Of a stretch of 64,000 nucleotides of DNA, positions 1 to 64,000 are shown one piece after another. Position 1 is the stretch's first letter; each line of letters opens with the position of its first letter. The notes under the pieces are model-generated. The model had not been told where the DNA came from. It saw nothing but the letters and a program-made list of their open reading frames with translations, and did no database searches. This DNA is from an uncultured Mesonia sp. (GTDB lineage: Bacteria; Bacteroidota; Bacteroidia; Flavobacteriales; Flavobacteriaceae), in NCBI GenBank assembly GCA_958296185.1, contig CATQIB010000013.1, positions 62,001 through 126,000 of the forward strand, written 5' to 3'. The translations under genes were made by a program, and so were the position numbers.

Positions 1-2156
1 AATTGTATTTTTACGTGATGATTCACAGGAAAAACCAACGCACGCTTTGACGAGTTTATGTTGTGAATTGATTTCAAATTGTATTTTTACGTGATGATTC
101 ACAGGCTCCTGAATTAGTTAGGCATCAAGAAGTATGTTGTGAATTGATTTCAAATTGTATTTTTACGTGATGATTCACAGGTAACGAGCTTACCGATTGG
201 CGTAGGGGTGCGTTGTGAATTGATTTCAAATTGTATTTTTACGTGATGATTCACAGGAAAATCTGTTCAAATTGAAAATCAAAAAGCGTTGTGAATTGAT
301 TTCAAATTGTATTTTTACGTGATGATTCACAGGTGCACCCCCCTCATTGTGTATTTGAGCATAGTTGTGAATTGATTTCAAATTGTATTTTTACGTGATG
401 ATTCACAGGCATCAAGAAGTATAACAACCATTTGCGTCTGTTGTGAATTGATTTCAAATTGTATTTTTACGTGATGATTCACAGGTTTTATGAATTTGGA
501 TGAATTCTTTACCACGTTGTGAATTGATTTCAAATTGTATTTTTACGTGATGATTCACAGGCCAATAAAATCCAAAAAGCTGATAACCCTAGTTGTGAAT
601 TGATTTCAAATTGTATTTTTACGTGATGATTCACAGGTACAGGTTATACGTGATGAAATAGGGATGCGTTGTGAATTGATTTCAAATTGTATTTTTACGT
701 GATGATTCACAGGATTTGTTAACCGCAAAAGCAGAAGGCTGCGGTTGTGAATTGATTTCAAATTGTATTTTTACGTGATGATTCACAGGATTTTTTAAAA
801 TGTATTTTTTAATATCATCGTTGTGAATTGATTTCAAATTGTATTTTTACGTGATGATTCACAGGTTCAGAAGTGAGATCTTATTACAGTTTTGTGTTGT
901 GAATTGATTTCAAATTGTATTTTTACGTGATGATTCACAGGTCTTGTGGCACACTTATACCATCACCCGCAGTTGTGAATTGATTTCAAATTGTATTTTT
1001 ACGTGATGATTCACAGGCGCTGGTTTATAGAGGGCATTAATAAACGCGTTGTGAATTGATTTCAAATTGTATTTTTACGTGATGATTCACAGGCAGGAAA
1101 AAATGGCGAAACTCTCCTTAAGTGTTGTGAATTGATTTCAAATTGTATTTTTACGTGATGATTCACAGGGTCGTTTTAATATCATTATTAATTTACTGGG
1201 TTGTGAATTGATTTCAAATTGTATTTTTACGTGATGATTCACAGGCTGTGGGCAATAATATTTGTACGGCTTATGGTTGTGAATTGATTTCAAATTGTAT
1301 TTTTACGTGATGATTCACAGGAAAGGTAACCTTGTTTTCTAATTTTAGGGTGTTGTGAATTGATTTCAAATTGTATTTTTACGTGATGATTCACAGGTAT
1401 CGGGATAGTATCTTGCGAATAACTTAGGTTGTGAATTGATTTCAAATTGTATTTTTACGTGATGATTCACAGGAAGAGGTAGAGAAACGCATAGCAGAGA
1501 GCCGTTGTGAATTGATTTCAAATTGTATTTTTACGTGATGATTCACAGGCAAGTGAAAATGTATGTTTTGATTGCGCTGGTTGTGAATTGATTTCAAATT
1601 GTATTTTTACGTGATGATTCACAGGTTAATTATTCGATTTGGTTTTAATGTTGCGTTGTGAATTGATTTCAAATTGTATTTTTACGTGATGATTCACAGG
1701 TAGTCAGACTTGCCATTAAAATCGGCCAACGTTGTGAATTGATTTCAAATTGTATTTTTACGTGATGATTCACAGGGTGGTTTTTTACGGTTGCTTCTAC
1801 TCTTGTGTTGTGAATTGATTTCAAATTGTATTTTTACGTGATGATTCACAGGCTCTACTCGCTTAACTACATCGTCTAGAGCGTTGTGAATTGATTTCAA
1901 ATTGTATTTTTACGTGATGATTCACAGGTCCCACCACAGAATTTGAAAAACTAGCCTTGTTGTGAATTGATTTCAAATTGTATTTTTACGTGATGATTCA
2001 CAGGTCCATCTTCGTTAGACTTTGTTCTGTCGTCGTTGTGAATTGATTTCAAATTGTATTTTTACGTGATGATTCACAGGTTGATCTTCTGCCTTTAACA
2101 TCACGTAAGTGTTGTGAATTGATTTCAAATTGTATTTTTACGTGATGATTCACAGG
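1..2156 (+). CRISPR. Type II-C CRISPR array, 46-nt repeats, 28 spacers
   Basis: There are 28 complete identical copies of a 46-nt repeat, beginning GTTGTGAATTG and ending ATTCACAGG, at positions 60 to 2156. A 29-nt remnant of one more lies at 1-29, so the array continues to the left. The period is 76 nt with 30-nt spacers. The exception is the 22nd spacer (1626-1654), which is 29 nt. The repeat start GTTGTG and its length are typical of Bacteroidota type II-C arrays, which sets the crRNA strand as plus. No repeat is degenerate, including the last, next to the cas operon terminator. The leader and newest spacers should therefore lie outside the window. The first 23 nt of the repeat pair with the tracrRNA anti-repeat at 7738-7759. 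Confidence 0.98.
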
Positions 2157-2157
2157 G

Positions 2158-2202
2158 TAAATCTTTTAAAACCTCCTGAAAACGGGAGGTTTTAAAGATT
2201 TA
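2158..2202. terminator. Bidirectional hairpin between the array and cas2
   Basis: A near-perfect inverted repeat has its left arm ending AAAACCTCC at 2176 and its right arm starting GGAGGTTTT at 2185, with about 18 paired bases around a short loop. It lies where the rightward array transcript and the leftward cas transcript meet, and T-rich arms are available on both strands. A shared terminator is inferred from this position and structure. Confidence 0.7.
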
Positions 2203-2215
2203 TAGCCTGTGAAAA

Positions 2216-3438
<1,223 letters not shown>

Positions 3439-3442
3439 GCCA

Positions 3443-6400
3443 CTAATATTCTCCTACCTGAACAATCTGCCCAATATGATTTAAACGTACTTTTAGCAAT
3501 CCCCGGAGAAATGAAGTGCTCCGTATAGAGTTATATTTAACACCATCTAATAATTTTAAATTCTTTAAATCATCACCAGTAGTAGCTTGCGTTTCTAAAT
3601 GATGGGTAAACAGATAATTTTTAGTTGATATCTTTTGTACACGAAACAAATGCGGGCTTATTTTGGCATAATTTTTTTCGTCTAGCACATCTAGGTTTTC
3701 TAGGTCGAGATCCTCAAGAGGAAAAATAAACATCTCATTTTGTTTCATACTAAAAACGAATTCCCAACCTTTAGCGCTGTTGTAATTTTTATCTACCACG
3801 GGTAAATTTTGATTTTTACGAATTACAGCTTCATAAAAAGAAACTACCTTTTCTTGTAACTTTCCTTTCTCATCACGGTATATGGCTACATGATGGTTAT
3901 TTCCTGTACTTACAAAGTCAACTGGTATAGGCCTGCCTTGTTCATCTAGTAGTGTTTGCCCCAAATGGTCTTTTTTATGATGCAGGGCTTCTACGTTATT
4001 TACTCCTGTAATGGTTACGCGTTTTACGGCTATGCCTTTTTCTTCATTGAGCCAAATAGGGTTTTTATCTAAGTCTGAAAATGCTTTTTTTGCATCATTA
4101 TTGTAGCTTTTAAGACGCTCACTAAGCAGGTTTCTTGTTTTGGCGTCAATTACCTTTTGTATGTTTTTTTGGGTTTTAAAGTTATCGGCATTTACCTCTT
4201 TTCTTATGGTATAAACGTCTTCATAGCAAACCACTTCTTTTAAGTCTAGGTCTTTGTAACGCAAGGGGTTTTCTTTTAAATTTTTTCCTGAAAATGCTAT
4301 TTTTGGATTTTCTTCGTGCGCCCTTAAGTAATCTAAAACTAAACTACGGTGTACCGGATTTACGATTTTTCTAGCCTGGCTTAAGGTGAAATTTTTGTTG
4401 AGTTTAGTAGCTTTCTGGGCGGGTATCTTTACTTTACCATAAACGGTTTCTTTATGTAATTGCCCTCTTGGTGTAGCTTGTTCTACATGTAAGGCCCCTT
4501 TTTTTTGTTTTATCTTGTTTATGTTTTTAGTAACTACCTTATTTTTATTTTTAAAGGAAATCAATATAGATTCAATATGGGTTTTAGCCTGTGATCTAAA
4601 ATGTGGCATCGGGGCAACAAAAACACGTTTACCTGCTCTAATTTCAGTTATTTTATTTTCTATACCTTTTATAATTTGATGCTTTGCATGCTTTTCAAAA
4701 CGTCTAGCATTTAGGTTATTGATATATTGAATATGGCTTCTAGTGGTAAAAGCAACTGTAAGTGCATCCATAGCGTGGTGTCTGTGGTCATTTCGTTTAG
4801 ACCAATCTTTAATTACCTCTCTTTCAACAAGCTTTTCTGTACCTTTATTTAATCGTTTTTCATAGGTGGTAAGGCCCAGCGCCTTATACTTTGGGAAATT
4901 AAGTTCTTTCATCACGTTGATTAAATCCCAATCTTCTCTCAGCTTATCGGTTATACTACCGCTTGTAGCTAAGACTTCTGGGAAGACCTCGCTTAGCATA
5001 GCTTTAGCTTTTTTTGCTATATATTGACTATTGCGTAAATCCCTTTCAATGAAATCATCGGGGATATTTTCACGTGAGGTGAGTAGTTTTTTTCTTTTAG
5101 CAGGTGATAAAGCTCCACTTTTAAACAAGCTTTCTACACGAGCCTTGTACGCCTCTATATCAGCGTGCTTGGTTGAGTTTATAAAATCAAACGCCGTAGT
5201 GTTCGCTTTTTCTAAGTTTACCTCTCGAAAAGCTAGGGTTTTATTGGAATAAGAATCATCAAACAATAAAGCTTTGGGAATAATATGTTCAATATCAATT
5301 TTCTTAGAAAATAAATCAGCACGACTGATTTCTCTATTAGTAAAAATTGTTTTGTATCCGTTTTCTGCCAGTTCTTCATACAATCGAAAACGTATAACAT
5401 CATTTTTAGTTGGGTTCGGAATTCCAAATTCTTTGGTTATTAGTTTTTTAATGTCTTGATTTCTTCTGGTCGCGCTGGCAATGTCTTGCGTCATCCTCTT
5501 TCTTTCTTCTGCAGATTTTTTTAATTCACGAGCTAATTCTATTCTTACCTCATCAGGTTTTCCATAGGTTTCAATGATTTGATTTACTACATTTACCGTC
5601 TGGTTCAATATTTTCTCTACTACTGGATTTCTTAGGCTATTTTTCTTGATAAGCTCAAGTTTATCTTTAAGCTCGCGGTTTTGTTTCTCTTCGCTAGTCA
5701 TACTACTTGAGTGATTATAGCCTACCGCTTTACAAGCATCAGAGTAATTTAATCCTTTTTGTAAATCAGGAAGAATTTTTCTTAAAGCTTTAGTTGAAAG
5801 ATTGCCATAATCTTGTTGTAAGCTTACCTTTGCTAATATTTTAGTATGCTCTGGTTTAAAACCAAACTTCTCGACCAGTTTTTTCTTTAAACCGATCGCA
5901 CTATTACCATACTTTAATTTGTCTTCAGGACGCACCTTGAAATCTTCTTCTGCAGAATAAAGTAAATGCCATAATTGGTATGCAGGTTGCTTTTCAAAAG
6001 CCTTTCCTTCTAAAGTGCCATCAAACTGCAACACCTTTTCATCAATCCCCAGCGTTTTAAAAACCGCTATCAATTCTTCTTTTATGTTTGCAGCAGTTTG
6101 CTTTTGCCAATCAAAACCATAACCTTCCATTTCGGCTATACTCTGGTAAGCGTTATATAAAGCTTGATTAGTCCTGTTACCCTCTATGCTCTCGTAATTA
6201 GCTTTCCAATCGGACAGCTTCCCTAATTTAAAATTCTTTTTAAGTAATTTTAAAATATCATTTGGCTTTTGCTCCCCCCTGATATTTAATTCTGTATAGA
6301 TTTCTTCTATTTCTCTCTGTTCTAATTGATCGATTTCAATTGCATCCCCGGTTGTTTTATTGGTAAATTTCAATTTATTAAGGTTTTGCCATATTTTAAC

Positions 6401-7645
6401 CTCTTGAAACAATGGTGAAGATTTGGGTGCCACCCTTCTGCCTACTCTTCTTTTCTTGATTTTTTGTGTTATTGGGTCTTTGTATTCCTGCTCCCAACTT
6501 TCAAATTGGCAAAAGTCTAAAGTGCCTTTCTGAGATTTAAGCTTTCGCTGATAAAAAATTACGGTATCTCTAATCTTTTCTTTTAATTCATCGGTAAGTT
6601 TTGAATGATAACGGGTTTGCGTTTCCCAAATACGTTCAAATTCATCCATATAGTCTTGCCTATAAAAAACTTGATTTTTTAAACGCGTATGCGGATTATG
6701 CTTCACTTGCTCATACAAATATTGACCAATGGTCTTATTTTCAAAATACAATTCTTTGCTTCTATCTGAAATAGCACCTAGATAGTCACTTGATTTATTT
6801 AGGTCATTGTTTATTTCTTGAAGCACAACGGCGAGTTCTTCCAGACCTATTTTATTTTTAACCGCTTCGGCACGCCATTTATAGCGCTCAAGACGTTTAT
6901 CATCTGCCTTACCCTTTTGAATAAGACCTTTAATTTCAAAAGGATTTTTGCAGATGGCCCAAGTTTGCTTTTTATTTTTACCTTCTAAAGACTCATATAA
7001 ATCTGAAGTGAGTTTTAGCGGATAATGCGTTTTCTGCATTTCCCAAATACGTTTAAATTCTTGCTTCAAATCAGATTTATAGAAATCGGGGATGTACTTC
7101 TTACCCGCTGTCAACATAGTATAAACATATTCGCCCGGAGTCAATTGTTTATCGTACAATTCTTTCGCTACAGCCATACCGTCAATGGCTACACCATCTT
7201 CATCATTATTGGCTTTCCGGCTGCTCTTGTACCCTCGTTTCTTATTTATAGCTAAAAGTACGCGTGCAAAATCGGTTAATGCGATTTTTTCAACAGCCGC
7301 CTTGGCTCTTAAAGCCAATGTAGAATGCGTAGTTTGCTTACCCACTTCGGTGAGTACCGTATCGCTATCAATAATGCCAGTATTCCTCAAATCCTCGATT
7401 AATTGCTTTCGTCTTAATTTGAAACGTTGTAAGTTTCTTCGTGCCCCTCGTTTTAATGTGCGTTCAGCATTAGTCGATAAGGGTCTGCCTTTTTCAAAAT
7501 CTGTTTTTTCATCAACACTCAATGGGTTTACCCGCACCCCTAATTTTATAATAGTTGAACGCCCTGGTTTTTCTGATTCCTCCACCAAAGCCCATCCGAT
7601 TGAGTTAGTCCCTAGGTCTAAGCCCAAAACTTTTTTTGATTCCAT
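3443..7645 (-). CDS. cas9: Type II-C Cas9 endonuclease, 1400 aa
   Basis: This is the RNA-guided double-strand DNA nuclease. The RuvC-I motif LGLDLGTNSIGW supplies D10. An arginine-rich bridge helix follows at about residues 60-80. RuvC-II (VRIELARE) supplies E703. The HNH motif DIEHIIPKALLFDDS supplies H787, with N810 at the spacing of SpCas9 N863. RuvC-III (HHAMDALTVAF) supplies H957 and D960. All catalytic positions are present. The C-terminal part, with VFSMKQNEMFIFP, resembles the PAM-interacting region of Bacteroidota Cas9. At 1400 aa it is long for subtype II-C but usual for this phylum. The ATG at 7645 lies 25 nt downstream of a near-consensus -7 element. Confidence 0.98.
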   Translation of the reverse strand: MESKKVLGLDLGTNSIGWALVEESEKPGRSTIIKLGVRVNPLSVDEKTDFEKGRPLSTNAERTLKRGARRNLQRFKLRRKQLIEDLRNTGIIDSDTVLTEVGKQTTHSTLALRAKAAVEKIALTDFARVLLAINKKRGYKSSRKANNDEDGVAIDGMAVAKELYDKQLTPGEYVYTMLTAGKKYIPDFYKSDLKQEFKRIWEMQKTHYPLKLTSDLYESLEGKNKKQTWAICKNPFEIKGLIQKGKADDKRLERYKWRAEAVKNKIGLEELAVVLQEINNDLNKSSDYLGAISDRSKELYFENKTIGQYLYEQVKHNPHTRLKNQVFYRQDYMDEFERIWETQTRYHSKLTDELKEKIRDTVIFYQRKLKSQKGTLDFCQFESWEQEYKDPITQKIKKRRVGRRVAPKSSPLFQEVKIWQNLNKLKFTNKTTGDAIEIDQLEQREIEEIYTELNIRGEQKPNDILKLLKKNFKLGKLSDWKANYESIEGNRTNQALYNAYQSIAEMEGYGFDWQKQTAANIKEELIAVFKTLGIDEKVLQFDGTLEGKAFEKQPAYQLWHLLYSAEEDFKVRPEDKLKYGNSAIGLKKKLVEKFGFKPEHTKILAKVSLQQDYGNLSTKALRKILPDLQKGLNYSDACKAVGYNHSSSMTSEEKQNRELKDKLELIKKNSLRNPVVEKILNQTVNVVNQIIETYGKPDEVRIELARELKKSAEERKRMTQDIASATRRNQDIKKLITKEFGIPNPTKNDVIRFRLYEELAENGYKTIFTNREISRADLFSKKIDIEHIIPKALLFDDSYSNKTLAFREVNLEKANTTAFDFINSTKHADIEAYKARVESLFKSGALSPAKRKKLLTSRENIPDDFIERDLRNSQYIAKKAKAMLSEVFPEVLATSGSITDKLREDWDLINVMKELNFPKYKALGLTTYEKRLNKGTEKLVEREVIKDWSKRNDHRHHAMDALTVAFTTRSHIQYINNLNARRFEKHAKHQIIKGIENKITEIRAGKRVFVAPMPHFRSQAKTHIESILISFKNKNKVVTKNINKIKQKKGALHVEQATPRGQLHKETVYGKVKIPAQKATKLNKNFTLSQARKIVNPVHRSLVLDYLRAHEENPKIAFSGKNLKENPLRYKDLDLKEVVCYEDVYTIRKEVNADNFKTQKNIQKVIDAKTRNLLSERLKSYNNDAKKAFSDLDKNPIWLNEEKGIAVKRVTITGVNNVEALHHKKDHLGQTLLDEQGRPIPVDFVSTGNNHHVAIYRDEKGKLQEKVVSFYEAVIRKNQNLPVVDKNYNSAKGWEFVFSMKQNEMFIFPLEDLDLENLDVLDEKNYAKISPHLFRVQKISTKNYLFTHHLETQATTGDDLKNLKLLDGVKYNSIRSTSFLRGLLKVRLNHIGQIVQVGEY

Positions 7646-7669
7646 ACTAATCTGTTTTGCTTGAATGCT

Positions 7670-7677
7670 TAAAGTTA
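7670..7677 (-). promoter_or_regulatory. Candidate -7 element of the cas9-cas1-cas2 operon
   Basis: On the minus strand the sequence is TAACTTTA, 7 of 8 positions matching the Bacteroidota -7 consensus TAnnTTTG. It is placed to give a leader of roughly 18 nt before the cas9 ATG. No clear TTG -33 element is visible. It is divergent from the tracrRNA promoter. Confidence 0.4.
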
Positions 7678-7702
7678 TAAAAAAATGTTAATTTAATATT
7701 CT

Positions 7703-7733
7703 TTTGGATATTTAATTTTTTTAATTAACTTCG
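7703..7733 (+). promoter_or_regulatory. tracrRNA promoter (TTTG, 19 nt, TAACTTCG)
   Basis: TTTG at 7703-7706 is followed after 19 nt by TAACTTCG at 7726-7733. This matches the Bacteroidota TTTG-N19-TAnnTTTG arrangement except for one base in the -7 element. Transcription would start at about 7738-7742, exactly at the anti-repeat. Element spacing and position support this, but the start site is inferred. Confidence 0.6.
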
Positions 7734-7737
7734 TTTC

Positions 7738-7824
7738 ACAATTTGAAATCAATTCACAATAAGGATTATTCCGTTGTGAAAACATTTATCGCTGGGGTGT
7801 TCTTTTGAACACCTCGCTTTTTTT
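7738..7824 (+). ncRNA. tracrRNA
   Basis: The trans-activating RNA pairs with the crRNA repeat and binds Cas9. Positions 7738-7759 are a 22-nt perfect complement of repeat positions 2-23. They are followed by a roughly 35-nt nexus-like stretch. Then comes a terminator hairpin, GGTGTTC-TTTT-GAACACC at 7796-7813, with a T7 run at 7818-7824. The transcript would be about 85 nt. It lies just upstream of cas9 and is divergently transcribed. A promoter at the right spacing precedes it. The 3' hairpin probably serves as both a Cas9-binding stem and an intrinsic terminator. Confidence 0.9.
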
Positions 7825-8324
7825 GTTAGATTTTGTTAACTTTATCCTTAGTCTATAGGCTAATACTCGTATTTATCCATTACCTTTTGTTAGATTAGTA
7901 GTATAGGAATGCTAAGGAATGTAGAACTATCGCATTAGCATAACACCATACTTTAAAAAGGTAGTTTATGCCTCCTTAAAAAACTAATTGGGCCGGCTTT
8001 GCTTTTCAAATAAATTTAAATATTGAATAATTATCGTGCTTAAGCTAATAAGTGTGTTAGGCCGTTAAGATGAAAGCTAAGGTTTTTTCCTTCCTTAATA
8101 TTTAGCGCTATATAACTTTATTTTTGAGCTTGGCCATTCAGGGAGCTCATTTTTTAACTATCAGCTTACTAAACCCTAGTGGCGTTTGAACTGCCCCAAC
8201 TTTTAAGTCCGATTCCCATTGGGGTAGACTTAGGGCCTAGGCCAAGCAACTTCACATCAAAGCAAGTTCAAAGCCGTAATGCCTGCAATTTGTGTCTATA
8301 TTGTCTGCATTATGCCTATAGCTT

Positions 8325-8381
8325 AGTCCACTATTTAGTGGACTCACTGTGGACTCACTGTGGACTCAGTGTGGACTCACT
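8325..8381. repeat. Four 11-bp iterons preceded by an inverted half-copy
   Basis: The 11-bp unit GTGGACTCACT occurs four times head to tail at 8338-8381; the third copy has one base change. AGTCCAC at 8325-8331 is the inverse of the first copy's GTGGACT, so a 7-bp stem with a TATTTA loop can form. The function is unknown; protein-binding iterons or a slippage remnant are both possible. Confidence 0.75.
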
Positions 8382-8609
8382 CCGCTTATGTTAGGGATTT
8401 GATAGGCTGCAAACTAGGAGCATGTAGCTTCGGGGTATGCTTTAATGGTAAATTGATTTTTTACTTAGGAAGCCACTGGGCTAAAATTTAAAAAAGTACG
8501 TATTCATTCTACTCGCCGGTGATTGGTATAACTAAAACTGCTTTTAAATCAAAGTCAAGCCTGTATAGCAACAAGAATAATTGTTAAGCGTAGAAAAATA
8601 AAAAATGCT

Positions 8610-8617
8610 TAAATTTG
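8610..8617 (+). promoter_or_regulatory. -7 element of the sensor kinase operon
   Basis: TAAATTTG is an exact match to the Bacteroidota -7 consensus TAnnTTTG, 16 nt before the kinase ATG. No well-spaced TTG -33 element was found. Confidence 0.45.
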
Positions 8618-8633
8618 AAATCTAAGCAGGTTT

Positions 8634-10577
8634 ATGAAGCACCACTACCTTGTTTTTTTTGTATATTTTATCTTAGGCATAAGCGCAGACGCCCAGTCTA
8701 TTGCGCAAGTCAATCTACAAGCAAAGCAATTTCAAGATGCTTATAACCAAGCCTTAAACCAACAAGAATATGATGAAGCCTTAGTGCACCTCAACGCACT
8801 AAGTGATTTACTGATTTACCAAGCCATCGATCACCAAAGAAGCTATAGTTTATTACGTGATTTTAAACCCTACCTCAAGTTCTGCCAAACCCCCAAACAA
8901 CGTGCTAACTTTTATATTAATTATGCAGAATCGGCTACTTATAACCAGTATTACAAAGAGGCGATGCAAATACTTGAAGAAGGGATTTCTTATATGGAGA
9001 AAGAACAAGATTCCAGTTGGTATGCTTTTGGCTATGCTTATCTTAAAGCAGCCGAAAACACCAATCGGTTGAACCGTTTTACCGAAAGCGCAACCTATTT
9101 TCAAAAAGCTGAGAGCCTTTTTAGTCACCAACAGGATAGTCTTATGTTGTTATGGACCAAGAGCGGTTTGAGTACTTTATTCAGTAGTTTTGCTTTATAC
9201 GATAAAGCGGCGAAAGAGAGGGAATTTATTTTTAATATGCCTAAAAAACCTGGTTTTGCTCAGGTAAAAGCTGTGGCCCATTTACGAGCTGCTACCGATG
9301 CTTTTTTTCAGAATCAACCGCAAAAAGAGCTGTATCATATCGAGCAAGCCTTAAAAACAGAAAACAACCAAGCCGATATCAAAGAGATTGTTAGGCTGAT
9401 AAGCCTCACCTTTGCTACGGCTATTTATGCCCGCAACCATCAGAAAGATAAAGCAAATCGCTATTTTAAAGAGCTCCAAACTCAGTTTAGCGAACACAAG
9501 TTACAAACCCCATTTATAAATAGCTATTATCGCTTGGCACAAAGTAGGCATGCTTTGGTAAATAACCAAATAGATTTAGCTATTTCTTCGGCTCATGACT
9601 TGCTAGAGAGTTTAGAAAATACAGATGATTGGCAACACCTGGCGCGTGCTTATTGGTTATTGGCCAACATCTACGAAGAAAATCAACAAACCCCTAAGGC
9701 CCTTTACTTTTTAAAGCGCTACACCCATTTAAAAGACTCGGTAAACGTAGCCGCATCGCGTAGGCAATTTGCTTTTGTGCAAACTCAATTTGAAACCAAG
9801 AAAAAAGATCTCGCCTTAAAGCAAAAAAATCAAGCCATTGAACTGCTGCATGCTAAAAATCGCATTGTAAATCAGCGTTTATTATTATTAGGAATAATTA
9901 GCCTTTTCGGATTTGTTTTCCTTTACATTTGGCGACAACGCTTGTACGCCCAACGCAAAGAACGCCTGCAAAAAGAATTTGCTCATAACTTGGTGCATCA
10001 ATTAGAAGATGAGCGCAAACGTATTGCAGGAGAATTACACGACAGCGTAGGGCAAAATCTTTTATTGGTAAAAAACAAACTCTTGTTAAAAAAGCAGCAA
10101 GAGCATCAACTACTCGAAGAGAGCATACAAGAAGTTAGATCGATGTCTCAGCGCCTTCATCCGTTTCAATTCGAAAAGCTAGGCTTACTTACTTCGATTA
10201 AGCATACGGTAGAGCGTTTTCAAAAAAATTCGAGTATTTATTACTCCACACTTATTGAAACCCAACACATCAATCTAAAAAAAGAAAAAGCCATCTTCAT
10301 TTTTAGGATGATTCAAGAATGTCTTAACAATGTAGAGAAACATTCTCAAGCCTCGGCTTGTCAAGTACGCATACAAGAAACCTCAGAAACTTATATTTTT
10401 AGCATAAAAGATAACGGGCTGGGTTTTGAGGTTAACCAACAGATGCAAAAACTCGACAGCTTAGGCTTAAAAAATCTTAAAGAACGGGCCGTATTAATAG
10501 AGGCCAAATTAAAAATACGTTCTTGTAGAGAAAAAGGAACGCATATAAGTATAATTCTAAATAAACACGCCAACTAA
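8634..10577 (+). CDS. TPR-containing sensor histidine kinase (HisKA_3 type)
   Basis: This is a two-component sensor of 647 aa. It has an N-terminal signal sequence, then a helical repeat region of TPR type at about residues 30-380. A coiled-coil linker and one membrane segment (about 415-434, LLLLGIISLFGFVFLYIW) follow. The HisKA_3 dimerisation domain has the phosphoacceptor H469 in AGELHDSVGQN. The HATPase domain has N-box ECLNNVEKHS and G1 box DNGLGF. The sensing part therefore appears periplasmic. Its last base overlaps the first base of the response regulator ATG (TAATG), so the pair is translationally coupled. The ligand cannot be told from sequence. Confidence 0.93.
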   Translation: MKHHYLVFFVYFILGISADAQSIAQVNLQAKQFQDAYNQALNQQEYDEALVHLNALSDLLIYQAIDHQRSYSLLRDFKPYLKFCQTPKQRANFYINYAESATYNQYYKEAMQILEEGISYMEKEQDSSWYAFGYAYLKAAENTNRLNRFTESATYFQKAESLFSHQQDSLMLLWTKSGLSTLFSSFALYDKAAKEREFIFNMPKKPGFAQVKAVAHLRAATDAFFQNQPQKELYHIEQALKTENNQADIKEIVRLISLTFATAIYARNHQKDKANRYFKELQTQFSEHKLQTPFINSYYRLAQSRHALVNNQIDLAISSAHDLLESLENTDDWQHLARAYWLLANIYEENQQTPKALYFLKRYTHLKDSVNVAASRRQFAFVQTQFETKKKDLALKQKNQAIELLHAKNRIVNQRLLLLGIISLFGFVFLYIWRQRLYAQRKERLQKEFAHNLVHQLEDERKRIAGELHDSVGQNLLLVKNKLLLKKQQEHQLLEESIQEVRSMSQRLHPFQFEKLGLLTSIKHTVERFQKNSSIYYSTLIETQHINLKKEKAIFIFRMIQECLNNVEKHSQASACQVRIQETSETYIFSIKDNGLGFEVNQQMQKLDSLGLKNLKERAVLIEAKLKIRSCREKGTHISIILNKHAN

Positions 10578-11197
10578 TGCCCTTACGTATTTTACTCGCC
10601 GATGATCACCCGCTATTGCTAAAAGGAACCCAGGCCTACCTCAACAGTAAAGGGCACCAAGTGGTGGCCACCGCTCAGGATGGTATAGCGGCCTATTATG
10701 CCATATTAAAACATCAGCCCCATATCGCTATTCTCGACTTTGATATGCCTAAACAAAACGGTTTAGAGGTGGCCAAGGCGATTTTTGCCCAGGGCACTAA
10801 GGTAAAGGTCATCTTGTTAACCTTGCATCAACAAGAAGCCATACTGTCCGAACTTGGGCACTGTATTGCTGGGTATTTAACCAAAGATACCGCTTTAGAA
10901 GAACTAGATGATTGTTTAAATGCGGTTTTATCTCAAAAAACCTACCAGAGTTCTACCCTAAAAAATAATATTCATATTCCAAGCCAAAACCCTCAGCTAG
11001 AAAAACTCACCGCTAGCGAACTTAAGATTTTGAAATATATTGAACAAGAATATACCAGCGCTCAAATTGCCGAAGAACTTTTCATTTCAAAACGAACGGT
11101 AGAAAAGCACCGTAGTAATATTATTGAAAAGCTAAATCTAGACTCTCAAGCCCACAGCCTCTTACTTTGGTTAAAACAAAACAAAATGAGTTTTTAA
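10577..11197 (+). CDS. LuxR/NarL-family response regulator
   Basis: This is the cognate transcription factor of the kinase immediately upstream. The 206-aa protein has a receiver domain with acidic pocket D9/D10, probable phosphoacceptor D54 in ILDFDMP, T82 and K103. A LuxR-type helix-turn-helix follows at about residues 143-200 (LTASELKILKYIEQEYTSAQIAEELFISKRTVEKH). All receiver residues are present. The start overlaps the kinase stop codon. The next genes downstream (collar protein, large adhesin) are candidate targets by proximity only. Confidence 0.94.
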   Translation: MPLRILLADDHPLLLKGTQAYLNSKGHQVVATAQDGIAAYYAILKHQPHIAILDFDMPKQNGLEVAKAIFAQGTKVKVILLTLHQQEAILSELGHCIAGYLTKDTALEELDDCLNAVLSQKTYQSSTLKNNIHIPSQNPQLEKLTASELKILKYIEQEYTSAQIAEELFISKRTVEKHRSNIIEKLNLDSQAHSLLLWLKQNKMSF

Positions 11198-11361
11198 AAA
11201 AAGTTGTTTGTTGGTCTAGAACTGTTTCATTCCCTTTTCAGGGAAATGTTTACGCTATAACCAACATAAGATCAAAGGCTATAGCCTATATACGTAGAGC
11301 TACGTATTCCAAAAGTTGAACCTAAAAACTAACTTGCACGGGTAAATATAAAACACCCAAT

Positions 11362-11736
11362 ATGTTCACTATTAAAATCGAAAACAACTACCGGTATTCT
11401 GGACGCTTGGTCAATACCGACACCAATAGAGATTGGATCATCAATCATCATTTTACCAGTGCTAGTATTCCCGATTTAAAATCGGCTTTATTACAAATTT
11501 ATGGACTCGGCGAAGTTCTTTTTTTAGATCTAGGCGAAGAAAAGATAAAAGGATATCCTTTTCCTTCTGAGCGTTACGGACTTTTAATACGCTGCCACAG
11601 TACCGAATTTTATTACCGTTTTGAACAACACGGCGATATATACTTAACTATAGATGCGCTAGGCTGTTTTAGTTTACAAGTAAAAAATGGTACAGCAATA
11701 CAGATCAAACTACCCGAATTATCACTTAAACAATAA
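11362..11736 (+). CDS. Hypothetical protein, 124 aa, upstream of the collar protein
   Basis: I do not recognise this protein. It has no signal peptide or membrane segment, is rich in aromatic residues and looks like a mixed alpha/beta cytoplasmic domain. It starts 165 nt after the response regulator, and its stop is 4 nt before the collar-domain gene, so those two are probably co-transcribed. Coding is supported by length, codon use similar to its neighbours and the tight spacing. Function unknown. Confidence 0.7.
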   Translation: MFTIKIENNYRYSGRLVNTDTNRDWIINHHFTSASIPDLKSALLQIYGLGEVLFLDLGEEKIKGYPFPSERYGLLIRCHSTEFYYRFEQHGDIYLTIDALGCFSLQVKNGTAIQIKLPELSLKQ

Positions 11737-11740
11737 TATC

Positions 11741-12265
11741 ATGGATGTTTTTTTAGGACAAATAAGCCTATTTGGTGGCGATTACGCACCTGCTGGCTGG
11801 GCTTTTTGCAACGGCCAAATGCTAAATATATCTGACCACACCGCGCTTTTTTCTTTATTAGGAACACGATACGGAGGAGACGGTGTAAATACTTTTGCAC
11901 TTCCCAACCTTTGTGGTAGAATGCCCCTTGGTTTTGGTACAGCGCAGGGGCTTAGTAATTACCCCATAGGCAGTCAAGGTGGGAAAGAAAAAGTAGCTTT
12001 AGGCATTTCCGAAATGCCCGCTCATAAGCACGGTGTAAGTACTCACGCCTCCGCTTTAGATGGCATAGGGGCCAATACCATCGAGGTCACCAATAACTAT
12101 TGGGCTAAAGGAGGTAGTTACAGCACTACTAGCGATGCACAAATGGCAAATGATGCCGTAAGAATAACCGATACAGGAGAAGGCAAGGCACACGAAAACC
12201 GCCCGCCCTATCTCGCTCTTAATTTTATCATAGCCTTAAACGGTATCTATCCTTCTAGAAGTTAA
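11741..12265 (+). CDS. Phage tail collar domain protein
   Basis: The 174-aa protein starts MDVFLGQISLFGGDYAPAGWAFCNGQ and contains the classic collar pattern. This comprises LLGTRYGGDGVNTFALPNLCGRMPLG, then GGKEKVALGISEMPAHKH, and it ends with HENRPPYLALNFIIALNG. This is the family of microcystin-dependent-type (MdpB-like) proteins found outside phages in many Bacteroidota. I chose the ATG at 11741 because the family motif begins there; an in-frame upstream start would overlap the previous gene. No other phage genes are nearby. It probably acts as a fibre or adhesin tip, but the exact role is unknown. Confidence 0.88.
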   Translation: MDVFLGQISLFGGDYAPAGWAFCNGQMLNISDHTALFSLLGTRYGGDGVNTFALPNLCGRMPLGFGTAQGLSNYPIGSQGGKEKVALGISEMPAHKHGVSTHASALDGIGANTIEVTNNYWAKGGSYSTTSDAQMANDAVRITDTGEGKAHENRPPYLALNFIIALNGIYPSRS

Positions 12266-12292
12266 GTTTTATTCTCTTGTAATACCAATTGT

Positions 12293-15200
12293 ATGAAATA
12301 CCTAACGACCACTTTAGTAAAAATTAACTTGTCTCTTCTGTTAATGCTTATACTAAGCAGCCTAAGTGCCCAAAGCATTACCTTTGACTTAGAAAATGCA
12401 GTACTTCAAAATAACAATAGTGCTATTAGCCAATCTATTACTGTGGGAGGTAACGTCTATACCATGACAATCACCCACGCTACGTCAAACGGTAATGCTG
12501 GGCTTACCCAAGTAAATGGTTCGCAGGTATTTTATTACAATGGTGGAGCTGGAAACACTAACCCCTGGGTGATTAGTTTTACAAAAAATGGAAATCCTAC
12601 CAATTTTACCTTACATGGATTGACTTGTGTGGCTTATAGAAATTATCAAATTAGCTTATTAGACCCTAACGATCAAGTTATTACCCCCTTTGCGTCTTAC
12701 CCCATTGGAGTTGTCTCTCCAGTTTTTGTTGTCAATACAAATTTGGCGAGCAACATCAGCAGCTTTAAGATTAAACCCGACAACTTAGCAACGCTAAATA
12801 ATTTTGGGCTTGATAATATTCAAGTTAGTTTCCCTACCAGTAATCCAATTATCAATAGTGTGAGCGTGCCCCTTAATAACACCTATGCCGCTGGTGACGA
12901 TCTTAATTTTAGTATTCAATTTGATCAAAACATCATTGTCAATACCCTTAATGGAGTTCCGCAGATTACTATCGCAGTAGGATCTAGCCTTAAAAATGCC
13001 ACCTATTCTAGTGGTAGTGGCACTAGTAGCTTAGATTTTGTTTACACGGTACAAGCTGGAGATTTTGATTCGAACGGTATTGGTATTAATGGCCTTAGCG
13101 CAAACGGAGGCAGCCTACAAAATAGCAATGGTTTAGCCGCCAACCTGAATTTAAATAATGTAGCCAATACAAATGGGGTTTTGGTTGACGGGGTTGCACC
13201 CACGGGATATACAGTACAATTTGATCAAGCGCTTATAGCAATTAGCAATGAAAACAATGCCAGTTTCACTATAGCTGCAGCCGAAATAGGCGCAACCTAT
13301 CAATACACCATAACGAGTAATAATGGAGGCACACCCCTTAGCGGTTCTGGTGTCATCAGCCAAGCCAATCAACAAATAAGCGATTTAAATTTAAGCGGTT
13401 TAAGTAACGGAGTGCTAAATTTAAATCTACAACTTACCGATGGAGTAGGCAATACCGGTTCGTTAGCCACTGCCCAAACGAATAAACAAACCTTGGTTTA
13501 CCAACCAGACGCTAACCAAATTTTATACGTTAATAAAAACACGCCTAACCCCCAAGGCGATGGTTCTAGTTGGGCAAATGCCATTCCCGAACTAGCCCAT
13601 GCCTTAAAATGGGCAAATAATAATGCTAGTCCTAATTGGGCTACAACCCCCTTACAAATTTGGGTTGCCGGTGGCACCTACACCCCTTTTTATAGTCCTA
13701 TTGATGGAGAATTTGGAAAACAAAAGGGAAGGGCTAATGCATTTTTACTGGTTAAAGATGTTCAATTATTTGGTGGTTTTGCCGGAACTGAAAATAGCAT
13801 ATCGCAAAGAGACCTGAGTAACACTAACAATGCCAGCATATTAAGTGGTGATCGCGATGCAAACGACGCTCTTATAAATCCTGCTCCTAATACAGGTGTA
13901 AGGCATACAGCCAGCTCAAGAGCTCAGAATACCTATCACGTACTTATGGGCTCTGGCAATCTAGGGCAAACAAAAGTAGATGGTTTTACCATACAAGGGG
14001 CTAACGCCAGTTCTGTAAGCCAAAGCATTTCAGGTTTTTACATCAACGGAAATTACTTCTCCCATTTCTCAGGCGGCGGCATTTATATTAGAAAGGCCAA
14101 TATACCCTTTAAAAACCTAAAACTACAAGACAATTCTGCCAATAGAGGTGCTGGAATATATAATATCGATGCTAATTCTAGTCTTGTCAATTCTATTATA
14201 CATCACAATCACGCCACTGATGCTGGAGGAGGCGTCTATATAAATTTGAACGGCCAAATGCAATTTACCAATGTGAGTATAGCCCTTAATTCGGCCCCTC
14301 AAGGTGAAGCCATTGTAACCAAACTGTCTAATCCTATTTTGCATAATAGTATCATTTTTGGTGATATTAAGGAATTACTTGGCGGAACTTATACCGCTTA
14401 CCACAGTCTTATTGAAGGCAATAACACTACCACCAACGGCAATATAAATACCTATGGTTTGACCCCCACTTTGGTTTTTAACAATCCGTTTCAAGATGAC
14501 TTTAGTCTTAAAAACACTAGTCGGGCGGTCAATGTAGGAAACAATACTGCCTATACACAAGCTGGCGGAAATCTATTGACTGATGTAGATTTGAATGGTC
14601 AGGCTCGATTGTATGATGATAGCTTTTTTAGTCAAGATCAAATAGACCTTGGTGCTTTAGAGTACAATGCCGATTTACCGGTGCGGAACACCGATTTTAC
14701 CGCCAATCCTACTGAAGGATGTGGGATACCGCATACGGTATTTTTCACAGACACCTCTGAATATCCAGATCTATGGGAATGGGATTTTGGTGACGGGAAT
14801 ACTTCGACTGCTCAAAACCCCATACACAACTTTGTAAGTCCAGGAGATTATACGGTATCTTTAAAAACCACCGATACCATTTTTAACACCTACAATACCC
14901 ATACTGCCTTAATACGCGTTCAAACTGCAACGGCCAATTTTACCAGCAGTACTACTTCGAGTTGTATCGGAAGTGCAATTGCTTTCACAGACACCTCAAC
15001 CTTAAACGGAAATGGATCGATTACACAATGGGAATGGGATTTTGGAGACGGGAATACTTCGACTGTTCAAAACCCCAGTCACACCTACAGTACCCCAGGA
15101 AACTTTAAGGTTAGCCTTAAAATCACAACAGATACAGGATGCTCCTATACCGAAAATAAAATAGATTATATCAGCATCAACCAAGTCATAGCTGACTTCT

Positions 15201-17431
15201 CCACAACCGATACCACAACTGGATTTCCTAATTTGACGGTTAATTTTCAAGACAATTCTACAAGTAATTTGCCTATCACAGGGTGGTTATGGGATTTTGG
15301 TGATGGAAATACCTCTGCACTGCAAAATCCCACCCATACCTACAGCAGTTTTGGAGTTTATGACGTTAGTTTGAGTATTACCACAACCCAAGCCTGCAGT
15401 GCAAGCCTTACAAAGAACGGCTTTATTAATACCTCAGACAACCTTGCTCCTACCGCCCTATGCCAAAGCCTTCAAGTTTATCTAGATGCAAATGGCACTG
15501 CCAGTATTACCCCAGCCATGGTGGATGCGGGAAGCACAGATAACGATCAAATTGCTAGTATACAAATTACACCCCAGGTTTTTGATTGTAGCATGATTGG
15601 TGCTCAGAGTGTAAGTATGCTGGTAACCGATAGAGCAGGAAACACTAGTAGTTGTTCCATTAACATTCAAGTCATCGACTCATTGGCACCTGTACCAGAC
15701 CTGGCTAGCTTGCCTACTATAACAAAAGCTTGTGAGCTGCTGCCAACAGATTTAACGCCGCCAACTGCTACAGATAACTGTGGAGGAAGCGTCTTGGTGA
15801 CCAACGATGCGGTTTTCCCTATCAATACACAAGGAAATCATAGCATTAAGTGGACGTTTCAAGATCAAAACGGCAATACCAGTACGCAAATTCAAAATAT
15901 TGTAATAGATGATACCATGCCGCCTACTCCAGACCTGGCTAGCTTGCCCACTATAACAAAAGCTTGTGAGCTGCTGCCAACAGATTTAACACCGCCAACT
16001 GCTACAGATAACTGTGGAGGAAGCGTCTTGGTGACCAACGATACGGTTTTCCCTATCAATACACAAGGAAATCATAGCATTACGTGGACGTTTCAAGATC
16101 AAAACGGCAATACCAGTACGCAAACCCAAAATATTCAAGTTTTAGCTTCGCCCTTAGAGGCAGTAAGTTTTAATGATGGTCAATTTACTTACGATGGCAA
16201 TTTACATAGTCTAAGCGTAAGCAATTTACCCGCAGGAGCACAAGCTAATTATAGTATAAGTCCTCAAACTAGCAGTCCCAATGGCGCAATAGACGCAGGG
16301 AATTATACTGTTACTGCGGTCATAAGTCCGCCGGCCTCAGCTGTAAATTGTGATCCCATTAGCCTTAGTGCACAATTGGTGATTGAAAAAGCAGCACAGA
16401 GTATAAACTTTCAAGCCCCTGGATTAAAAATACTAGAAGACGATTCCGATTTTCAACTTCAAGCTAGCGCGAGTTCAGGTTTGCCCGTGCAATTCACTTA
16501 TTCATATGCGGGAGTCAGTCCCCCAGCCACAGTTTCGCCAACAGGTTGGGTGAATTTACTAAGTTCTGGTCAAATACAAATTACGGCCGAACAACCAGGA
16601 AATAACAATTATCATCCTGCCACTAGTATGTCCCAGAATTTACAAATTAACAGTAGAGATGCCTCGGCACATACTATACAAATTGAGGAAAAACAATTTA
16701 ATACACCACCAAAAGAGCTTGATTACCAGATAGCCTGCACGAGCCAAAAAGAAAGTGTAAATATTGAGATAGTCACAGAGGTTAATGCTCAAGTAAGCCC
16801 TGCAAAAAGTTTTAAAATTGAAACCCCCAAACCAGGTATTTACAAGCAAAAAGTAACTATTACCTCTCAAGATGGAAGCAGTACGCAAACCTATTGGATA
16901 ATAATCGAAAAACAATTTGCATTTTTTGATATTGTTCATCAAAAATTCGACAATGTGTTACTGGTTAATAATAATCCAGCAACTAACGGCGGCTATCAAT
17001 TTGTGGGTTATCAATGGTTTAAAAACGCTAAGCCAATCGGTAACGAACAATATTATAGTGCGGGTCCTCAATCCCAAGACATATTAGACCCACAAGCCGA
17101 ATATGCTGTTAAACTTTATTTAGCAAACGGAGCTATTTTACGTACTTGTATAGGCAAGATCTCCCTAAGTCAATCTGCCGATTTTAACGCTTGGCCAAAT
17201 CCTAACCAAGCTGGTAATCAACTTCATTTTGAGGTAAGTCAAACTGAGATTTCTCTTCAACAACCTGCGTTTGTAAGGCTTTATACATTACAGGGAATAC
17301 AAGTAGGGGTTTGGAAAATAACAGAAAAAAACACCCGTATAGATTTACCTGAGACTTTATCTACTGGTACTTATTTAGCTAGCTACCAAATCGGTAATCA
17401 CACAGAATCCTTTAAATTAATTATAGAATAA
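12293..17431 (+). CDS. Giant T9SS-secreted multidomain adhesin, 1712 aa
   Basis: This is a secreted surface protein with a signal peptide (about 1-26). An N-terminal beta-sandwich region and Ig-like sections come first. A parallel beta-helix-like region follows at about 400-800, with repeated N-rich turns and LSGDRD. Three PKD domains (WEWDFGDGNTS and variants) start near residues 821, 912 and 998. Two 78-aa repeats that are almost identical lie at about 1135-1290. An MBG-like domain starts near 1290. The C-terminal sorting domain is of T9SS type A (about 1635-1712: FNAWPNPNQAGN ... FKLIIE). It is probably exported by type IX secretion and attached to the surface or released. The next gene encodes an outer-membrane barrel, a common partner arrangement. 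Ligand unknown. Confidence 0.9.
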   Translation: MKYLTTTLVKINLSLLLMLILSSLSAQSITFDLENAVLQNNNSAISQSITVGGNVYTMTITHATSNGNAGLTQVNGSQVFYYNGGAGNTNPWVISFTKNGNPTNFTLHGLTCVAYRNYQISLLDPNDQVITPFASYPIGVVSPVFVVNTNLASNISSFKIKPDNLATLNNFGLDNIQVSFPTSNPIINSVSVPLNNTYAAGDDLNFSIQFDQNIIVNTLNGVPQITIAVGSSLKNATYSSGSGTSSLDFVYTVQAGDFDSNGIGINGLSANGGSLQNSNGLAANLNLNNVANTNGVLVDGVAPTGYTVQFDQALIAISNENNASFTIAAAEIGATYQYTITSNNGGTPLSGSGVISQANQQISDLNLSGLSNGVLNLNLQLTDGVGNTGSLATAQTNKQTLVYQPDANQILYVNKNTPNPQGDGSSWANAIPELAHALKWANNNASPNWATTPLQIWVAGGTYTPFYSPIDGEFGKQKGRANAFLLVKDVQLFGGFAGTENSISQRDLSNTNNASILSGDRDANDALINPAPNTGVRHTASSRAQNTYHVLMGSGNLGQTKVDGFTIQGANASSVSQSISGFYINGNYFSHFSGGGIYIRKANIPFKNLKLQDNSANRGAGIYNIDANSSLVNSIIHHNHATDAGGGVYINLNGQMQFTNVSIALNSAPQGEAIVTKLSNPILHNSIIFGDIKELLGGTYTAYHSLIEGNNTTTNGNINTYGLTPTLVFNNPFQDDFSLKNTSRAVNVGNNTAYTQAGGNLLTDVDLNGQARLYDDSFFSQDQIDLGALEYNADLPVRNTDFTANPTEGCGIPHTVFFTDTSEYPDLWEWDFGDGNTSTAQNPIHNFVSPGDYTVSLKTTDTIFNTYNTHTALIRVQTATANFTSSTTSSCIGSAIAFTDTSTLNGNGSITQWEWDFGDGNTSTVQNPSHTYSTPGNFKVSLKITTDTGCSYTENKIDYISINQVIADFSTTDTTTGFPNLTVNFQDNSTSNLPITGWLWDFGDGNTSALQNPTHTYSSFGVYDVSLSITTTQACSASLTKNGFINTSDNLAPTALCQSLQVYLDANGTASITPAMVDAGSTDNDQIASIQITPQVFDCSMIGAQSVSMLVTDRAGNTSSCSINIQVIDSLAPVPDLASLPTITKACELLPTDLTPPTATDNCGGSVLVTNDAVFPINTQGNHSIKWTFQDQNGNTSTQIQNIVIDDTMPPTPDLASLPTITKACELLPTDLTPPTATDNCGGSVLVTNDTVFPINTQGNHSITWTFQDQNGNTSTQTQNIQVLASPLEAVSFNDGQFTYDGNLHSLSVSNLPAGAQANYSISPQTSSPNGAIDAGNYTVTAVISPPASAVNCDPISLSAQLVIEKAAQSINFQAPGLKILEDDSDFQLQASASSGLPVQFTYSYAGVSPPATVSPTGWVNLLSSGQIQITAEQPGNNNYHPATSMSQNLQINSRDASAHTIQIEEKQFNTPPKELDYQIACTSQKESVNIEIVTEVNAQVSPAKSFKIETPKPGIYKQKVTITSQDGSSTQTYWIIIEKQFAFFDIVHQKFDNVLLVNNNPATNGGYQFVGYQWFKNAKPIGNEQYYSAGPQSQDILDPQAEYAVKLYLANGAILRTCIGKISLSQSADFNAWPNPNQAGNQLHFEVSQTEISLQQPAFVRLYTLQGIQVGVWKITEKNTRIDLPETLSTGTYLASYQIGNHTESFKLIIE
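15695..16139 (+). repeat. 234-bp near-identical tandem duplication inside the adhesin
   Basis: The segment starting ccagacctggctagcttg at 15695 is repeated from 15929 with only scattered base changes. Each copy encodes a 78-aa module (PDLASLPTITKACELLPTDL ... NGNTSTQ). The reading frame is kept, so copy number could vary without a frameshift. Confidence 0.9.
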
Positions 17432-17439
17432 AAACTCAT

Positions 17440-18315
17440 ATGAATTGCAAAAGCGCAAACACCAGCAAACGTCATATCATTTTAATAAAAATAATGATTT
17501 TCTTAAGTATTTGCAGTCTTACTTGGGGTGGTTACTCACAAAAAAGCAGTGAATTTTCTGTTCAAGCCTTAGGAGGGTTCTCTTATGTTGATTACGAAAC
17601 CCAACAAACATTTACAGCACCAGAAAGAAATTGGGGGTTGGGCCTAGGCTATGGTTTTTATCTTAATGAAAATTGGTCTTTACAATTGGCTGGAATATAC
17701 CAAAGGTATACCGCCAAATTGAGTGTAGCCGAAATAGAAGACCAATATCAAAGTATAGACTTGGAGCAAGAGAACTTTGTTTTTCAATTCGAGGCACAAA
17801 GATTAAAAGAGCAACAACAAGTAGGAAATATTCAATTTCCCCTCAGTTTACAATGGCAAACCAGCGGAGAAACTAAATTTTACTTCAGGGCTGGTGCTCA
17901 GGTCAACTTGGTTCTAGAAGCAGAATTTGATCAAGAAATAGACTTTCTAAAAACAAGTGGTTACTATCCTCAATATGAAGTCACTCTAAACGATCCGTTA
18001 TTTATGGGTTTTGGTCGGTTTGACGATGTTAAAACCCCAAAGCAAAATTTAAATTGGCAAACTACCTACTCGGCTATCTTTGAAAGTGGAATAAAAAGTG
18101 AAGTGTATAAAAATCAGCATTTCTATATCGGATTCTTTTTGAATTACGGCCTTAAACGTTTAGATGCAGCCGACAAAAACAATCCTCTAGTGGAGTACCA
18201 ATCTAAAAAACCAGATGCTTTTAAATGGAATAGCCTTAGCCAAACGCCATTGGCACAAAATGCCCAATTGATGTCATACGGCATAAAACTCCGGTATGCT
18301 TGGGGCGGTTTTTAA
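17440..18315 (+). CDS. Outer-membrane beta-barrel protein
   Basis: The 291-aa protein has an N-terminal hydrophobic signal segment after a basic stretch. Alternating amphipathic strands rich in Y, F, G and N follow (for example NWGLGLGYGFYLNENWSLQLAGIYQRY), and it ends in an aromatic C-terminal strand (YGIKLRYAWGGF). That is the pattern of an outer-membrane barrel. It begins 8 nt after the adhesin stop, so it is probably co-expressed. This adhesin-barrel pairing is common in Bacteroidota, where the barrel is thought to help display or anchor the partner. The exact family is not resolved. Confidence 0.8.
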   Translation: MNCKSANTSKRHIILIKIMIFLSICSLTWGGYSQKSSEFSVQALGGFSYVDYETQQTFTAPERNWGLGLGYGFYLNENWSLQLAGIYQRYTAKLSVAEIEDQYQSIDLEQENFVFQFEAQRLKEQQQVGNIQFPLSLQWQTSGETKFYFRAGAQVNLVLEAEFDQEIDFLKTSGYYPQYEVTLNDPLFMGFGRFDDVKTPKQNLNWQTTYSAIFESGIKSEVYKNQHFYIGFFLNYGLKRLDAADKNNPLVEYQSKKPDAFKWNSLSQTPLAQNAQLMSYGIKLRYAWGGF

Positions 18316-18558
18316 TGGAATATTATCTTCCACCAACATTGTAATTGTATTAATTATGCCTCTTAACAAGTCTTTTTAATATGCAACGCAATAGCCAAAA
18401 TTGACATCCCCGCTGCTGCGCGATTGCTACGCGTTCTTCTGGCCTTTTAAAATAGAGCAGCCTGGACAGGCTAATCGCAAAAACCGTATGCAACTTTATC
18501 CCGCACAAAATTGTATTAAAAGTGTATATTTGAGTTGATATAACGAGTTACCCAACAT

Positions 18559-19050
18559 TTGAAAAAAACATACGACATACTAATTGGAAATAAGATTTGG
18601 ATTAATAAAATCGGAGTTGTTTTTGGAATCATTGGTAGTATAATTACTGCGCTTTTACTGTTATTAATTATTTTAGAATTATCAAACCCTTCAGAAATGA
18701 CAGTAATATTCTTGATAGAGTTTTTTGAGAATAAAATTTATTTAGTACTTCTGACTTCTATACTACTATTCATAATTGGAATGCAAATAGCGGAAATTCG
18801 GAATTACAAATCATCGGAACTGACTATCGAAACGGAAAAAATCTCTTTCTTAAAAAATGGCGAATTAATAGAAATTCCTGAACCACGACTTCATAAGATA
18901 ACGGAAAGAAAAAAACGCTTTTCGAAAATGAAGCTGATAAAAATAAAAACGGACACTCATAAAGAATATGACATAAAAGGAGACAAAAATATCCTTGAAC
19001 ATCTGACTGAATTGTTTCCGAATAAAACTGAATTAAAAAACGTTGGGTAA
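18559..19050 (+). CDS. Hypothetical two-TM membrane protein, TTG start
   Basis: The 163-aa orphan protein has two predicted membrane helices (about 20-41 and 61-77) followed by a basic cytoplasmic tail that may be PH-like. I do not recognise a family. The start is TTG, placed at the same point relative to the upstream motif CCCAACAT as the ATG of the next cassette gene relative to GCCACAT. That makes this start convincing. The gene is AT-rich compared with the flanking adhesin and ars genes. It looks like the first of two cassette-type genes separated by the structured spacer at 19043-19182. Confidence 0.6.
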   Translation: MKKTYDILIGNKIWINKIGVVFGIIGSIITALLLLLIILELSNPSEMTVIFLIEFFENKIYLVLLTSILLFIIGMQIAEIRNYKSSELTIETEKISFLKNGELIEIPEPRLHKITERKKRFSKMKLIKIKTDTHKEYDIKGDKNILEHLTELFPNKTELKNVG

Positions 19051-19182
19051 CAACGGCTATAGTTCATTGCTTCTGACTTTCCTCTCGGAAAGTCCTCGCA
19101 AATTTGCTATCTTCGGTTTACGGCGGAAAATCCTCGCGGATTTTCACGCAACGAAACCATAGCCAAACACGTTGTGCCACAT
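19043..19182. repeat. Structured, attC-like spacer between two orphan genes
   Basis: GTTGGGT at 19043-19049 fits the integron core form GTTRRRY. The arms ACAACGGCTATAGTTCATTGC and, at the other end, GCAACGAAACCATAGCCAAA are imperfect inverses. Between them are two perfect 8-bp hairpins: GACTTTCC/GGAAAGTC and GAAAATCC/GGATTTTC. The element ends GTTGTGCC just before the next gene. This resembles an integron attC cruciform, but no integron integrase is seen in the window. The resemblance is an inference. Confidence 0.5.
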
Positions 19183-19782
19183 ATGAAAAAACTCATACTG
19201 ACAATATTATTTCTGAATTCAATAGTCGGATTTTCACAAGAAAAAAGCGAAGTTCTGATTAAAGGAATTGTATTGTCCGAAGTCAACGGAAAACCTCTTG
19301 AGAATGCTTACATAAATTATAAATCAAGATATAGATATTCAATGACAAACGAAAAAGGAAAATTTGAATATCGATACAAAATTCGAGAAAGAGACAGTTT
19401 GGAAACTATTGAATTAACAGCTTTAGGATATGAAAATCTTGATACAATAATTCGAGTTGACAACCCGAAAGAATACGTGTTTGAATTTGTTATGAAACCA
19501 AGATTTGGACTAAACCGAGAAAAAGCACTTGCGGACATAAAAAATGGAGAAATAAATATACTGGAATCCAGTGGAATCGCACCTGTATTTTATAAATCAG
19601 ACTCAAAATTTGCAAAGAAATATAATGTGAATTTTGTCGAATATAGTTGTGAAGCAATTGCAGAGGAAAGCCTTTATGAATATAACAAAACAGTCTTCGA
19701 GTATTTGGACAAAAAATACGGAAAGAAATGGAGAAAAAAGATTCGAAAAGACATTGTTGGACTTAATGAGGAAAATGAATAA
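19183..19782 (+). CDS. Secreted CarboxypepD_reg-like protein in a cassette
   Basis: The 199-aa protein has a signal peptide (MKKLILTILFLNSIVGFSQ). It then has a carboxypeptidase regulatory-like beta-sandwich at about 28-105 (IKGIVLSEVNGKPLENAYINYKS ... ELTALGYENLDTIIRV). A C-terminal charged helical segment ends FEYLDKKYGKKWRKKIRKDI. The ATG at 19183 is preferred over an in-frame GTG nine bases upstream, because the signal peptide begins there and the position matches that of the neighbouring cassette gene. The role is unknown; such domains usually sit in periplasmic or outer-membrane proteins. The gene is AT-rich and was probably acquired. Confidence 0.65.
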   Translation: MKKLILTILFLNSIVGFSQEKSEVLIKGIVLSEVNGKPLENAYINYKSRYRYSMTNEKGKFEYRYKIRERDSLETIELTALGYENLDTIIRVDNPKEYVFEFVMKPRFGLNREKALADIKNGEINILESSGIAPVFYKSDSKFAKKYNVNFVEYSCEAIAEESLYEYNKTVFEYLDKKYGKKWRKKIRKDIVGLNEENE

Positions 19783-20094
19783 AATACGTTGCACAGCAAT
19801 TTATAACCACAATTACGGCGTCCCGAACCGTCGGGAGACTACGTCCGAATCCACTCGGAATTGCTAACGTCAGTGCCTAATCGAAAATTAACGTATATTT
19901 ACCCGTAACTGATGGTTATACGAGATCGGCGGACTATCTCAAAACCTCGGTTATAGAGAAACGTGTTTGGGTACGCACTTTTAAGAAAATCTATATATTC
20001 GATTCTCCCGGGAATTAAATTATTGTTGAGACAAACTGCCGTTGCCAGTAATTTATGAATCATAGCTAAACAAGAAACTTTCAATAAAAAATAA
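19783..20094. other. 312-bp non-coding region with a second attC-like spacer
   Basis: Directly after the stop, ACGTTGCACAGCAATT faces AATTGCTAACGTCAGTGC at about 19852-19875 as an imperfect inverse. Between them is the hairpin TCCCGA-ACCG-TCGGGA. The layout echoes the spacer at 19043-19182. The rest, to 20094, shows no coding potential I would call. Confidence 0.4.
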
Positions 20095-20799
20095 ATGAAT
20101 ATTTCCTCTTTTCACCTTGTAAAAATTCCATTTGGAAAAGCGATTAAAGGACTATTTATAAACTTGATTAATACAAAAACAAAAGGTCTAATTTATTCGG
20201 AATATATGACCGCTATGACTTTAGGTTCTCCTATTCTATCACCTTCTCGTTTTTTAATAAGAGAAGTAGCAATCTTTGCTCAATGGGAAAGCGAAAAAGA
20301 CCTTGAAAACTTTCTAGAAAAAGACAATTTTGGCAAAATTATAAATAAAGGTTGGCACATTCGCTTAAGTTTTATGAGAGATTGGGGAAAGATAAAAGGC
20401 TATAAAACACCAAAGAAAAACGAAATTTTAGACAATCCAAATTCACCTGTAGTTGCCGTAACAATTGCTCGTATGAAACCTCTAGCAGTTCCGAGATTCT
20501 TACAATGGGGAATACCAGTTGAAAAATTAGTTAGAGATCATTCTGGCACTTTACTTTCTATTGCATCTTTCAAATTTCCGAATACAGTTTCAACTTTTTC
20601 AATTTGGAAAAATATAAAAGAAATGGAAAGTATGGTTCACGGTCATAGCAAAATGCCAAAACCTAAAAGACACTCAAACGCCATGAAAGAAAGAGAACGT
20701 AAAAACTTTCATTTTGAGTTTACAACTCTTAGATTTAAACCTCTTTCAGAATACGGTTCTTGGAAAGGCTATAGCAATTACACTAAGAAAACTGTTTAA
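20095..20799 (+). CDS. Spheroidene monooxygenase (CrtA)-like protein
   Basis: The 234-aa protein has two tandem halves of dimeric alpha/beta-barrel type. The C-terminal half (VVAVTIARMKPLAVPRFLQWGIPVEKLV ... TFSIWKNIKEMESMVHGH ... MKERERKNFHFEFTTLRF) resembles the family around CrtA, heme-dependent carotenoid ketolases. No carotenoid genes are nearby, so the substrate is open. It is followed after 2 nt by another gene, so the two form an operon. It is AT-rich like the preceding cassette genes and probably part of the same acquired tract. Family assignment is from remembered sequence pattern and moderately sure. Confidence 0.5.
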   Translation: MNISSFHLVKIPFGKAIKGLFINLINTKTKGLIYSEYMTAMTLGSPILSPSRFLIREVAIFAQWESEKDLENFLEKDNFGKIINKGWHIRLSFMRDWGKIKGYKTPKKNEILDNPNSPVVAVTIARMKPLAVPRFLQWGIPVEKLVRDHSGTLLSIASFKFPNTVSTFSIWKNIKEMESMVHGHSKMPKPKRHSNAMKERERKNFHFEFTTLRFKPLSEYGSWKGYSNYTKKTV

Positions 20800-20801
20800 T
20801 A

Positions 20802-21692
20802 ATGGGATTTGCTTTTATTAAACAGAACTTTCAAGATTGGGTTACTCAACAATGGGTAATTGTTTCAGGTAAAAAAATCAATTCAAAAGAATATGAATGG
20901 TTGTTAGGTCCATTTGGAAATACAAATGGAGTTGGGGAAAAATTTATTAAGCAGTTAGCGGAAAATGAAAATTTAGAAATCTGTACCTCTAAACTAAGTA
21001 AAGGATTAATAAATTCAATTAACCAATTAAACTTACCACCAACCGAACTTAATAAATTATCAAAAAACGTAATTGACTTTTACGAAAACACGAGTAGTTA
21101 TGAATTTGAATTGAAAACTAACTGGAATCCTATTTTTAAATTTTTCGGCTATCTCCTAAAAATACTGTTCAGTAATAGAATTGAGCAACTAAACATTCCC
21201 TTGAAAAACAGCAAGAACACTAAGGGGATGAATAGCGATATTATTCAACTAATTGATAAAAAAACCAAAAAAGTACAACGAACAATTTGGTTAAGAACAA
21301 TTAAAAAAACGAAACAAGTTGTTTATTCAGGCGTTTATGAAACTTGTACAATTCCAAACGGATTAACTTGCATTAAGGCAATGTTTCCATTACCAAACGG
21401 AAATGCGACAGTTATTTTAGAACCATGTGTTGGTAGTAACGGAGAGCTAATCTTAAAATCTGCTGGTAGGAAAATTGGAGATAGTGGGTTTTACTTTTTG
21501 CTAAAAGACAAAAGTGGAAACTTATGGACAAATTATATAAAGTCATTTAAAGACCACCTAACGGTAAGTTTTAATGACGGAAAAATAAAAGCAAAACAAA
21601 CACTTAAATTTTATGGCTTGAGAGTACTTAATTTTGAATACGAAATTAAAAAAACACATACAACACCGTATAAAATTAATTCCTGGCTCTAG
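20802..21692 (+). CDS. Hypothetical protein, 296 aa, paired with the CrtA-like gene
   Basis: I do not recognise this family. The N-terminal part (MGFAFIKQNFQDWVTQQW ... EWLLGPFGNTNGVGEKFIKQL) is helical and lacks a signal peptide. The C-terminal part (IPNGLTCIKAMFPLPNGNATVILEP ... GDSGFYFLLKDKSGNLW) is beta-rich. The gene starts 2 nt after the CrtA-like stop, which strongly suggests that the two products work together. AT-rich composition fits the rest of the accessory tract. Confidence 0.6.
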   Translation: MGFAFIKQNFQDWVTQQWVIVSGKKINSKEYEWLLGPFGNTNGVGEKFIKQLAENENLEICTSKLSKGLINSINQLNLPPTELNKLSKNVIDFYENTSSYEFELKTNWNPIFKFFGYLLKILFSNRIEQLNIPLKNSKNTKGMNSDIIQLIDKKTKKVQRTIWLRTIKKTKQVVYSGVYETCTIPNGLTCIKAMFPLPNGNATVILEPCVGSNGELILKSAGRKIGDSGFYFLLKDKSGNLWTNYIKSFKDHLTVSFNDGKIKAKQTLKFYGLRVLNFEYEIKKTHTTPYKINSWL

Positions 21693-21775
21693 CCTACACA
21701 CGAATCCTCAAGCGTTCGGACGTGCGGCTTAATACATCCCGATTACCGCAGTTGGTCGGTTCTTCCCGAATTCAA

Positions 21776-22170
21776 TTATATACTGGCCAAAAACAAACAA
21801 ATTTATTTTATATCGGTTTAACCGGAAGTTATATCAACCACCAAGATCAATTTAACCAAGATTACTTCCGTAAGGCAAGCGACCATAAACAGTATGCTTT
21901 TGAGCAGGCCGACTATAGACGTATTAAAACCACGCTGAGTATGCATTTGGGATCGGTTTTATTTATGGGAAAAACTGGGGGTTCTCGCCCTATATCGGTT
22001 GGGGCATAAAAAACCCTGATGTAAAATTTAGCCACATTCAAGGAATGCGACCCGTTACCCGTGAAGATACGCATAACTGGTTACCCAGCGCCACCTACTA
22101 CCTCAGGCGCGAGGGCAGCTCAACCGGAGTACAATTGGAGCTGCGCCTTGCGGTATTTGTTAAACTCTAG
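21776..22170 (+). pseudogene. Truncated, frameshifted outer-membrane protein remnant
   Basis: The open frame from 21776 encodes a barrel-like C-terminal fragment (TNLFYIGLTGSYINHQDQFNQDYF ... LGSVLFMGKTGG). It breaks at a G5 run near 21971. In the +1 frame the protein continues smoothly as FSPYIGWGIKNPDVKFSHIQGM ... VQLELRLAVFVKL, to a stop at 22168-22170. There is no signal peptide or plausible start; the 5' part is missing where the accessory tract ends. This is a gene remnant with one missing G, or an error in that run, plus a 5' truncation. Confidence 0.75.
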
Positions 22171-22226
22171 TCCGAACACAAACTGTTAAAAATTAAAATA
22201 CCATTGGTGGCTTTTCTTATTCATCG

Positions 22227-22240
22227 TAATATTGCAATAT
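22227..22240 (+). promoter_or_regulatory. arsR promoter and palindromic operator
   Basis: The perfect 12-bp palindrome ATATTGCAATAT at 22229-22240 overlaps a near-consensus -7 element, TAATATTG (22227-22234). A palindrome of this form next to arsR is a good candidate for the ArsR operator, so arsenite would derepress the operon. It also argues for the ATG at 22263 over 22245, which would be only about 4 nt from the transcription start. Confidence 0.55.
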
Positions 22241-22262
22241 ATAAATGAATCTATTTTTGATT

Positions 22263-22595
22263 ATGGGACTTACCAAAACCGATTTATTCACTGCCGAGCA
22301 AAACCAAATTGCGCAAATCACCAAAGTACTGGGGCATCCTGCGCGTATCGCCATTTTACAGCATCTTATTAAAATTGACAGCTGCGTTTGTGGCGACTTG
22401 GTAGAGGTTATTGGTTTGGCTCAACCTACCATATCGCAGCATTTAAAAGAGCTCAAAAAGCTAGGACTTATACAAGGTAGCATTAGCGGTACGCGCGTTT
22501 GCTATTGTATAGATGCCCAGGCTTGGCAAAATATGCGCGAAAACTTATTGGCCTTTTTAGCCAGCGGTCCTTCTCATAATCCTAAATGTTGTTAA
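22263..22595 (+). CDS. arsR: ArsR-family metalloregulator
   Basis: This is a winged-helix repressor of the arsenic operon. The 110-aa protein from MGLTKTDLF has the ArsR core (ITKVLGHPARIAILQHLIKIDSCVCGDLVEVIGLAQPTISQHLKELKKLGLI). The SCVCGD cysteines sit where classical ArsR binds As(III), and a terminal CC pair may add ligands. An upstream ATG at 22245 is in frame, but it is very close to the predicted transcription start. The gene is followed after 21 nt by the DUF6428 gene. Confidence 0.92.
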   Translation: MGLTKTDLFTAEQNQIAQITKVLGHPARIAILQHLIKIDSCVCGDLVEVIGLAQPTISQHLKELKKLGLIQGSISGTRVCYCIDAQAWQNMRENLLAFLASGPSHNPKCC

Positions 22596-22616
22596 CCCCA
22601 AAACACCTGATTACTT

Positions 22617-23066
22617 ATGAAATTATCTGAAATTAAAGCCGTATTGCAAAACCTAGAACAGATTGCCTTTGAGTTGCCTTCGGGCGAATTGGTTCCGCCT
22701 CATTTTCATGTGACCGAGATTGGCAAAATTGACAAAAACTTTATCGACTGCGGGGGTACTTTGCGTTATGAAACGCTTATCAGTTTTCAATTGTGGAGCG
22801 CCAACGATTACAATCATCGCTTGCATCCAGAAAAGCTGGCTGCCATTATCGAATTGGCCGAAAAAGCCCTGGTTTTAGGCGATTGGGAGGTTGAGGTAGA
22901 ATACCAAGGCCAAACTATTGGTAAATACGATTTAGATTTTAACGGCAAGCATTTTGTTTTGCGCAACAAACAAACCGATTGCTTGGCAAAAGAAGATTGC
23001 GGCATCCCAGAAAAATCTGCACCTGCCAATAACGCCACTTGTGCACCGGGTAGTGGCTGCTGCTAA
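22617..23066 (+). CDS. DUF6428-family protein of the ars operon
   Basis: This is a 149-aa cytoplasmic protein of a family repeatedly found between arsR and arsenate reductase genes in Bacteroidota. The core (LPSGELVPPHFHVTEIGKIDKNFIDCGG ... FQLWSANDYNHRLHPEKL) contains an HFHVTE motif resembling a metal site. The tail is Cys-rich (DCLAKEDCGIPEK ... CAPGSGCC), which suggests binding of thiophilic metalloids. Its biochemical role is not established. It sits 21 nt after arsR and 19 nt before the phosphatase-like gene. Confidence 0.8.
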   Translation: MKLSEIKAVLQNLEQIAFELPSGELVPPHFHVTEIGKIDKNFIDCGGTLRYETLISFQLWSANDYNHRLHPEKLAAIIELAEKALVLGDWEVEVEYQGQTIGKYDLDFNGKHFVLRNKQTDCLAKEDCGIPEKSAPANNATCAPGSGCC

Positions 23067-23085
23067 TTTATTATTTTGATTTGTT

Positions 23086-23703
23086 ATGGAATTCAATAAG
23101 GTTTTCACCGATTTTATCGGCACTTTAAAACCCGATAATATTGCTAGCGATCGTAAACAAATACTCCAACATTTGGCCCAAGCTATACAAGAGGGCTTGC
23201 AGCAAAAGGAGGGCGTGGCTCTACAATTTATTTGCACGCATAACTCGCGCCGAAGTCAGTTTGCACAGGTTTGGGCGCAGCATTTACTATATTGGCACGG
23301 CTATTTTAAAGTCGGTTGTTATTCGGGTGGTACGGCCGTTACCGCGGTTTATCCCGAGGTCATCAACCAATTAGAACAGCAAGGATTTACCGCTAGTCGC
23401 CTAAGCGAAGGCAGCAACTCGGTTTATGCTGTAAAAGCGAGTAAGCAGCTCGCACCTAGTTTTGTGTTTTCTAAACCCTTAACGCATTTGGTAAACCCCA
23501 GCGATGATTTTATCGCGGTGATGACATGCGACCAAGCTTACGAGGCCTGTCCCGTTGTTTTAGGAGCCAAAAAACGCATCGGGCTCACCTATACCGACCC
23601 AAAAAACCATGATGGGCAAGAGAATGAAGAACAGGCCTATGCGCAAACCAGTACACAAATTGCTACCGAGATGCTTTATCTCTGTTCACAACTAAATCCG
23701 TAA
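23086..23703 (+). CDS. arsC: LMW-phosphatase-type arsenate reductase
   Basis: The 205-aa protein is of low-molecular-weight protein tyrosine phosphatase fold. The P-loop C-X5-R is C50-THNSR-R56 in [14 protein letters not shown], and the acid motif DP appears in [10 protein letters not shown]. Within an ars operon it is expected to reduce arsenate to arsenite, feeding Acr3 downstream. It is longer than the usual 130-150-aa ArsC because of an N-terminal helical extension, as in related Bacteroidota proteins often named protein-tyrosine-phosphatase. The arsenate role comes from context. Confidence 0.82.
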
Positions 23704-23707
23704 AGGC

Positions 23708-24751
23708 ATGAATAAAAAATTAGGCTTTTTAAACCGCTATCTAACCCTATGGATCTTTACCGCTATGCTACTGGGAGTAGCTTTGGGGTATTTTTTTCCG
23801 AGCTTCCCCGAGAAGTTACAAGCTTATAACCAAGGCAGTACTAATATAGCTTTGGCTATCGGACTTATTTTAATGATGTATCCGCCCTTGGCTAAGGTAA
23901 AGTATAGTTTGCTGCCCAAGGTGTTTAAAAATGTAAAGCTCCTGTCTATTTCGCTGTTGCTGAATTGGATTATTGGGCCGGTTTTGATGTTTATACTCGC
24001 TATTGTATTTCTAGCCGATTATCCCGAATATATGGTAGGCCTTATTTTAATAGGTTTGGCACGCTGTATTGCCATGGTATTGGTGTGGAATGATTTGGCT
24101 GAGGGCAGCAGCGAATATGGAGCTGGCTTGGTGGCGCTCAATAGTATTTTCCAGGTCTTTGCCTACTCGTTTTATGCCTGGATTTTCATTAGTGTACTCC
24201 CTCCGTTTTTTGGTTTTGAAGGCGCTTTGGTAGAGATTTCCATCGCCCAAATTGCAGAGAGTGTCGCTATTTATTTAGGCATCCCTTTCTTATTAGGCAT
24301 TCTTAGTCGGCTGATTTTAGTGCGTCTTTATGGAGCGACCTGGTACCAAGAAAAATTTATACCGCGCATATCTCCCTTAACCTTAATCGCTTTACTGTTT
24401 ACCATTGTGCTTATGTTTTCGTTAAAAGGCGAATTAATTGTAGCCCTACCCCAAGACGTCTTGCTTATCGCGCTACCCTTGTTGATTTATTTTGGTTTGA
24501 TGTTTCTTATTGGTTTTTGGATTACTCGCGCCGTGGGTGCCACATACGATCAAACTACCGCTGTTGCCTTTACGGCCGCAGGAAATAACTTTGAGTTAGC
24601 CATTGCAGTTGCCATTGCCGTTTTCGGATTACACTCTGGGCAGGCTTTTACCGGAGTTATTGGACCGCTTGTAGAAGTACCGGCGCTCATCTTACTCGTG
24701 CGGGTTTCTTTCTGGCTAAAAGCCAAGTATTTTTCGGCTAAGACCTCTTAA
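23708..24751 (+). CDS. acr3: Acr3-family arsenite efflux transporter
   Basis: This inner-membrane carrier exports As(III). The 347-aa protein has about ten membrane helices and the family signature [16 protein letters not shown], whose cysteine is needed for arsenite transport. The helix [19 protein letters not shown] is another Acr3 hallmark. It begins 4 nt after the reductase stop and is the last gene of arsR-DUF6428-arsC-acr3. A strong terminator follows. Length is normal. Confidence 0.95.
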
Positions 24752-24753
24752 AC

Positions 24754-24792
24754 CAAACAGGCATGCCTCAACTGGCATGCCTGTTTGCTTTA
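24754..24792. terminator. Bidirectional terminator after acr3
   Basis: A perfect 14-bp stem (CAAACAGGCATGCC at 24754-24767 with GGCATGCCTGTTTG at 24774-24787) encloses a 6-nt loop. It lies between the convergent acr3 and DUF4494 genes, so it probably ends both transcripts. Confidence 0.8.
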
Positions 24793-24812
24793 TACCGGTT
24801 GATGCCTTTTCT

Positions 24813-25316
24813 TTAGGATGCAGCCATAGTATTTTCTGCGTTTTCTTCTGCCGCTTCCTCTGCAGTACCCGATTCATTTTCTTCACCATCAAAATAAGGA
24901 AACACATCTATAATAGGCGATTCGCTAATGGCAGGTATACTATAATCTCCCATGGTGTTTTGTAACACCTGCATGCTGTTTTCAAAAGCTTCTTTTACAT
25001 CATTGGCCTGTACCAAAAGGTATTGGTTGGTTTTACGCTCTTTGCCGCTTTCTTCATCAATGGCCACCAAGGCCACCTTAACTTTAAACCAACGGTCGCT
25101 ATTTTCAAAAGGATGCACTTCGGCAAAATTGGCCACCTTTATGTTCATAATTTTAAAATCTTCTTCGGTTAGGCTCTTCATTTCTTGAGTAAGTCGGGCT
25201 TCGGCCTCGGTATAAGAAACCGCATCGAGCAAGTAGGTTTCGCTGGTTAATTTTTGCTCTCCCGTCTCGTGGCGTTTCATATATTTTACTTTACACTCAT
25301 ACCAAATAACACTCAT
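24813..25316 (-). CDS. DUF4494 domain-containing protein
   Basis: The 167-aa protein starts MSVIWYECKVKYMKRHETGEQKLTSETYLLDAVSYTEAEARL, the typical opening of DUF4494, a small Bacteroidota-specific family. Its core RWFKVKVALVAIDEESGKERKTNQYLLVQANDVKEA is well conserved. The acidic C-terminal tail (about 140-167) looks disordered. It is cytoplasmic, its function is unknown, and it appears to be a single-gene unit, convergent with the ars operon. Confidence 0.9.
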   Translation of the reverse strand: MSVIWYECKVKYMKRHETGEQKLTSETYLLDAVSYTEAEARLTQEMKSLTEEDFKIMNIKVANFAEVHPFENSDRWFKVKVALVAIDEESGKERKTNQYLLVQANDVKEAFENSMQVLQNTMGDYSIPAISESPIIDVFPYFDGEENESGTAEEAAEENAENTMAAS

Positions 25317-25618
25317 ATTTACTTATCGATTTTAGGTTATTCGCCAAAAATAGAAATCAGCTCAACGTAAACCAACCGATTCTAATTTTGTTATGCACAA
25401 TTTTATTTTAGGCTTTTACTGCGCTTACGCGGAAGGCAAAAAATTCTAATGAAACATAATAATTCTATACCAAAAAACCAGCTCCTGTTTTTTGGTTTTT
25501 GACAGGCATAAAAAGATAAAGAATGGGCATTTATAGATGAAGTATCGGTTTTTTTTAAGGCTTTGTGGCGGTCTCTAGCAATTGAATGTGTTATATTTAG
25601 AATCAAAATGCCCAAAAA
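25317..25618. other. 302-bp intergenic region with a repeat scar and a hairpin
   Basis: No gene is called here. CCAAAAAAC at 25470-25478 pairs with GTTTTTTGG at 25487-25495 and is followed by T5, a weak terminator candidate. Positions 25539-25585 are a degraded copy of 27500-27545 (see the repeat entry). The promoter of the minus-strand DUF4494 gene should lie near 25320-25370. Confidence 0.5.
25539..25585. repeat. Degenerate direct copy of the 27500-27545 segment
   Basis: The stretch gaagtatcgg-T8-aaggctttgtggcggtctctagcaattga matches 27500-27545 with only a few changes. There it forms the right arm of a terminator plus the last codons of the DUF302 gene (read on the minus strand as QLVETAIKP-stop). 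The copy here has no rest of that gene, so it marks the edge of a past duplication that includes the lipoprotein genes between the two copies. Confidence 0.75.
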
Positions 25619-26181
25619 ATGAAAAATTTATTTCTATTTCTATTTTGCCTTACGCTGCTTGTCGCTTGTGATAATGACGACGATCAGAATTCAAAAGATC
25701 CCGTAAGCCAATTACCCAAAGCCACGCAAACTGGAGCAAATACTGCGGGTTGTTTGGTTAACGGCGAAGTTTTTTTACCCAAAGGCGGTGGACTGGCAGG
25801 AAACAAAAATTGCTTCTACCAGTATGTTGATGGCGGTTATAATTTCTTGATGCGTTTTTCTGATTTTTCAGGGAACGATGCTTCGTCTGTAGGTTTAGGT
25901 ACCCAAAACGCAAAGATTGAAAAAGGGCAAACCTATATATTAAATGCCCGCCCATTTTTCACTAACAATGAAGATGGCAAGGGGGGGGGTATTCTATAAC
26001 AAAAAATGGAGTACAAAATCAATATTCGACCACACCTCAGGTGGTTGGAGAAATGACCATTACAAAACTGGATTTTGAAAACAACATCGTCTCTGGTACG
26101 TTTTGGTTTGATGCCATTAATGACGAAGGAGAAATAGTAGAAGTTCGTGAAGGACGTTTTGATATGCAGTTTTCGCAATAA
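25619..26181 (+). pseudogene. Lipoprotein gene interrupted at a G9 tract (possibly phase-variable)
   Basis: A lipoprotein signal (LFLFCLTLLVAC) starts a frame that stops after 126 aa, just past nine consecutive Gs at 25981-25989. Shifting frame at the G run restores a full product that continues GGYSITKNGVQNQYS ... EGRFDMQFSQ to 26181. This is closely similar to the intact neighbour at 26255-26833. Ten or seven Gs would be in frame. It may be a pseudogene, a phase-variable surface lipoprotein or a sequencing error in the homopolymer. Function of the family is unknown. Confidence 0.75.
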
Positions 26182-26254
26182 AAAAATTAACGCGACAAAT
26201 AATATACAATATCATGTGAAATTTCCTAATTTTAAACAATTAATAATCAACACA

Positions 26255-26833
26255 ATGAAAAGAATACTTATAACAATGCTCCTTATATTCCCACTTTGGG
26301 GGCTAGGGGGATGTAGTAAAGACGACGATCAAAGTTCACAAGATCCCGTAAGCCAATTACCAGAAGCCACGCAAACTGGAGCAAATACTGCAGGCTGCCT
26401 TGTTAACGGCGAAGTTTTTTTACCCAAAGGCGGTGGACTGGCAGGAAACAAAAACTGCTTTTACCAATATGTGGATGGCGGGTATCATTTCATGATGCGT
26501 TTTTCTGATTTTTCAGGAGATGATTCATCATCTGTAAGATTAGGTACCCAAAATGCTACAATAGAAAATGGTAAAACCTACTCTTTAAATGCGCGTCCAT
26601 TTTATTCAAATAATGAAGATGGTCGCGGAGGAGGTTATGAGATTTATACTTTGGAACCTTTTTCTGAAACTTATCATTCTACCACCAATGAAATAACAGG
26701 AGAAATGACCATCACCAAACTGGATTTTGAAAACAACATTGTATCAGGTACATTTTGGTTTGATGCCATTAATGACGAAGGAGAAATAGTAGAAGTTCGT
26801 GAAGGACGTTTTGATATGCAATACACCAATTAA
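26255..26833 (+). CDS. Lipoprotein, intact paralogue of the preceding gene
   Basis: The 192-aa protein has an N-terminal lipobox (LLIFPLWGLGGC) followed by an acidic linker (SKDDDQSSQDPVSQLP). The conserved domain AGCLVNGEVFLPKGGGLAGNKNCFYQYVDGGYHFMMRFSDFSG then continues to EGRFDMQYTN. It shares most residues with the interrupted gene upstream, so the two arose by tandem duplication. The ATG at 26255 is chosen because the signal peptide begins there; the longer upstream frame overlaps the previous gene. It is probably an outer-membrane lipoprotein; function unknown. Confidence 0.8.
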   Translation: MKRILITMLLIFPLWGLGGCSKDDDQSSQDPVSQLPEATQTGANTAGCLVNGEVFLPKGGGLAGNKNCFYQYVDGGYHFMMRFSDFSGDDSSSVRLGTQNATIENGKTYSLNARPFYSNNEDGRGGGYEIYTLEPFSETYHSTTNEITGEMTITKLDFENNIVSGTFWFDAINDEGEIVEVREGRFDMQYTN

Positions 26834-26864
26834 ACAAAAATCACTAACTTTTAAACAATTATTC

Positions 26865-27458
26865 ATGAAAACAAAATTACTTAGCTTAAGTTTACTACTA
26901 TTCTCTTTTTGGTTTACAACATGGGCACAATTGCAAACCGTAAATATGAATACCAGGGATAATTCCCAAGATCTCTCTGGAAAATACTTTAAAGATATAG
27001 ATGGTAATTTTGACCCTTTTATCGGGGTTTGGCAAGGCACACACCAAAACACCACTATGATCATAGACATTTCTAAAGCCGTACTAGGGCCTAGTCCAGG
27101 TAATAATTATGCCGAAGATGTACTTGTGGCAGATATCCAATTGATAGAAGGGATGGGTACGCCTATGGAGATGGTTATCTGCAATACGGCTACCGCCTAC
27201 AGTCATTTTGATAAGCTGACTAGAAGTATTACTCAAGCCACGACTTATGATGGGGTTACAATGAGTGGTTTTCTGGATGACAATTGCCACCCGGGCAACA
27301 GTGCGGGAGGTATTGTGGTGATGAATATTCAAAACCCACAAGCATCTCCTTTAACCGCCACTTGGGAGATTGAGAGAAAGGGGATTGTGGCCAAAACCTA
27401 CCCCGGAGAACCAGACTTTGTTATTCCCACCAGTATTGTTTTAACCAAACAACCCTAG
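26865..27458 (+). CDS. Secreted DUF6705-like protein
   Basis: The 197-aa protein has a signal peptide (MKTKLLSLSLLLFSFWFTTWAQ). A beta-rich domain then reads DLSGKYFKDIDGNFDPFIGVWQGTHQNTTMIIDISKAV and ends ATWEIERKGIVAKTYPGEPDFVIPTSIVLTKQ. I associate this pattern with the Bacteroidota family DUF6705, from memory only. The start at 26865 is set by the signal peptide. It follows the lipoprotein gene after 31 nt, and both genes have a similar TTTTAAACAATTA stretch before the start, so they may share expression. It ends at a strong terminator. Confidence 0.65.
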   Translation: MKTKLLSLSLLLFSFWFTTWAQLQTVNMNTRDNSQDLSGKYFKDIDGNFDPFIGVWQGTHQNTTMIIDISKAVLGPSPGNNYAEDVLVADIQLIEGMGTPMEMVICNTATAYSHFDKLTRSITQATTYDGVTMSGFLDDNCHPGNSAGGIVVMNIQNPQASPLTATWEIERKGIVAKTYPGEPDFVIPTSIVLTKQP

Positions 27459-27485
27459 TAATAAGTACTATGGTTAAACTACAAG

Positions 27486-27516
27486 CCGCTACTTCACAAG
27501 AAGTAGCGGTTTTTTT
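27486..27516 (+). terminator. Intrinsic terminator of the lipoprotein/DUF6705 operon
   Basis: CCGCTACTTC (27486-27495), loop ACAA and GAAGTAGCGG (27500-27509) are followed by T7. The T run overlaps the stop codon of the convergent DUF302 gene. Confidence 0.9.
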
Positions 27517-28438
27517 AAGGCTTTATGGCGGTCTCTACCAATTGATGGAGCAAACGTTCTATCTGGTCCTTATAACTGGCCTTAATCTCCATGCCTTGTC
27601 TTTTTGCAATAAAATCGATTGCATTATAAGACACAAATACCCGGCCTTTGGCATTTTCCCAAACTAAAATTTTATGCGGTAAGTCTAGACCCAACAAAGC
27701 ATTATCGCGCAACATACGGCTGCTTATCTCTGGGTAACTCACCATAACCACATAAGTAGGGCGCAAAGACATGCCCACGCTGGCAGCATTTGCTTGGTGA
27801 TCTAAACTCGCTATCAATTCTAATTTTTGATTGTCGTGAATACTTTTTAATAAGGTATTTTTGGTTTTCGTAAAGCTCTGTTTACTTCGGGTGGTAATGA
27901 TACCTTCCAATAATTTGACATGTTGTTTTCGGGTATGCACTACCGTTTGCCCTGCAGCATTTTCAACCAATCGCTCTAAAGCATCGCTCATTTGATTTAG
28001 ACTTGGGGTATTTTTAATACCAAATCGGGCACCTAAATAATTGGTACTATTATAAGCCGTTACAAATTCTTCTCCATCTTGAAAGAATAAAATTTTCTGC
28101 GGTAAATTGAGACCGGCCAACTGGTTGGCTTGCATAAGCGGCGTTCCTAGATTAGGGTTGCCAAAAAAGATAATTTTTTCGGGTGCCAAATCTATACGCT
28201 CTTGAGCCGCTTCTTGGGCATAATCAGACTCGGCAATAATGCCAATGGCACTATTCTTACGCAAAGTAGATTTCAATTTCTGGTAGGCCTCTTCTACTTC
28301 GCCTTTTTGTTGGGTATAACTAATTCCTATAGCTTTTAAACGCTCTTGCTGAGGTGGCCACTGCTCCTCTTGATTCTTGTTTTTACAAGCTGTTAAACAG
28401 ATTGCAACCAAAAGAAATAACCCGATTTTCTTTTTCAT
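27515..28438 (-). CDS. DUF302 lipoprotein with two domains
   Basis: The 307-aa protein has a lipoprotein signal (LFLLVAICLTAC). It has two DUF302-type repeats, one around residues 75-120 (FFGNPNLGTPLMQANQLAGLNLPQKILFFQDG) and one around 225-265 (VSYPEISSRMLRDNALLGLDLPHKILVWENAKG). DUF302 proteins are small alpha/beta proteins of uncertain function, sometimes linked to redox or sulfur metabolism. It stands alone and is convergent with the DUF6705-like gene. Its last codons are duplicated at 25539-25585. Confidence 0.88.
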   Translation of the reverse strand: MKKKIGLFLLVAICLTACKNKNQEEQWPPQQERLKAIGISYTQQKGEVEEAYQKLKSTLRKNSAIGIIAESDYAQEAAQERIDLAPEKIIFFGNPNLGTPLMQANQLAGLNLPQKILFFQDGEEFVTAYNSTNYLGARFGIKNTPSLNQMSDALERLVENAAGQTVVHTRKQHVKLLEGIITTRSKQSFTKTKNTLLKSIHDNQKLELIASLDHQANAASVGMSLRPTYVVMVSYPEISSRMLRDNALLGLDLPHKILVWENAKGRVFVSYNAIDFIAKRQGMEIKASYKDQIERLLHQLVETAIKP

Positions 28439-28641
28439 ACGCCTTAATTTACCTACAATTTAATGATTTCTTCCTAAAAAATCAGTAAAAACTGCTTTCA
28501 TCCGATTAATTTTATAAATTTTTAAAATTTCCTAAGCTTAAAGCCGAAACTCAATACAGCAATCTACTTAGTATTTACCGAGACAAAACGCCGCTAGAAC
28601 TGCACGATATTTATTATCTTGCTTTCTTAAGCAATTATAGC

Positions 28642-29757
28642 ATGGAAGATTTTTGGCAACTTTACCATCAAGATATTTTATTTGTAGGCTTTGTTTTAGT
28701 GGCTACTGTTTTTTTATTGTGGCTCACCAATTGGAGTTATCGTTTTTTTACCAAGCGACTAGAGAAAAAATACAATTATGAGAGCCTAAGCAGTTTACGC
28801 AATGTAAAGAAAATTTTAAATTTACTTTGGTTGATTACAGGGCTTGCGAGTATCAGCTTTGTGTTTGCGAGTGCCAAAACCACCACTATAATCAAAGAAA
28901 ACCTGCAGCTTATTGTATATGTAGGGGTGGTGCTAGTGGTAAGTATTCTTACCGCCACCATGGTACAATTGTTTTTTAGTAAACGCATTCAAGAGAAAAC
29001 CGCTCAAGGAGCAGACTCTACCAGTTTACGTTTTATTCAATATTTAGCCAGTATAGGCGTTTATCTCGTTGGGGTTTTACTTATAATTTTAGCTTTTCCG
29101 TCGCTTAAACACATTGCCGGTACCGTATTAGGAGGTGCGGGTATTCTCGCAGTTGTTTTGGGTATTGCCTCTCAAGAAGCGCTCGCCAATTTGGTAAGTG
29201 GCTTATTTATCATCAGCTTTAAGCCCTTTAAAATTGGAGATATCATTCAGATTACCGATACCATGATGGGCACCGTGCACGATATTACCTTACGGCATAC
29301 GGTGATTCAAGATTTTCAAAATAAAATGATTGTTATACCCAACTCCATCATCAATAAAGAACGCTTGATTAATTATGATCTGAGCAATAGCTTGGTTCGG
29401 CAATGGATTTTTATGCGCATTGCTTATGAAAGTGATATTGATTTAGCGCGTAAAATTATGCGCGAAGAGTGCATGAAGCACCCCTTTACCCTAGACAACC
29501 GCACGCCGCTAGAAAAAGCCAATAATGAGCCTGTAGTACCTGTAAAGGTAGTCGAGTTACAAGAGTCGGCTGTATTGATGCGCGCTTGGGTATGGACCAG
29601 CAACTACGCCGATTCATTTGACTTGAAGTGCGATTTGCTCGAATCGATAAAAAAACGTTTTGATGCCGAAGGTATAAGCATACCTTACCCCCACCGCACA
29701 ATGGTTTATAAAAATAACCCTCAGCTTGACCCCGATCACAAGCCACAAGGCCTTTAA
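28642..29757 (+). CDS. MscS-family mechanosensitive ion channel
   Basis: This is an inner-membrane channel for osmotic downshock. The 371-aa protein has an extra N-terminal helix pair and the pore helix region (AGTVLGGAGILAVVLGIASQEALANLVSGLFIISFKPFKIGDII, about 165-205). The beta domain and C-terminal alpha/beta domain end in SIPYPHRTMVY. All the hallmark glycine/alanine packing positions of TM3 are visible. The frame stays open for 44 codons upstream of the ATG (28510-28641) without a start codon, and that stretch looks protein-like (see findings). Confidence 0.93.
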   Translation: MEDFWQLYHQDILFVGFVLVATVFLLWLTNWSYRFFTKRLEKKYNYESLSSLRNVKKILNLLWLITGLASISFVFASAKTTTIIKENLQLIVYVGVVLVVSILTATMVQLFFSKRIQEKTAQGADSTSLRFIQYLASIGVYLVGVLLIILAFPSLKHIAGTVLGGAGILAVVLGIASQEALANLVSGLFIISFKPFKIGDIIQITDTMMGTVHDITLRHTVIQDFQNKMIVIPNSIINKERLINYDLSNSLVRQWIFMRIAYESDIDLARKIMREECMKHPFTLDNRTPLEKANNEPVVPVKVVELQESAVLMRAWVWTSNYADSFDLKCDLLESIKKRFDAEGISIPYPHRTMVYKNNPQLDPDHKPQGL

Positions 29758-29830
29758 ATTTATTCGGCTCAAGGCTGTGCTTTTTTAAATAGAAAAATGT
29801 AAGTTTGGGTGAAGAAAAAACACCTGCCGC

Positions 29831-30412
29831 ATGAACGACTTCTTAATTTATTTTAACTTAGGGCTCACACACGTACTCGATTGGAATGCCTATGATCACG
29901 TTTTGTTCCTCAGTGTTTTGGTTGCAGCCTTTGGATTTAAAGATTTTAAACCCGTAATTGCTTTAGTTACCCTGTTTACATTAGGCCACACCCTATCTTT
30001 AGTACTCGCGGCTTATGATTGGGTAAGTCTTTCGAGCAGGGTGATCGAGTTTTTAATACCCGTGAGCATTTTGGTCACCGCAATTTACCGTTTGTTTACT
30101 GCGGGAAAAAATGTAAAAAGCGGTAAGACTTTACTCTACGCCATCACGCTTTTTTTCGGGTTGGTTCATGGGTTTGGGTTTTCTTCATTTTTTCTTAGCA
30201 CCACAGGAAGTTCTGGAGTAGATTTTGGCAGGTTATTCGCTTTTGCCGTAGGTATAGAAGCCGCTCAGCTTATTGTAGTCTTGGTAGTGCTTTTACTAAG
30301 TTTGGTATTTCAAAGCCTATTGCGTTTTTCAAAACGGGATTGGGTATTGTTTATCGCTGCCTTGGTTATAGGATTAAGCATTCCGCTGTTGCGTGCCAAT
30401 TGGATTCTTTAG
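29831..30412 (+). CDS. HupE/UreJ family membrane protein
   Basis: The 193-aa protein has about six membrane helices and the family pattern GLTHVLDWNAYDHVLFLSVLVA ... FTLGHTLSLVLAA ... FGLVHGFGFSSFF. Conserved histidines and aspartate in the membrane (HVLDWNAYDH, GHT, HGFGF) suggest metal binding. HupE/UreJ proteins are linked to nickel or cobalt uptake, but no urease or hydrogenase gene is here, so the metal is unknown. It appears to be a single gene; the 240 bp after it hold nothing recognisable except the dCMP deaminase promoter. Confidence 0.85.
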   Translation: MNDFLIYFNLGLTHVLDWNAYDHVLFLSVLVAAFGFKDFKPVIALVTLFTLGHTLSLVLAAYDWVSLSSRVIEFLIPVSILVTAIYRLFTAGKNVKSGKTLLYAITLFFGLVHGFGFSSFFLSTTGSSGVDFGRLFAFAVGIEAAQLIVVLVVLLLSLVFQSLLRFSKRDWVLFIAALVIGLSIPLLRANWIL

Positions 30413-30602
30413 TTTTTCCTTTACGGATGCCTAATCGGTTGCTTTTATATAGCATGCAACAACCAAATAAAACTTTTACTCCTATCGCTTTTTATAAACC
30501 AGAAGGACCAATTTTGGTCGCTACCCGAAATTAAATCCGTAAAGCTATGCCCAGCTGCCTGCACTGCTTAAAATATATCGGGATAAATTGGATGAAAAAC
30601 AA

Positions 30603-30610
30603 TAAATTTG
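30603..30610 (+). promoter_or_regulatory. -7 element for the dCMP deaminase-protease unit
   Basis: TAAATTTG is an exact match to TAnnTTTG, 42 nt before the dCMP deaminase start. Confidence 0.4.
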
Positions 30611-30652
30611 TGTCGGTTATAGTTTTAATAAGCAGCAAGACCAGATAATTTT

Positions 30653-31093
30653 ATGGATAAAGCAAAGCAACTTAAATTTGACAAGGCTTACCTACGCATG
30701 GCTAAAGAATGGGGGAAACTTTCGCACTGCCAGCGCAAACAGGTAGGCGCCATTATAGTGAAAGATCGCATGATTATATCAGACGGGTATAACGGAACGC
30801 CTAGCGGTTTCGAAAATCCTTGTGAAGATGAAGACGGACTTACCAAATGGTATGTCTTGCACGCCGAAGCCAACGCCATATTAAAGGTGGCCCGAAGTAC
30901 CCAAACTTGTAAAGATGCTACATTGTATATTACCATGTCTCCCTGTAAAGATTGCAGCAAGCTTATACACCAAGCTGGCATAAAACGTGTGGTATATTTA
31001 AACGCTTATAAAGACAATGCCGGAATAGATTTTTTAAAGCGTGCCGGCGTTGAAGTAGAACATTTTAATGATATAGCTCACCAGCCAATTTGA
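30653..31093 (+). CDS. dCMP deaminase family protein
   Basis: This zinc enzyme converts dCMP to dUMP for thymidylate synthesis. The 146-aa protein has the zinc motif HAEANAILK and PCKDCSKLI, and the substrate region VKDRMIISDGYNGTPSGFENPCED typical of dCMP (ComEB-like) deaminases rather than TadA. Its stop TGA overlaps the TTG start of the downstream protease by 3 bases, so the two are translationally coupled. The functional reason for this coupling is not obvious. Confidence 0.92.
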   Translation: MDKAKQLKFDKAYLRMAKEWGKLSHCQRKQVGAIIVKDRMIISDGYNGTPSGFENPCEDEDGLTKWYVLHAEANAILKVARSTQTCKDATLYITMSPCKDCSKLIHQAGIKRVVYLNAYKDNAGIDFLKRAGVEVEHFNDIAHQPI

Positions 31094-32673
31094 AAAAAAT
31101 AAATCCCATATACTTTCCGCTATTGCTAGGGCTGTTTTTAGCGCTAGGAATTTTTGCAGGTGCCTACCTCAATTTTGAAACCCCACTCGATAGCCCAAAT
31201 ACCACAAATAAAAAGAAAGAAAAACTGGGAAGACTTATCGATTATATCGATTATGAGTATGTAGATGCCGTAAATACCGATAGTATTGTAGACGTAACGG
31301 TAAACAGCATTCTTGCCAATCTCGATCCGCATTCTACTTATATTCCGCAAAGTGAATACGCAGAGGTAAGTGAAAATATGAAAGGGGATTTTGTGGGTAT
31401 TGGTATAAATTTTTATCGTATTAATGACACCATTACCGTTATTCGTCCGCTAGACGATAGCCCAAGCGCTAAAGCGGGAATAAAAGCCGGCGATCGCATT
31501 TTATATGCCGACAACCAGGCTTTATTTAGCGCTCAGCTCAGCAATGATTCGCTAAGTAAGATTCTTAAAGGTAAAGTAAACAGCAGCGTGCTGTTAAAGG
31601 TACAACGCAAGGGTAGCGATTCTTTACTCGAAATTGAAGTAGAACGCGATCACATTCCCATTAAAAGTATTGATGCCGCCTATATGCTAGGCCCCGAATT
31701 GGGCTACATAAAAATAAACCGATTTGCCGAAAACACCTTTATCGAGTATCAAAAAGCCTCTCAAAAACTAATCGATCTAGGAGCCAAAAACATGGTGCTA
31801 GATTTGCGCGACAACGGCGGAGGCTTTCTCAAACCTGCAATACAAATCGCCGATGATTTTTTAAAAGAAGATCAACTCATTTTATTTACTAAAAATAAGC
31901 GCGATGAGGTAGTTAAGACCATGGCCAGCGATGTGGGTAATTTTGAATCGGCACAGGTGTATGTATTGATTAATGAACATACCGCCTCGGCAAGTGAGGT
32001 GATTGCGGGTGCCTTGCAAGATCACGATATAGGAACCATTATTGGTAGGCGTTCTTACGGAAAAGGTTTGGTGCAACGCGAGATGGAATTGGGCGATGGC
32101 AGTGCGGTAAGGCTTACCGTAGCACGCTATTACACGCCTACAGGAAGATCTATACAAAAGCCATACGGAGACAATAACGAAAATTACCATCTAGAGTACC
32201 TCAACCGATATGAAAATGGCGAATTAAAACACAAAGATAGCATTCAAGTAAACGATAGCTTGCGTTATACTACCCCTAAAGGAAAAGTGGTCTATGGTGG
32301 TGGAGGTATTACTCCAGATGTGTTTATACCTAAAGATACCCATGTGACCAAAGAAAAACTAACTTATATGCTTCGCGGAGGTATTATGGATCGGTTTGTA
32401 TTTAACAAGCTCGAGAAAGACAGAAGTGCATTTACAGACCTCTCTAAAGAGGAGTTCATTCAATCGTACGAGCTAGACGAGGAGTGGGTTCGTGAATTCA
32501 TTAGCTACCTTCATCAATTCAATTTTGATTACCGATTTGGTCGTTACCAAGAATTGCTTAAGCTATACCTCAAAGCCAGTATGGGCGAGCAGTTGTTTAA
32601 CACCCAAGTAAAAGAGCAAATCATCAATTCTCAAGACCCTTATATAAAAAGAGTAGAGCGTCTCGCTTTTTAA
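31090..32673 (+). CDS. S41 carboxyl-terminal processing protease (CtpA-like)
   Basis: This is a periplasmic serine protease with an N-terminal membrane anchor (IYFPLLLGLFLALGIFAGAYL). A PDZ domain lies at about 95-170 (VGIGINFYRINDTITVIRPLDDSPSAKAGIKAGDRIL). The S41 catalytic core has S300 in TASASE and K325 in SYGKG, at the 25-residue spacing of the family. The 527-aa length is normal for Bacteroidota members. The start is TTG, fused to the dCMP deaminase stop (TTGA). It probably matures or degrades envelope proteins. Confidence 0.93.
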   Translation: MKKINPIYFPLLLGLFLALGIFAGAYLNFETPLDSPNTTNKKKEKLGRLIDYIDYEYVDAVNTDSIVDVTVNSILANLDPHSTYIPQSEYAEVSENMKGDFVGIGINFYRINDTITVIRPLDDSPSAKAGIKAGDRILYADNQALFSAQLSNDSLSKILKGKVNSSVLLKVQRKGSDSLLEIEVERDHIPIKSIDAAYMLGPELGYIKINRFAENTFIEYQKASQKLIDLGAKNMVLDLRDNGGGFLKPAIQIADDFLKEDQLILFTKNKRDEVVKTMASDVGNFESAQVYVLINEHTASASEVIAGALQDHDIGTIIGRRSYGKGLVQREMELGDGSAVRLTVARYYTPTGRSIQKPYGDNNENYHLEYLNRYENGELKHKDSIQVNDSLRYTTPKGKVVYGGGGITPDVFIPKDTHVTKEKLTYMLRGGIMDRFVFNKLEKDRSAFTDLSKEEFIQSYELDEEWVREFISYLHQFNFDYRFGRYQELLKLYLKASMGEQLFNTQVKEQIINSQDPYIKRVERLAF

Positions 32674-32680
32674 GGCTTGC

Positions 32681-32884
32681 TTATTCTTGGTCTTGGTATT
32701 TCTTTTGAATGCTTCTTGATACCAGTAAAATAAGCATTAATACCAAAACACATAAACTAGCTAAGACTCCGGCTAATGCAATAGAGCTCTCTTTACTCAT
32801 AATATGGTTCAGGTCGAGCATACTAATATTAAAAGCGGCTAAAGCAATGGCTAGGCCTATGATCACAAAAATTACATACTTCAT
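32681..32884 (-). CDS. Small two-TM membrane protein, 67 aa
   Basis: The protein (MKYVIFVIIGLAIALAAFNI ... IALAGVLASLCVLVLMLILLVSRSIQKKYQDQE) has two hydrophobic helices joined by a short polar stretch and a charged tail. Its start is 5 nt downstream of the MarC stop, so it is probably the second gene of that operon. No family is recognised. Confidence 0.65.
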   Translation of the reverse strand: MKYVIFVIIGLAIALAAFNISMLDLNHIMSKESSIALAGVLASLCVLVLMLILLVSRSIQKKYQDQE

Positions 32885-32889
32885 AACAA

Positions 32890-33465
32890 CTAGTTGAATA
32901 AATTTTGAATATTGGTGACAAATAATTTTACGGCAATAGCCAATAGAATAACACCAAAAATCTTACGTATTACATTAATTCCTTGAGAACCCAATACCGT
33001 CTCAATTTTTTTAGACGATTTAAGCACCAAGTACACAAAGATAATATTAATAATGATGGCGGCAATAATATTAACAGTCGCATACTCTGCACGCAATGAC
33101 AATAAGGTTGTCATAGTACCGGCACCTGCCACCAAAGGAAATGCCAGAGGTACAATAGAAGCCGTTTCGGGTGCATCATCTTTATACAATTGTATTCCTA
33201 AGATCATTTCTAGTGCCAGGAAAAATAAAATAAAAGCACCCGCAACCGCAAAGGAGTTTACATCAATCCCAATTAATTTTAGAATCTCTTCTCCTACAAA
33301 CAAGAAAATCACCATTAGAATAGCGGCTACAATCGCTGCCTTTTCACTTTGAATATGCCCTACTTTACGCCTTAAATCAACAATAATAGGAATACTCCCA
33401 ATAATATCTATTACAGCAAATAAGATAAGGCTAGCAGTTACTATTTCTTTTAAGTCAAAACCCAT
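32890..33465 (-). CDS. MarC-family integral membrane protein
   Basis: The 191-aa protein has six predicted helices. It shows the MarC/UPF0056 pattern: LILFAVIDIIGSIPIIVDLRRK near the N-terminus, then a middle helix pair and VPLAFPLVAGAGTMTTLLSL. The family's function is unknown despite the name (it does not determine multiple antibiotic resistance). It is transcribed with the small membrane protein at 32681-32884. An exact -7 element lies at 33498-33505. Confidence 0.9.
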   Translation of the reverse strand: MGFDLKEIVTASLILFAVIDIIGSIPIIVDLRRKVGHIQSEKAAIVAAILMVIFLFVGEEILKLIGIDVNSFAVAGAFILFFLALEMILGIQLYKDDAPETASIVPLAFPLVAGAGTMTTLLSLRAEYATVNIIAAIIINIIFVYLVLKSSKKIETVLGSQGINVIRKIFGVILLAIAVKLFVTNIQNLFN

Positions 33466-33497
33466 AACTTCTTAATATTCTTTGTTTTAAAAGCCCG

Positions 33498-33505
33498 CAA
33501 AATTA
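33498..33505 (-). promoter_or_regulatory. -7 element of the marC-like operon
   Basis: The minus strand reads TAATTTTG, an exact TAnnTTTG match, 33 nt before the start codon. Confidence 0.45.
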
Positions 33506-33565
33506 AAATTTAAATCGGGTTTTAAAGAATATAATTTTTAAATTTTTCATAAATTTTTATAAGCG

Positions 33566-33573
33566 TATCTTTG
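33566..33573 (+). promoter_or_regulatory. -7 element of the DUF3109 gene
   Basis: TATCTTTG is an exact TAnnTTTG match 19 nt before the ATG at 33593. Confidence 0.5.
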
Positions 33574-33592
33574 CCCAAAATCGGTAATTAGC

Positions 33593-34156
33593 ATGTTTCA
33601 AATCGGTAAAACAATCGTATCAGAAGATATACTCACTAAAGATTTTGTTTGCAACCTAAAAGCCTGCAAAGGAGCTTGTTGTGTAGAAGGTGAAGCTGGC
33701 GCGCCAGTGGATCCTGAAGAGGTGAGCCAGTTAGAAGAAGTTTACTCAAGTGTAAAGCCTTATTTAAGGCCAGAAGGTATAAAGGCCATCGAGGAACAAG
33801 GCTTGTATGTAAGCAATGATTTAGGCGAATTGGAAACACCTTTGGTGAATGGCGGAGAATGTGCCTATGTAACTTTTGACGATAAAGGCACAGCCCTTTG
33901 CGGAATTGAAGCCGCTTACCGCGATGGAAAAACCCAATGGAAAAAACCGATTTCTTGCGAATTGTACCCTGTACGTGTACAGCGTTATTCAGATTTTGCC
34001 GCGGTAAATTACCACCGTTGGCCCATTTGCGATGACGCCTGTAGCTTAGGAAAGCAACTCCAAACTCCTATTTATAAATTTGTAAAAGAAGCGCTGATTA
34101 AGAAATTCGGTGAAGATTGGTATGCCGAAATCGAGAAAACAGCTCAAGATTTATAA
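33593..34156 (+). CDS. DUF3109 family cysteine-rich protein
   Basis: The 187-aa cytoplasmic protein has several conserved cysteines: CNLKACKGACCVEG near the N-terminus, GECAYV, LCGIEAAY, ISCELYPVR and CDDACSLGK. The pattern (also called YkgJ-like) suggests a zinc or Fe-S site. DUF3109 is widespread in Bacteroidota; its function is unknown. It forms a single-gene unit with its own promoter, and a terminator follows at 34292-34319. Confidence 0.9.
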   Translation: MFQIGKTIVSEDILTKDFVCNLKACKGACCVEGEAGAPVDPEEVSQLEEVYSSVKPYLRPEGIKAIEEQGLYVSNDLGELETPLVNGGECAYVTFDDKGTALCGIEAAYRDGKTQWKKPISCELYPVRVQRYSDFAAVNYHRWPICDDACSLGKQLQTPIYKFVKEALIKKFGEDWYAEIEKTAQDL

Positions 34157-34291
34157 GCTTATGCCTACTTGGTAATAAGCGTTTATAACAAGATTTTCAA
34201 TACCCAATATCGGGTATCTTTTACAAGCTAACAAGCTGTATTTCAGTATTTTGCTAGTTACACATAAAAAACAACCACTTACAAACTATTT

Positions 34292-34319
34292 AGGCTCAAT
34301 TGCAAACTGAGCCTTTTTT
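34292..34319 (+). terminator. Intrinsic terminator after the DUF3109 gene
   Basis: AGGCTCA (34292-34298) and TGAGCCT (34308-34314) form a stem followed by a T run. It lies about 135 nt after the DUF3109 stop and before the DUF4412 gene. Confidence 0.75.
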
Positions 34320-34379
34320 ATTGCCTGTATTCATCCGATATTTGAGTCAATCAAAAACCGCAAACCGATGGATGCACGA

Positions 34380-35153
34380 ATGAAATATGTACTGATTGCT
34401 TTTAGTTTATTGATTGGGCTGAGTCCTTGTGAGGCCCAAATTTTTAAAAAGCTTAAAAAGAGAGTCGAGCAAAAAGCCGAACAAGTTATCATTGATAAAT
34501 CGGCCGATAAGGCTGCCAAAGGCGTTGAAAGTGGGATGGATGAGGTTTTAAATGCACCCCAGAACATTCGCGTAAAGTCGAGCAAAATCGCACCCAAAGA
34601 GCATTATCATTTTGACTATACCTATGTGCTTAAGATGCAAAGTCAACAACAGCAAATGCAAATGACCTATTTTTTAGATACAGACAACCAGTATATGGGC
34701 ATGAAACTGCAAGACGCTGGCGCGGATATGTTTATGGTTATCGATTCACAAAAGAACACACAATTTAGTTTTATTCAGGCCGGCAATCAAAAAATAGTTC
34801 AGGCGATGCAGGTCGATTTGGAGGAAGATACTTGGGGAGAAGATAGCGATTACCAATTTAGTGATTTACCCTCAAAGAATATTTTAGGCTATACATGCAA
34901 AGGCAAACGCTACACCAATGATGAATACCAAATAGATCTGTATTTTACGCAAGAGGTTCCGGTAAAGATGATTTACCAACAACAACAAAACCTCAAGAAT
35001 TTCCCTGAAGGTTTTGATCCTAACGAAAACGGCTTGGTTCTATTAATGGAGTTCAAGCACCATAAAAAATCAAAACGAGATATGCGTATGCGCTGCATAA
35101 GTTTAGAGAAAAAACCTTTTAGTTTTTCGACAGCCGGTTACCAACAATTTTAA
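34380..35153 (+). CDS. DUF4412 domain-containing secreted protein
   Basis: The 257-aa protein has a signal peptide (MKYVLIAFSLLIGLSPCEAQ) and then a basic helix (IFKKLKKRVEQKAEQ). A DUF4412-like beta domain follows (TYVLKMQSQQQQMQMTYFLDTDNQYMGMK ... LPSKNILGYTCKGKRYTNDEYQIDLYFTQEVPV). An in-frame ATG 12 nt upstream at 34368 is possible; I prefer 34380 because the signal peptide is then canonical. It is probably periplasmic and of unknown function. It is followed after 51 nt by an outer-membrane protein gene, possibly in the same operon. Confidence 0.8.
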   Translation: MKYVLIAFSLLIGLSPCEAQIFKKLKKRVEQKAEQVIIDKSADKAAKGVESGMDEVLNAPQNIRVKSSKIAPKEHYHFDYTYVLKMQSQQQQMQMTYFLDTDNQYMGMKLQDAGADMFMVIDSQKNTQFSFIQAGNQKIVQAMQVDLEEDTWGEDSDYQFSDLPSKNILGYTCKGKRYTNDEYQIDLYFTQEVPVKMIYQQQQNLKNFPEGFDPNENGLVLLMEFKHHKKSKRDMRMRCISLEKKPFSFSTAGYQQF

Positions 35154-35204
35154 ACAAACAAACTTTAATCAATAATAACTATCTATCAACTAAACCATTA
35201 CATT

Positions 35205-35720
35205 ATGAAACTAAAATTACTTTTTACCGCACTTTGTTTAATCGCTGGAGGCTTATGGAGTAGCCAAGCTCAAATGCAAACCAAAATTGGAGCCGCATTG
35301 GCTTATGGTACCGAAATTGAAAACATCGGTTTGGGCGCTACAGCCGAATTTCATATTGCAGAACGCATTAGTCTTTCTCCCAATTTTATTTATTATTTCC
35401 CTAAAGAAGAAGGCCCTATAAAAGTAAACTGGTGGGAAATTAATGCAGACGGGCATTATTACTTTCTAGCCGATGACGGTATTCAAGTCTTTGGACTTGC
35501 CGGAGTAAATTACAGTCAGGTTAAAGTAAAATCTGATATAGATTTCGGTCCGTTTGGCGGTGGCGATTTTGAAGCCAGCGATGGTCGTATAGGCTTAAAT
35601 ATTGGAGCAGGTATTAATTTTGACCTTGGCTCAAGCTTAGTGCCCTTTGCCAAACTAAAATATGTAATCATAGAGGAAGGTCAAGCGGTTATCGCCGCTG
35701 GCGTAAAATTCAAAATATAA
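35205..35720 (+). CDS. Small outer-membrane beta-barrel protein
   Basis: The 171-aa protein has a signal peptide (ending SSQAQ) and a porin-like repeat of amphipathic strands (KIGAALAYGTEIENIGLGATAEFHIAERISLSPNFIYYFP ... VFGLAGVNYSQVKVKSD). The final strand is VIAAGVKFKI. This is the size of OmpW/OmpX-type 8-stranded barrels. It lies between the DUF4412 gene and a lipoprotein gene with short gaps, suggesting a three-gene envelope unit. Confidence 0.85.
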   Translation: MKLKLLFTALCLIAGGLWSSQAQMQTKIGAALAYGTEIENIGLGATAEFHIAERISLSPNFIYYFPKEEGPIKVNWWEINADGHYYFLADDGIQVFGLAGVNYSQVKVKSDIDFGPFGGGDFEASDGRIGLNIGAGINFDLGSSLVPFAKLKYVIIEEGQAVIAAGVKFKI

Positions 35721-35746
35721 ACTAACTACTACAAACCAATCCTATT

Positions 35747-36346
35747 ATGCAACTCAATTATCAAACTATCAAACTTAGCTTTTTGCTTTTAGCGAGTTTA
35801 ATGCTTATTGCCTGCAGTAGCGATGACGATTCCGCTTCGCCAACAGGTGAAAATAACGATCAGAGCTCGTACATTTTAAACATCGAGAACAAAGGTGAAT
35901 TCAGCAACACCTTTATCACAGATACCGAAGGCAGTGATTGGAACAATATGGCTGCCGTTTATGTGAATAGCGACGGAATTGAAGGCTTAAGCATTTCGCT
36001 TAGCGATGAAGATAAAAATTTATATCTCACAGGCTTTATAAAAATGAATAATGGTAAAGCCATGCCGCTCACCGACTATGATAGCGAAGAAAACAATCCA
36101 GAAAATAGTTCGGCTCTAGCCATTACTTTCACAGGATTCACCGGTGAAGGCTATATATCTCGCTCGGGAACCGTAACGGTAAAGAACTTAAAAACCTATT
36201 TTGCTACCGAAGAGGGCGGCCTAGCTAGTCTAGATTTAATTTTAGACGGTATTTTTGACAATAGCGCTACCGAAATTAACGAATCGCTAAAAATTACGGG
36301 AACGCTTAAATTTCGTATCGGGGCTGGTGCATACCTCCCACAATAG
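35747..36346 (+). CDS. Lipoprotein of unknown function
   Basis: The 199-aa protein has the lipobox LLASLMLIAC followed by an acidic SSDDDSAS linker that may direct surface export of Bacteroidota lipoproteins. The mature part is beta-rich and acidic (EGLSISLSDEDKNLYLTGFIKMNNGK ... LKITGTLKFRIGAG). It starts 26 nt after the barrel gene stop. No specific family is recognised. Confidence 0.75.
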   Translation: MQLNYQTIKLSFLLLASLMLIACSSDDDSASPTGENNDQSSYILNIENKGEFSNTFITDTEGSDWNNMAAVYVNSDGIEGLSISLSDEDKNLYLTGFIKMNNGKAMPLTDYDSEENNPENSSALAITFTGFTGEGYISRSGTVTVKNLKTYFATEEGGLASLDLILDGIFDNSATEINESLKITGTLKFRIGAGAYLPQ

Positions 36347-36440
36347 CATTTTGATTAACCAACCAAAACCATCAGTTTAAAAACCGGATTGTAGGTTTAC
36401 CTCGTAAACGACAATTAAACTAACTAACCAATCCTTTTAC

Positions 36441-36472
36441 CCTGTACCGACCGGTTTTCTGGTACAGGTTTT
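36441..36472 (+). terminator. Intrinsic terminator after the lipoprotein gene
   Basis: CCTGTACC (36441-36448) pairs with GGTACAGG (36461-36468), followed by TTTT. It closes the 34380-36346 unit. Confidence 0.7.
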
Positions 36473-36479
36473 ACTAAAG

Positions 36480-36579
36480 TACAAAGCAACTTGATTGCGC
36501 AACACCGTTTAAGTTTTGTGTATTTGTGAATAGCCTCGCTATTTTTGTGTTAGCCGTGCAAAGTTGCTTTGTATTTTTT
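36480..36579 (+). ncRNA. Long intergenic hairpin, candidate structured RNA
   Basis: TACAAAGCAACTT (36480-36492) and AAGTTGCTTTGTA (36561-36573) form a perfect 13-bp stem ending in a T6 run. Inside are GCAACAC/GTGTTaGC and the hairpin AATAGC-CTC-GCTATT. This could be a small RNA with its own terminator or a MITE-like element; strand is tentative. Confidence 0.4.
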
Positions 36580-36637
36580 ATTCTAGAACTCCCTAAAACT
36601 GCATTGAGTTTAGTATTTTTACCCGTAAAACTAACGC

Positions 36638-37987
36638 ATGAACTGGGAACAATTACTAGCACTTACCCGTTATGGAGATGAGCAACCGCGTCTTCGAAAA
36701 GACCAAGACGATACCCGATTAGGCTTTGAAGTAGATTATGACAGGGTTATTTTCTCTTCGGCTTTTAGGAGTCTACAAGACAAAACCCAAGTAATTCCGT
36801 TTTCTAAAACAGACTTTGTTCATACTCGGCTTACCCACAGCTTAGAAGTTTCTGTAGTAGGGCGCTCTTTGGGTCGACAAGTAGGTAAGAAAATTATCGA
36901 AAAATACCCCCACCTTCAAGAAGATTTAGGACATCATTTCAACGATTTTGGTGCTATTGTGGCGGCGGCTGCCTTAGCTCACGACATTGGGAACCCGCCT
37001 TTTGGTCATGCAGGTGAAAAAGCCATGGGTGAATTTTTCCTTAGCGGAAAAGGCCAGCGTTTTAAAGATCAAATGAATGCTACCCAATATCAAGATTTAG
37101 TAAAATTTGAAGGAAATGCCAATGGTTTTAAACTACTAAACGAAACCAAAAACGGCAACCTTAACGGTTTACGGCTATCTTATGCCACTTTAGGGGCCTT
37201 TACCAAATACCCAAAAGAATCTTTACCGCACAAACCCAGTAACCAAATAAGCGATAAGAAATTTGGTTTTTTCCAGTCAGAAAAACAACTATTTGAAAGT
37301 GTAGCCAAAGGTTTAGGCCTTAAGAAAAAAGGCGATGCCCTGAATATTCACTACCACCGTCATCCGTTAACCTTTTTGGTCGAGGCGGCCGACGACATTT
37401 GTTATACCATCATCGATTTTGAAGACGGAATAAATCTAGGGCTAATCCCCGAAGATAAAGCTTTAGAATACCTCATCCAATTGGTAAAGAAAAGTATAAA
37501 CACCAGTAAATACCACTCGCTTACTAGCGTTGGTAGCCGCTTAAGTTATTTACGTTCGCTAGCTATAAACACCCTAATACAAGATGCTGTACGAGTCTTT
37601 TTAGAGAATGAAGAAGTCATTCTGCAAGGTGAATTTCATCATGCCTTGCTCGACTTCTCGGTGTATGCACCCCAAATAAAAGATATTATCTCTATATCGG
37701 TAGAAAAAATCTATCAAAGTCAAGAGGTTATTGAAAAAGAAATTGTGGGCTACCAGGTTATTCACAAGTTGCTAGAGGTATTTACCGAAGCCATTGAAAA
37801 CAAAATTAAACACGCTCAAAACAATTATCACGAACTCATTCTTAAAGGATTTTTACAAGACTTTGAGCTGCCCCAAGCTGGCGAAGAAGCATATGATTGG
37901 TTAATTAGGCTAACAAGCCACGTAGCTGCCTTGAGCGATAGTCAAGCCTTAAGAATGTACCAAAAATTAAACGCCATACGATTTTAA
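36638..37987 (+). CDS. dgt: dGTP triphosphohydrolase (dGTPase)
   Basis: This HD-domain enzyme hydrolyses dNTPs to deoxynucleoside and tripolyphosphate. The 449-aa protein shows FSSAFRSLQDKTQVIPFSKTDFVHTRLTHSLEVSVVGR and the HD motif AAALAHDIGNPPFGHAGE. Further on are the metal and substrate region HRHPLTFLVEAADDICYTIIDFEDG, all diagnostic of Dgt. The start MNWEQLLALTRYGDEQPR is typical for Bacteroidota members. It is preceded by the structured element at 36480-36579 and has no close operon partner. Confidence 0.95.
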   Translation: MNWEQLLALTRYGDEQPRLRKDQDDTRLGFEVDYDRVIFSSAFRSLQDKTQVIPFSKTDFVHTRLTHSLEVSVVGRSLGRQVGKKIIEKYPHLQEDLGHHFNDFGAIVAAAALAHDIGNPPFGHAGEKAMGEFFLSGKGQRFKDQMNATQYQDLVKFEGNANGFKLLNETKNGNLNGLRLSYATLGAFTKYPKESLPHKPSNQISDKKFGFFQSEKQLFESVAKGLGLKKKGDALNIHYHRHPLTFLVEAADDICYTIIDFEDGINLGLIPEDKALEYLIQLVKKSINTSKYHSLTSVGSRLSYLRSLAINTLIQDAVRVFLENEEVILQGEFHHALLDFSVYAPQIKDIISISVEKIYQSQEVIEKEIVGYQVIHKLLEVFTEAIENKIKHAQNNYHELILKGFLQDFELPQAGEEAYDWLIRLTSHVAALSDSQALRMYQKLNAIRF

Positions 37988-37999
37988 GTTCCTTTTTAA

Positions 38000-38007
38000 T
38001 ATATTTG
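38000..38007 (+). promoter_or_regulatory. -7 element of the M36 peptidase gene
   Basis: TATATTTG is an exact TAnnTTTG match 22 nt before the ATG at 38029. It contains the TTG at 38005, which rules that codon out as the start. Confidence 0.55.
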
Positions 38008-38028
38008 CAAAAAATTGCATCATTATTT

Positions 38029-40647
38029 ATGAAAAACCATCTCCTTTATCTCTTTTTATTTTCTTTTTTGTGGCTAACCCCTTCCGCGGAAGCTCAAAGT
38101 CAAGAATTTTTACCCCAGATCAAAGCTTACTTAGGTCAAAATAGTTCACTCAGTTCACAAGATATGCAGCAATTAGTAGTGCGTGACAGTCATTTTGCCT
38201 CCAGCACTCAAGCCCAAATGCTGTATGTGGATCAATATTATAAAGGCATACCGCTGCAGCAAGCTGTAGGAAGTTTTGCCATTAAAAACAATAAAATAGT
38301 TGCAGCCAATCACCGTTTTATTGAACAGCTTGCACAACAAATAAGCAGCAGCCAAGCTAACTTGAGCCCTATTGAAGCGGTAAACCAAGCAGCGGCTTAC
38401 TTAAAACTAGAGGGAAAAGCCACTGAAATTATTGAACAAGATCCTCAAAAAAACACTTACCTCATCGCTCAAAATGGCTTGTCAAAAAAAGAAATACCTG
38501 TAAAGATGGTATACCAAGCGAGTGATGCGGGCTACAGAATGGCTTATAACCTGCGTATATTTACCTTAGATGATTTGCATTGGTGGTCGGTTAGTATTGA
38601 TGCCGCAACTGGAGCAATTTTGCACGTAAACGATTATCTTTTGCACTGCCAGTTTGAAGAGGTTCCTCACACCCACGAAAAAACAATTGCTACTCCATCT
38701 AATTTCTCATTAGAAAACCAACAGCAGAGCTTGGTAGGTAATGCAGCCTATCGCGTATTCCCTATGCCCATTGAATCGCCTTCTTACGGAAATCGTGTTT
38801 TGGTCAATCAACCGGCCGATGCTGTAGCCTCTCCTTTTGGTTGGCACGATATAGATGGTGTGAGCGGAAATGAATTTACCAGTACTCTTGGTAATAATGT
38901 CTTTGCAGCCGATTCGCGTGACGGAAACTTTGGAAACTCACCCGATGGCGGAACCAACTTGGTTTTTGATTTCCCGTTAAACCTCAACCAAGACCCAAAG
39001 GGCTACTTAGATGCATCGGTAACCAATCTTTTTTATTGGAGTAATTTAGCACACGACGTATGGTACCAATACGGTTTTGATGAGGCCAGTGGTAATTTTC
39101 AAAGGTACAATTACACCAACCAAGGTTTAGCCAATGACGAGGTGTATGCCCGCGGACAATTTAATGCTGATGCGGGACCAGGAAACAATGCTTTTTTTGG
39201 TACCTTAGAAGACGGTAATGCGGCTAGTATGAGTATGTTTACTTGGGGGGCACCAGGCGACCCTAATTTGCTTCAAATCGCTAGTCCGAATAATTTAGCA
39301 GGAGCCTATGCAGCCAAAGCTGCTTCTTTCGGTCCGTCTATCACCAGTACCGGAGTAAGCGGAAACTTGGTTTTAGCCGAAGACGCTACCCCAGATATTT
39401 ATAATGCTTGTGAGCCTTTTATCAATACCAATGCCTTAAACAACCAAATTGCGGTAATTAGGCGCGGTAGCTGTAATTTTACCTCAAAAGTATTGCAAGC
39501 TCAAAATGCTGGAGCCGTTGGGGTGATTGTAGTGAATAATGTAAATGGACCCACTATAAATATGGGAGGAAACCCCAGCGCAACCATTACTATTCCTAGC
39601 ATTATGATTGATTTGAATACAGGTAGTAACCTAATTAGCAATTTGGAAAATGGAGTAAGTATACAGGGGAGTATTAAAAACGACGGACCCTATCAAAAAG
39701 ATGGTTCGCTCGATGGCGGAATTATCGCCCACGAATATGGACACGGTATTTCTATCCGCTTGACGGGTGGTGCAGGAACCGCCGATTGCTTATATCCTTG
39801 TGAAATTACCAATCCTGATGGAAGCTGTTTTCAAGCCACCGAACAAATGGGTGAAGGCTGGAGCGATTATGTCGCTTTAATGATGACCTTAAAAGCAAGC
39901 GATACCCGAACCGATGCTAGAGGTATTGCCACATATGTGGTGAACCAACAGCCGGGCAGTACAGGGATTAGACCTTATGCTTATTCAACAGATTTTAGCA
40001 TCAATCCCGCTACTTATGACCTTACCAATAATCCAAACTTAAGCGCTCCCCACGGAGTAGGTTTTGTATGGGCCACTATGCTTTGGGAAATGACTTGGGA
40101 TTTTATTGACCTTTACGGATTTGATCCCGATATTTATAATGGCACAGGCGGTAATAATATGGCCATGCAATTAGTAATAGACGCATTAAAACTGCAACCT
40201 TGTAATCCTGGCTTTATAGACGGTCGTGACGCCATCTTACAAGCCGATATGATTTTAAACAATGGTGCCAATCAGTGTCTCATTTGGGATGCGTTTGCGC
40301 GAAGAGGTTTAGGATTTAGTGCAGACCAAGGGAACTCACTAGACCGTTCTGACCAATTGGAAGCTTTTGACTTGCCTACCACTTGTACGATGGGAACCAC
40401 CACACCGCAGCAAAATTTGTTTCAGGTATATCCTAATCCTACAGAAGGTTTAATACAATTACGTCAGCATCAACCTGAAGCATTTAAAATACAAGTATTT
40501 GATGTTAAAGGTAGATTGCTTTTAGAAAAAGAATTTAACGCCCAACAGCAGGCTCAGGTGAATTTAAGCACCTTAAATACGGGAGTTTATATTTTACAGA
40601 TAAATACAGCGAACCATCAACAAGTTGAAAAGCTTATCATAAATTAA
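38029..40647 (+). CDS. T9SS-secreted M36 fungalysin metallopeptidase
   Basis: The 872-aa secreted zinc protease has a signal peptide (MKNHLLYLFLFSFLWLTPSAEAQ). An FTP-type propeptide lies at about 60-170 and the catalytic domain carries HEYGH (H568, E569, H572) plus E609 in GEGWSD. A PA insert sits at about 450-540 (IAVIRRGSCNFTSKVLQAQNAGAVGVIVVNN). The C-terminal sorting domain is T9SS type A (VYPNPTEGLIQLR ... QQVEKLIIN). It probably degrades extracellular protein. A strong terminator follows. Confidence 0.95.
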   Translation: MKNHLLYLFLFSFLWLTPSAEAQSQEFLPQIKAYLGQNSSLSSQDMQQLVVRDSHFASSTQAQMLYVDQYYKGIPLQQAVGSFAIKNNKIVAANHRFIEQLAQQISSSQANLSPIEAVNQAAAYLKLEGKATEIIEQDPQKNTYLIAQNGLSKKEIPVKMVYQASDAGYRMAYNLRIFTLDDLHWWSVSIDAATGAILHVNDYLLHCQFEEVPHTHEKTIATPSNFSLENQQQSLVGNAAYRVFPMPIESPSYGNRVLVNQPADAVASPFGWHDIDGVSGNEFTSTLGNNVFAADSRDGNFGNSPDGGTNLVFDFPLNLNQDPKGYLDASVTNLFYWSNLAHDVWYQYGFDEASGNFQRYNYTNQGLANDEVYARGQFNADAGPGNNAFFGTLEDGNAASMSMFTWGAPGDPNLLQIASPNNLAGAYAAKAASFGPSITSTGVSGNLVLAEDATPDIYNACEPFINTNALNNQIAVIRRGSCNFTSKVLQAQNAGAVGVIVVNNVNGPTINMGGNPSATITIPSIMIDLNTGSNLISNLENGVSIQGSIKNDGPYQKDGSLDGGIIAHEYGHGISIRLTGGAGTADCLYPCEITNPDGSCFQATEQMGEGWSDYVALMMTLKASDTRTDARGIATYVVNQQPGSTGIRPYAYSTDFSINPATYDLTNNPNLSAPHGVGFVWATMLWEMTWDFIDLYGFDPDIYNGTGGNNMAMQLVIDALKLQPCNPGFIDGRDAILQADMILNNGANQCLIWDAFARRGLGFSADQGNSLDRSDQLEAFDLPTTCTMGTTTPQQNLFQVYPNPTEGLIQLRQHQPEAFKIQVFDVKGRLLLEKEFNAQQQAQVNLSTLNTGVYILQINTANHQQVEKLIIN

Positions 40648-40689
40648 AAGTTAGTCACTTAACATTAAAAGTTAAAAAGCAAACTTTAA

Positions 40690-40727
40690 AAACTCGGGTA
40701 GATTCAAGACTACCCGAGTTTTTATTT
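40690..40727 (+). terminator. Intrinsic terminator after the M36 peptidase
   Basis: AAACTCGGGTAG (40690-40701) pairs perfectly with CTACCCGAGTTT (40710-40721), followed by a T-rich tail. Confidence 0.9.
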
Positions 40728-40813
40728 ACAAAGCAGTTTATTCTAACTTTTAGGGTTTTTTGAACTTTTGTATTTTTAAAAAGTAATTAGAAATCCAATA
40801 AACTGATGTCTTT

Positions 40814-40984
40814 ATGAAATACTTGAAATATGATTTGATTTTTATTGTCTGCTGTACCGCATTGTTATTATTGGCCATACAACAAAATTGGTTAGTTGAG
40901 TATCAAGGCTTTATTTTACTACCTTTTTTATGTGCTTACTTTGCTGGCAAATGGGTAGCCAATAGAAAAATAAAGCGCAATTAA
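40814..40984 (+). CDS. Small membrane protein, 56 aa, overlapping the dxs 3' end
   Basis: The frame from ATG 40814 encodes MKYLKYDLIFIVCCTALLLL, then a polar turn (QQNWLVEYQ). A second hydrophobic helix (GFILLPFLCAYFAGKWVANR) and a basic end follow. The two-helix layout with positive ends looks like a real small membrane protein. Its stop overlaps the convergent dxs stop by 4 bp. No family is recognised, and no clear promoter is seen. Confidence 0.5.
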   Translation: MKYLKYDLIFIVCCTALLLLAIQQNWLVEYQGFILLPFLCAYFAGKWVANRKIKRN

Positions 40985-42765
40985 TCTTTGGCTAAGGCCT
41001 GAATTTTCCGTCCAATACTTGTAGCATCTATTTTAGCCAAAGTTTTTAATTCGGCTATACTACCTTGTTCGATAAACATATCCGGAATTCCTAGTTTTAC
41101 AAAACTACCAGGGTATTTCAGCTGAACCAAAAAGTATTGAATGGCATCGCCCACCCCTCCTATTTTCGAAGCATCCTCAATGCTTATTATATGTTGATAG
41201 GCCGGAATTTGCTGAGCGAGTAACTCGGTATCTAATGGCTTTACAAAACGCAAATCGATTAAACCAACCTGTGCTTGTATGGTCCCTGGTAAGTTGTTTA
41301 TAGCATCTTGTGCGTCGTAAACCGATGAGCCCAAGGCTAAAATTAAAATACGTGTTCCTTTTTTTAACAAATTCGCTTTACCTAGGGGTAGTGTTTTAAA
41401 TGCTTGTTGCCATTTTAATTCTCTTCCTCTCCCACGGGGATAACGAATCGCTAAAGGCGTATCGAGCTTTTTAGATGCGGTATACAATAAATTACGTAAG
41501 TCGATTAAATTGCTTGGTGCAGCGATTTGCAAATTGGGTATACAACGCAAATAAGCAATATCAAAAATACCATGGTGTGTGGCCCCATCTTCTCCCACTA
41601 AGCCAGCGCGGTCAATACAAAAAACCACTGGTAAATTTTGCAAGGCTACATCGTGAATCACTTGGTCATATGCGCGTTGCAAAAATGTAGAATATATTGC
41701 ACAAAAGACGCGTAAACCTTGGGTAGCCATACCCGCGGCAAGGGTTACCGCATGTTGTTCGGCTATACCTACATCGATTGCCCTTTGCGGGAAAGCCTGC
41801 ATCATATATTTAAGCGAACTCCCTGTTGGCATAGCTGGAGTAATTGCAAAAATCTGATCATTCTGTTGCGCCAACTCCAATAAACTCAAGCCAAAAACAT
41901 CTTGAAATTTAGGAGGCAAATGAGCCTCTTGCTTGGGTAAAATCTCACCCGTAATTCGATCAAATTTTCCTGGTGCATGATACCGTACTTGGTCCAATTC
42001 GGCTGGTTTTAAACCTTTACCTTTTGTGGTAATCACGTGTAAAAATTTGGGTCCTTTTACCTTTTCCATCGCTTCAAAAGCACGTAATAAGGCCGGTAAA
42101 TCGTGCCCATCTACAGGGCCGGTGTAATGAAAATTAAGGGCTTCAATAATATTGGCTTGCCTGGGTTTTTTACCTACCGTGGCTTTGGTCAGATAATTTT
42201 TCAAAGCTCCTACACTAGGGTCAATGCCCATAGCGTTATCATTTAAGATGATCCATAAATTTGCTGGGGTCACCCCGGCGTGATTCAGCCCTTCAAAAGC
42301 CATACCGCTGGCTATAGAAGCATCGCCTATCACCGCTACGTGCCTTTTGGTGTAATCTCCTTTTAATTGTGCTGCTAGCGCCATGCCTAAAGCTGCCGAA
42401 ATAGAAGTTGAGCTGTGGCCCACTCCAAAGCTATCATAAGGACTTTCGCTGCGTTTAGGAAAACCACTTAAACCATTAAATTGTCTGTTGGTTTCAAAAA
42501 TGGAGCGTCTACCGGTTAAAATTTTATGCCCATAAGCTTGGTGTCCAACATCCCAAACCAACTGATCGTAAGGAGTGTTGAAATAGTAATGCAATGCGAC
42601 GGTTAACTCGACCACACCCAAACTAGCCCCTAAATGTCCTTCTTTACTTGCCACCGCATCAATAATAAACCTACGCAACTCTTGCGCTATCTGCGGTAAT
42701 TTTTCGGCTGATAATTGCCGTAAATCTTTAGGCGAATCTATTGTATTTAATAAAGGAGTTTCCAT
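40981..42765 (-). CDS. dxs: 1-deoxy-D-xylulose-5-phosphate synthase
   Basis: This thiamine-diphosphate enzyme joins pyruvate and glyceraldehyde 3-phosphate, the first step of the MEP isoprenoid pathway. The 594-aa protein has the motifs HLGASLGVVELTVALHYYF, VGHSSTSISAALGMA, GDASIASGMAFEGLNHAG with the ThDP-binding NDNAMGI, and DVGIAEQHAVTLAAGMA. The start at 42765 (METPLLNTIDSPKDLR) is chosen because longer frames run into the divergent tadA gene and the -7 element at 42772-42779. Confidence 0.95.
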   Translation of the reverse strand: METPLLNTIDSPKDLRQLSAEKLPQIAQELRRFIIDAVASKEGHLGASLGVVELTVALHYYFNTPYDQLVWDVGHQAYGHKILTGRRSIFETNRQFNGLSGFPKRSESPYDSFGVGHSSTSISAALGMALAAQLKGDYTKRHVAVIGDASIASGMAFEGLNHAGVTPANLWIILNDNAMGIDPSVGALKNYLTKATVGKKPRQANIIEALNFHYTGPVDGHDLPALLRAFEAMEKVKGPKFLHVITTKGKGLKPAELDQVRYHAPGKFDRITGEILPKQEAHLPPKFQDVFGLSLLELAQQNDQIFAITPAMPTGSSLKYMMQAFPQRAIDVGIAEQHAVTLAAGMATQGLRVFCAIYSTFLQRAYDQVIHDVALQNLPVVFCIDRAGLVGEDGATHHGIFDIAYLRCIPNLQIAAPSNLIDLRNLLYTASKKLDTPLAIRYPRGRGRELKWQQAFKTLPLGKANLLKKGTRILILALGSSVYDAQDAINNLPGTIQAQVGLIDLRFVKPLDTELLAQQIPAYQHIISIEDASKIGGVGDAIQYFLVQLKYPGSFVKLGIPDMFIEQGSIAELKTLAKIDATSIGRKIQALAKD

Positions 42766-42771
42766 ACTTTG

Positions 42772-42779
42772 CAAAGGTA
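42772..42779 (-). promoter_or_regulatory. -7 element of dxs
   Basis: The minus strand reads TACCTTTG, an exact TAnnTTTG match only 6 nt before the dxs ATG, so the transcript may be leaderless or nearly so. Confidence 0.45.
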
Positions 42780-42802
42780 AAACTTGCAAACGATATTTAA
42801 CC

Positions 42803-43249
42803 ATGCTTTCTCCTTTTGATGACACCTATTTTATGAAAAAAGCCCTAGATGAAGCGCAAAATGCCTATGAACGCGAAGAAATACCTGTAGGCTGTGTCAT
42901 TGTAAGTGGTGAACAGATTATTGCTCGCGGACACAATTTGACCGAGAGCCTAAACGATGTTACCGCCCACGCTGAGATGCAAGGAATTACCGCTGCTGCA
43001 AATTACCTGGGCGGCAAATACTTAAAAAATTGCACCCTTTATGTTAGCTTAGAGCCTTGCCAGATGTGCGCTGGAGCTTTATATTGGAGTCAGATAGATC
43101 GAGTGGTAATTGCTGCCGAAGACACGCATCGTGGTTTCCGACAAATGGGCGGATGCCTGCATCCAAAAACCCAAGTTGAGTTTGGTTTATTACAAGAAGA
43201 ATCCGCTCAACTGTTGCAACGTTTTTTCAAAGAACGCCGGAAAAAATAA
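42803..43249 (+). CDS. tadA: tRNA-specific adenosine deaminase (TadA-like)
   Basis: This zinc deaminase converts A34 to inosine in tRNA-Arg. The 148-aa protein contains HAEMQGITAAANYLGGKYLKNCTLYVSLEPCQMCAGALYWSQIDRVVIAA, with the HAE and PCxxC zinc motifs. Its AREEIPVG-like region (YEREEIPVGCVIV) is typical of TadA. It is transcribed divergently from dxs across 37 bp. A structured element and pncB follow. Confidence 0.92.
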   Translation: MLSPFDDTYFMKKALDEAQNAYEREEIPVGCVIVSGEQIIARGHNLTESLNDVTAHAEMQGITAAANYLGGKYLKNCTLYVSLEPCQMCAGALYWSQIDRVVIAAEDTHRGFRQMGGCLHPKTQVEFGLLQEESAQLLQRFFKERRKK

Positions 43250-43310
43250 AGCAGGATTAAAGAGTATTTTTCATATTTTTCTTTACTAATTACCTATATA
43301 AAACCTGTTA

Positions 43311-43380
43311 GGGATAGCAGCGGTTACCCTGCAGGTGGCCTTGAGCCACCGAAGCGTATGAGCGTATAGCCCGGCTGCCG
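43311..43380 (+). ncRNA. Structured intergenic element between tadA and pncB
   Basis: GCAGC (43317-43321) can pair with GCTGC (43374-43378). Inside is GGTGGC-CTTGA-GCCACC (43334-43350). The segment is much more GC-rich than the flanks. Similar GGGATAGCAGCGG ... CCCGGCTGC-type elements occur between genes in many Flavobacteriia, as far as I remember. It may belong to a family such as Flavo-1, but I cannot confirm that. Strand is tentative. Confidence 0.4.
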
Positions 43381-43450
43381 ATGACTTGAGGCAGAACAGC
43401 CCAACATAATTCCTTTAACATTCGAAAAGCCTTTTCTAAAGGCAATTGCT

Positions 43451-43458
43451 TATCTTTG
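43451..43458 (+). promoter_or_regulatory. -7 element of pncB-pncA
   Basis: TATCTTTG is an exact TAnnTTTG match. It contains the TTG at 43456, so the start codon must be further on, at GTG 43474. Confidence 0.5.
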
Positions 43459-43473
43459 ATTAAAAAATTTATC

Positions 43474-44880
43474 GTGCCCAATTATACCGCCACATATACC
43501 GATTTGTACCAGCTTAGCATGGCACAGGTTTATTTTAACGAAAATCATCATAGCCAAAAGGCAGTCTTTGATTACTATTTTAGAAAAAACCCTTACCAAG
43601 GTGGTTATACTGTTTTTGCAGGTTTAGAAACACTCCTTGAAAATCTAAACGACTTTCAATTTTCTAAAGAAGAGCTTGATTATCTAGCTGAGCAGCATTT
43701 TGAAGCAAAATTTTTAAACTATTTAAAAGATTTTCGCTTTCGCGGATCGATTTATTCTGTATTAGAAGGTGATGTGGTATTTCCCAACCAGCCCATCTTG
43801 CGGGTCGAGGGCTCACTGCTAGAAGCCCAATTAATTGAGACTTTTTTATTGAATATGCTCAATTTTCAAAGTTTAATCGCCACCAAAGCCCGACGCATGC
43901 GTTATATTGCTCCCGATGGCGTCTTACTGGATTTCGGACTGCGAAGGGCTCACGGTCCTGGTGGTTATTATGCTTCGCGCGCCGCGTTCATCGGTGGTTT
44001 TAATGGCACCAGCAACGTAATAGCAGCCAAGCAATTTGATATTCCTGTATCGGGTACTATGGCGCATTCTTTTGTGCAAAGTTATGATGATGAGCTCCAA
44101 GCCTTTAGGGATTTTGCGCAAAACCGACCTAAAAATTGCGTTCTATTAGTTGATACCTACAACACTCTAAAAAGCGGATTGCCACACGCCATCACGGTAG
44201 CAAAAGAGATGGAAGAACGCGGAGAAAAGTTAATGGGTATTCGTTTAGATAGTGGCGATTTGGCTTATTTTGCTAAAGAATGTAGAAGACGTCTTGATGA
44301 GGCCAACTTGTCTTATGTGAAAATTGCCGTTTCAAATCAGTTAGATGAGTACGTTATTAAGAGTTTGCAAGAGCAGGAGGCACCAATAGATATTTATGGT
44401 GTAGGCACCAATTTGGTGGTAGGAAAACCCGATGCAGCTCTTGGCGGAGTTTACAAATTAGTGGCGTACAACCAAGAACCCAGAATAAAAATTTCTGAGA
44501 ATATTGCCAAAATTACTATGCCCTACTCCAAACAGGTTTATAGGCTAAGTCTAGCTGATGGGCGATGGATAGGTGCAGACGCGGTAGCGCTATTCGATGA
44601 AACCGAATTTGATAGCATTCACCATCCGTTTGATCAATATAAAAGTATGAAAATTGAGCATCTAGAAAAAGAAGCTTTGTTGCAACCCGTTATGCTAAAC
44701 GGAGAACGCTGTCATGCGCCAAAATCGCTACAAGCAATAGCCGATTATAGTGCAAAACGATTTGCTCAATTACCCTTAGAGTATAAACGTTTTAGCAACG
44801 CTCACCATTACAAAGTGGGTATAAGTAAAAAGTTACGGGACGAAAGAGATGCTTTAATTAAACAGTATAAAACGATTTAA
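43474..44880 (+). CDS. pncB: Nicotinate phosphoribosyltransferase
   Basis: This enzyme forms nicotinate mononucleotide from nicotinate and PRPP in NAD salvage. The 468-aa protein starts at GTG as MPNYTATYTDLYQLSMAQVYF. It shows RKNPYQGGYTVFAGLETLL, DFGLRRAHGPGGYYASRAAFIGGFNGTSNV, the substrate histidine in SGTMAHSFVQSYDDE, and RLDSGDLAYFAKE. An in-frame TTG at 43456 lies inside the -7 promoter element and is rejected. It is followed after 2 nt by pncA, so nicotinamide and nicotinate salvage are coupled. Confidence 0.95.
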   Translation: MPNYTATYTDLYQLSMAQVYFNENHHSQKAVFDYYFRKNPYQGGYTVFAGLETLLENLNDFQFSKEELDYLAEQHFEAKFLNYLKDFRFRGSIYSVLEGDVVFPNQPILRVEGSLLEAQLIETFLLNMLNFQSLIATKARRMRYIAPDGVLLDFGLRRAHGPGGYYASRAAFIGGFNGTSNVIAAKQFDIPVSGTMAHSFVQSYDDELQAFRDFAQNRPKNCVLLVDTYNTLKSGLPHAITVAKEMEERGEKLMGIRLDSGDLAYFAKECRRRLDEANLSYVKIAVSNQLDEYVIKSLQEQEAPIDIYGVGTNLVVGKPDAALGGVYKLVAYNQEPRIKISENIAKITMPYSKQVYRLSLADGRWIGADAVALFDETEFDSIHHPFDQYKSMKIEHLEKEALLQPVMLNGERCHAPKSLQAIADYSAKRFAQLPLEYKRFSNAHHYKVGISKKLRDERDALIKQYKTI

Positions 44881-44882
44881 AA

Positions 44883-45503
44883 ATGCAGTCAACAGCATTA
44901 CTACTAGTAGATATTCAGAACGATTTTATACCTGGCGGGTCCTTAGCCGTTCCCCAGGGCGATACGATTGTAAAAGTGAACAACCAATTGCAGCAACATT
45001 TTCACCTAGTGGTTGCCACACAAGATTGGCATCCTTCAGGGCATATTAGTTTTGCTAGTGAACACGCTAATCACAAGGTTTTTGAGTCGATTAAAATTGA
45101 TGGTATAGACCAAACGCTTTGGCCTGAGCATTGCGTTCAAAATTCATGGGGTGCCGACTTTCATCCCGATTTAAACACCCAGAAAGTAGAGGCGATTTTT
45201 AGAAAAGGAACTAACCCAAAAATCGATAGTTATTCTGCTTTTTTTGACAATGCGCATTTAAAGAGTACAGGACTCACGGGTTACCTAAAAGAGAAAGGTG
45301 TTAAGCACATTTACTTTACTGGTTTGGCTGCCGATATTTGTGTGTATTTTTCGATTAAAGATGCTTTGCAAGAAGGCTTTAAGTGCACACTTATCGAAGA
45401 CGCGGCCAAAGCCCTTGACCAAAATATTTACCAAGAGCAAAAGCAGGAATTAAGTGCGTTGGGGGTGCAGTATGTGACTAGCGATAGCTTCGCATCGGTT
45501 TAA
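44883..45503 (+). CDS. pncA: Nicotinamidase
   Basis: This enzyme hydrolyses nicotinamide to nicotinate, the substrate of the enzyme encoded just upstream. The 206-aa protein has D in LLVDIQNDFIPGGSLAVPQG. The metal-binding region is TQDWHPSGHISFASEH and the active-site cysteine is in GLAADICVYFSIKDA. These give the D-K-C triad of the family, with K in FRKGTNPKIDSYS. Its stop overlaps the convergent hydrolase stop by 4 bp. Confidence 0.95.
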   Translation: MQSTALLLVDIQNDFIPGGSLAVPQGDTIVKVNNQLQQHFHLVVATQDWHPSGHISFASEHANHKVFESIKIDGIDQTLWPEHCVQNSWGADFHPDLNTQKVEAIFRKGTNPKIDSYSAFFDNAHLKSTGLTGYLKEKGVKHIYFTGLAADICVYFSIKDALQEGFKCTLIEDAAKALDQNIYQEQKQELSALGVQYVTSDSFASV

Positions 45504-46738
45504 CGCAATTTGACAAACGAATAAATTTGCTGGTTGTCTAGGCGCAGAAAATACCTGCCGGCCGCCAAATGTTGTAAATTTATTTGCTCTTGAGGCATTA
45601 ATTGCCCTTGCTTGAGGGTTTTCCCTTGTAAATCATAAATGCTGTATGCAAGCTTGGCTGTAGCTCCACTAAGACTCAATTGTTGATGAAGCTGATCAAA
45701 AATTAGAGCGATGGTCGGTGGTTTTATTACAGTTAAATCTAATTTTTCAACCTGAATATTTTTTTGTTCGGTTGCCGTCTTGTTGCAGTAGGTAGTTTGT
45801 AAACTAACCGTATAATCACCTGGTGTGGTATAAGTGTGTTGGGGCTGCACTTGCGTGGAAGTATTTCCATCGCCAAAATCCCATTCTAGCGTTTCAAAAG
45901 TACTAGAACTTGCATCAAACTGAACCTGCATTTGATTGATATTATAGCTGAATATCGCCTGAGCCAAATTGGGCGTGAAATCATAATTGCTCCACACATC
46001 ATAAAATTCAGTTTTCACCGCAGCTTTAACAATTTGTGCATCATTGGCAGACAAGCTACCCAAGTAAGCCAATTGAGTAGGATCTTCATTAGATATACTA
46101 GTAAAAAACGTACATGCAGCCGCAAAGCTACCTGTATAATTGGGGTGTGAACCGTCTGAAGTATATAAATTAAGATTAGGATGGTTAGTACGTAAATTGC
46201 GCCATACTCTACCTACTGGAGCTACTTGGGCTTGGTTAATCTGACCTAAATCCATATAGGTGTTGTAAATAGCATCATCCATACCTGTATAAGTACATAC
46301 CCAAGGTGCATAAGGGCAATTCCCAGCATCTCCGTTCTCTCTTCCCCAAGTCATAAATAATATAGGAACAGTGCAGTTCTGATTGGCGGTTATTTTCTGA
46401 ACAAGCGACGCTACGTGCGGATAGACTTCTTGCTGCATCTGTGCCATTCCAAAACTTGTTTCCTGACTTTGACCTTGTAAAATCACGGCATCCCAAGCTT
46501 GCTGATTAATTAAATTGGTAACCTGTGCATTGGCATCATGATTCAAAAAACGTGCTCCCCCAGGTGTAAAAGCTACCGCATTTAATTGGTGTCCCGCATT
46601 ATTGGCCATATCGGTAACTAATTGAGCCAGATTATTGGCTCCTGTATAAGAATTACCTATAAATAAAACCGACTTTGATTGTTGTGCCCAACTAAGACAT
46701 CCGTAAAGTAAAATGTAAATATATAAATAATGGCGCAT
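45500..46738 (-). CDS. Secreted SGNH-like hydrolase with PKD and T9SS domains
   Basis: The 412-aa protein has a signal peptide. Its SGNH/DUF4886-like hydrolase domain has the nucleophile in FIGNSYTGANNLAQ, a second block VILQGQSQE and the catalytic-type SDGSHPNYTGS. One PKD domain lies at about 275-330 (LEWDFGDGNTSTQVQPQHTYTTPGDYTVSL). The T9SS C-terminal domain ends YFLRLDNQQIYSFVKLR. It probably removes acyl groups from an extracellular carbohydrate; the substrate is unknown. Confidence 0.88.
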   Translation of the reverse strand: MRHYLYIYILLYGCLSWAQQSKSVLFIGNSYTGANNLAQLVTDMANNAGHQLNAVAFTPGGARFLNHDANAQVTNLINQQAWDAVILQGQSQETSFGMAQMQQEVYPHVASLVQKITANQNCTVPILFMTWGRENGDAGNCPYAPWVCTYTGMDDAIYNTYMDLGQINQAQVAPVGRVWRNLRTNHPNLNLYTSDGSHPNYTGSFAAACTFFTSISNEDPTQLAYLGSLSANDAQIVKAAVKTEFYDVWSNYDFTPNLAQAIFSYNINQMQVQFDASSSTFETLEWDFGDGNTSTQVQPQHTYTTPGDYTVSLQTTYCNKTATEQKNIQVEKLDLTVIKPPTIALIFDQLHQQLSLSGATAKLAYSIYDLQGKTLKQGQLMPQEQINLQHLAAGRYFLRLDNQQIYSFVKLR

Positions 46739-46832
46739 AGTTTATCTTAAAAAGCTATAAATATACATTTTTCAAATCAAATTTAATAGCATTAAAAACG
46801 AAATTGAATGAGTAGTCTAGATAATAAATATA

Positions 46833-46860
46833 AAAAGCCAACCGCTCACGGTTGGCTTTT
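46833..46860. terminator. Bidirectional hairpin near the two secreted-protein genes
   Basis: AAAAGCCAACCG (46833-46844), loop CTCA and CGGTTGGCTTTT (46849-46860) form a perfect 12-bp stem. It ends the minus-strand barrel gene at 46884. Confidence 0.85.
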
Positions 46861-46883
46861 AAATTGTGAAGAGTGTTATTTTT

Positions 46884-48149
46884 TTATTTCAACAAACTAA
46901 AATGATAGCCCAGTACTACACCGATGTTGCTATATTCACTATTCCAAGTTGTATGATCTTGAAGTAGGTTTCTTGGTGTTTGATAGCGAACGGCTATACT
47001 GTAGCGGTTGTTATACTTAAAACCCGCTCCCAATGAAAAACTTGTTCCCGACTGCATAGTTAAAGCATCTCTTTGCCCGTCAAAACTAAGCTCGGAATCT
47101 GAAGAAAGAATATCTACAATCAAGCCAGCCTCTAAAAATAACTTCGCTTTTTTGTTTAAATAAAAGTAATGACGCCCTCCAAATATGACTTCAATTGAAC
47201 TGTAGCTTACCTCATTTATATAGCCCTCAATGGTTTTACTGCCTTCGAAATTATTAAAAAAAGTTGGTTCTACAAACATTGCCCATTTGTTGTTGTGAAT
47301 AGGTAAAACAATTTCAACTTCAATCCCAGCGGTAAAACTGGTTTGATTATCAAACTTGGGCTTACGTACATCACCTATAGGCGGTGCTCCAGTAATTTCG
47401 AAAGATGAATTTCTAAAACCAGGTTTTATACCCAAGAATAAGTACGCTTTTTCTTTAGTTTCATTCTCTAGGTCATAGGTATAATTGGTTGTGTTTTCTA
47501 ATTTTGGTACGTCATTATTAGTCTTAGTCGCATCTGACTCAAAACAAGCATTATACTTTATAAAATAGTTCATCATATCACTTTTTTTATAGTCTAATCT
47601 GGTGATTTCTTTAGTCGAAATTTGTTCGCAACGCATATGATTAAATAATTGTTGCTGGTACCTATTATTAGTGGTGATGCGATCATACTGATCGTAATAC
47701 TTTTTATAAATCAGCGGCTCTACCCTACCATCTGTCTTCGCGTAAAAAAAGCGTCTTAAGTTCCCAGATTCATAATAATACAACTTTGCTTTACCCGAAA
47801 CCAGCAGTTCTAAAAATAAGGTAGCTTCTTCAAGCTTAGATTGTCGCACGTGACTTAACATATTTAAATTATCTGTACTTCGATCGATTTGCACCGTATG
47901 TCTTTCAAATCTACGTCCATGATTCAGGCCAAACGCCAACAGATTTTTTATTTCGGCTGACTGCACTTTTCCTGTTGGAGTGTTTCTGTATTTTATAGAA
48001 GTGGGCGTAGACTTCCAATCTTCATCACGGATTTCAACTTGTTGCTTTACCCCTGAATTATTTACGATATAACCGGGCAAATACTGTGTTTGACTAAAAG
48101 CAATTTGACAGCAAAAAAGCAGCAAACTGGCAAGCATTAATTTTTTCAT
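46884..48149 (-). CDS. Outer-membrane protein with N-terminal soluble domain
   Basis: The 421-aa protein has a signal peptide (MKKLMLASLLLFCCQIAFSQ). A periplasmic domain at about 20-230 follows (LPGYIVNNSGVKQQVEIRDEDWKSTPTSIKYR ... ATLFLELLVSGKAKLYYYES). A beta-barrel region from about 235 to the end (YLFLGIKPGFRNSSFEI ... GFKYNNRYSIAVRYQTPRNLL ... VVLGYHFSLLK) has the aromatic terminal strand of outer-membrane proteins. Function is unknown. It is flanked by terminators on both sides, so it is monocistronic. Confidence 0.8.
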   Translation of the reverse strand: MKKLMLASLLLFCCQIAFSQTQYLPGYIVNNSGVKQQVEIRDEDWKSTPTSIKYRNTPTGKVQSAEIKNLLAFGLNHGRRFERHTVQIDRSTDNLNMLSHVRQSKLEEATLFLELLVSGKAKLYYYESGNLRRFFYAKTDGRVEPLIYKKYYDQYDRITTNNRYQQQLFNHMRCEQISTKEITRLDYKKSDMMNYFIKYNACFESDATKTNNDVPKLENTTNYTYDLENETKEKAYLFLGIKPGFRNSSFEITGAPPIGDVRKPKFDNQTSFTAGIEVEIVLPIHNNKWAMFVEPTFFNNFEGSKTIEGYINEVSYSSIEVIFGGRHYFYLNKKAKLFLEAGLIVDILSSDSELSFDGQRDALTMQSGTSFSLGAGFKYNNRYSIAVRYQTPRNLLQDHTTWNSEYSNIGVVLGYHFSLLK

Positions 48150-48271
48150 TTGGTTTTATTTAGGTAAAAGCCGCAAATATAAGCCAATGTTAAAATTTAA
48201 CTAAAATAATGTAGGTAAATTTGAGTTGGTTTTAATTATACCAATAAGAATTACCCTAAAGTAACAACTAA

Positions 48272-48294
48272 AAAATCCGCTTAATGCGGATTTT
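48272..48294 (-). terminator. Terminator of the 48318-48839 lipoprotein gene
   Basis: AAAATCCGC (48272-48280), loop TTAAT and GCGGATTTT (48286-48294). It lies 24 nt past the minus-strand stop, and the left arm supplies the U run. Confidence 0.75.
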
Positions 48295-48317
48295 AATCAA
48301 TTGAAATCTAATTTAAT

Positions 48318-48839
48318 TTATGATTTACTTTCAATCATGATTTGATTTGGAGTGCGCTTAACCCTTATGCTTAAGGATTTTGTTGTTGAAGAATTTTCAG
48401 CCAATTTGCGAGCTGCTTTGGCAACCTCTTTTTGCATAATTTCATTATCCTCGAATGTAGCCATTTTTCTCCAGGCATTTTTCACTTCAACATCTTTGGT
48501 ATTCGCTAGTTCTGTACTGGTAGCTGGTTTTAAGGTCAGAATATTATCATCAATAGTGAATTCAAAACCGATATAATACGATTCTGATTCTGGGGCGAAA
48601 TCTAGGGCATACAATTCTTCCACCCAAGAAGAAATTAAGACATCTAAATCATGCTCACTTAAGTCGTAAGTAGATTCAAGAAAATTATCTGGCAGGTTTA
48701 TAGACAAAGGAAAAATCTTAAACTCTTCTGCTGGTACTGCTTCCATCGTATTGGATGCTGGCATTAACTCTTGTTCAGATTCACACGCTATAAAAAATAC
48801 ACTAAGCACTAAAATGGGAAATACAATTATTTTTTTCAT
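48318..48839 (-). CDS. Putative lipoprotein, 173 aa
   Basis: The protein has a lipobox (FPILVLSVFFIAC) followed by an acidic segment (ESEQELMPASN). The mature part has no recognised domain and is helical and charged near the C-terminus (KEVAKAARKLAENSSTTKSLSIRVKRTPNQIMIESKS). It is monocistronic, with a terminator directly downstream. Function unknown. Confidence 0.7.
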   Translation of the reverse strand: MKKIIVFPILVLSVFFIACESEQELMPASNTMEAVPAEEFKIFPLSINLPDNFLESTYDLSEHDLDVLISSWVEELYALDFAPESESYYIGFEFTIDDNILTLKPATSTELANTKDVEVKNAWRKMATFEDNEIMQKEVAKAARKLAENSSTTKSLSIRVKRTPNQIMIESKS

Positions 48840-49141
48840 AATTTTAATGAATTTTATAATTATTCATAAAGCAATAATAATAAACAAATTATAAATTATC
48901 TACCTAAACTTAAGGAAGTATCAATATATTTTCTCGTTGACTTGTATTTAGAGCTCGATTAAGAAGAGTCAAAAAATGTAGAATTCTTCCTATACAAATT
49001 AACTACAATTATTGGCTAAAGACAAGAATTGTTTTTGAACCAAGAAAACCCAAATTTTTCTTATTTCGACTCGATAAATTATTTGCTTAAAAACTCAAAA
49101 ACCCAGAAAATGGTCTTGATCCCAGAAAATGGTCTTAATCC
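48840..49141. other. 302-bp intergenic region with a 19-bp tandem repeat
   Basis: The unit CCCAGAAAATGGTCTTgAT occurs at 49102-49120 and again at 49121-49139 with one base change. It abuts the GIY-YIG/tRNA repeat region. The rest is AT-rich and shows no gene; an open frame from 49029 is rejected because its end is translated tRNA sequence. Confidence 0.6.
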
Positions 49142-49203
49142 CGTAATAAGACATCAAATTAGGGTAAAAACAAAAAAGCCCTACATTGCTGTAAGGCTTT
49201 TCG

Positions 49204-49242
49204 CTCCTCTTCTTGGGCTCGAACCAAGGACCCTCTGATTAA
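49204..49242 (-). repeat. tRNA-Asn 3' half fragment, distal copy
   Basis: These 39 nt match positions from the anticodon loop to the discriminator base of the intact tRNA-Asn at 49990-50063. The 5' half is absent. The stop codon of the GIY-YIG gene (49239-49241) lies within it. Confidence 0.85.
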
Positions 49243-49547
49243 TCCCGAGATTTCGGGACTCGAACCAACTGAGCTAATTTCCCTTCCAACACGTAATCAG
49301 GGTCTAGCAAGCGCTCAATAAATTGTTTGCTTTTTTGCTTCTTTATAAATTGCTCCATTTTCATAGCTTCTCCACGGGTTGAACCTGATAAAAATACAGC
49401 TGCTAAAGACCAAGGCCTATATTTGGATGTGAAAGTATGAAAACCAGATATGTTATGCCGCACTAAACGATTTTCAGGATTTTCTGTCGATCCTATATAA
49501 TAGCCATCAAGTTTTTTAGAATATAAAATATATACGTAATAAGACAT
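49239..49547 (-). CDS. GIY-YIG nuclease, copy 1
   Basis: This is a single-domain endonuclease of 102 aa from MSYYVYILYSKKLDGYYIGSTENPENRL. It has the GIY-YIG tyrosines, the arginine in ENRLVRHN and the glutamate in AMKMEQFIKKQKS. The last 14 residues (GKLAQLVRVPKSRD) are translated from tRNA sequence: TTAGCTCAGTTGGTT is a D-arm, and CGAGTCCCGAAATCTCGGGA resembles a T-arm plus acceptor. The stop falls in the tRNA-Asn 3' half. An in-frame ATG at 49562 would add five residues. It is almost identical to the neighbouring copy (four differences seen). Confidence 0.85.
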   Translation of the reverse strand: MSYYVYILYSKKLDGYYIGSTENPENRLVRHNISGFHTFTSKYRPWSLAAVFLSGSTRGEAMKMEQFIKKQKSKQFIERLLDPDYVLEGKLAQLVRVPKSRD

Positions 49548-49596
49548 GAAATTAGGATACAAACAAAAAAGCCCTACATTGCTGTAAGGCTTTTCG

Positions 49597-49635
49597 CTCC
49601 TCTTCTTGGGCTCGAACCAAGGACCCTCTGATTAA
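49597..49635 (-). repeat. tRNA-Asn 3' half fragment, proximal copy
   Basis: It is identical in layout to 49204-49242, offset by 393 bp, and followed by its own terminator copy (49565-49594). Confidence 0.85.
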
Positions 49636-49940
49636 TCCCGAGATTTCGGGACTCGAACCAACTGAGCTAATTTCCCTTCCAACACGTAATCAGGGTCTAG
49701 CAAGCGCTCAATAAATTGTTTGCTTTTTTGCTTCTTTATAAATCGCTCCATTTTCATAGCTTCTCCACGGGTTGAACCTGATAAAAATACAGCTGCTAAA
49801 GACCAAGGCCTATATTTGGATGTGAAAGTATGAAAATCAGATGTGTTATGCCGCACTAAACGAGTTTCAGGATTTTCTGTCGATCCTATATAATAGCCAT
49901 CAAGTTTTTTAGAATATAAAATATATACGTAATAAGACAT
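49632..49940 (-). CDS. GIY-YIG nuclease, copy 2
   Basis: This is the second copy of the 102-aa nuclease, differing from copy 1 at four positions (T for N, T for I, D for G, R for Q). Active-site residues are the same, and the tail GKLAQLVRVPKSRD is again encoded by chimeric tRNA sequence. It lies about 50 nt after the intact tRNA-Asn and its terminator. Both copies are intact, so loss of function has not followed duplication. Related one-domain GIY-YIG proteins are common in Bacteroidota, and their function is unknown. Confidence 0.85.
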   Translation of the reverse strand: MSYYVYILYSKKLDGYYIGSTENPETRLVRHNTSDFHTFTSKYRPWSLAAVFLSGSTRGEAMKMERFIKKQKSKQFIERLLDPDYVLEGKLAQLVRVPKSRD

Positions 49941-49957
49941 GAAATTAGGATACAAAC

Positions 49958-49987
49958 AAAAAAGCCCTACATTGCTGTAAGGCTTTT
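49958..49987 (-). terminator. Terminator of tRNA-Asn (copied in each repeat unit)
   Basis: Read on the minus strand, AAAAGCC(TTACA), loop, (TGTAG)GGCTTTT and a T run follow the tRNA 3' end. Copies lie at 49565-49594 and 49172-49201. Confidence 0.75.
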
Positions 49988-49989
49988 CG

Positions 49990-50063
49990 CTCCTCTTCTT
50001 GGGCTCGAACCAAGGACCCTCTGATTAACAGTCAGATGCTCTAACCAACTGAGCTAAAGAGGA
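49990..50063 (-). tRNA. tRNA-Asn (GTT)
   Basis: Read on the minus strand it starts TCCTCTTTAGCTCAGTTGGT. The acceptor stem TCCTCTT/AAGAGGA is fully paired. The D-arm, the anticodon loop CTGTTAA (anticodon GTT), the T-arm with GGTTCGAGCC and a discriminator G are all present. CCA is not encoded. This is the intact member beside the two 3' half copies. Confidence 0.95.
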
Positions 50064-50147
50064 AGGTTATTTTGCTTCGCTATGATTGCTTAGCGGATGC
50101 AAATATAAAAGCTTTTTTCAATTGAACAAAACTTTTTTTAATTTTTT

Positions 50148-51467
50148 TTACTCAAACAACCAGCGGTACACATCATTTCCGTTGGCATATAGCACCAAAG
50201 CAATTAAAATAAAGAACCCAACCATTTGGGCATACTCCATAAATTTATCGTTAGGTTTACGTCCGGTAATCATTTCGTACAGTAAAAACATCACGTGTCC
50301 ACCGTCTAAAGCCGGAATTGGTAGGATGTTCATAAAGGCTAAGATAATTGAAATCAATGCTGTGGTTCCCCAGAAGGCCCTCCAATCCCAAGCATCTGGA
50401 AATAGATTACCTATTGCTCCAAAACCTCCCACTTGAGTGGCTCCCTTTTTAGTAAACACATACTTAAACTGTGCTACATAATCGTGAAGGGTCCAATAAG
50501 TATAAGAAAAACCTTGCGAAATACTTTCCCCTAAACCGTAGGTGCGTTCTTCAAAAGTAACTGGTAATGGTTCCGCTCTCAATCCAAAAATATTCTCTTC
50601 TCCTAAGTTCACCGGTAATTTCAAGGTATCTGCCCCTCTTAAAACACTAAGCTCAATTCGTTTTGCCTCAGTTTCATTTTTATATCGGTTGAACTCTGCA
50701 AAATTATATACTGCCTGATTGTTAAAAGCAATTACTCGATCTCCTGCCTTTAGTCCGGCTTTATCAGCAGGGCTATCGGTGGTTACAGAATCTATTGTAT
50801 TACTTACCATAGGCGAAAAAGGCTGGGTAAAACCTGCCTTAAAAAGTTGCACGCCGATATCTTCTGGCAATTGCAGCATTTCCTTAGTTCCGTCTTGGTG
50901 TAATACCTCAACCTCACTAGCATCGCGAACCATCAAATAACTATTAATACTCAATTGGTTTTCTAAGGCTTCGCCATTTACACTCACAATACGGTCACCA
51001 TCTTTAAAGCCATACTCTTGTAAAGGCTCAGCCACACTAAAACCGTTAGGTATCCCATCTTGCGTAACATAATTACTCCCCCAAACAAAGAGTATCATCA
51101 TATAAATAAGAAAACCCAAGATGATATTAACCGTAACCCCACCAATCATAATAATTAATCTCTGCCAAGCTGGTTTACTCCTAAACTCCCATTCTTTAGG
51201 TTCTTCGGCCATCTGTTCTTTATCCATACTCTCATCTATCATTCCAGATATTTTCACGTATCCGCCTAAAGGCAACCAGCCAATCCCATATACCGTATCG
51301 CCAATTTTTTTCTTAAAAAGAGCGAATTTCACATCAAAAAATAAAAAGAATTTTTCAACACGCGTTTTAAAAATTTTAGCCGGTATAAAATGACCTAATT
51401 CGTGTAAAACAATTAAAAATGAAAGGCTTAATAGTAACTGTATCGCTTTTATCGCAAATGGACTCAT
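50148..51467 (-). CDS. rseP: RseP-type site-2 intramembrane metalloprotease
   Basis: This is a membrane zinc protease of regulated intramembrane proteolysis. The 439-aa protein starts MSPFAIKAIQLLL and has the zinc motif H22-E-L-G-H26 in the first helix. Two PDZ domains (about 120-190 and 200-280) follow, then the C-terminal motif LDGGHVMFLLYEMITGRKP. An upstream in-frame start at 51494 lies inside the -7 element and is rejected. The likely substrate is an anti-sigma factor, not seen here. Confidence 0.95.
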   Translation of the reverse strand: MSPFAIKAIQLLLSLSFLIVLHELGHFIPAKIFKTRVEKFFLFFDVKFALFKKKIGDTVYGIGWLPLGGYVKISGMIDESMDKEQMAEEPKEWEFRSKPAWQRLIIMIGGVTVNIILGFLIYMMILFVWGSNYVTQDGIPNGFSVAEPLQEYGFKDGDRIVSVNGEALENQLSINSYLMVRDASEVEVLHQDGTKEMLQLPEDIGVQLFKAGFTQPFSPMVSNTIDSVTTDSPADKAGLKAGDRVIAFNNQAVYNFAEFNRYKNETEAKRIELSVLRGADTLKLPVNLGEENIFGLRAEPLPVTFEERTYGLGESISQGFSYTYWTLHDYVAQFKYVFTKKGATQVGGFGAIGNLFPDAWDWRAFWGTTALISIILAFMNILPIPALDGGHVMFLLYEMITGRKPNDKFMEYAQMVGFFILIALVLYANGNDVYRWLFE

Positions 51468-51491
51468 ATTTTCTACATTATAAAAATCGCA

Positions 51492-51499
51492 CAAAAGTA
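51492..51499 (-). promoter_or_regulatory. -7 element of rseP
   Basis: The minus strand reads TACTTTTG, an exact TAnnTTTG match, 25 nt before the ATG at 51467. Confidence 0.5.
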
Positions 51500-51782
51500 C
51501 TGTTTTCTTGTGGCTTAAAAAAATATAGCCTGTAAAGCTATGCCTTAAAAATTCATAAATTTTGGGCGTTTCTTGGCTTAAAAAGACGCTTTATTAATTT
51601 CGTTTACGATTTTTATTTCAATGAGAAACGGAATGCCCAATAACAAATTCCAAGTCGGGCTTTCGCTACTCGCTTTTTTCGGGTTCAATCACCCTAAAAA
51701 GAGCTCAAACAGGCCGCTCTATCCCTAACGCAAAGGCTATTAATTTTTAACAATAAAGCGCGCACTTGCTCCCTAAATTGCT
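51500..51782. other. Intergenic region between rseP and the SCO gene
   Basis: It separates two divergent genes. I see only their promoters at the two edges; the middle holds no convincing gene, hairpin or repeat. Confidence 0.4.
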
Positions 51783-51790
51783 TAATTTTG
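51783..51790 (+). promoter_or_regulatory. -7 element of the SCO gene
   Basis: TAATTTTG is an exact TAnnTTTG match, 13 nt before the ATG at 51803. It includes the TTG at 51788 and so rules that out as a start. Confidence 0.5.
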
Positions 51791-51802
51791 CACAAAAAAA
51801 AG

Positions 51803-52486
51803 ATGCTACAATTTTTTGCCAAATATAAATTTTTTGCCGTAGTCATGTTTGTGCTTTCGGCCATTATAGTTACTGCGATATACCAACTTAAAGTACCAGA
51901 ACCCAATCTACCCATTTATCAACCCAGTATGGTAAACAAAGAATTGGTTGATACCACAGTTCAATACATTCGTAAATACCATAAAATTGCCGATTTTAAA
52001 TTGATAAATCAAAACGGAGACACCATTACGCAAGAAGATTATGCCGGTAAAATTTATATCGCCGATTTTTTCTTTACCACCTGCCAGACCATTTGCCCAA
52101 TAATGACAGACCATATGGCCAAGCTTCAAGAGGTTTATAAAAATGATGATGAAGTTATGCTGCTGTCACATACCGTTACTCCCGATATAGATACCGTAGC
52201 TCAACTTAAGCGTTATGCCCTAAAGAAGGGCGTTATCGATAGTAAATGGAACCTGGTTACTGGTGACAAAAAACAAATTTATGATTTGGCTAGAAAATCG
52301 TACTGCGTAGCCAAAACTCAAGGAGACGGCGGACCCTATGATATGATTCATACCGAGAACTTCACCCTAATCGACAATGAGCGTCGCATTAGAAAATTTT
52401 ATGATGGCACAGACCCAGAAGCTATTGAGGAGCTCATAGAGGATGTAAAAACCTTGAAAAAAATTCAAGCCAAAGAGAAAAAATAA
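51803..52486 (+). CDS. SCO1/SenC-family copper chaperone
   Basis: This is a membrane-anchored thioredoxin-fold protein that helps assemble the CuA centre of cytochrome oxidase. The 227-aa protein has one N-terminal helix (about 8-30). The copper motif CxxxC is in FFFTTCQTICPIMTDHM, and the third ligand histidine is in DMIHTENFTLID. The ATG at 51803 fits the promoter position. No cytochrome oxidase gene is adjacent. A terminator separates it from the feo genes. Confidence 0.93.
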   Translation: MLQFFAKYKFFAVVMFVLSAIIVTAIYQLKVPEPNLPIYQPSMVNKELVDTTVQYIRKYHKIADFKLINQNGDTITQEDYAGKIYIADFFFTTCQTICPIMTDHMAKLQEVYKNDDEVMLLSHTVTPDIDTVAQLKRYALKKGVIDSKWNLVTGDKKQIYDLARKSYCVAKTQGDGGPYDMIHTENFTLIDNERRIRKFYDGTDPEAIEELIEDVKTLKKIQAKEKK

Positions 52487-52495
52487 TGATTTTTA

Positions 52496-52523
52496 AAAAT
52501 GCCCAGTATATTGGGCATTTTTT
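52496..52523 (+). terminator. Intrinsic terminator after the SCO gene
   Basis: AAAATGCCCA (52496-52505), loop GTATAT and TGGGCATTTT (52512-52521) with T extension. The feoA -7 element starts 3 nt after it. Confidence 0.85.
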
Positions 52524-52525
52524 GT

Positions 52526-52533
52526 TATTTTTG
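52526..52533 (+). promoter_or_regulatory. -7 element of the feo operon
   Basis: TATTTTTG is an exact TAnnTTTG match, 29 nt before the feoA ATG at 52563. It is pressed against the SCO terminator. No Fur or DtxR box like those at 60270 is visible here. Confidence 0.45.
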
Positions 52534-52562
52534 TCTTGTTTAAATTCAATCTAAATAAAATC

Positions 52563-52787
52563 ATGCCAACCGTAGCTCAATTAAAACGAGGACAGCGTGC
52601 AGTAGTTAAAAAATTCTGCGATGACAGTATACCTCTCAAGTTACTTGAAATGGGTTGCCTACCGGGCAATGCCATCGAGTTGTTGCAAATCGCTCCTTTT
52701 AAAGACCCTTTATACTTAAACATCAATGGGAGTTATGTAGCCATCCGTAAAGATATCGCCGAAAAGATTGAAGTTGAATTAGCATAA
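52563..52787 (+). CDS. feoA: Ferrous iron transport protein A
   Basis: This small SH3-like cytoplasmic protein assists FeoB. The 74-aa protein (MPTVAQLKRGQRAVVKKFCDDSIPLKLLEMGCLPGNAIELLQIAPFKDPLYLNINGSYVAIRKD) matches FeoA in length and motifs (LLEMGCLPG). It begins at 52563, since an in-frame upstream start would lie at the promoter. The gap to feoB is 5 nt. Confidence 0.93.
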   Translation: MPTVAQLKRGQRAVVKKFCDDSIPLKLLEMGCLPGNAIELLQIAPFKDPLYLNINGSYVAIRKDIAEKIEVELA

Positions 52788-52792
52788 TAATT

Positions 52793-54892
52793 ATGGCCAA
52801 ACAAATAAATGTAGCGCTAATAGGTAATCCCAATACCGGTAAAACCTCTGTATTTAATCAGCTTACCGGGCTAAACCAACAAGTAGGGAATTACCCTGGA
52901 ATTACGGTGGAGAAAAAAGAAGGGGTCGCCAAATTATCTCGCACTCACAAAGCCCATATTTTAGATCTACCGGGTACTTATAGTTTAAATGCCTCTTCAT
53001 TAGATGAAAACCTGGTTATCGAGTTATTGTTAAATAAAAACGATAAAGATTACCCAGATGTTGCCGTAGTAATTAGCGACGTAGAAAATCTAAAGCGTAA
53101 TTTATTGCTTTTTACGCAAATAAAAGATTTGGGACTTCCTACCATATTGGTGATCAATATGGCAGACCGAATGGACCGAAAGGGAATTAGTCTTGATATA
53201 CCAGTACTTGAAAAAGAGTTAAAAACCAAGATTGCACTGGTAAGTTCTCGCAAAAATACGGGTATTGATTATTTGAAAGAACTTATTATTCAATACCAAA
53301 ATTTGTCTACAGAACCCTGTGTCAACGCCTCGAGCATAGATCCGACTTATTTTGATCGCTTGCGCCAGGCCTTTCCCAATCAATCCTTATACAAACTATG
53401 GTTGGTGATTACCCAAGATGTTAACTTTGGTAACTTGAATCGTAAATCGATTTTACCCGATAGCGATTTTACACCAAAAGCCCACGCCGAACTTAAACGG
53501 TTGCAGCAAAAGGAAACCATTGCTCGCTATCAATTCATCAATGGGGTTTTAAAACAAGGTTTTAGCAAAGATGTAAATGCGGCCAAAGATTTACGTGGCC
53601 GTCTAGACCGCATATTGACGCATAAAGTATGGGGATACGCCATTTTTTTTGGTATTATGCTTTTGATTTTCCAAGCGATTTATGATTGGTCGAGCTACCC
53701 TATGGATTTTATCGATTCTACTTTCGTATCTTTTAGCGAATGGGCCAAAGACAGTCTGCCTCCAGGTATGTTTACCGATCTTATTGCCGAAGGTATAATT
53801 CCTGGTATTGGCGGCGTGGTAATTTTTATACCCCAAATTGCATTTTTATTTCTTTTTATCTCGATTCTTGAAGAAAGCGGCTATATGAGTCGTGTGGTTT
53901 TTTTGATGGATAAAATCATGAAGAAATTTGGCTTAAGCGGAAAAAGTGTGGTCCCATTAGTTTCGGGTACAGCCTGTGCTATTCCCGCTGTAATGGCTAC
54001 TCGAAATATCGAAGATTGGAAAGAACGACTCATCACCATTTTGGTAGTTCCTTTTACAACCTGCTCGGCTCGATTACCCGTATATTTAATCATCATTTCT
54101 TTAGTTATTCCCGATGAACGCGTATTGGGCCTATTCAATTTACAGGGGCTTACGCTAATGTTATTGTATTTGCTAGGCTTTGGTATGTCGGTATTTTCAG
54201 CCTGGGTGCTTAACAAGTTACTCAAAATGCGAAGTAAAAGCTATTTTGTCATAGAAATGCCCGATTATAAACTACCGCTTTTTAAAAATGTTGCTATCAA
54301 CGTGGTTGAAAAAACAAAATCTTTTGTTTTTGGCGCAGGTAAAATTATTTTAGCCATTTCGATTGTACTCTGGGTGCTCGCTAGTTATGGCCCAACCGAT
54401 GAATTTAAAAACGCCGAAGAAATTGTAATCGAAAATTACGGCGATAGCCTAAGCGAAGAAGAGTTTAATACCGAGGTAGCTTCTTTGAAATTAGAAAATT
54501 CTTATATAGGATATATGGGGAAAGCCATTGAACCAGCTGTGGCTCCCTTAGGTTACGATTGGAAGATTGGTATTGCGATCATTAGTTCGTTTGCCGCTAG
54601 AGAGGTTTTCGTAGGTACTTTAGCCACTATATATAGTGTAGGAAGCGATAATGAGCAAACCATAAAAAGCAGAATGGCAGCCGAACAAAATCCTATCTTA
54701 GGTGGCCCCTTATTTACCTTTGCCAGTGGAATAAGCCTACTACTCTTTTATGCTTTTGCTATGCAATGTATGAGCACCTTAGCCATTGTAAAACGTGAGA
54801 CTAACTCTTGGAAATGGCCAAGTATACAGTTTGTAGCCATGACTATTATTGCATACGTAGCGGCTTTAATTGCTTTTCAATTCTTAAAATAA
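52793..54892 (+). CDS. feoB: Ferrous iron transport protein B
   Basis: This inner-membrane Fe(II) transporter has a G-protein domain. The 699-aa protein shows G1 GNPNTGKTS, G3 DLPGTYSLN and NMADRMD (G4). A helical linker follows, then two Gate domains (IPGIGGVVIFIPQIAFLFLFISILEESGYMSR, with CAIPAVMATR and the cysteine-containing motif TTCSARLPVY). Order and length are normal for FeoB. It sits between feoA and the Cys-rich partner in one operon. Confidence 0.97.
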   Translation: MAKQINVALIGNPNTGKTSVFNQLTGLNQQVGNYPGITVEKKEGVAKLSRTHKAHILDLPGTYSLNASSLDENLVIELLLNKNDKDYPDVAVVISDVENLKRNLLLFTQIKDLGLPTILVINMADRMDRKGISLDIPVLEKELKTKIALVSSRKNTGIDYLKELIIQYQNLSTEPCVNASSIDPTYFDRLRQAFPNQSLYKLWLVITQDVNFGNLNRKSILPDSDFTPKAHAELKRLQQKETIARYQFINGVLKQGFSKDVNAAKDLRGRLDRILTHKVWGYAIFFGIMLLIFQAIYDWSSYPMDFIDSTFVSFSEWAKDSLPPGMFTDLIAEGIIPGIGGVVIFIPQIAFLFLFISILEESGYMSRVVFLMDKIMKKFGLSGKSVVPLVSGTACAIPAVMATRNIEDWKERLITILVVPFTTCSARLPVYLIIISLVIPDERVLGLFNLQGLTLMLLYLLGFGMSVFSAWVLNKLLKMRSKSYFVIEMPDYKLPLFKNVAINVVEKTKSFVFGAGKIILAISIVLWVLASYGPTDEFKNAEEIVIENYGDSLSEEEFNTEVASLKLENSYIGYMGKAIEPAVAPLGYDWKIGIAIISSFAAREVFVGTLATIYSVGSDNEQTIKSRMAAEQNPILGGPLFTFASGISLLLFYAFAMQCMSTLAIVKRETNSWKWPSIQFVAMTIIAYVAALIAFQFLK

Positions 54893-54903
54893 AATATGTT
54901 ATT

Positions 54904-55047
54904 ATGTTACAGGAAATATTGGTACTTATCACTTTCGCAGGAGCATTATTCTATTTGTTTACAAAATTGATTTGGACTCCGCGGTTCTTAAAGAAAAAGA
55001 CCAGTACAAAAGCCTGTGGTACAACGGGTAAAGGATGCTGTGATTAA
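54904..55047 (+). CDS. FeoB-associated Cys-rich membrane protein, 47 aa
   Basis: This small protein has one membrane helix (LQEILVLITFAGALFYLFTKLIW). Its tail KKKTSTKACGTTGKGCCD has three cysteines near the end. Such proteins follow feoB in many Bacteroidota and may replace FeoC. The start at 54904 lies 11 nt after the feoB stop. A terminator follows at 55061. Confidence 0.88.
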   Translation: MLQEILVLITFAGALFYLFTKLIWTPRFLKKKTSTKACGTTGKGCCD

Positions 55048-55060
55048 GATATAAAAAAGG

Positions 55061-55090
55061 AAAAAGGCTACCTAAAAGAGTAGCCTTTTT
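55061..55090. terminator. Bidirectional terminator after the feo operon
   Basis: AAAAAGGCTAC (55061-55071), loop CTAAAAGA and GTAGCCTTTTT (55080-55090), a perfect 11-bp stem with T and A runs on both sides. It also faces the minus-strand gene at 55125. Confidence 0.9.
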
Positions 55091-55124
55091 ATTTAAAGAC
55101 TAAACTATTGAGTCTTCATTCTTT

Positions 55125-55559
55125 TTAGTTTACTTTTACCTGGGTATCGATTTGTAGATAATAGGCGCTTTTATCAATAGGCTGTTGAGCTTTTGGATAA
55201 GGCATTAAATTAACCAATCGCAATTGCTGCTCAGTTGACCAATATTTCTCAAAAATCGGTAAGGCTTGGGCATTCCCTTTTCCTGAAACACTTAAGATCT
55301 GCTCAGCCACTAATTCGGTGTTCTTATAAAGTTTTAGTTTTACCTTAGCCTCGCCCGCCCATACACAGGTAACCGATTCTGGACATCGAGAATCTTGTGC
55401 CACATCATCAAAGACTAAATTATATTCTTGAAATACTTGAACCGATTGACCTAAAACCAATTTACCCACAATTTGTATAGCTGGTTTTTGTTGGGCATAG
55501 GTTGAAAAACCGAAGATTAAAAATAGCAGAAAGCCAAATGTTTTATACGAATTACTCAT
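55125..55559 (-). CDS. Secreted hypothetical protein with CPESVTCVWAG motif
   Basis: The 144-aa protein has a signal peptide (ending STYAQ). A beta-rich domain contains the motif DSRCPESVTCVWAGEAKVKLKLY, which I have seen in many small Bacteroidota exported proteins. The two cysteines probably form a disulfide. It starts 14 nt after the stop of the metal permease gene, so it may be the last gene of the metal uptake operon. Function unknown. Confidence 0.7.
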   Translation of the reverse strand: MSNSYKTFGFLLFLIFGFSTYAQQKPAIQIVGKLVLGQSVQVFQEYNLVFDDVAQDSRCPESVTCVWAGEAKVKLKLYKNTELVAEQILSVSGKGNAQALPIFEKYWSTEQQLRLVNLMPYPKAQQPIDKSAYYLQIDTQVKVN

Positions 55560-55573
55560 GTTTACTTTTATAT

Positions 55574-56734
55574 TTACCCCCGAAATAAAAAGAATTTGTT
55601 TTTCAAATCTTCTATAGCCGTTGGTTTGTTGGTTGTAATATATTTTAGAGCCTCTTCGGTAAATTGAAGCCCTTTTTCAGATAGATTAATGACTTGATTT
55701 TCGATTTCAATCAGGTTATTTTTTTGAGCCAAATCTACCACTGTTTTTGCTTGTATGCGGTGCCAATTGATGTGCTCTTGTAAATGATTGACATGTCGCT
55801 CACGCGGATCTTCATGATTTTGTAAGTGCAATAAAAATACCAATAAAGAAACTTCTTTGCGTTGTTGCTTTTCTTTAAAAATCGCCGAAATTACTCCTTG
55901 TTTTGGAGCAAATAAAAACACCAATAAAAAAAGCATACCCAAAACGCTGGTCATGGATCCGGCGATTGATGCATCTAACCAATGCGCTAACCAATAACCG
56001 ATCACAGCCGAAATTACCCCAAAAAATACACTTAGAACCAGCATTTTCTTTAAGCTGTCTGTAAGTAAATATGCCGTAGCTGCAGGTGCAATGATGAGCG
56101 CTACCACCAATACCGCTCCAACTGCATCAAAAGCTCCCACAATAGTTACAGAAGAAACACTCATAAGACCATAATGAATCAGCAAAGGTGAAAAACCTAA
56201 ACTCGTAGCCAAACCCTTATCGAATGTACTCATTTTTAATTCTTTGAAAAATAAAATCAGTAAACTAAGACTCAGTAATAAAATACTTCCAATAACCCAT
56301 AGAGATTTTGGACCAAGATCTAAATTATTTATTAGTAGTCGATCAAATGGAGCGAAAGCCAACTCGCCAAGCAATACAGCATCTATATCGAGATGAACAT
56401 CATTAGCATTTTGAGCAATTAATATCACCCCAATACTAAATAAGGCAGGAAAAACCAGACCTATGGCCGTATCTTCTTTTACCAATCTGGTTTTTTGAAT
56501 AAATTCAACCAGCACCACCGTTAGAACGCCAGTGACTGCCGCTAATAGAATCAGCCAGGGAGAGTTTAAATCTTGTGTGATAAAAAAACCAACCACCAAA
56601 CCCGGTAAAATAGAATGGCTAATGGCATCGCTTATCATAGTCATTTTTCTAAGCACTAGGAACACTCCTGGTATTGCGCAAGCCATTGCTGCTAGTCCCG
56701 CAATTAATTGTATTTCAATTTGCGCATCACTCAT
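55574..56734 (-). CDS. Metal ABC transporter permease with C-terminal wHTH-like extension
   Basis: This is an integral membrane permease of the TroC/TroD/MntB class. The 386-aa protein has about eight or nine helices (IQLIAGLAAMACAIPGVFLVLRKMTMISDAISHSILPGLVVGFF ... LVVALIIAPAATAYLLTD). It is about 100 residues longer than plain ZnuB/MntB. The extra C-terminal part (LLHLQNHEDPRERHVNHLQEHINWHRIQAKTVVDLAQKNNLIEIENQVINLSEKGLQFTEEALKYI) looks like a winged helix of DtxR/MarR style. Its start overlaps the previous permease stop by 4 bp. Confidence 0.88.
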   Translation of the reverse strand: MSDAQIEIQLIAGLAAMACAIPGVFLVLRKMTMISDAISHSILPGLVVGFFITQDLNSPWLILLAAVTGVLTVVLVEFIQKTRLVKEDTAIGLVFPALFSIGVILIAQNANDVHLDIDAVLLGELAFAPFDRLLINNLDLGPKSLWVIGSILLLSLSLLILFFKELKMSTFDKGLATSLGFSPLLIHYGLMSVSSVTIVGAFDAVGAVLVVALIIAPAATAYLLTDSLKKMLVLSVFFGVISAVIGYWLAHWLDASIAGSMTSVLGMLFLLVFLFAPKQGVISAIFKEKQQRKEVSLLVFLLHLQNHEDPRERHVNHLQEHINWHRIQAKTVVDLAQKNNLIEIENQVINLSEKGLQFTEEALKYITTNKPTAIEDLKNKFFLFRG

Positions 56735-57861
56735 AGATCTTGCATAGCTTCTTGGGGTTTATAAAAATTCTCTGCTTCCTGGTAGCCCTTGGCAGTTAGC
56801 GACCATTGATTGCCTCTAATCTCTACCCAATTTTTTTCTTCTAGTTTATTAAGTGTTTTACGCGTATAGCCGTGAAAATTATTCAGGATTTTTATAGCAT
56901 GTGGATGGGAAATATCTTTATGATTTTGAGCAATATGATACATTACCGAAAGTGTTTTACGCAGATTAAGTTCCTTGCGGTTGCGGTAAAACCTAATTCT
57001 TCTAGCGAGTAAACCACGTTGTGGAGCAAATACAAATGAGAGTAATACCAATCCGGCAGCGACCAAAACAATTATTGGTCCGGTAGATAAGTTGTTCTGG
57101 CTTGCACTAATAGCCGTTCCTAAAACCCCTGAAAATGCTCCAAAAGCAGCAGCTAAAAATATCATTACACTTAAGCTATTGGTCCATTGCCGGGCTGCAG
57201 CAGCTGGAGCTAAAAGCATTGCACTCATTAGAACCACTCCCACCGTTTGAAGCCCTAAAACAATTGCCAATACAATAAAACTGGTAATTAAAATATCTAA
57301 AAATCTAGTATTAAAGCCTAAAGTTAAGGTGTAATCTGGATCAAAAAGTAGCAACTTTAGCTCTTTCCAAAACAGGAGCAAAACGAATAAGCTAACACCT
57401 GTTACACCAATCATTACATATACGTCTTGCACCATTAAAGTAGCGGCTTGGCCGAATAAATATTTATCTAAACCTGCCTGATTGGCATTAGGTAACTTTT
57501 GTATAAAGGTAAGTAGTAGCATACCGAACCCGAAAAACAAGGATAAAATTAGACCTAAAGCCGTATCGTTTTTCAAGCGGGTTTTTTTGACAATACTTTT
57601 AATCCAAAATGTACCTAACAATCCGCTAATCAAAGCTCCTAAAAGCAAAAAGTGAGTTTGCTTGGTACCGGTCAACAGAAAAGCGAGCGCAATCCCAGGC
57701 AAGGCTGCGTGAGAGATAGCATCTCCTAATAAACTCTGTCTTCTCAATACTGCAAAACTCCCTAACATACCACAAACCGCACCTAAAACAGCCGTACCTA
57801 AAGTGATTACACCTAAGGTATAATCTGTAAACAACATAGAAAAATACTCTGTTATATTCAT
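56731..57861 (-). CDS. Metal ABC transporter permease with C-terminal wHTH-like extension
   Basis: This is the partner permease, 376 aa. It has the Mn/Zn/Fe permease core (MLGSFAVLRRQSLLGDAISHAALPGIALAFLLTG ... VVLMSAMLLAPAAAARQWTNSLS). A C-terminal region from about residue 300 follows (LNLRKTLSVMYHIAQNHKDISHPHAIKILNNFHGYTRKTLNKLEEKNWVEIRGNQWSLTAKGYQEAENFYK) and resembles the N-terminal winged helix of DtxR-family proteins. Together with the 55574-56734 product it would form a heterodimeric channel. It is 10 nt downstream of the ATPase gene. Confidence 0.88.
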   Translation of the reverse strand: MNITEYFSMLFTDYTLGVITLGTAVLGAVCGMLGSFAVLRRQSLLGDAISHAALPGIALAFLLTGTKQTHFLLLGALISGLLGTFWIKSIVKKTRLKNDTALGLILSLFFGFGMLLLTFIQKLPNANQAGLDKYLFGQAATLMVQDVYVMIGVTGVSLFVLLLFWKELKLLLFDPDYTLTLGFNTRFLDILITSFIVLAIVLGLQTVGVVLMSAMLLAPAAAARQWTNSLSVMIFLAAAFGAFSGVLGTAISASQNNLSTGPIIVLVAAGLVLLSFVFAPQRGLLARRIRFYRNRKELNLRKTLSVMYHIAQNHKDISHPHAIKILNNFHGYTRKTLNKLEEKNWVEIRGNQWSLTAKGYQEAENFYKPQEAMQDL

Positions 57862-57871
57862 TATTTTGCCT

Positions 57872-58618
57872 TTACGGATTGATGGCTACTTTATAGTTAA
57901 TTCCGTAGGTTTTGGTTAAATTATCATCGTTAAAGATATCTTTCACAGGACCCGATGCTATCCCCTTTACATTCAAAAAGGTTACCCAATTGAAATACTC
58001 GGGCACGGTTTGTAAATCGTGGTGCACTACAATTAGTGTTTTTCCCGCATCGCGTAATTCTTTAAGAATTTTAATAATAGCTCTTTCGGTTGTCGCATCT
58101 ACACCTTGAAAGGGTTCATCCATAAAATATATACTCGCATTTTGAACCAAAGCTCTAGCTAAGAAAATGCGTTGTTGTTGTCCGCCCGAAAGTTGACTTA
58201 TTTGTCTATTTTTAAAAGAAAGCATCCCTACTTTTTCCAGAGCCTCTAAAGCCGATTTTCTTTGCGCCTGCCCTGGGCGTTTTATCCAGCCTAAGCTACC
58301 ATAAGTTCCCATCATGACCACATCAAGAGCCGTAGTAGGAAAATCCCAATCTACGGTTCCTTTTTGCGGCACATAGGCCACCTTTGAGCGTTGGGCCTTA
58401 TAGGGTTTACCAAATATCTTGACACTGCCGGCGATGGGTTTTATAATACCCAATATAGCTTTGATAAGTGTAGATTTACCGGCACCATTCGGCCCTACTA
58501 TAGCCATTAGTACGCCTTCGGGAATTTTTAAATCGATATCCCAAAGTACAGGTTTATAGTCATAGGCCACCGTAAGGTCATCTATCTTTATGGCTAGTTT
58601 TTCGTTTTTCACATTCAT
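57872..58618 (-). CDS. Metal ABC transporter ATP-binding protein
   Basis: This is the ATPase of the manganese/zinc/iron-type transporter. The 248-aa protein has Walker [10 protein letters not shown], signature LSGGQQQR, Walker B SIYFMDEP and the switch histidine in LIVVHHDL. The sequence [17 protein letters not shown] is typical of the TroB/MntC/ZnuC class. It directly follows the binding-protein gene with no gap and precedes the permeases by 10 nt. Confidence 0.95.
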
Positions 58619-59539
58619 TTACTTTAGAGCGTCTACAATTGTATGCACATTGTAAGTAAACATACCTAAATAGTTACCTTCTGGTGTATCTGGATTACCC
58701 AGCGCATCAGAATAAAGGGTTCCGCCTATAGCAACTTCAAAACCTTCGGCTTGGACCGCCTTTTGCAAAGCTTCAATCGTACGTTTTGGCACACTGCTTT
58801 CTATAAATATTGCTTTTACCTTATTATTGATTATAAATTGTGCTAGATTTTGTACATCTTGCACTCCTGCTTCTGTAGCAGTTGAAAGACCTTGCAATCC
58901 TACCACTTGAAAACCATAAGCTTCACCAAAATAATTAAAAGCATCGTGGGCCGTAACTAAAATACGTTTGTCTTTGGGTAAAGTTGCAATTTTGGCTTTG
59001 ATCTGTTGCTCTAGCTCATCTAATTGCGCTAAATAACGCTCCTCATTTTTTTTAAATAATTTTTGATTGTCTGGATCTAAGCTACAAAGTTCTTTTGTGA
59101 GTTGTTGGGTTATCAACTTCCAGTAACCAATATTAAACCAAATATGCGGATCGAAATTAGAGGCAAAATACTCAGAACCGATTAGTTTCTTTTTGTCTAA
59201 AGCTTTTGAAAGAGCAACAGTATTGGTCTGCTGTTGCATTTTTTCAAATACATCCACTAATTTTCCTTCTAAGTGAAGACCATTATAAAAAACTACATCG
59301 GCTTGGGTGAGTTTGGTTACGTCTCCCGCACTAGCTTTATAAAGATGCGGATCGACCCCAGCGCCCATCAGGCCCCGAACCTCTATGGCTTCACCTCCAA
59401 TATGCTTGGCTAAATCGGTAATCATGGTAGTAGTGGTTACTACTTGTAATTTTCCGTTCTTATTTTGTTCTTGTCTTTTACAGCTCACAAAACAAATCAG
59501 TACCACTAGCGCAACTCCTATTTTTTGTATCACCTTCAT
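58619..59539 (-). CDS. Metal ABC transporter substrate-binding lipoprotein (TroA-like)
   Basis: This is the cluster 9 (A-1) binding protein of the transporter. The 306-aa protein has a lipoprotein signal (VALVVLICFVSC). Probable metal ligands are in GVDPHLYKAS, NFDPHIWFNIGY, an acidic residue in STATEAGVQD and GGTLYSDALG. The absence of a His-rich loop argues against a ZnuA-type zinc protein and fits manganese or iron. It overlaps the regulator gene by 4 bp and abuts the ATPase gene. Confidence 0.93.
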   Translation of the reverse strand: MKVIQKIGVALVVLICFVSCKRQEQNKNGKLQVVTTTTMITDLAKHIGGEAIEVRGLMGAGVDPHLYKASAGDVTKLTQADVVFYNGLHLEGKLVDVFEKMQQQTNTVALSKALDKKKLIGSEYFASNFDPHIWFNIGYWKLITQQLTKELCSLDPDNQKLFKKNEERYLAQLDELEQQIKAKIATLPKDKRILVTAHDAFNYFGEAYGFQVVGLQGLSTATEAGVQDVQNLAQFIINNKVKAIFIESSVPKRTIEALQKAVQAEGFEVAIGGTLYSDALGNPDTPEGNYLGMFTYNVHTIVDALK

Positions 59540-60219
59540 ACTTTTTCTTTAAGTTTACTTTCTTTATATATCTCCACAAAAATGTTCTGTGTGGCGGTTT
59601 TAGATAACATTATTTCATTATTGCGCACCTTTACCAACATGCTTTCATCAAATTCTTGAATACTTTTAATGCTTAGCAGTGTGTCTAATCCTATTTTATG
59701 CTGATCTAAAAATTGTAAAAACGAAGAAGAGGCATCGCTAAAACCTTTGCAGATTAAGGTGTCTCCTACTTTGAATTCGCTTAAGCGACGCTTTTTAAAT
59801 TCGGGCAATACTCCAGCAGCATTAGGTATAGGATCGCCGTGCGGATCAAAACTAGGTCTACCTAAAAAACAATCGAGTTCTTCTACCAATTTTTTAGATT
59901 GTATATGTTCTAATTGTTCGGCCACCTCGTGTACCTCATCCCAGTTAAAGTTTAAACACTCCACCAAGAAATACTCCCACAACCTATGTTTTCTGATGAT
60001 AGCCAATGCCCATGATTTACCCTTAGGGGTCAAAGACACGCCATAATACTTTTGATAATTTACCAATTTTTTTTCGGCGAGACGTTTTAACATCTCGGTA
60101 ACCGAAGCCGCTTTGGTCTGTAATTCTTCAGACAATTTACTGGTAGAAACCCCCTTTTCACTGGATTCCTCAAGATGATATATCGCCTTGAGATAATTTT
60201 CTTCAGATTGAGAATACAT
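59536..60219 (-). CDS. DtxR/MntR-family metal-dependent repressor
   Basis: This regulator heads the metal uptake operon. The 227-aa protein has an N-terminal winged helix (SEENYLKAIYHLEESSEKGVSTSKLSEELQTKAASVTEMLKRL). The metal-binding dimerisation domain is at about 75-140 (IIRKHRLWEYFLVECLNFNWDEVHEVAEQLEHI), and a C-terminal FeoA/SH3-like domain is at about 150-220. Its ATG lies 20 nt after the -7 element at 60239-60246. It probably represses its own operon and the divergent TonB receptor through the palindromes at 60270 and 60343. Confidence 0.93.
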   Translation of the reverse strand: MYSQSEENYLKAIYHLEESSEKGVSTSKLSEELQTKAASVTEMLKRLAEKKLVNYQKYYGVSLTPKGKSWALAIIRKHRLWEYFLVECLNFNWDEVHEVAEQLEHIQSKKLVEELDCFLGRPSFDPHGDPIPNAAGVLPEFKKRRLSEFKVGDTLICKGFSDASSSFLQFLDQHKIGLDTLLSIKSIQEFDESMLVKVRNNEIMLSKTATQNIFVEIYKESKLKEKV

Positions 60220-60238
60220 ACATAATATTTATAATCTA

Positions 60239-60246
60239 CAAAGTTA
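60239..60246 (-). promoter_or_regulatory. -7 element of the metal uptake operon
   Basis: The minus strand reads TAACTTTG, an exact TAnnTTTG match, 20 nt before the dtxR-like ATG. The palindrome at 60270-60285 lies in its -33 region. Confidence 0.6.
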
Positions 60247-60269
60247 CATTTTATTTACCCAAATAATAA

Positions 60270-60285
60270 TTTAGCTTACCCTAAT
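60270..60285. promoter_or_regulatory. Operator candidate 1 for the DtxR-family repressor
   Basis: TTTAGCTTACCCTAAT is an imperfect palindrome (TTTAG/CTAAt) that matches the box at 60343 in 13 of 16 positions. It sits where the -33 region of the metal operon promoter would be. Confidence 0.6.
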
Positions 60286-60342
60286 TTTATTATTCAAAAT
60301 AAATAAAAAATAAGTTTTGATTTCAGGGTTTTGTAAATATTA

Positions 60343-60358
60343 TTTAGCTTTGCCTAAA
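60343..60358. promoter_or_regulatory. Operator candidate 2 overlapping the TonB receptor -7 element
   Basis: TTTAGCTTTGCCTAAA is a palindrome with arms TTTAG and CTAAA. It overlaps TAGCTTTG (60345-60352), an exact -7 element for the receptor gene. Repressor binding here would block that promoter. Confidence 0.65.
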
Positions 60359-60380
60359 AATTTTATTAAACGATATTAAA

Positions 60381-62732
60381 ATGAAAAAGATTACCTTATT
60401 GTTTTGCCTGCTTAGCTTTAATGTTTGGTGTCAAGAAAAAGTCAAGCTTCAAGGTGAGATACTTCATCAAGAGGAAGGAGTAGCCTTTGCAAACGTTAGC
60501 GTATTGAATCAATCAATTGGAACCGCAACCGACTTGCAAGGTAACTTTGAACTTCATTTAACCCCTGGTCAACACGTATTAAAGGTGCAAGCAATTGGTT
60601 TTAAAACCCAAGAGATTGCTATAGATATAAATAATAAGAATGCAAAAAAGCTACATATTTCGCTTGAAGCGGATTTGTTAGGCTTAGACCAAGTTGTGGT
60701 TAGCGCTACTCGCAACCGTATTAGTAAAAAAGAAGCGCCTGTAATAGTTAATGTTCTAAGCAATAAGCTATTTCGTGCCACCCAGTCGATATCATTGGCC
60801 GATGGTCTAAATTTTCAACCCGGCGTACGCGTAGAGACCAACTGCCAAAATTGTGGTTTTACGCAAGTTCGTTTGAATGGTTTGGGTGGCGAGTACACCC
60901 AAATATTAGTCAACAGTCGCCCGGTTTTTAGTGCCCTAAATGGCGTTTATGGTCTTGAACAAATTCCCGTGAGTATTATAGATCGAGTAGAGGTAGTACG
61001 CAGCGGTGGTTCGGCTCTGTTTGGAGCCAATGCCATTGCAGGAACAGTGAATGTTATTACTAAAGATCCGGTTTTGAATCAATGGGAGGTGCAAACAGAT
61101 TTTGCTTCTATAGATGCCAAAAGCACAGATCGGGTTATCAATGCAAGTGCTTCTATAGTTAGCGACGACCTCAACAGCGGTTTAAGTATTTTTGGTACTT
61201 CGAGAGATAGGCAGTCTTATGATGCCGATCAAGATGGTTTTAGTGAAATTACAGCCTTGTCCAATACCAGTTTTGGTACTAAGGCATTTTTAAAAACAAA
61301 CGAATACAACCGCATTGGTATAGATTTTACTGCCATTCGTGAATACCGTCGGGGCGGAGACCGACTAAATTTAGCTCCACAATTTACTGACATAACCGAA
61401 GAGTTAGACCACAACACCCTATTTGCAGGTGCAGATTACCAACAATTTTCTAAAGATTACAAACATGAATTTACAGGCTATATCTCTGTGCAACATACCG
61501 ATAGAGAAAGCTTTTATGGCGGACTGGGTGGAGGCAGAACTTATGCAGATTCTATTGCGGCCAACAATGCTTTTGGAAACACAAAAGATATAGCTTTGGT
61601 GGCAGGAACCAAACACGTATATGCTTTTAACGATAAAAACAAATTAACTACAGGTCTTGAGTATCAACGCAATGACACTCAAGATGAGATCAATGGCTAC
61701 AACCGACTTATCGATCAACAGGTAAATAGTTACAGTATCTATAGTCAACTGGAATGGAAACCGATACAAAAACTCACTACGCTAATCGGTGCCCGTTTAG
61801 ATCACGTTGAGCTAAAAGGCCTATACACGCTAGCCAATATTCGCAGAGCAGCCGATTTTACACAAACCGAAATCAACCCACGCTTAACCCTATTGTACGA
61901 TTTTAATGCCAATCTTCAATTTAGGGGTGGCTACGCGCGAGGTTTTAGAGCCCCACAAGCCTTTAATGAAGATTTACATGTTTCTTCTGTAGGAGGAGAG
62001 CCTCAATTTGTAATACTATCTGATGCGCTAGAAAGCGAATACTCTAATGCTTATACTGCATCGTTTAATTACACCAAAAATTTTAAAAAGGTGCAAACCA
62101 ATTTCCTTATTGAAGGCTTTTATACACAAATCAATAATCCGTTTACCATAGTAAGCACCGGAAGCTCTTTACCAAACGGATCAATTTTAGAGGAAACCAG
62201 AAACGGTGAAGGCGCGCAGGTAAAAGGTATCAATACAGAATTTAGTATTTCGCCCAGTAAAGACTTTTATCTTCAATTAGGCGCTACCGTTCAAGAATCG
62301 CGATACAAAAATGCACAAGTATTATTTGAAGCCGACCCCAATACTCCCCAAGAAAATACAGTATTCACCAAGCAGTTTGTGCGCGCACCAGACGTTTATG
62401 GCTTTTTAAATGCCAATTGGCAGTTATTGCCATCAACACGATTAGATGTAACGGGCAGCTACACCGGAAGCATGCTAGTACCTCGAGTAGTAAGTGAAAC
62501 GGGATTTATACGCTTAAACCGATCGGAATCTTTCTTTGATTTGGGTTCTAAAATCACCTATCACTTTGATATAAACCCAAGATTTCACGTCGAACTTAGT
62601 GGTGGCGTAAAAAACATTTTTAATGCTTACCAAGACGATTTTGATCAAGGACCAGCCCGTGACTCTGATTATATTTACGGTCCGGCCCTGCCACGAACCT
62701 ATTTCATAGGCTTGCGTTTTGGTGATTTTTAA
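60381..62732 (+). CDS. TonB-dependent outer-membrane receptor
   Basis: This gated outer-membrane transporter has a signal peptide (ending NVWC, Q20-21). A CarboxypepD_reg-like domain at about 22-105 follows. The plug domain (about 115-230: QVVVSATRNRISKKEAPVIVNVLSNKLFRATQS ... LFGANAIAGTVNVITKDP) and a barrel to the final strand YFIGLRFGDF complete it. The plug holds the unusual pair NCQNCGFTQVRLNGLGG; a Cys pair at that site could bind metal. It lacks the SusC-type architecture (783 aa). Regulation through the shared operators suggests it carries the metal or a metal chelate that the ABC transporter takes in. Confidence 0.94.
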   Translation: MKKITLLFCLLSFNVWCQEKVKLQGEILHQEEGVAFANVSVLNQSIGTATDLQGNFELHLTPGQHVLKVQAIGFKTQEIAIDINNKNAKKLHISLEADLLGLDQVVVSATRNRISKKEAPVIVNVLSNKLFRATQSISLADGLNFQPGVRVETNCQNCGFTQVRLNGLGGEYTQILVNSRPVFSALNGVYGLEQIPVSIIDRVEVVRSGGSALFGANAIAGTVNVITKDPVLNQWEVQTDFASIDAKSTDRVINASASIVSDDLNSGLSIFGTSRDRQSYDADQDGFSEITALSNTSFGTKAFLKTNEYNRIGIDFTAIREYRRGGDRLNLAPQFTDITEELDHNTLFAGADYQQFSKDYKHEFTGYISVQHTDRESFYGGLGGGRTYADSIAANNAFGNTKDIALVAGTKHVYAFNDKNKLTTGLEYQRNDTQDEINGYNRLIDQQVNSYSIYSQLEWKPIQKLTTLIGARLDHVELKGLYTLANIRRAADFTQTEINPRLTLLYDFNANLQFRGGYARGFRAPQAFNEDLHVSSVGGEPQFVILSDALESEYSNAYTASFNYTKNFKKVQTNFLIEGFYTQINNPFTIVSTGSSLPNGSILEETRNGEGAQVKGINTEFSISPSKDFYLQLGATVQESRYKNAQVLFEADPNTPQENTVFTKQFVRAPDVYGFLNANWQLLPSTRLDVTGSYTGSMLVPRVVSETGFIRLNRSESFFDLGSKITYHFDINPRFHVELSGGVKNIFNAYQDDFDQGPARDSDYIYGPALPRTYFIGLRFGDF

Positions 62733-62820
62733 TCAACACCGAGAACCCGTTTTTCGAGGTATTTTTTTTTAGCCATATATTTATACCTATACCACGGGTT
62801 CTTTTTAAATTCGATTAACT

Positions 62821-63297
62821 ATGCGTTATATTATTGTTTTTCTTTACGGATTTTTTCTAAGTACCACCGCCAATTTTGCGCAAGAAAAAGAACAAATAAA
62901 CTGGAAGACTTGGGAAGAGCTCGACCAAAGTTTAGCCAAAAAACCAAAACCTGTTTTTCTGTTTTTAGAAGCCGAGTGGTGCGTTTATTGCAAAAAAATT
63001 GATCGGGTAGCCTTTAAAAACCCCGAGGTAATTAAACAACTGAATCAAAACTATTATGCTGTTCGCATGGATGTAAATAGCACCCAACCTATATTTTTTG
63101 ATCAACAATGGTTTCACAATACCGAAGCCAGATCAAAGCAAAATGCTGTACATGAATTAGCAAAGCTATTCATCAACCAACCTGAAAAAGGAATAAGGCT
63201 TCCCGCTACGCTTATTTTAGACCAAAGTTTCAGGCTAAAGCAACGCCTCTTTAGTTATTACACCTCCAAACAACTACTCAACATCCTATCAGATTAA
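62821..63297 (+). CDS. Periplasmic thioredoxin-family protein
   Basis: The 158-aa protein has a signal peptide (ending ANFAQ) and a thioredoxin fold with active-site CxxC in FLEAEWCVYCKKIDRVAF. A typical cis-proline region LPATLILDQ is present. This is the DUF255/thioredoxin_7 style found in disulfide reduction at the envelope. It lies 88 nt after the TonB receptor stop, perhaps in the same transcript. Its stop overlaps the convergent TerB-DnaJ gene by 4 bp. Confidence 0.88.
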   Translation: MRYIIVFLYGFFLSTTANFAQEKEQINWKTWEELDQSLAKKPKPVFLFLEAEWCVYCKKIDRVAFKNPEVIKQLNQNYYAVRMDVNSTQPIFFDQQWFHNTEARSKQNAVHELAKLFINQPEKGIRLPATLILDQSFRLKQRLFSYYTSKQLLNILSD

Positions 63298-64000
63298 AGT
63301 CCGCGTTCTTTTTGAATTTGTTCATAAGCTTGTTGCACGCGCATAAATTTTTCTTGAGCGCCTTTTTTATAAGCTTCATCCATTCCCACCAATTTATCTG
63401 GGTGGTACTTTTTTGCCATGGTCCTAAACGCCTTTTTCACTTCTGCATCGCTAGCCGATTTATCGATTTCAAGAATTTTATAGGCGCTACTGCTATCGTG
63501 AGTATTAACAAACATAGCCTTGATGCTCTCAAAATCATTTTGGGTAAGTTGAAAATGACTTGCAATACGCTTAAGCTGATAAATTTCTGCGGCTGAGATA
63601 TGCCCATCGGCTTGCGTAATACCAAATAAAAAATGAAGAATTTGCAAGCGTACCTCATATCTCGTTCGGGCTCTAATGTAGGCACAGATACGTACTAAAT
63701 CTATGCTTCGGTGTTTAATTACCTCATTAAAGGTTTTAAATGTAGCATTGGCGCGTTCTTTACCATAGGCTTGCACAAAGTAAGATCTTACATAATCTAG
63801 TTCACGCTGATTTACACGACCATCTGCCTTGATAATTACCGAGCAAAGGCTTAGTAAATTGAGTTCAAAATCTTTAGGGGAAACTTGAGTTTTTCGGCTT
63901 TCAAAATACCGGCTAAAATCACCTTTAGAAGAAGAATTCCCCGCACTAACCGATCCAAAAATGCGATCTAAAATAGAACCCAAAAAGAATCCGGCTATTG
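63294..64000 (-). CDS. TerB-DnaJ (DjlA-like) co-chaperone, 5' end beyond the window
   Basis: The protein has a TerB-like helical domain (about 20-150 of the visible part: LLSLCSVIIKADGRVNQRELDYVRSYFVQ ... FLFGITQADGHISAAEIYQLKRIA). A C-terminal J domain has HPD (AKKYHPDKLVGMDEAYKKGAQEKFMRVQQAYEQI). The frame is open to the window edge, and the residues before GSILDRIFG read AGFFL, a glycine-rich membrane segment typical of DjlA-like proteins. A TTG at 63983 is probably not the true start. The J domain should stimulate a DnaK. Confidence 0.9.
   Translation of the reverse strand, partial: IAGFFLGSILDRIFGSVSAGNSSSKGDFSRYFESRKTQVSPKDFELNLLSLCSVIIKADGRVNQRELDYVRSYFVQAYGKERANATFKTFNEVIKHRSIDLVRICAYIRARTRYEVRLQILHFLFGITQADGHISAAEIYQLKRIASHFQLTQNDFESIKAMFVNTHDSSSAYKILEIDKSASDAEVKKAFRTMAKKYHPDKLVGMDEAYKKGAQEKFMRVQQAYEQIQKERGL

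Follow-up and report, generated by a model that had tools for sequence, protein, structure and literature searches.

According to the excerpted text of one report, the GIY-YIG enzyme SegB is associated with tRNAs and cleaves inside tRNA genes, and SegB and recombination functions are both required for the tandem amplification of SegB and tRNA-Tyr (PMC13096335). In T4, a second excerpt places SegB between tRNA-Arg and tRNA-Ile (PMC2988022). We found two units with a free-standing GIY-YIG gene beside a tRNA in the window (the whole 64,000-nt stretch of DNA that was analysed, from an uncultured Mesonia sp.). As far as these excerpts describe SegB of the T4/T6 phages, the window unit resembles it in that a free-standing GIY-YIG gene lies beside tRNA genes and is associated with tandem copies; the unit also shows the trait of free-standing homing endonucleases that the gene lies beside its presumed target, here the tRNA. 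SegB differs in being phage-borne and in showing no isotype preference, and the excerpt reports no pseudo-tRNA, hairpin or tRNA-encoded tail for it (PMC13096335). Among the matches listed in our literature search, which included a term search of PMC1564403, there was no earlier description of such a unit in the text portions covered; most subscription journals and all of bioRxiv lay outside its scope, and an earlier description is possible.

The closest solved folds and sequences to the window protein are those of SLX1 and UPF0213, which are single-domain GIY-YIG nucleases. SLX1 and UPF0213 are repair or uncharacterised proteins; unlike them, the present family is linked to tRNA genes, often forms tandem copies and has a patchy distribution. 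Islands and prophages that integrate into tRNA genes by a tyrosine integrase share with the unit a tRNA 3' half duplicated beside an intact tRNA. Unlike them, the unit is <400 bp, carries a hairpin in the damaged copy and has no integrase-like ORF, the GIY-YIG gene being the sole ORF of at least 60 aa wholly inside each 393-bp unit. The likeness to tRNA-inserting elements noted in an earlier, sequence-only reading therefore holds for the copied tRNA half, does not extend to an integrase, and is superficial. Group I introns with homing endonucleases occur in tRNA anticodon loops, and there too a selfish nuclease is associated with the anticodon region; unlike that case, the tRNA beside the unit is uninterrupted and has no intron.

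Downstream of the intact tRNA-Asn, we found a single tandem array at 49142-50028 (TRF; period 393, 2.3 copies, 98% matches), whose copies are 97-99% identical to one another (Table 1). TRF, ARAGORN and the match to PF01541 bear out what had been read from the letters alone, namely two 393-bp units beside an intact tRNA-Asn, each with a GIY-YIG gene and a tRNA 3' half. Each unit runs from a tRNA-Asn 3' part (the first of each unit starts at tRNA position 36) through a terminator-like hairpin (by eye), the GIY-YIG gene, a D-arm piece and TCCCGAAATCTCGGGA to a further tRNA 3' part. Both pieces of the pseudo-tRNA (tRNA 7-21 and 36-75) are 100% identical to tRNA-Asn, and the intact tRNA alone was above the gathering score in the Rfam scan. 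The nuclease tail, LAQLVRVPKSRD, is encoded by tRNA-Asn positions 7-21 (D-arm) and then by TCCCGAAATCTCGGGA, and its TAA stop is, as had been claimed, retained tRNA-Asn anticodon-loop sequence. The tail had been described as running through a D-arm and a T-arm/acceptor-like sequence; the D-arm stands and the second part does not, since TCCCGAAATCTCGGGA is a 16-nt inverted repeat with a 6-bp stem and a 4-nt loop and is not tRNA acceptor sequence. The 13-nt start of a third gene is present at the edge as described, and we found it to be cut by a dispersed repeat. We chose ATG as the start codon of the unit 1 gene, and an upstream TTG is also possible. The adjoining protease gene is presumably rseP.

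Table 1. Features of the tRNA-Asn locus in the window.
Feature	Position	Strand	Basis or remark
Intact tRNA-Asn (GTT)	49989-50063	minus	ARAGORN; Rfam RF00005, 69.7 bits
Terminator-like hairpin and T-run 3' of tRNA-Asn	49958-49987	minus	by eye
Terminator-like hairpin and T-run, repeats of 49958-49987	49565-49594, 49172-49201	minus	repeat register
GIY-YIG nuclease gene, unit 1	49632-49940	minus	ATG to TAA, 102 aa, last codons tRNA-derived
Pseudo-tRNA-Asn 1	49596-49670	minus	D-arm piece 49656-49670 (tRNA 7-21), 3' half 49596-49635 (tRNA 36-75)
Hairpin TCCCGAGATTTCGGGA in pseudo-tRNA 1	49636-49651	.	replaces 5' strand of anticodon arm
GIY-YIG nuclease gene, unit 2	49239-49547	minus	protein 96% identical to unit 1
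Pseudo-tRNA-Asn 2	49203-49277	minus	D-arm piece 49263-49277, 3' half 49203-49242
Hairpin in pseudo-tRNA 2	49243-49258	.	
13-nt start of third GIY-YIG gene	49142-49154	minus	cut off by adjoining repeat
Dispersed repeat truncating third unit, CCATTTTCTGGGTTTTTGA	49095-49141	minus	7 genome places, <=2 mismatches
rseP-like protease gene	50148-51494	minus	adjoins tRNA-Asn; orthology anchor for empty-site test

The reading that we prefer, at close to an even chance, is that the unit may be a SegB-like selfish cassette that is specific to a tRNA site and is amplified when tRNA repeats recombine. We prefer it because the gene is tied to one isotype, flanked by tRNA sequence, often tandem and dispensable.

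Both window nucleases matched PF01541 (E 1.2e-14 and 6.6e-14; 54.7 and 52.4 bits, cut-off 22.6), and the NCBIfam scan gave no match for the nuclease. Across 78 aligned sequences, the window included, Y17, G19, R27, H31 and E65 were invariant, which we take to be catalytic-type residues, and Y6 and N32 were conserved in at least 90%. The structure predicted for the 102 aa (pLDDT 92.9, pTM 0.84) found SLX1 as its best match in a fold search (6sei, E 8.8e-05), then UPF0213 (1zg2, 2.4e-03), with I-TevI distant (E 0.87); profile comparison gave UPF0213 at E 3.7e-09 and SLX1 at E 3.4e-05. The two window genes differ by 4 non-synonymous and 0 synonymous changes, which is uninformative on selection. 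Across wider comparisons, dN/dS was 0.08-0.28 in 9 of 13 named pairs (those with finite dS; the other 4 were saturated) and 0.09-0.48 in 6 of 7 Flavobacteriaceae pairs (the remaining 1 was saturated). Hence, the nuclease is under purifying selection, as expected for a functional protein.

We considered carriage by phages or plasmids and rejected it: tblastn of the window protein against 50,697 phage records gave no match at E 0.01, and the plasmid search gave only 3 weak matches, all Legionella. A PHROG homing-endonuclease family was matched weakly by 10 of the 78 members (best E 2.7e-05), and the sole PHROG match of the window protein was weak (phrog_5032, E 0.0065). The lack of a phage-record match counts against the SegB-like cassette, as does the finding that the closest solved proteins are SLX1 and UPF0213, not I-TevI. 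In its own genome (90% complete), the window protein had no second match at E 0.001; the other GIY-YIG matches there were a 615-aa frame, presumably UvrC, and a broken remnant at a contig end.

With the window protein as query (E 1e-10 or better), relatives of the nuclease were found in 67 of 299 Flavobacteriaceae genomes; in the Bacteroidota sample, 103 of 395 genomes had them. We examined 90 Flavobacteriaceae loci, which are all listed places except G182:C11, G012:C10 and G144:C25, and excluded L002 as a duplicate of the window locus. The association with tRNA genes is well beyond chance, with a tRNA (ARAGORN) within 1500 bp at 75 of the 90 loci, always on the gene strand and within 250 bp at 63, in comparison with 0 of 30 feoA-like control loci within 1500 bp. 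By eye, 14 of the 15 loci with no called tRNA show tRNA fragments by the gene, several of them at contig ends, and no fragment is visible at L086. The isotypes at the family loci were Asn, Phe, Pro, Val, Asp, Arg, Ser, Met, His and Ala. In the phylum sample, 25 of the 28 best-ranked loci examined (two of them, L244 and L250, duplicating family loci) had a tRNA, and Gly was added. The tRNA-linked unit of <400 bp with one GIY-YIG gene thus recurs, as first read in the window, at many tRNA loci and isotypes, and copies at the tRNA loci of eleven isotypes go against an account by slippage only.

A scan of named organisms gave 159 related stretches, of which we kept 78 Asn-type loci, ascertained by two nuclease-core peptides with the tail excluded. 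These comprised 25 Flavobacteriales, 10 Sphingobacteriales, 9 Chitinophagales, 9 Bacteroidales, 8 Cytophagales, 1 Chromatiales bin (Thioalkalivibrio) and 16 with no order, two of these called Chlorobiota. At 61 of the 78, tRNA-Asn lay within 800 bp on the same strand; among the other 17, as judged by eye, 11 begin within ~235 bp of a contig end, 4 have a tRNA-Asn 3' half just upstream and 2 have an acceptor-like remnant only. The search for tRNA-ended GIY-YIG genes suggested by the sequence-only reading found the tRNA-encoded tail pattern in 71 of the 78 loci, in five named orders. The Thioalkalivibrio bin (L149) has a typical Bacteroidota-like Asn unit and is probably a mis-binned contig.

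Each nuclease subfamily is largely matched to one tRNA isotype. The isotype tree held 89 of the 90 proteins (L051 was left out), cut before the tRNA-derived tail, and has 80 columns with many forks weak. On it, 12 labels, with the loci lacking a called tRNA taken as one label, required 28 isotype changes in comparison with a shuffled mean of 62.6 (0 of 200 shuffles were as low). When the unknowns were left out and the ARAGORN 'SeC' call, which is a pseudo-tRNA beside tRNA-Val, was counted as Val, 16 changes sufficed. Arg labels were scattered (6 changes, 7 rows), and so were Ser labels (3 changes, 4 rows, one of which, L072, appears Pro-type). Hence, isotype fidelity is strong, not absolute, and this scatter counts against the SegB-like cassette. 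On a tree of 77 of the 78 named Asn-type loci (L184 was left out), the rows cluster by taxonomic order, with 14 changes in comparison with 32.8 when shuffled. Hence, vertical inheritance with loss explains part of the pattern, and the clustering counts against the SegB-like cassette in that it gives no sign of frequent long-range transfer. We sought horizontal transfer in the Asn-type and rseP trees, where resolution is weak, and none was demonstrated.

The taxonomic clustering of the Asn type favours a passive history, in which an ancient tRNA-adjacent nuclease with a function elsewhere was carried along by unequal recombination between tRNA repeats, the arrays and pseudo-tRNAs are by-products, and isotype fidelity reflects vertical descent at fixed loci. 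We consider this quite unlikely. Near-identical tandem copies are also what unequal crossing-over would give, and arrays are common: at least 2 copies, 262-649 bp apart and up to 8 in number, occur at 25 of the 90 family loci, and identity over 200 nt reaches 88% or more in 32 of 45 pairs of neighbouring copies. The other 13 pairs are 23-72% identical; the comparison is ungapped, so that a shift in register or frame can account for such values. Among the 78 named loci, 48 had one match, 27 two, 2 three and 1 four. Patchy presence together with purifying selection stands against a passive history.

The damaged tRNA copies take two layouts: intact tRNA, gene, damaged copy (layout A; e.g. Val, Phe, Met and most Asn) and damaged copy, gene, intact tRNA (layout B; Pro, some Asn, Asp, Arg, Ala and Ser). 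Hence, direct repeats of one tRNA flank the gene on both sides. Across the gene, the neighbouring tRNA has a partial copy at 61 of 73 loci in comparison with 0 of 67 control stretches (score >=12). The recurrence of the same kind of flanking damaged copy at many isotypes, in both gene orders, argues against the passive history just described. Twelve of the 73 loci scored <12 and have no clear second copy, and 5 of these scored zero (L014, L034, L040, L060 and L070, which include both His loci, L034 and L070); these count against the SegB-like cassette. In three loci (L083, L087 and L262), the end of the gene extends into the intact tRNA itself.

On the pseudo-tRNA side, a GC-rich hairpin was present at 63 of 74 loci in comparison with 8 of 140 control stretches, and its stem was CCCG/CGGG at 41 of 74 in comparison with 1 of 140; an earlier version of the test gave 60 of 74 loci and 6 of 164 controls. 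The position of the hairpin is characteristic of the nuclease subfamily: the anticodon-arm place in 12 of 14 Val loci, the D-loop in 5 of 5 layout-B Asn loci, the T-loop in 4 of 6 Phe loci, and just past position 50 (T-arm) in 5 of 7 Pro(TGG) loci. In the Asn type, we compared 70 of the 78 tails (59 distinct rows) and found that the hairpin stem covaries, with 20 cells changed on both sides in comparison with 3.3 when shuffled and a covariation score of 0.173 in comparison with 0.064 (best slid register, 0.071). These tails are coding sequence from related rows, and a single pair (C-G, A-U, U-A, G-C) accounts for 16 of the 20 cells. In 63 of the 70 tails, the stop is preceded by a hairpin with at least 5 bp, and 42 of the 70 have a second hairpin in the T-arm region. 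Hairpins in most pseudo-tRNAs, together with this covariation, are not expected from passive decay.

The hairpins bear also on a different alternative, in which an SLX1-like junction or hairpin nuclease acts on folded (single-stranded or cruciform) tRNA-gene DNA and the damaged copy is kept as a folded recombination site whose arm structure, not sequence, is conserved; the attC sites of integrons are somewhat comparable. We rate this as unlikely; in its favour are the SLX1-like fold and the compensatory changes in the hairpin. The abundance of GC-rich and CCCG/CGGG stems in the damaged copies and their regular place in the Val type agree with it, as do the SLX1 and UPF0213 matches, although a fold match does not fix the substrate. 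Against it, shuffled sequences fold as well as the window pseudo-tRNA does as single-stranded DNA (z -0.52), the swapped arm varies between subfamilies, and the covariation comes mostly from one pair in related coding sequences. It is possible, if distinctly short of an even chance, that an SLX1-like nuclease of phylum-wide elements of ~300-400 bp, in largely isotype-specific lineages, recognises folded tRNA-gene DNA and keeps an arm-swapped tRNA copy (often CCCG/CGGG) as a recombination site, with tRNA-encoded ends in the Asn, Ser and Arg lineages.

As a private mark of the units, the hairpin was tried and rejected. We counted 19 places with the pattern TCCCGAN2-8TCGGGA in the window's genome and none in the reversed control. 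Of the 19, 2 are the units; by eye, the 16 contexts viewed of the other 17 are mostly another dispersed repeat, 16S rRNA or coding sequence. Hence, with 17 places beyond the units, the hairpin is not private to them.

All 16 genomes of the genus have an rseP-like gene followed by tRNA-Asn, and at this orthologous site 10 of the 16 species are empty (the locus sequence gave no nuclease match at E 0.01), 3 have remnants and 3 have a gene. In the three remnants (G053, G273 and G311), only the nuclease gene start is left. Two units are present in the window's genome (G000). In G307, an Asn(LAQLVR) unit lies downstream of the tRNA and groups with the window's clade (SH-aLRT 99); on the upstream side is a gene-less damaged tRNA with both D-loop and anticodon-position hairpins (by eye). 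G301 has its gene upstream of the tRNA, in the other Asn clade (13 rows, SH-aLRT 96, quick tree). Copy number among relatives, on which the sequence-only reading had laid weight, is therefore not fixed, since a single orthologous tRNA-Asn site has zero, a remnant, one or two. With the remnants counted in, the Asn(LAQLVR) type requires just two changes on the rseP tree, which suits a passive history; a second subfamily at the same orthologous tRNA does not. Elsewhere, an Asp-type nuclease gene whose frame is open in G053 is reduced to ~16 nt in the window's genome. We also considered precise excision at tRNA-Phe, which has no unit in the window's genome; the sister's downstream flank there is on another contig, and the terminator looks mixed.

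The unit-bearing G000 and G301 share an identical intact tRNA-Asn with 6 of the 10 empty genomes. Hence, a nuclease with the plain tRNA gene as its target would also cleave the DNA of its own host, which counts against the SegB-like cassette. In the textbook homing model, the carrier allele is protected. The identical tRNA-Asn argues against simple homing immunity and is the main difficulty for textbook homing; protection of the carrier allele could lie in the flank or in the pseudo-copy.

We also considered a service to the host, in which the nuclease keeps integrating islands out of the tRNA attachment site or has tRNA-like RNA as its substrate. The unit often lies at the tRNA 3' flank, which is the place of entry of integrase islands, and at least one island entered a unit-bearing tRNA. 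In that case (L201, upstream of L049), the intact tRNA-Met is ~8.4 kb off and an integrase-like ORF adjoins the unit (by eye), and it is one clear case of an integrase-bearing island that entered tRNA-Met separately and parted the tRNA from its unit. The island thus integrated beside the unit, and no exclusion is visible there. In the genus, the unit is missing from 10 of the 16 species, and an insertion-element-like repeat truncates several of the copies close to the start codon. PADLOC, too, gave 0 families at E 0.01, and we rejected a defence gene on that result. We regard service to the host as very unlikely.

L049 is one of three loci with no called tRNA (L032, L049 and L089) that start with a tRNA-Met 3' half. 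Upstream of L089 (L202), there is an integrase-like ORF (by eye) and no tRNA within 20 kb; upstream of L032 (L206), there is neither a tRNA nor an integrase-like ORF before the contig end. Ectopic transposition of units was rejected as the explanation for L201, and perhaps L202, where island insertion accounts for the arrangement; L032 has no such account. At L047 (~9719-11461), the fifth and sixth called copies are ~7.5 kb apart, with an integrase-like ORF (by eye) between them. The sixth copy is preceded by another nuclease gene end and pseudo-tRNA; hence, this is an interrupted array, not a tRNA half.

In several genomes of the genus, an insertion-element-like repeat cuts nuclease genes within their first ~50 nt (L108, L109, L113, L115 and L277 and the window); in the window's genome, the genes cut include the Asp copy as well as the third Asn copy, and L108 has a PF01610 fragment. 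A stretch of the sister genome G053 related to the window's dispersed repeat contains an ISL3-type transposase fragment (PF01610). Insertion near the nuclease starts perhaps reflects inactivation of a costly gene or a target preference.

To return to the SegB-like cassette, the unit would be a minimal parasite of tRNA genes, with one GIY-YIG gene that has an intact tRNA on one side and a damaged copy of this tRNA on the other. By analogy with phage SegB, the nuclease would break DNA at its tRNA gene or at the hairpin-marked copy, and homologous recombination through the tRNA repeats would copy the cassette into an allele without one, as in a presumed transfer between genomes. The same recombination would add or remove tandem units and leave a working tRNA. 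The hairpin in the damaged copy may mark the site recognised by the nuclease or may prevent recutting of the copy, and expression would probably come from low-level read-through from the tRNA. If this reading is true, many Bacteroidota carry a tRNA-gene parasite for which we found no description and which, as a small gene plus a tRNA fragment, is among the smallest conceivable; SegB-like tRNA-linked nuclease biology would extend from phages to bacterial chromosomes, odd proteins whose ends come from tRNA sequence would be explained, and the isotype-matched nucleases would form a natural panel for studying the evolution of site specificity. The hairpin in the damaged copies offers a testable guess at the recognised site.

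Several loci show further arrangements of damaged tRNAs and nuclease remnants. ARAGORN calls some Val-type damaged copies (L050, L062 and L011) tRNAs with stop or SeC anticodons; hence, a cloverleaf-like fold is retained in them. At L115 (~2176-2260), a gene-less damaged tRNA-Asn has two hairpins (by eye), each typical of a different nuclease subfamily. At L240 (G000:C6 start) and L094-L103, a broken GIY-YIG gene of another type adjoins a dispersed repeat, and repeats similar to that of L240 elsewhere in the genome share a TCCCGA/TCGGGA hairpin, possibly a second nuclease-repeat pairing. Nuclease-less tandem arrays of damaged tRNA pieces occur at L008 (~1740-2110, 97-bp spacing) and L029 (~863-1150, 78-bp spacing), where they adjoin intact tRNA-Pro and tRNA-Arg, respectively, and are perhaps non-autonomous derivatives.
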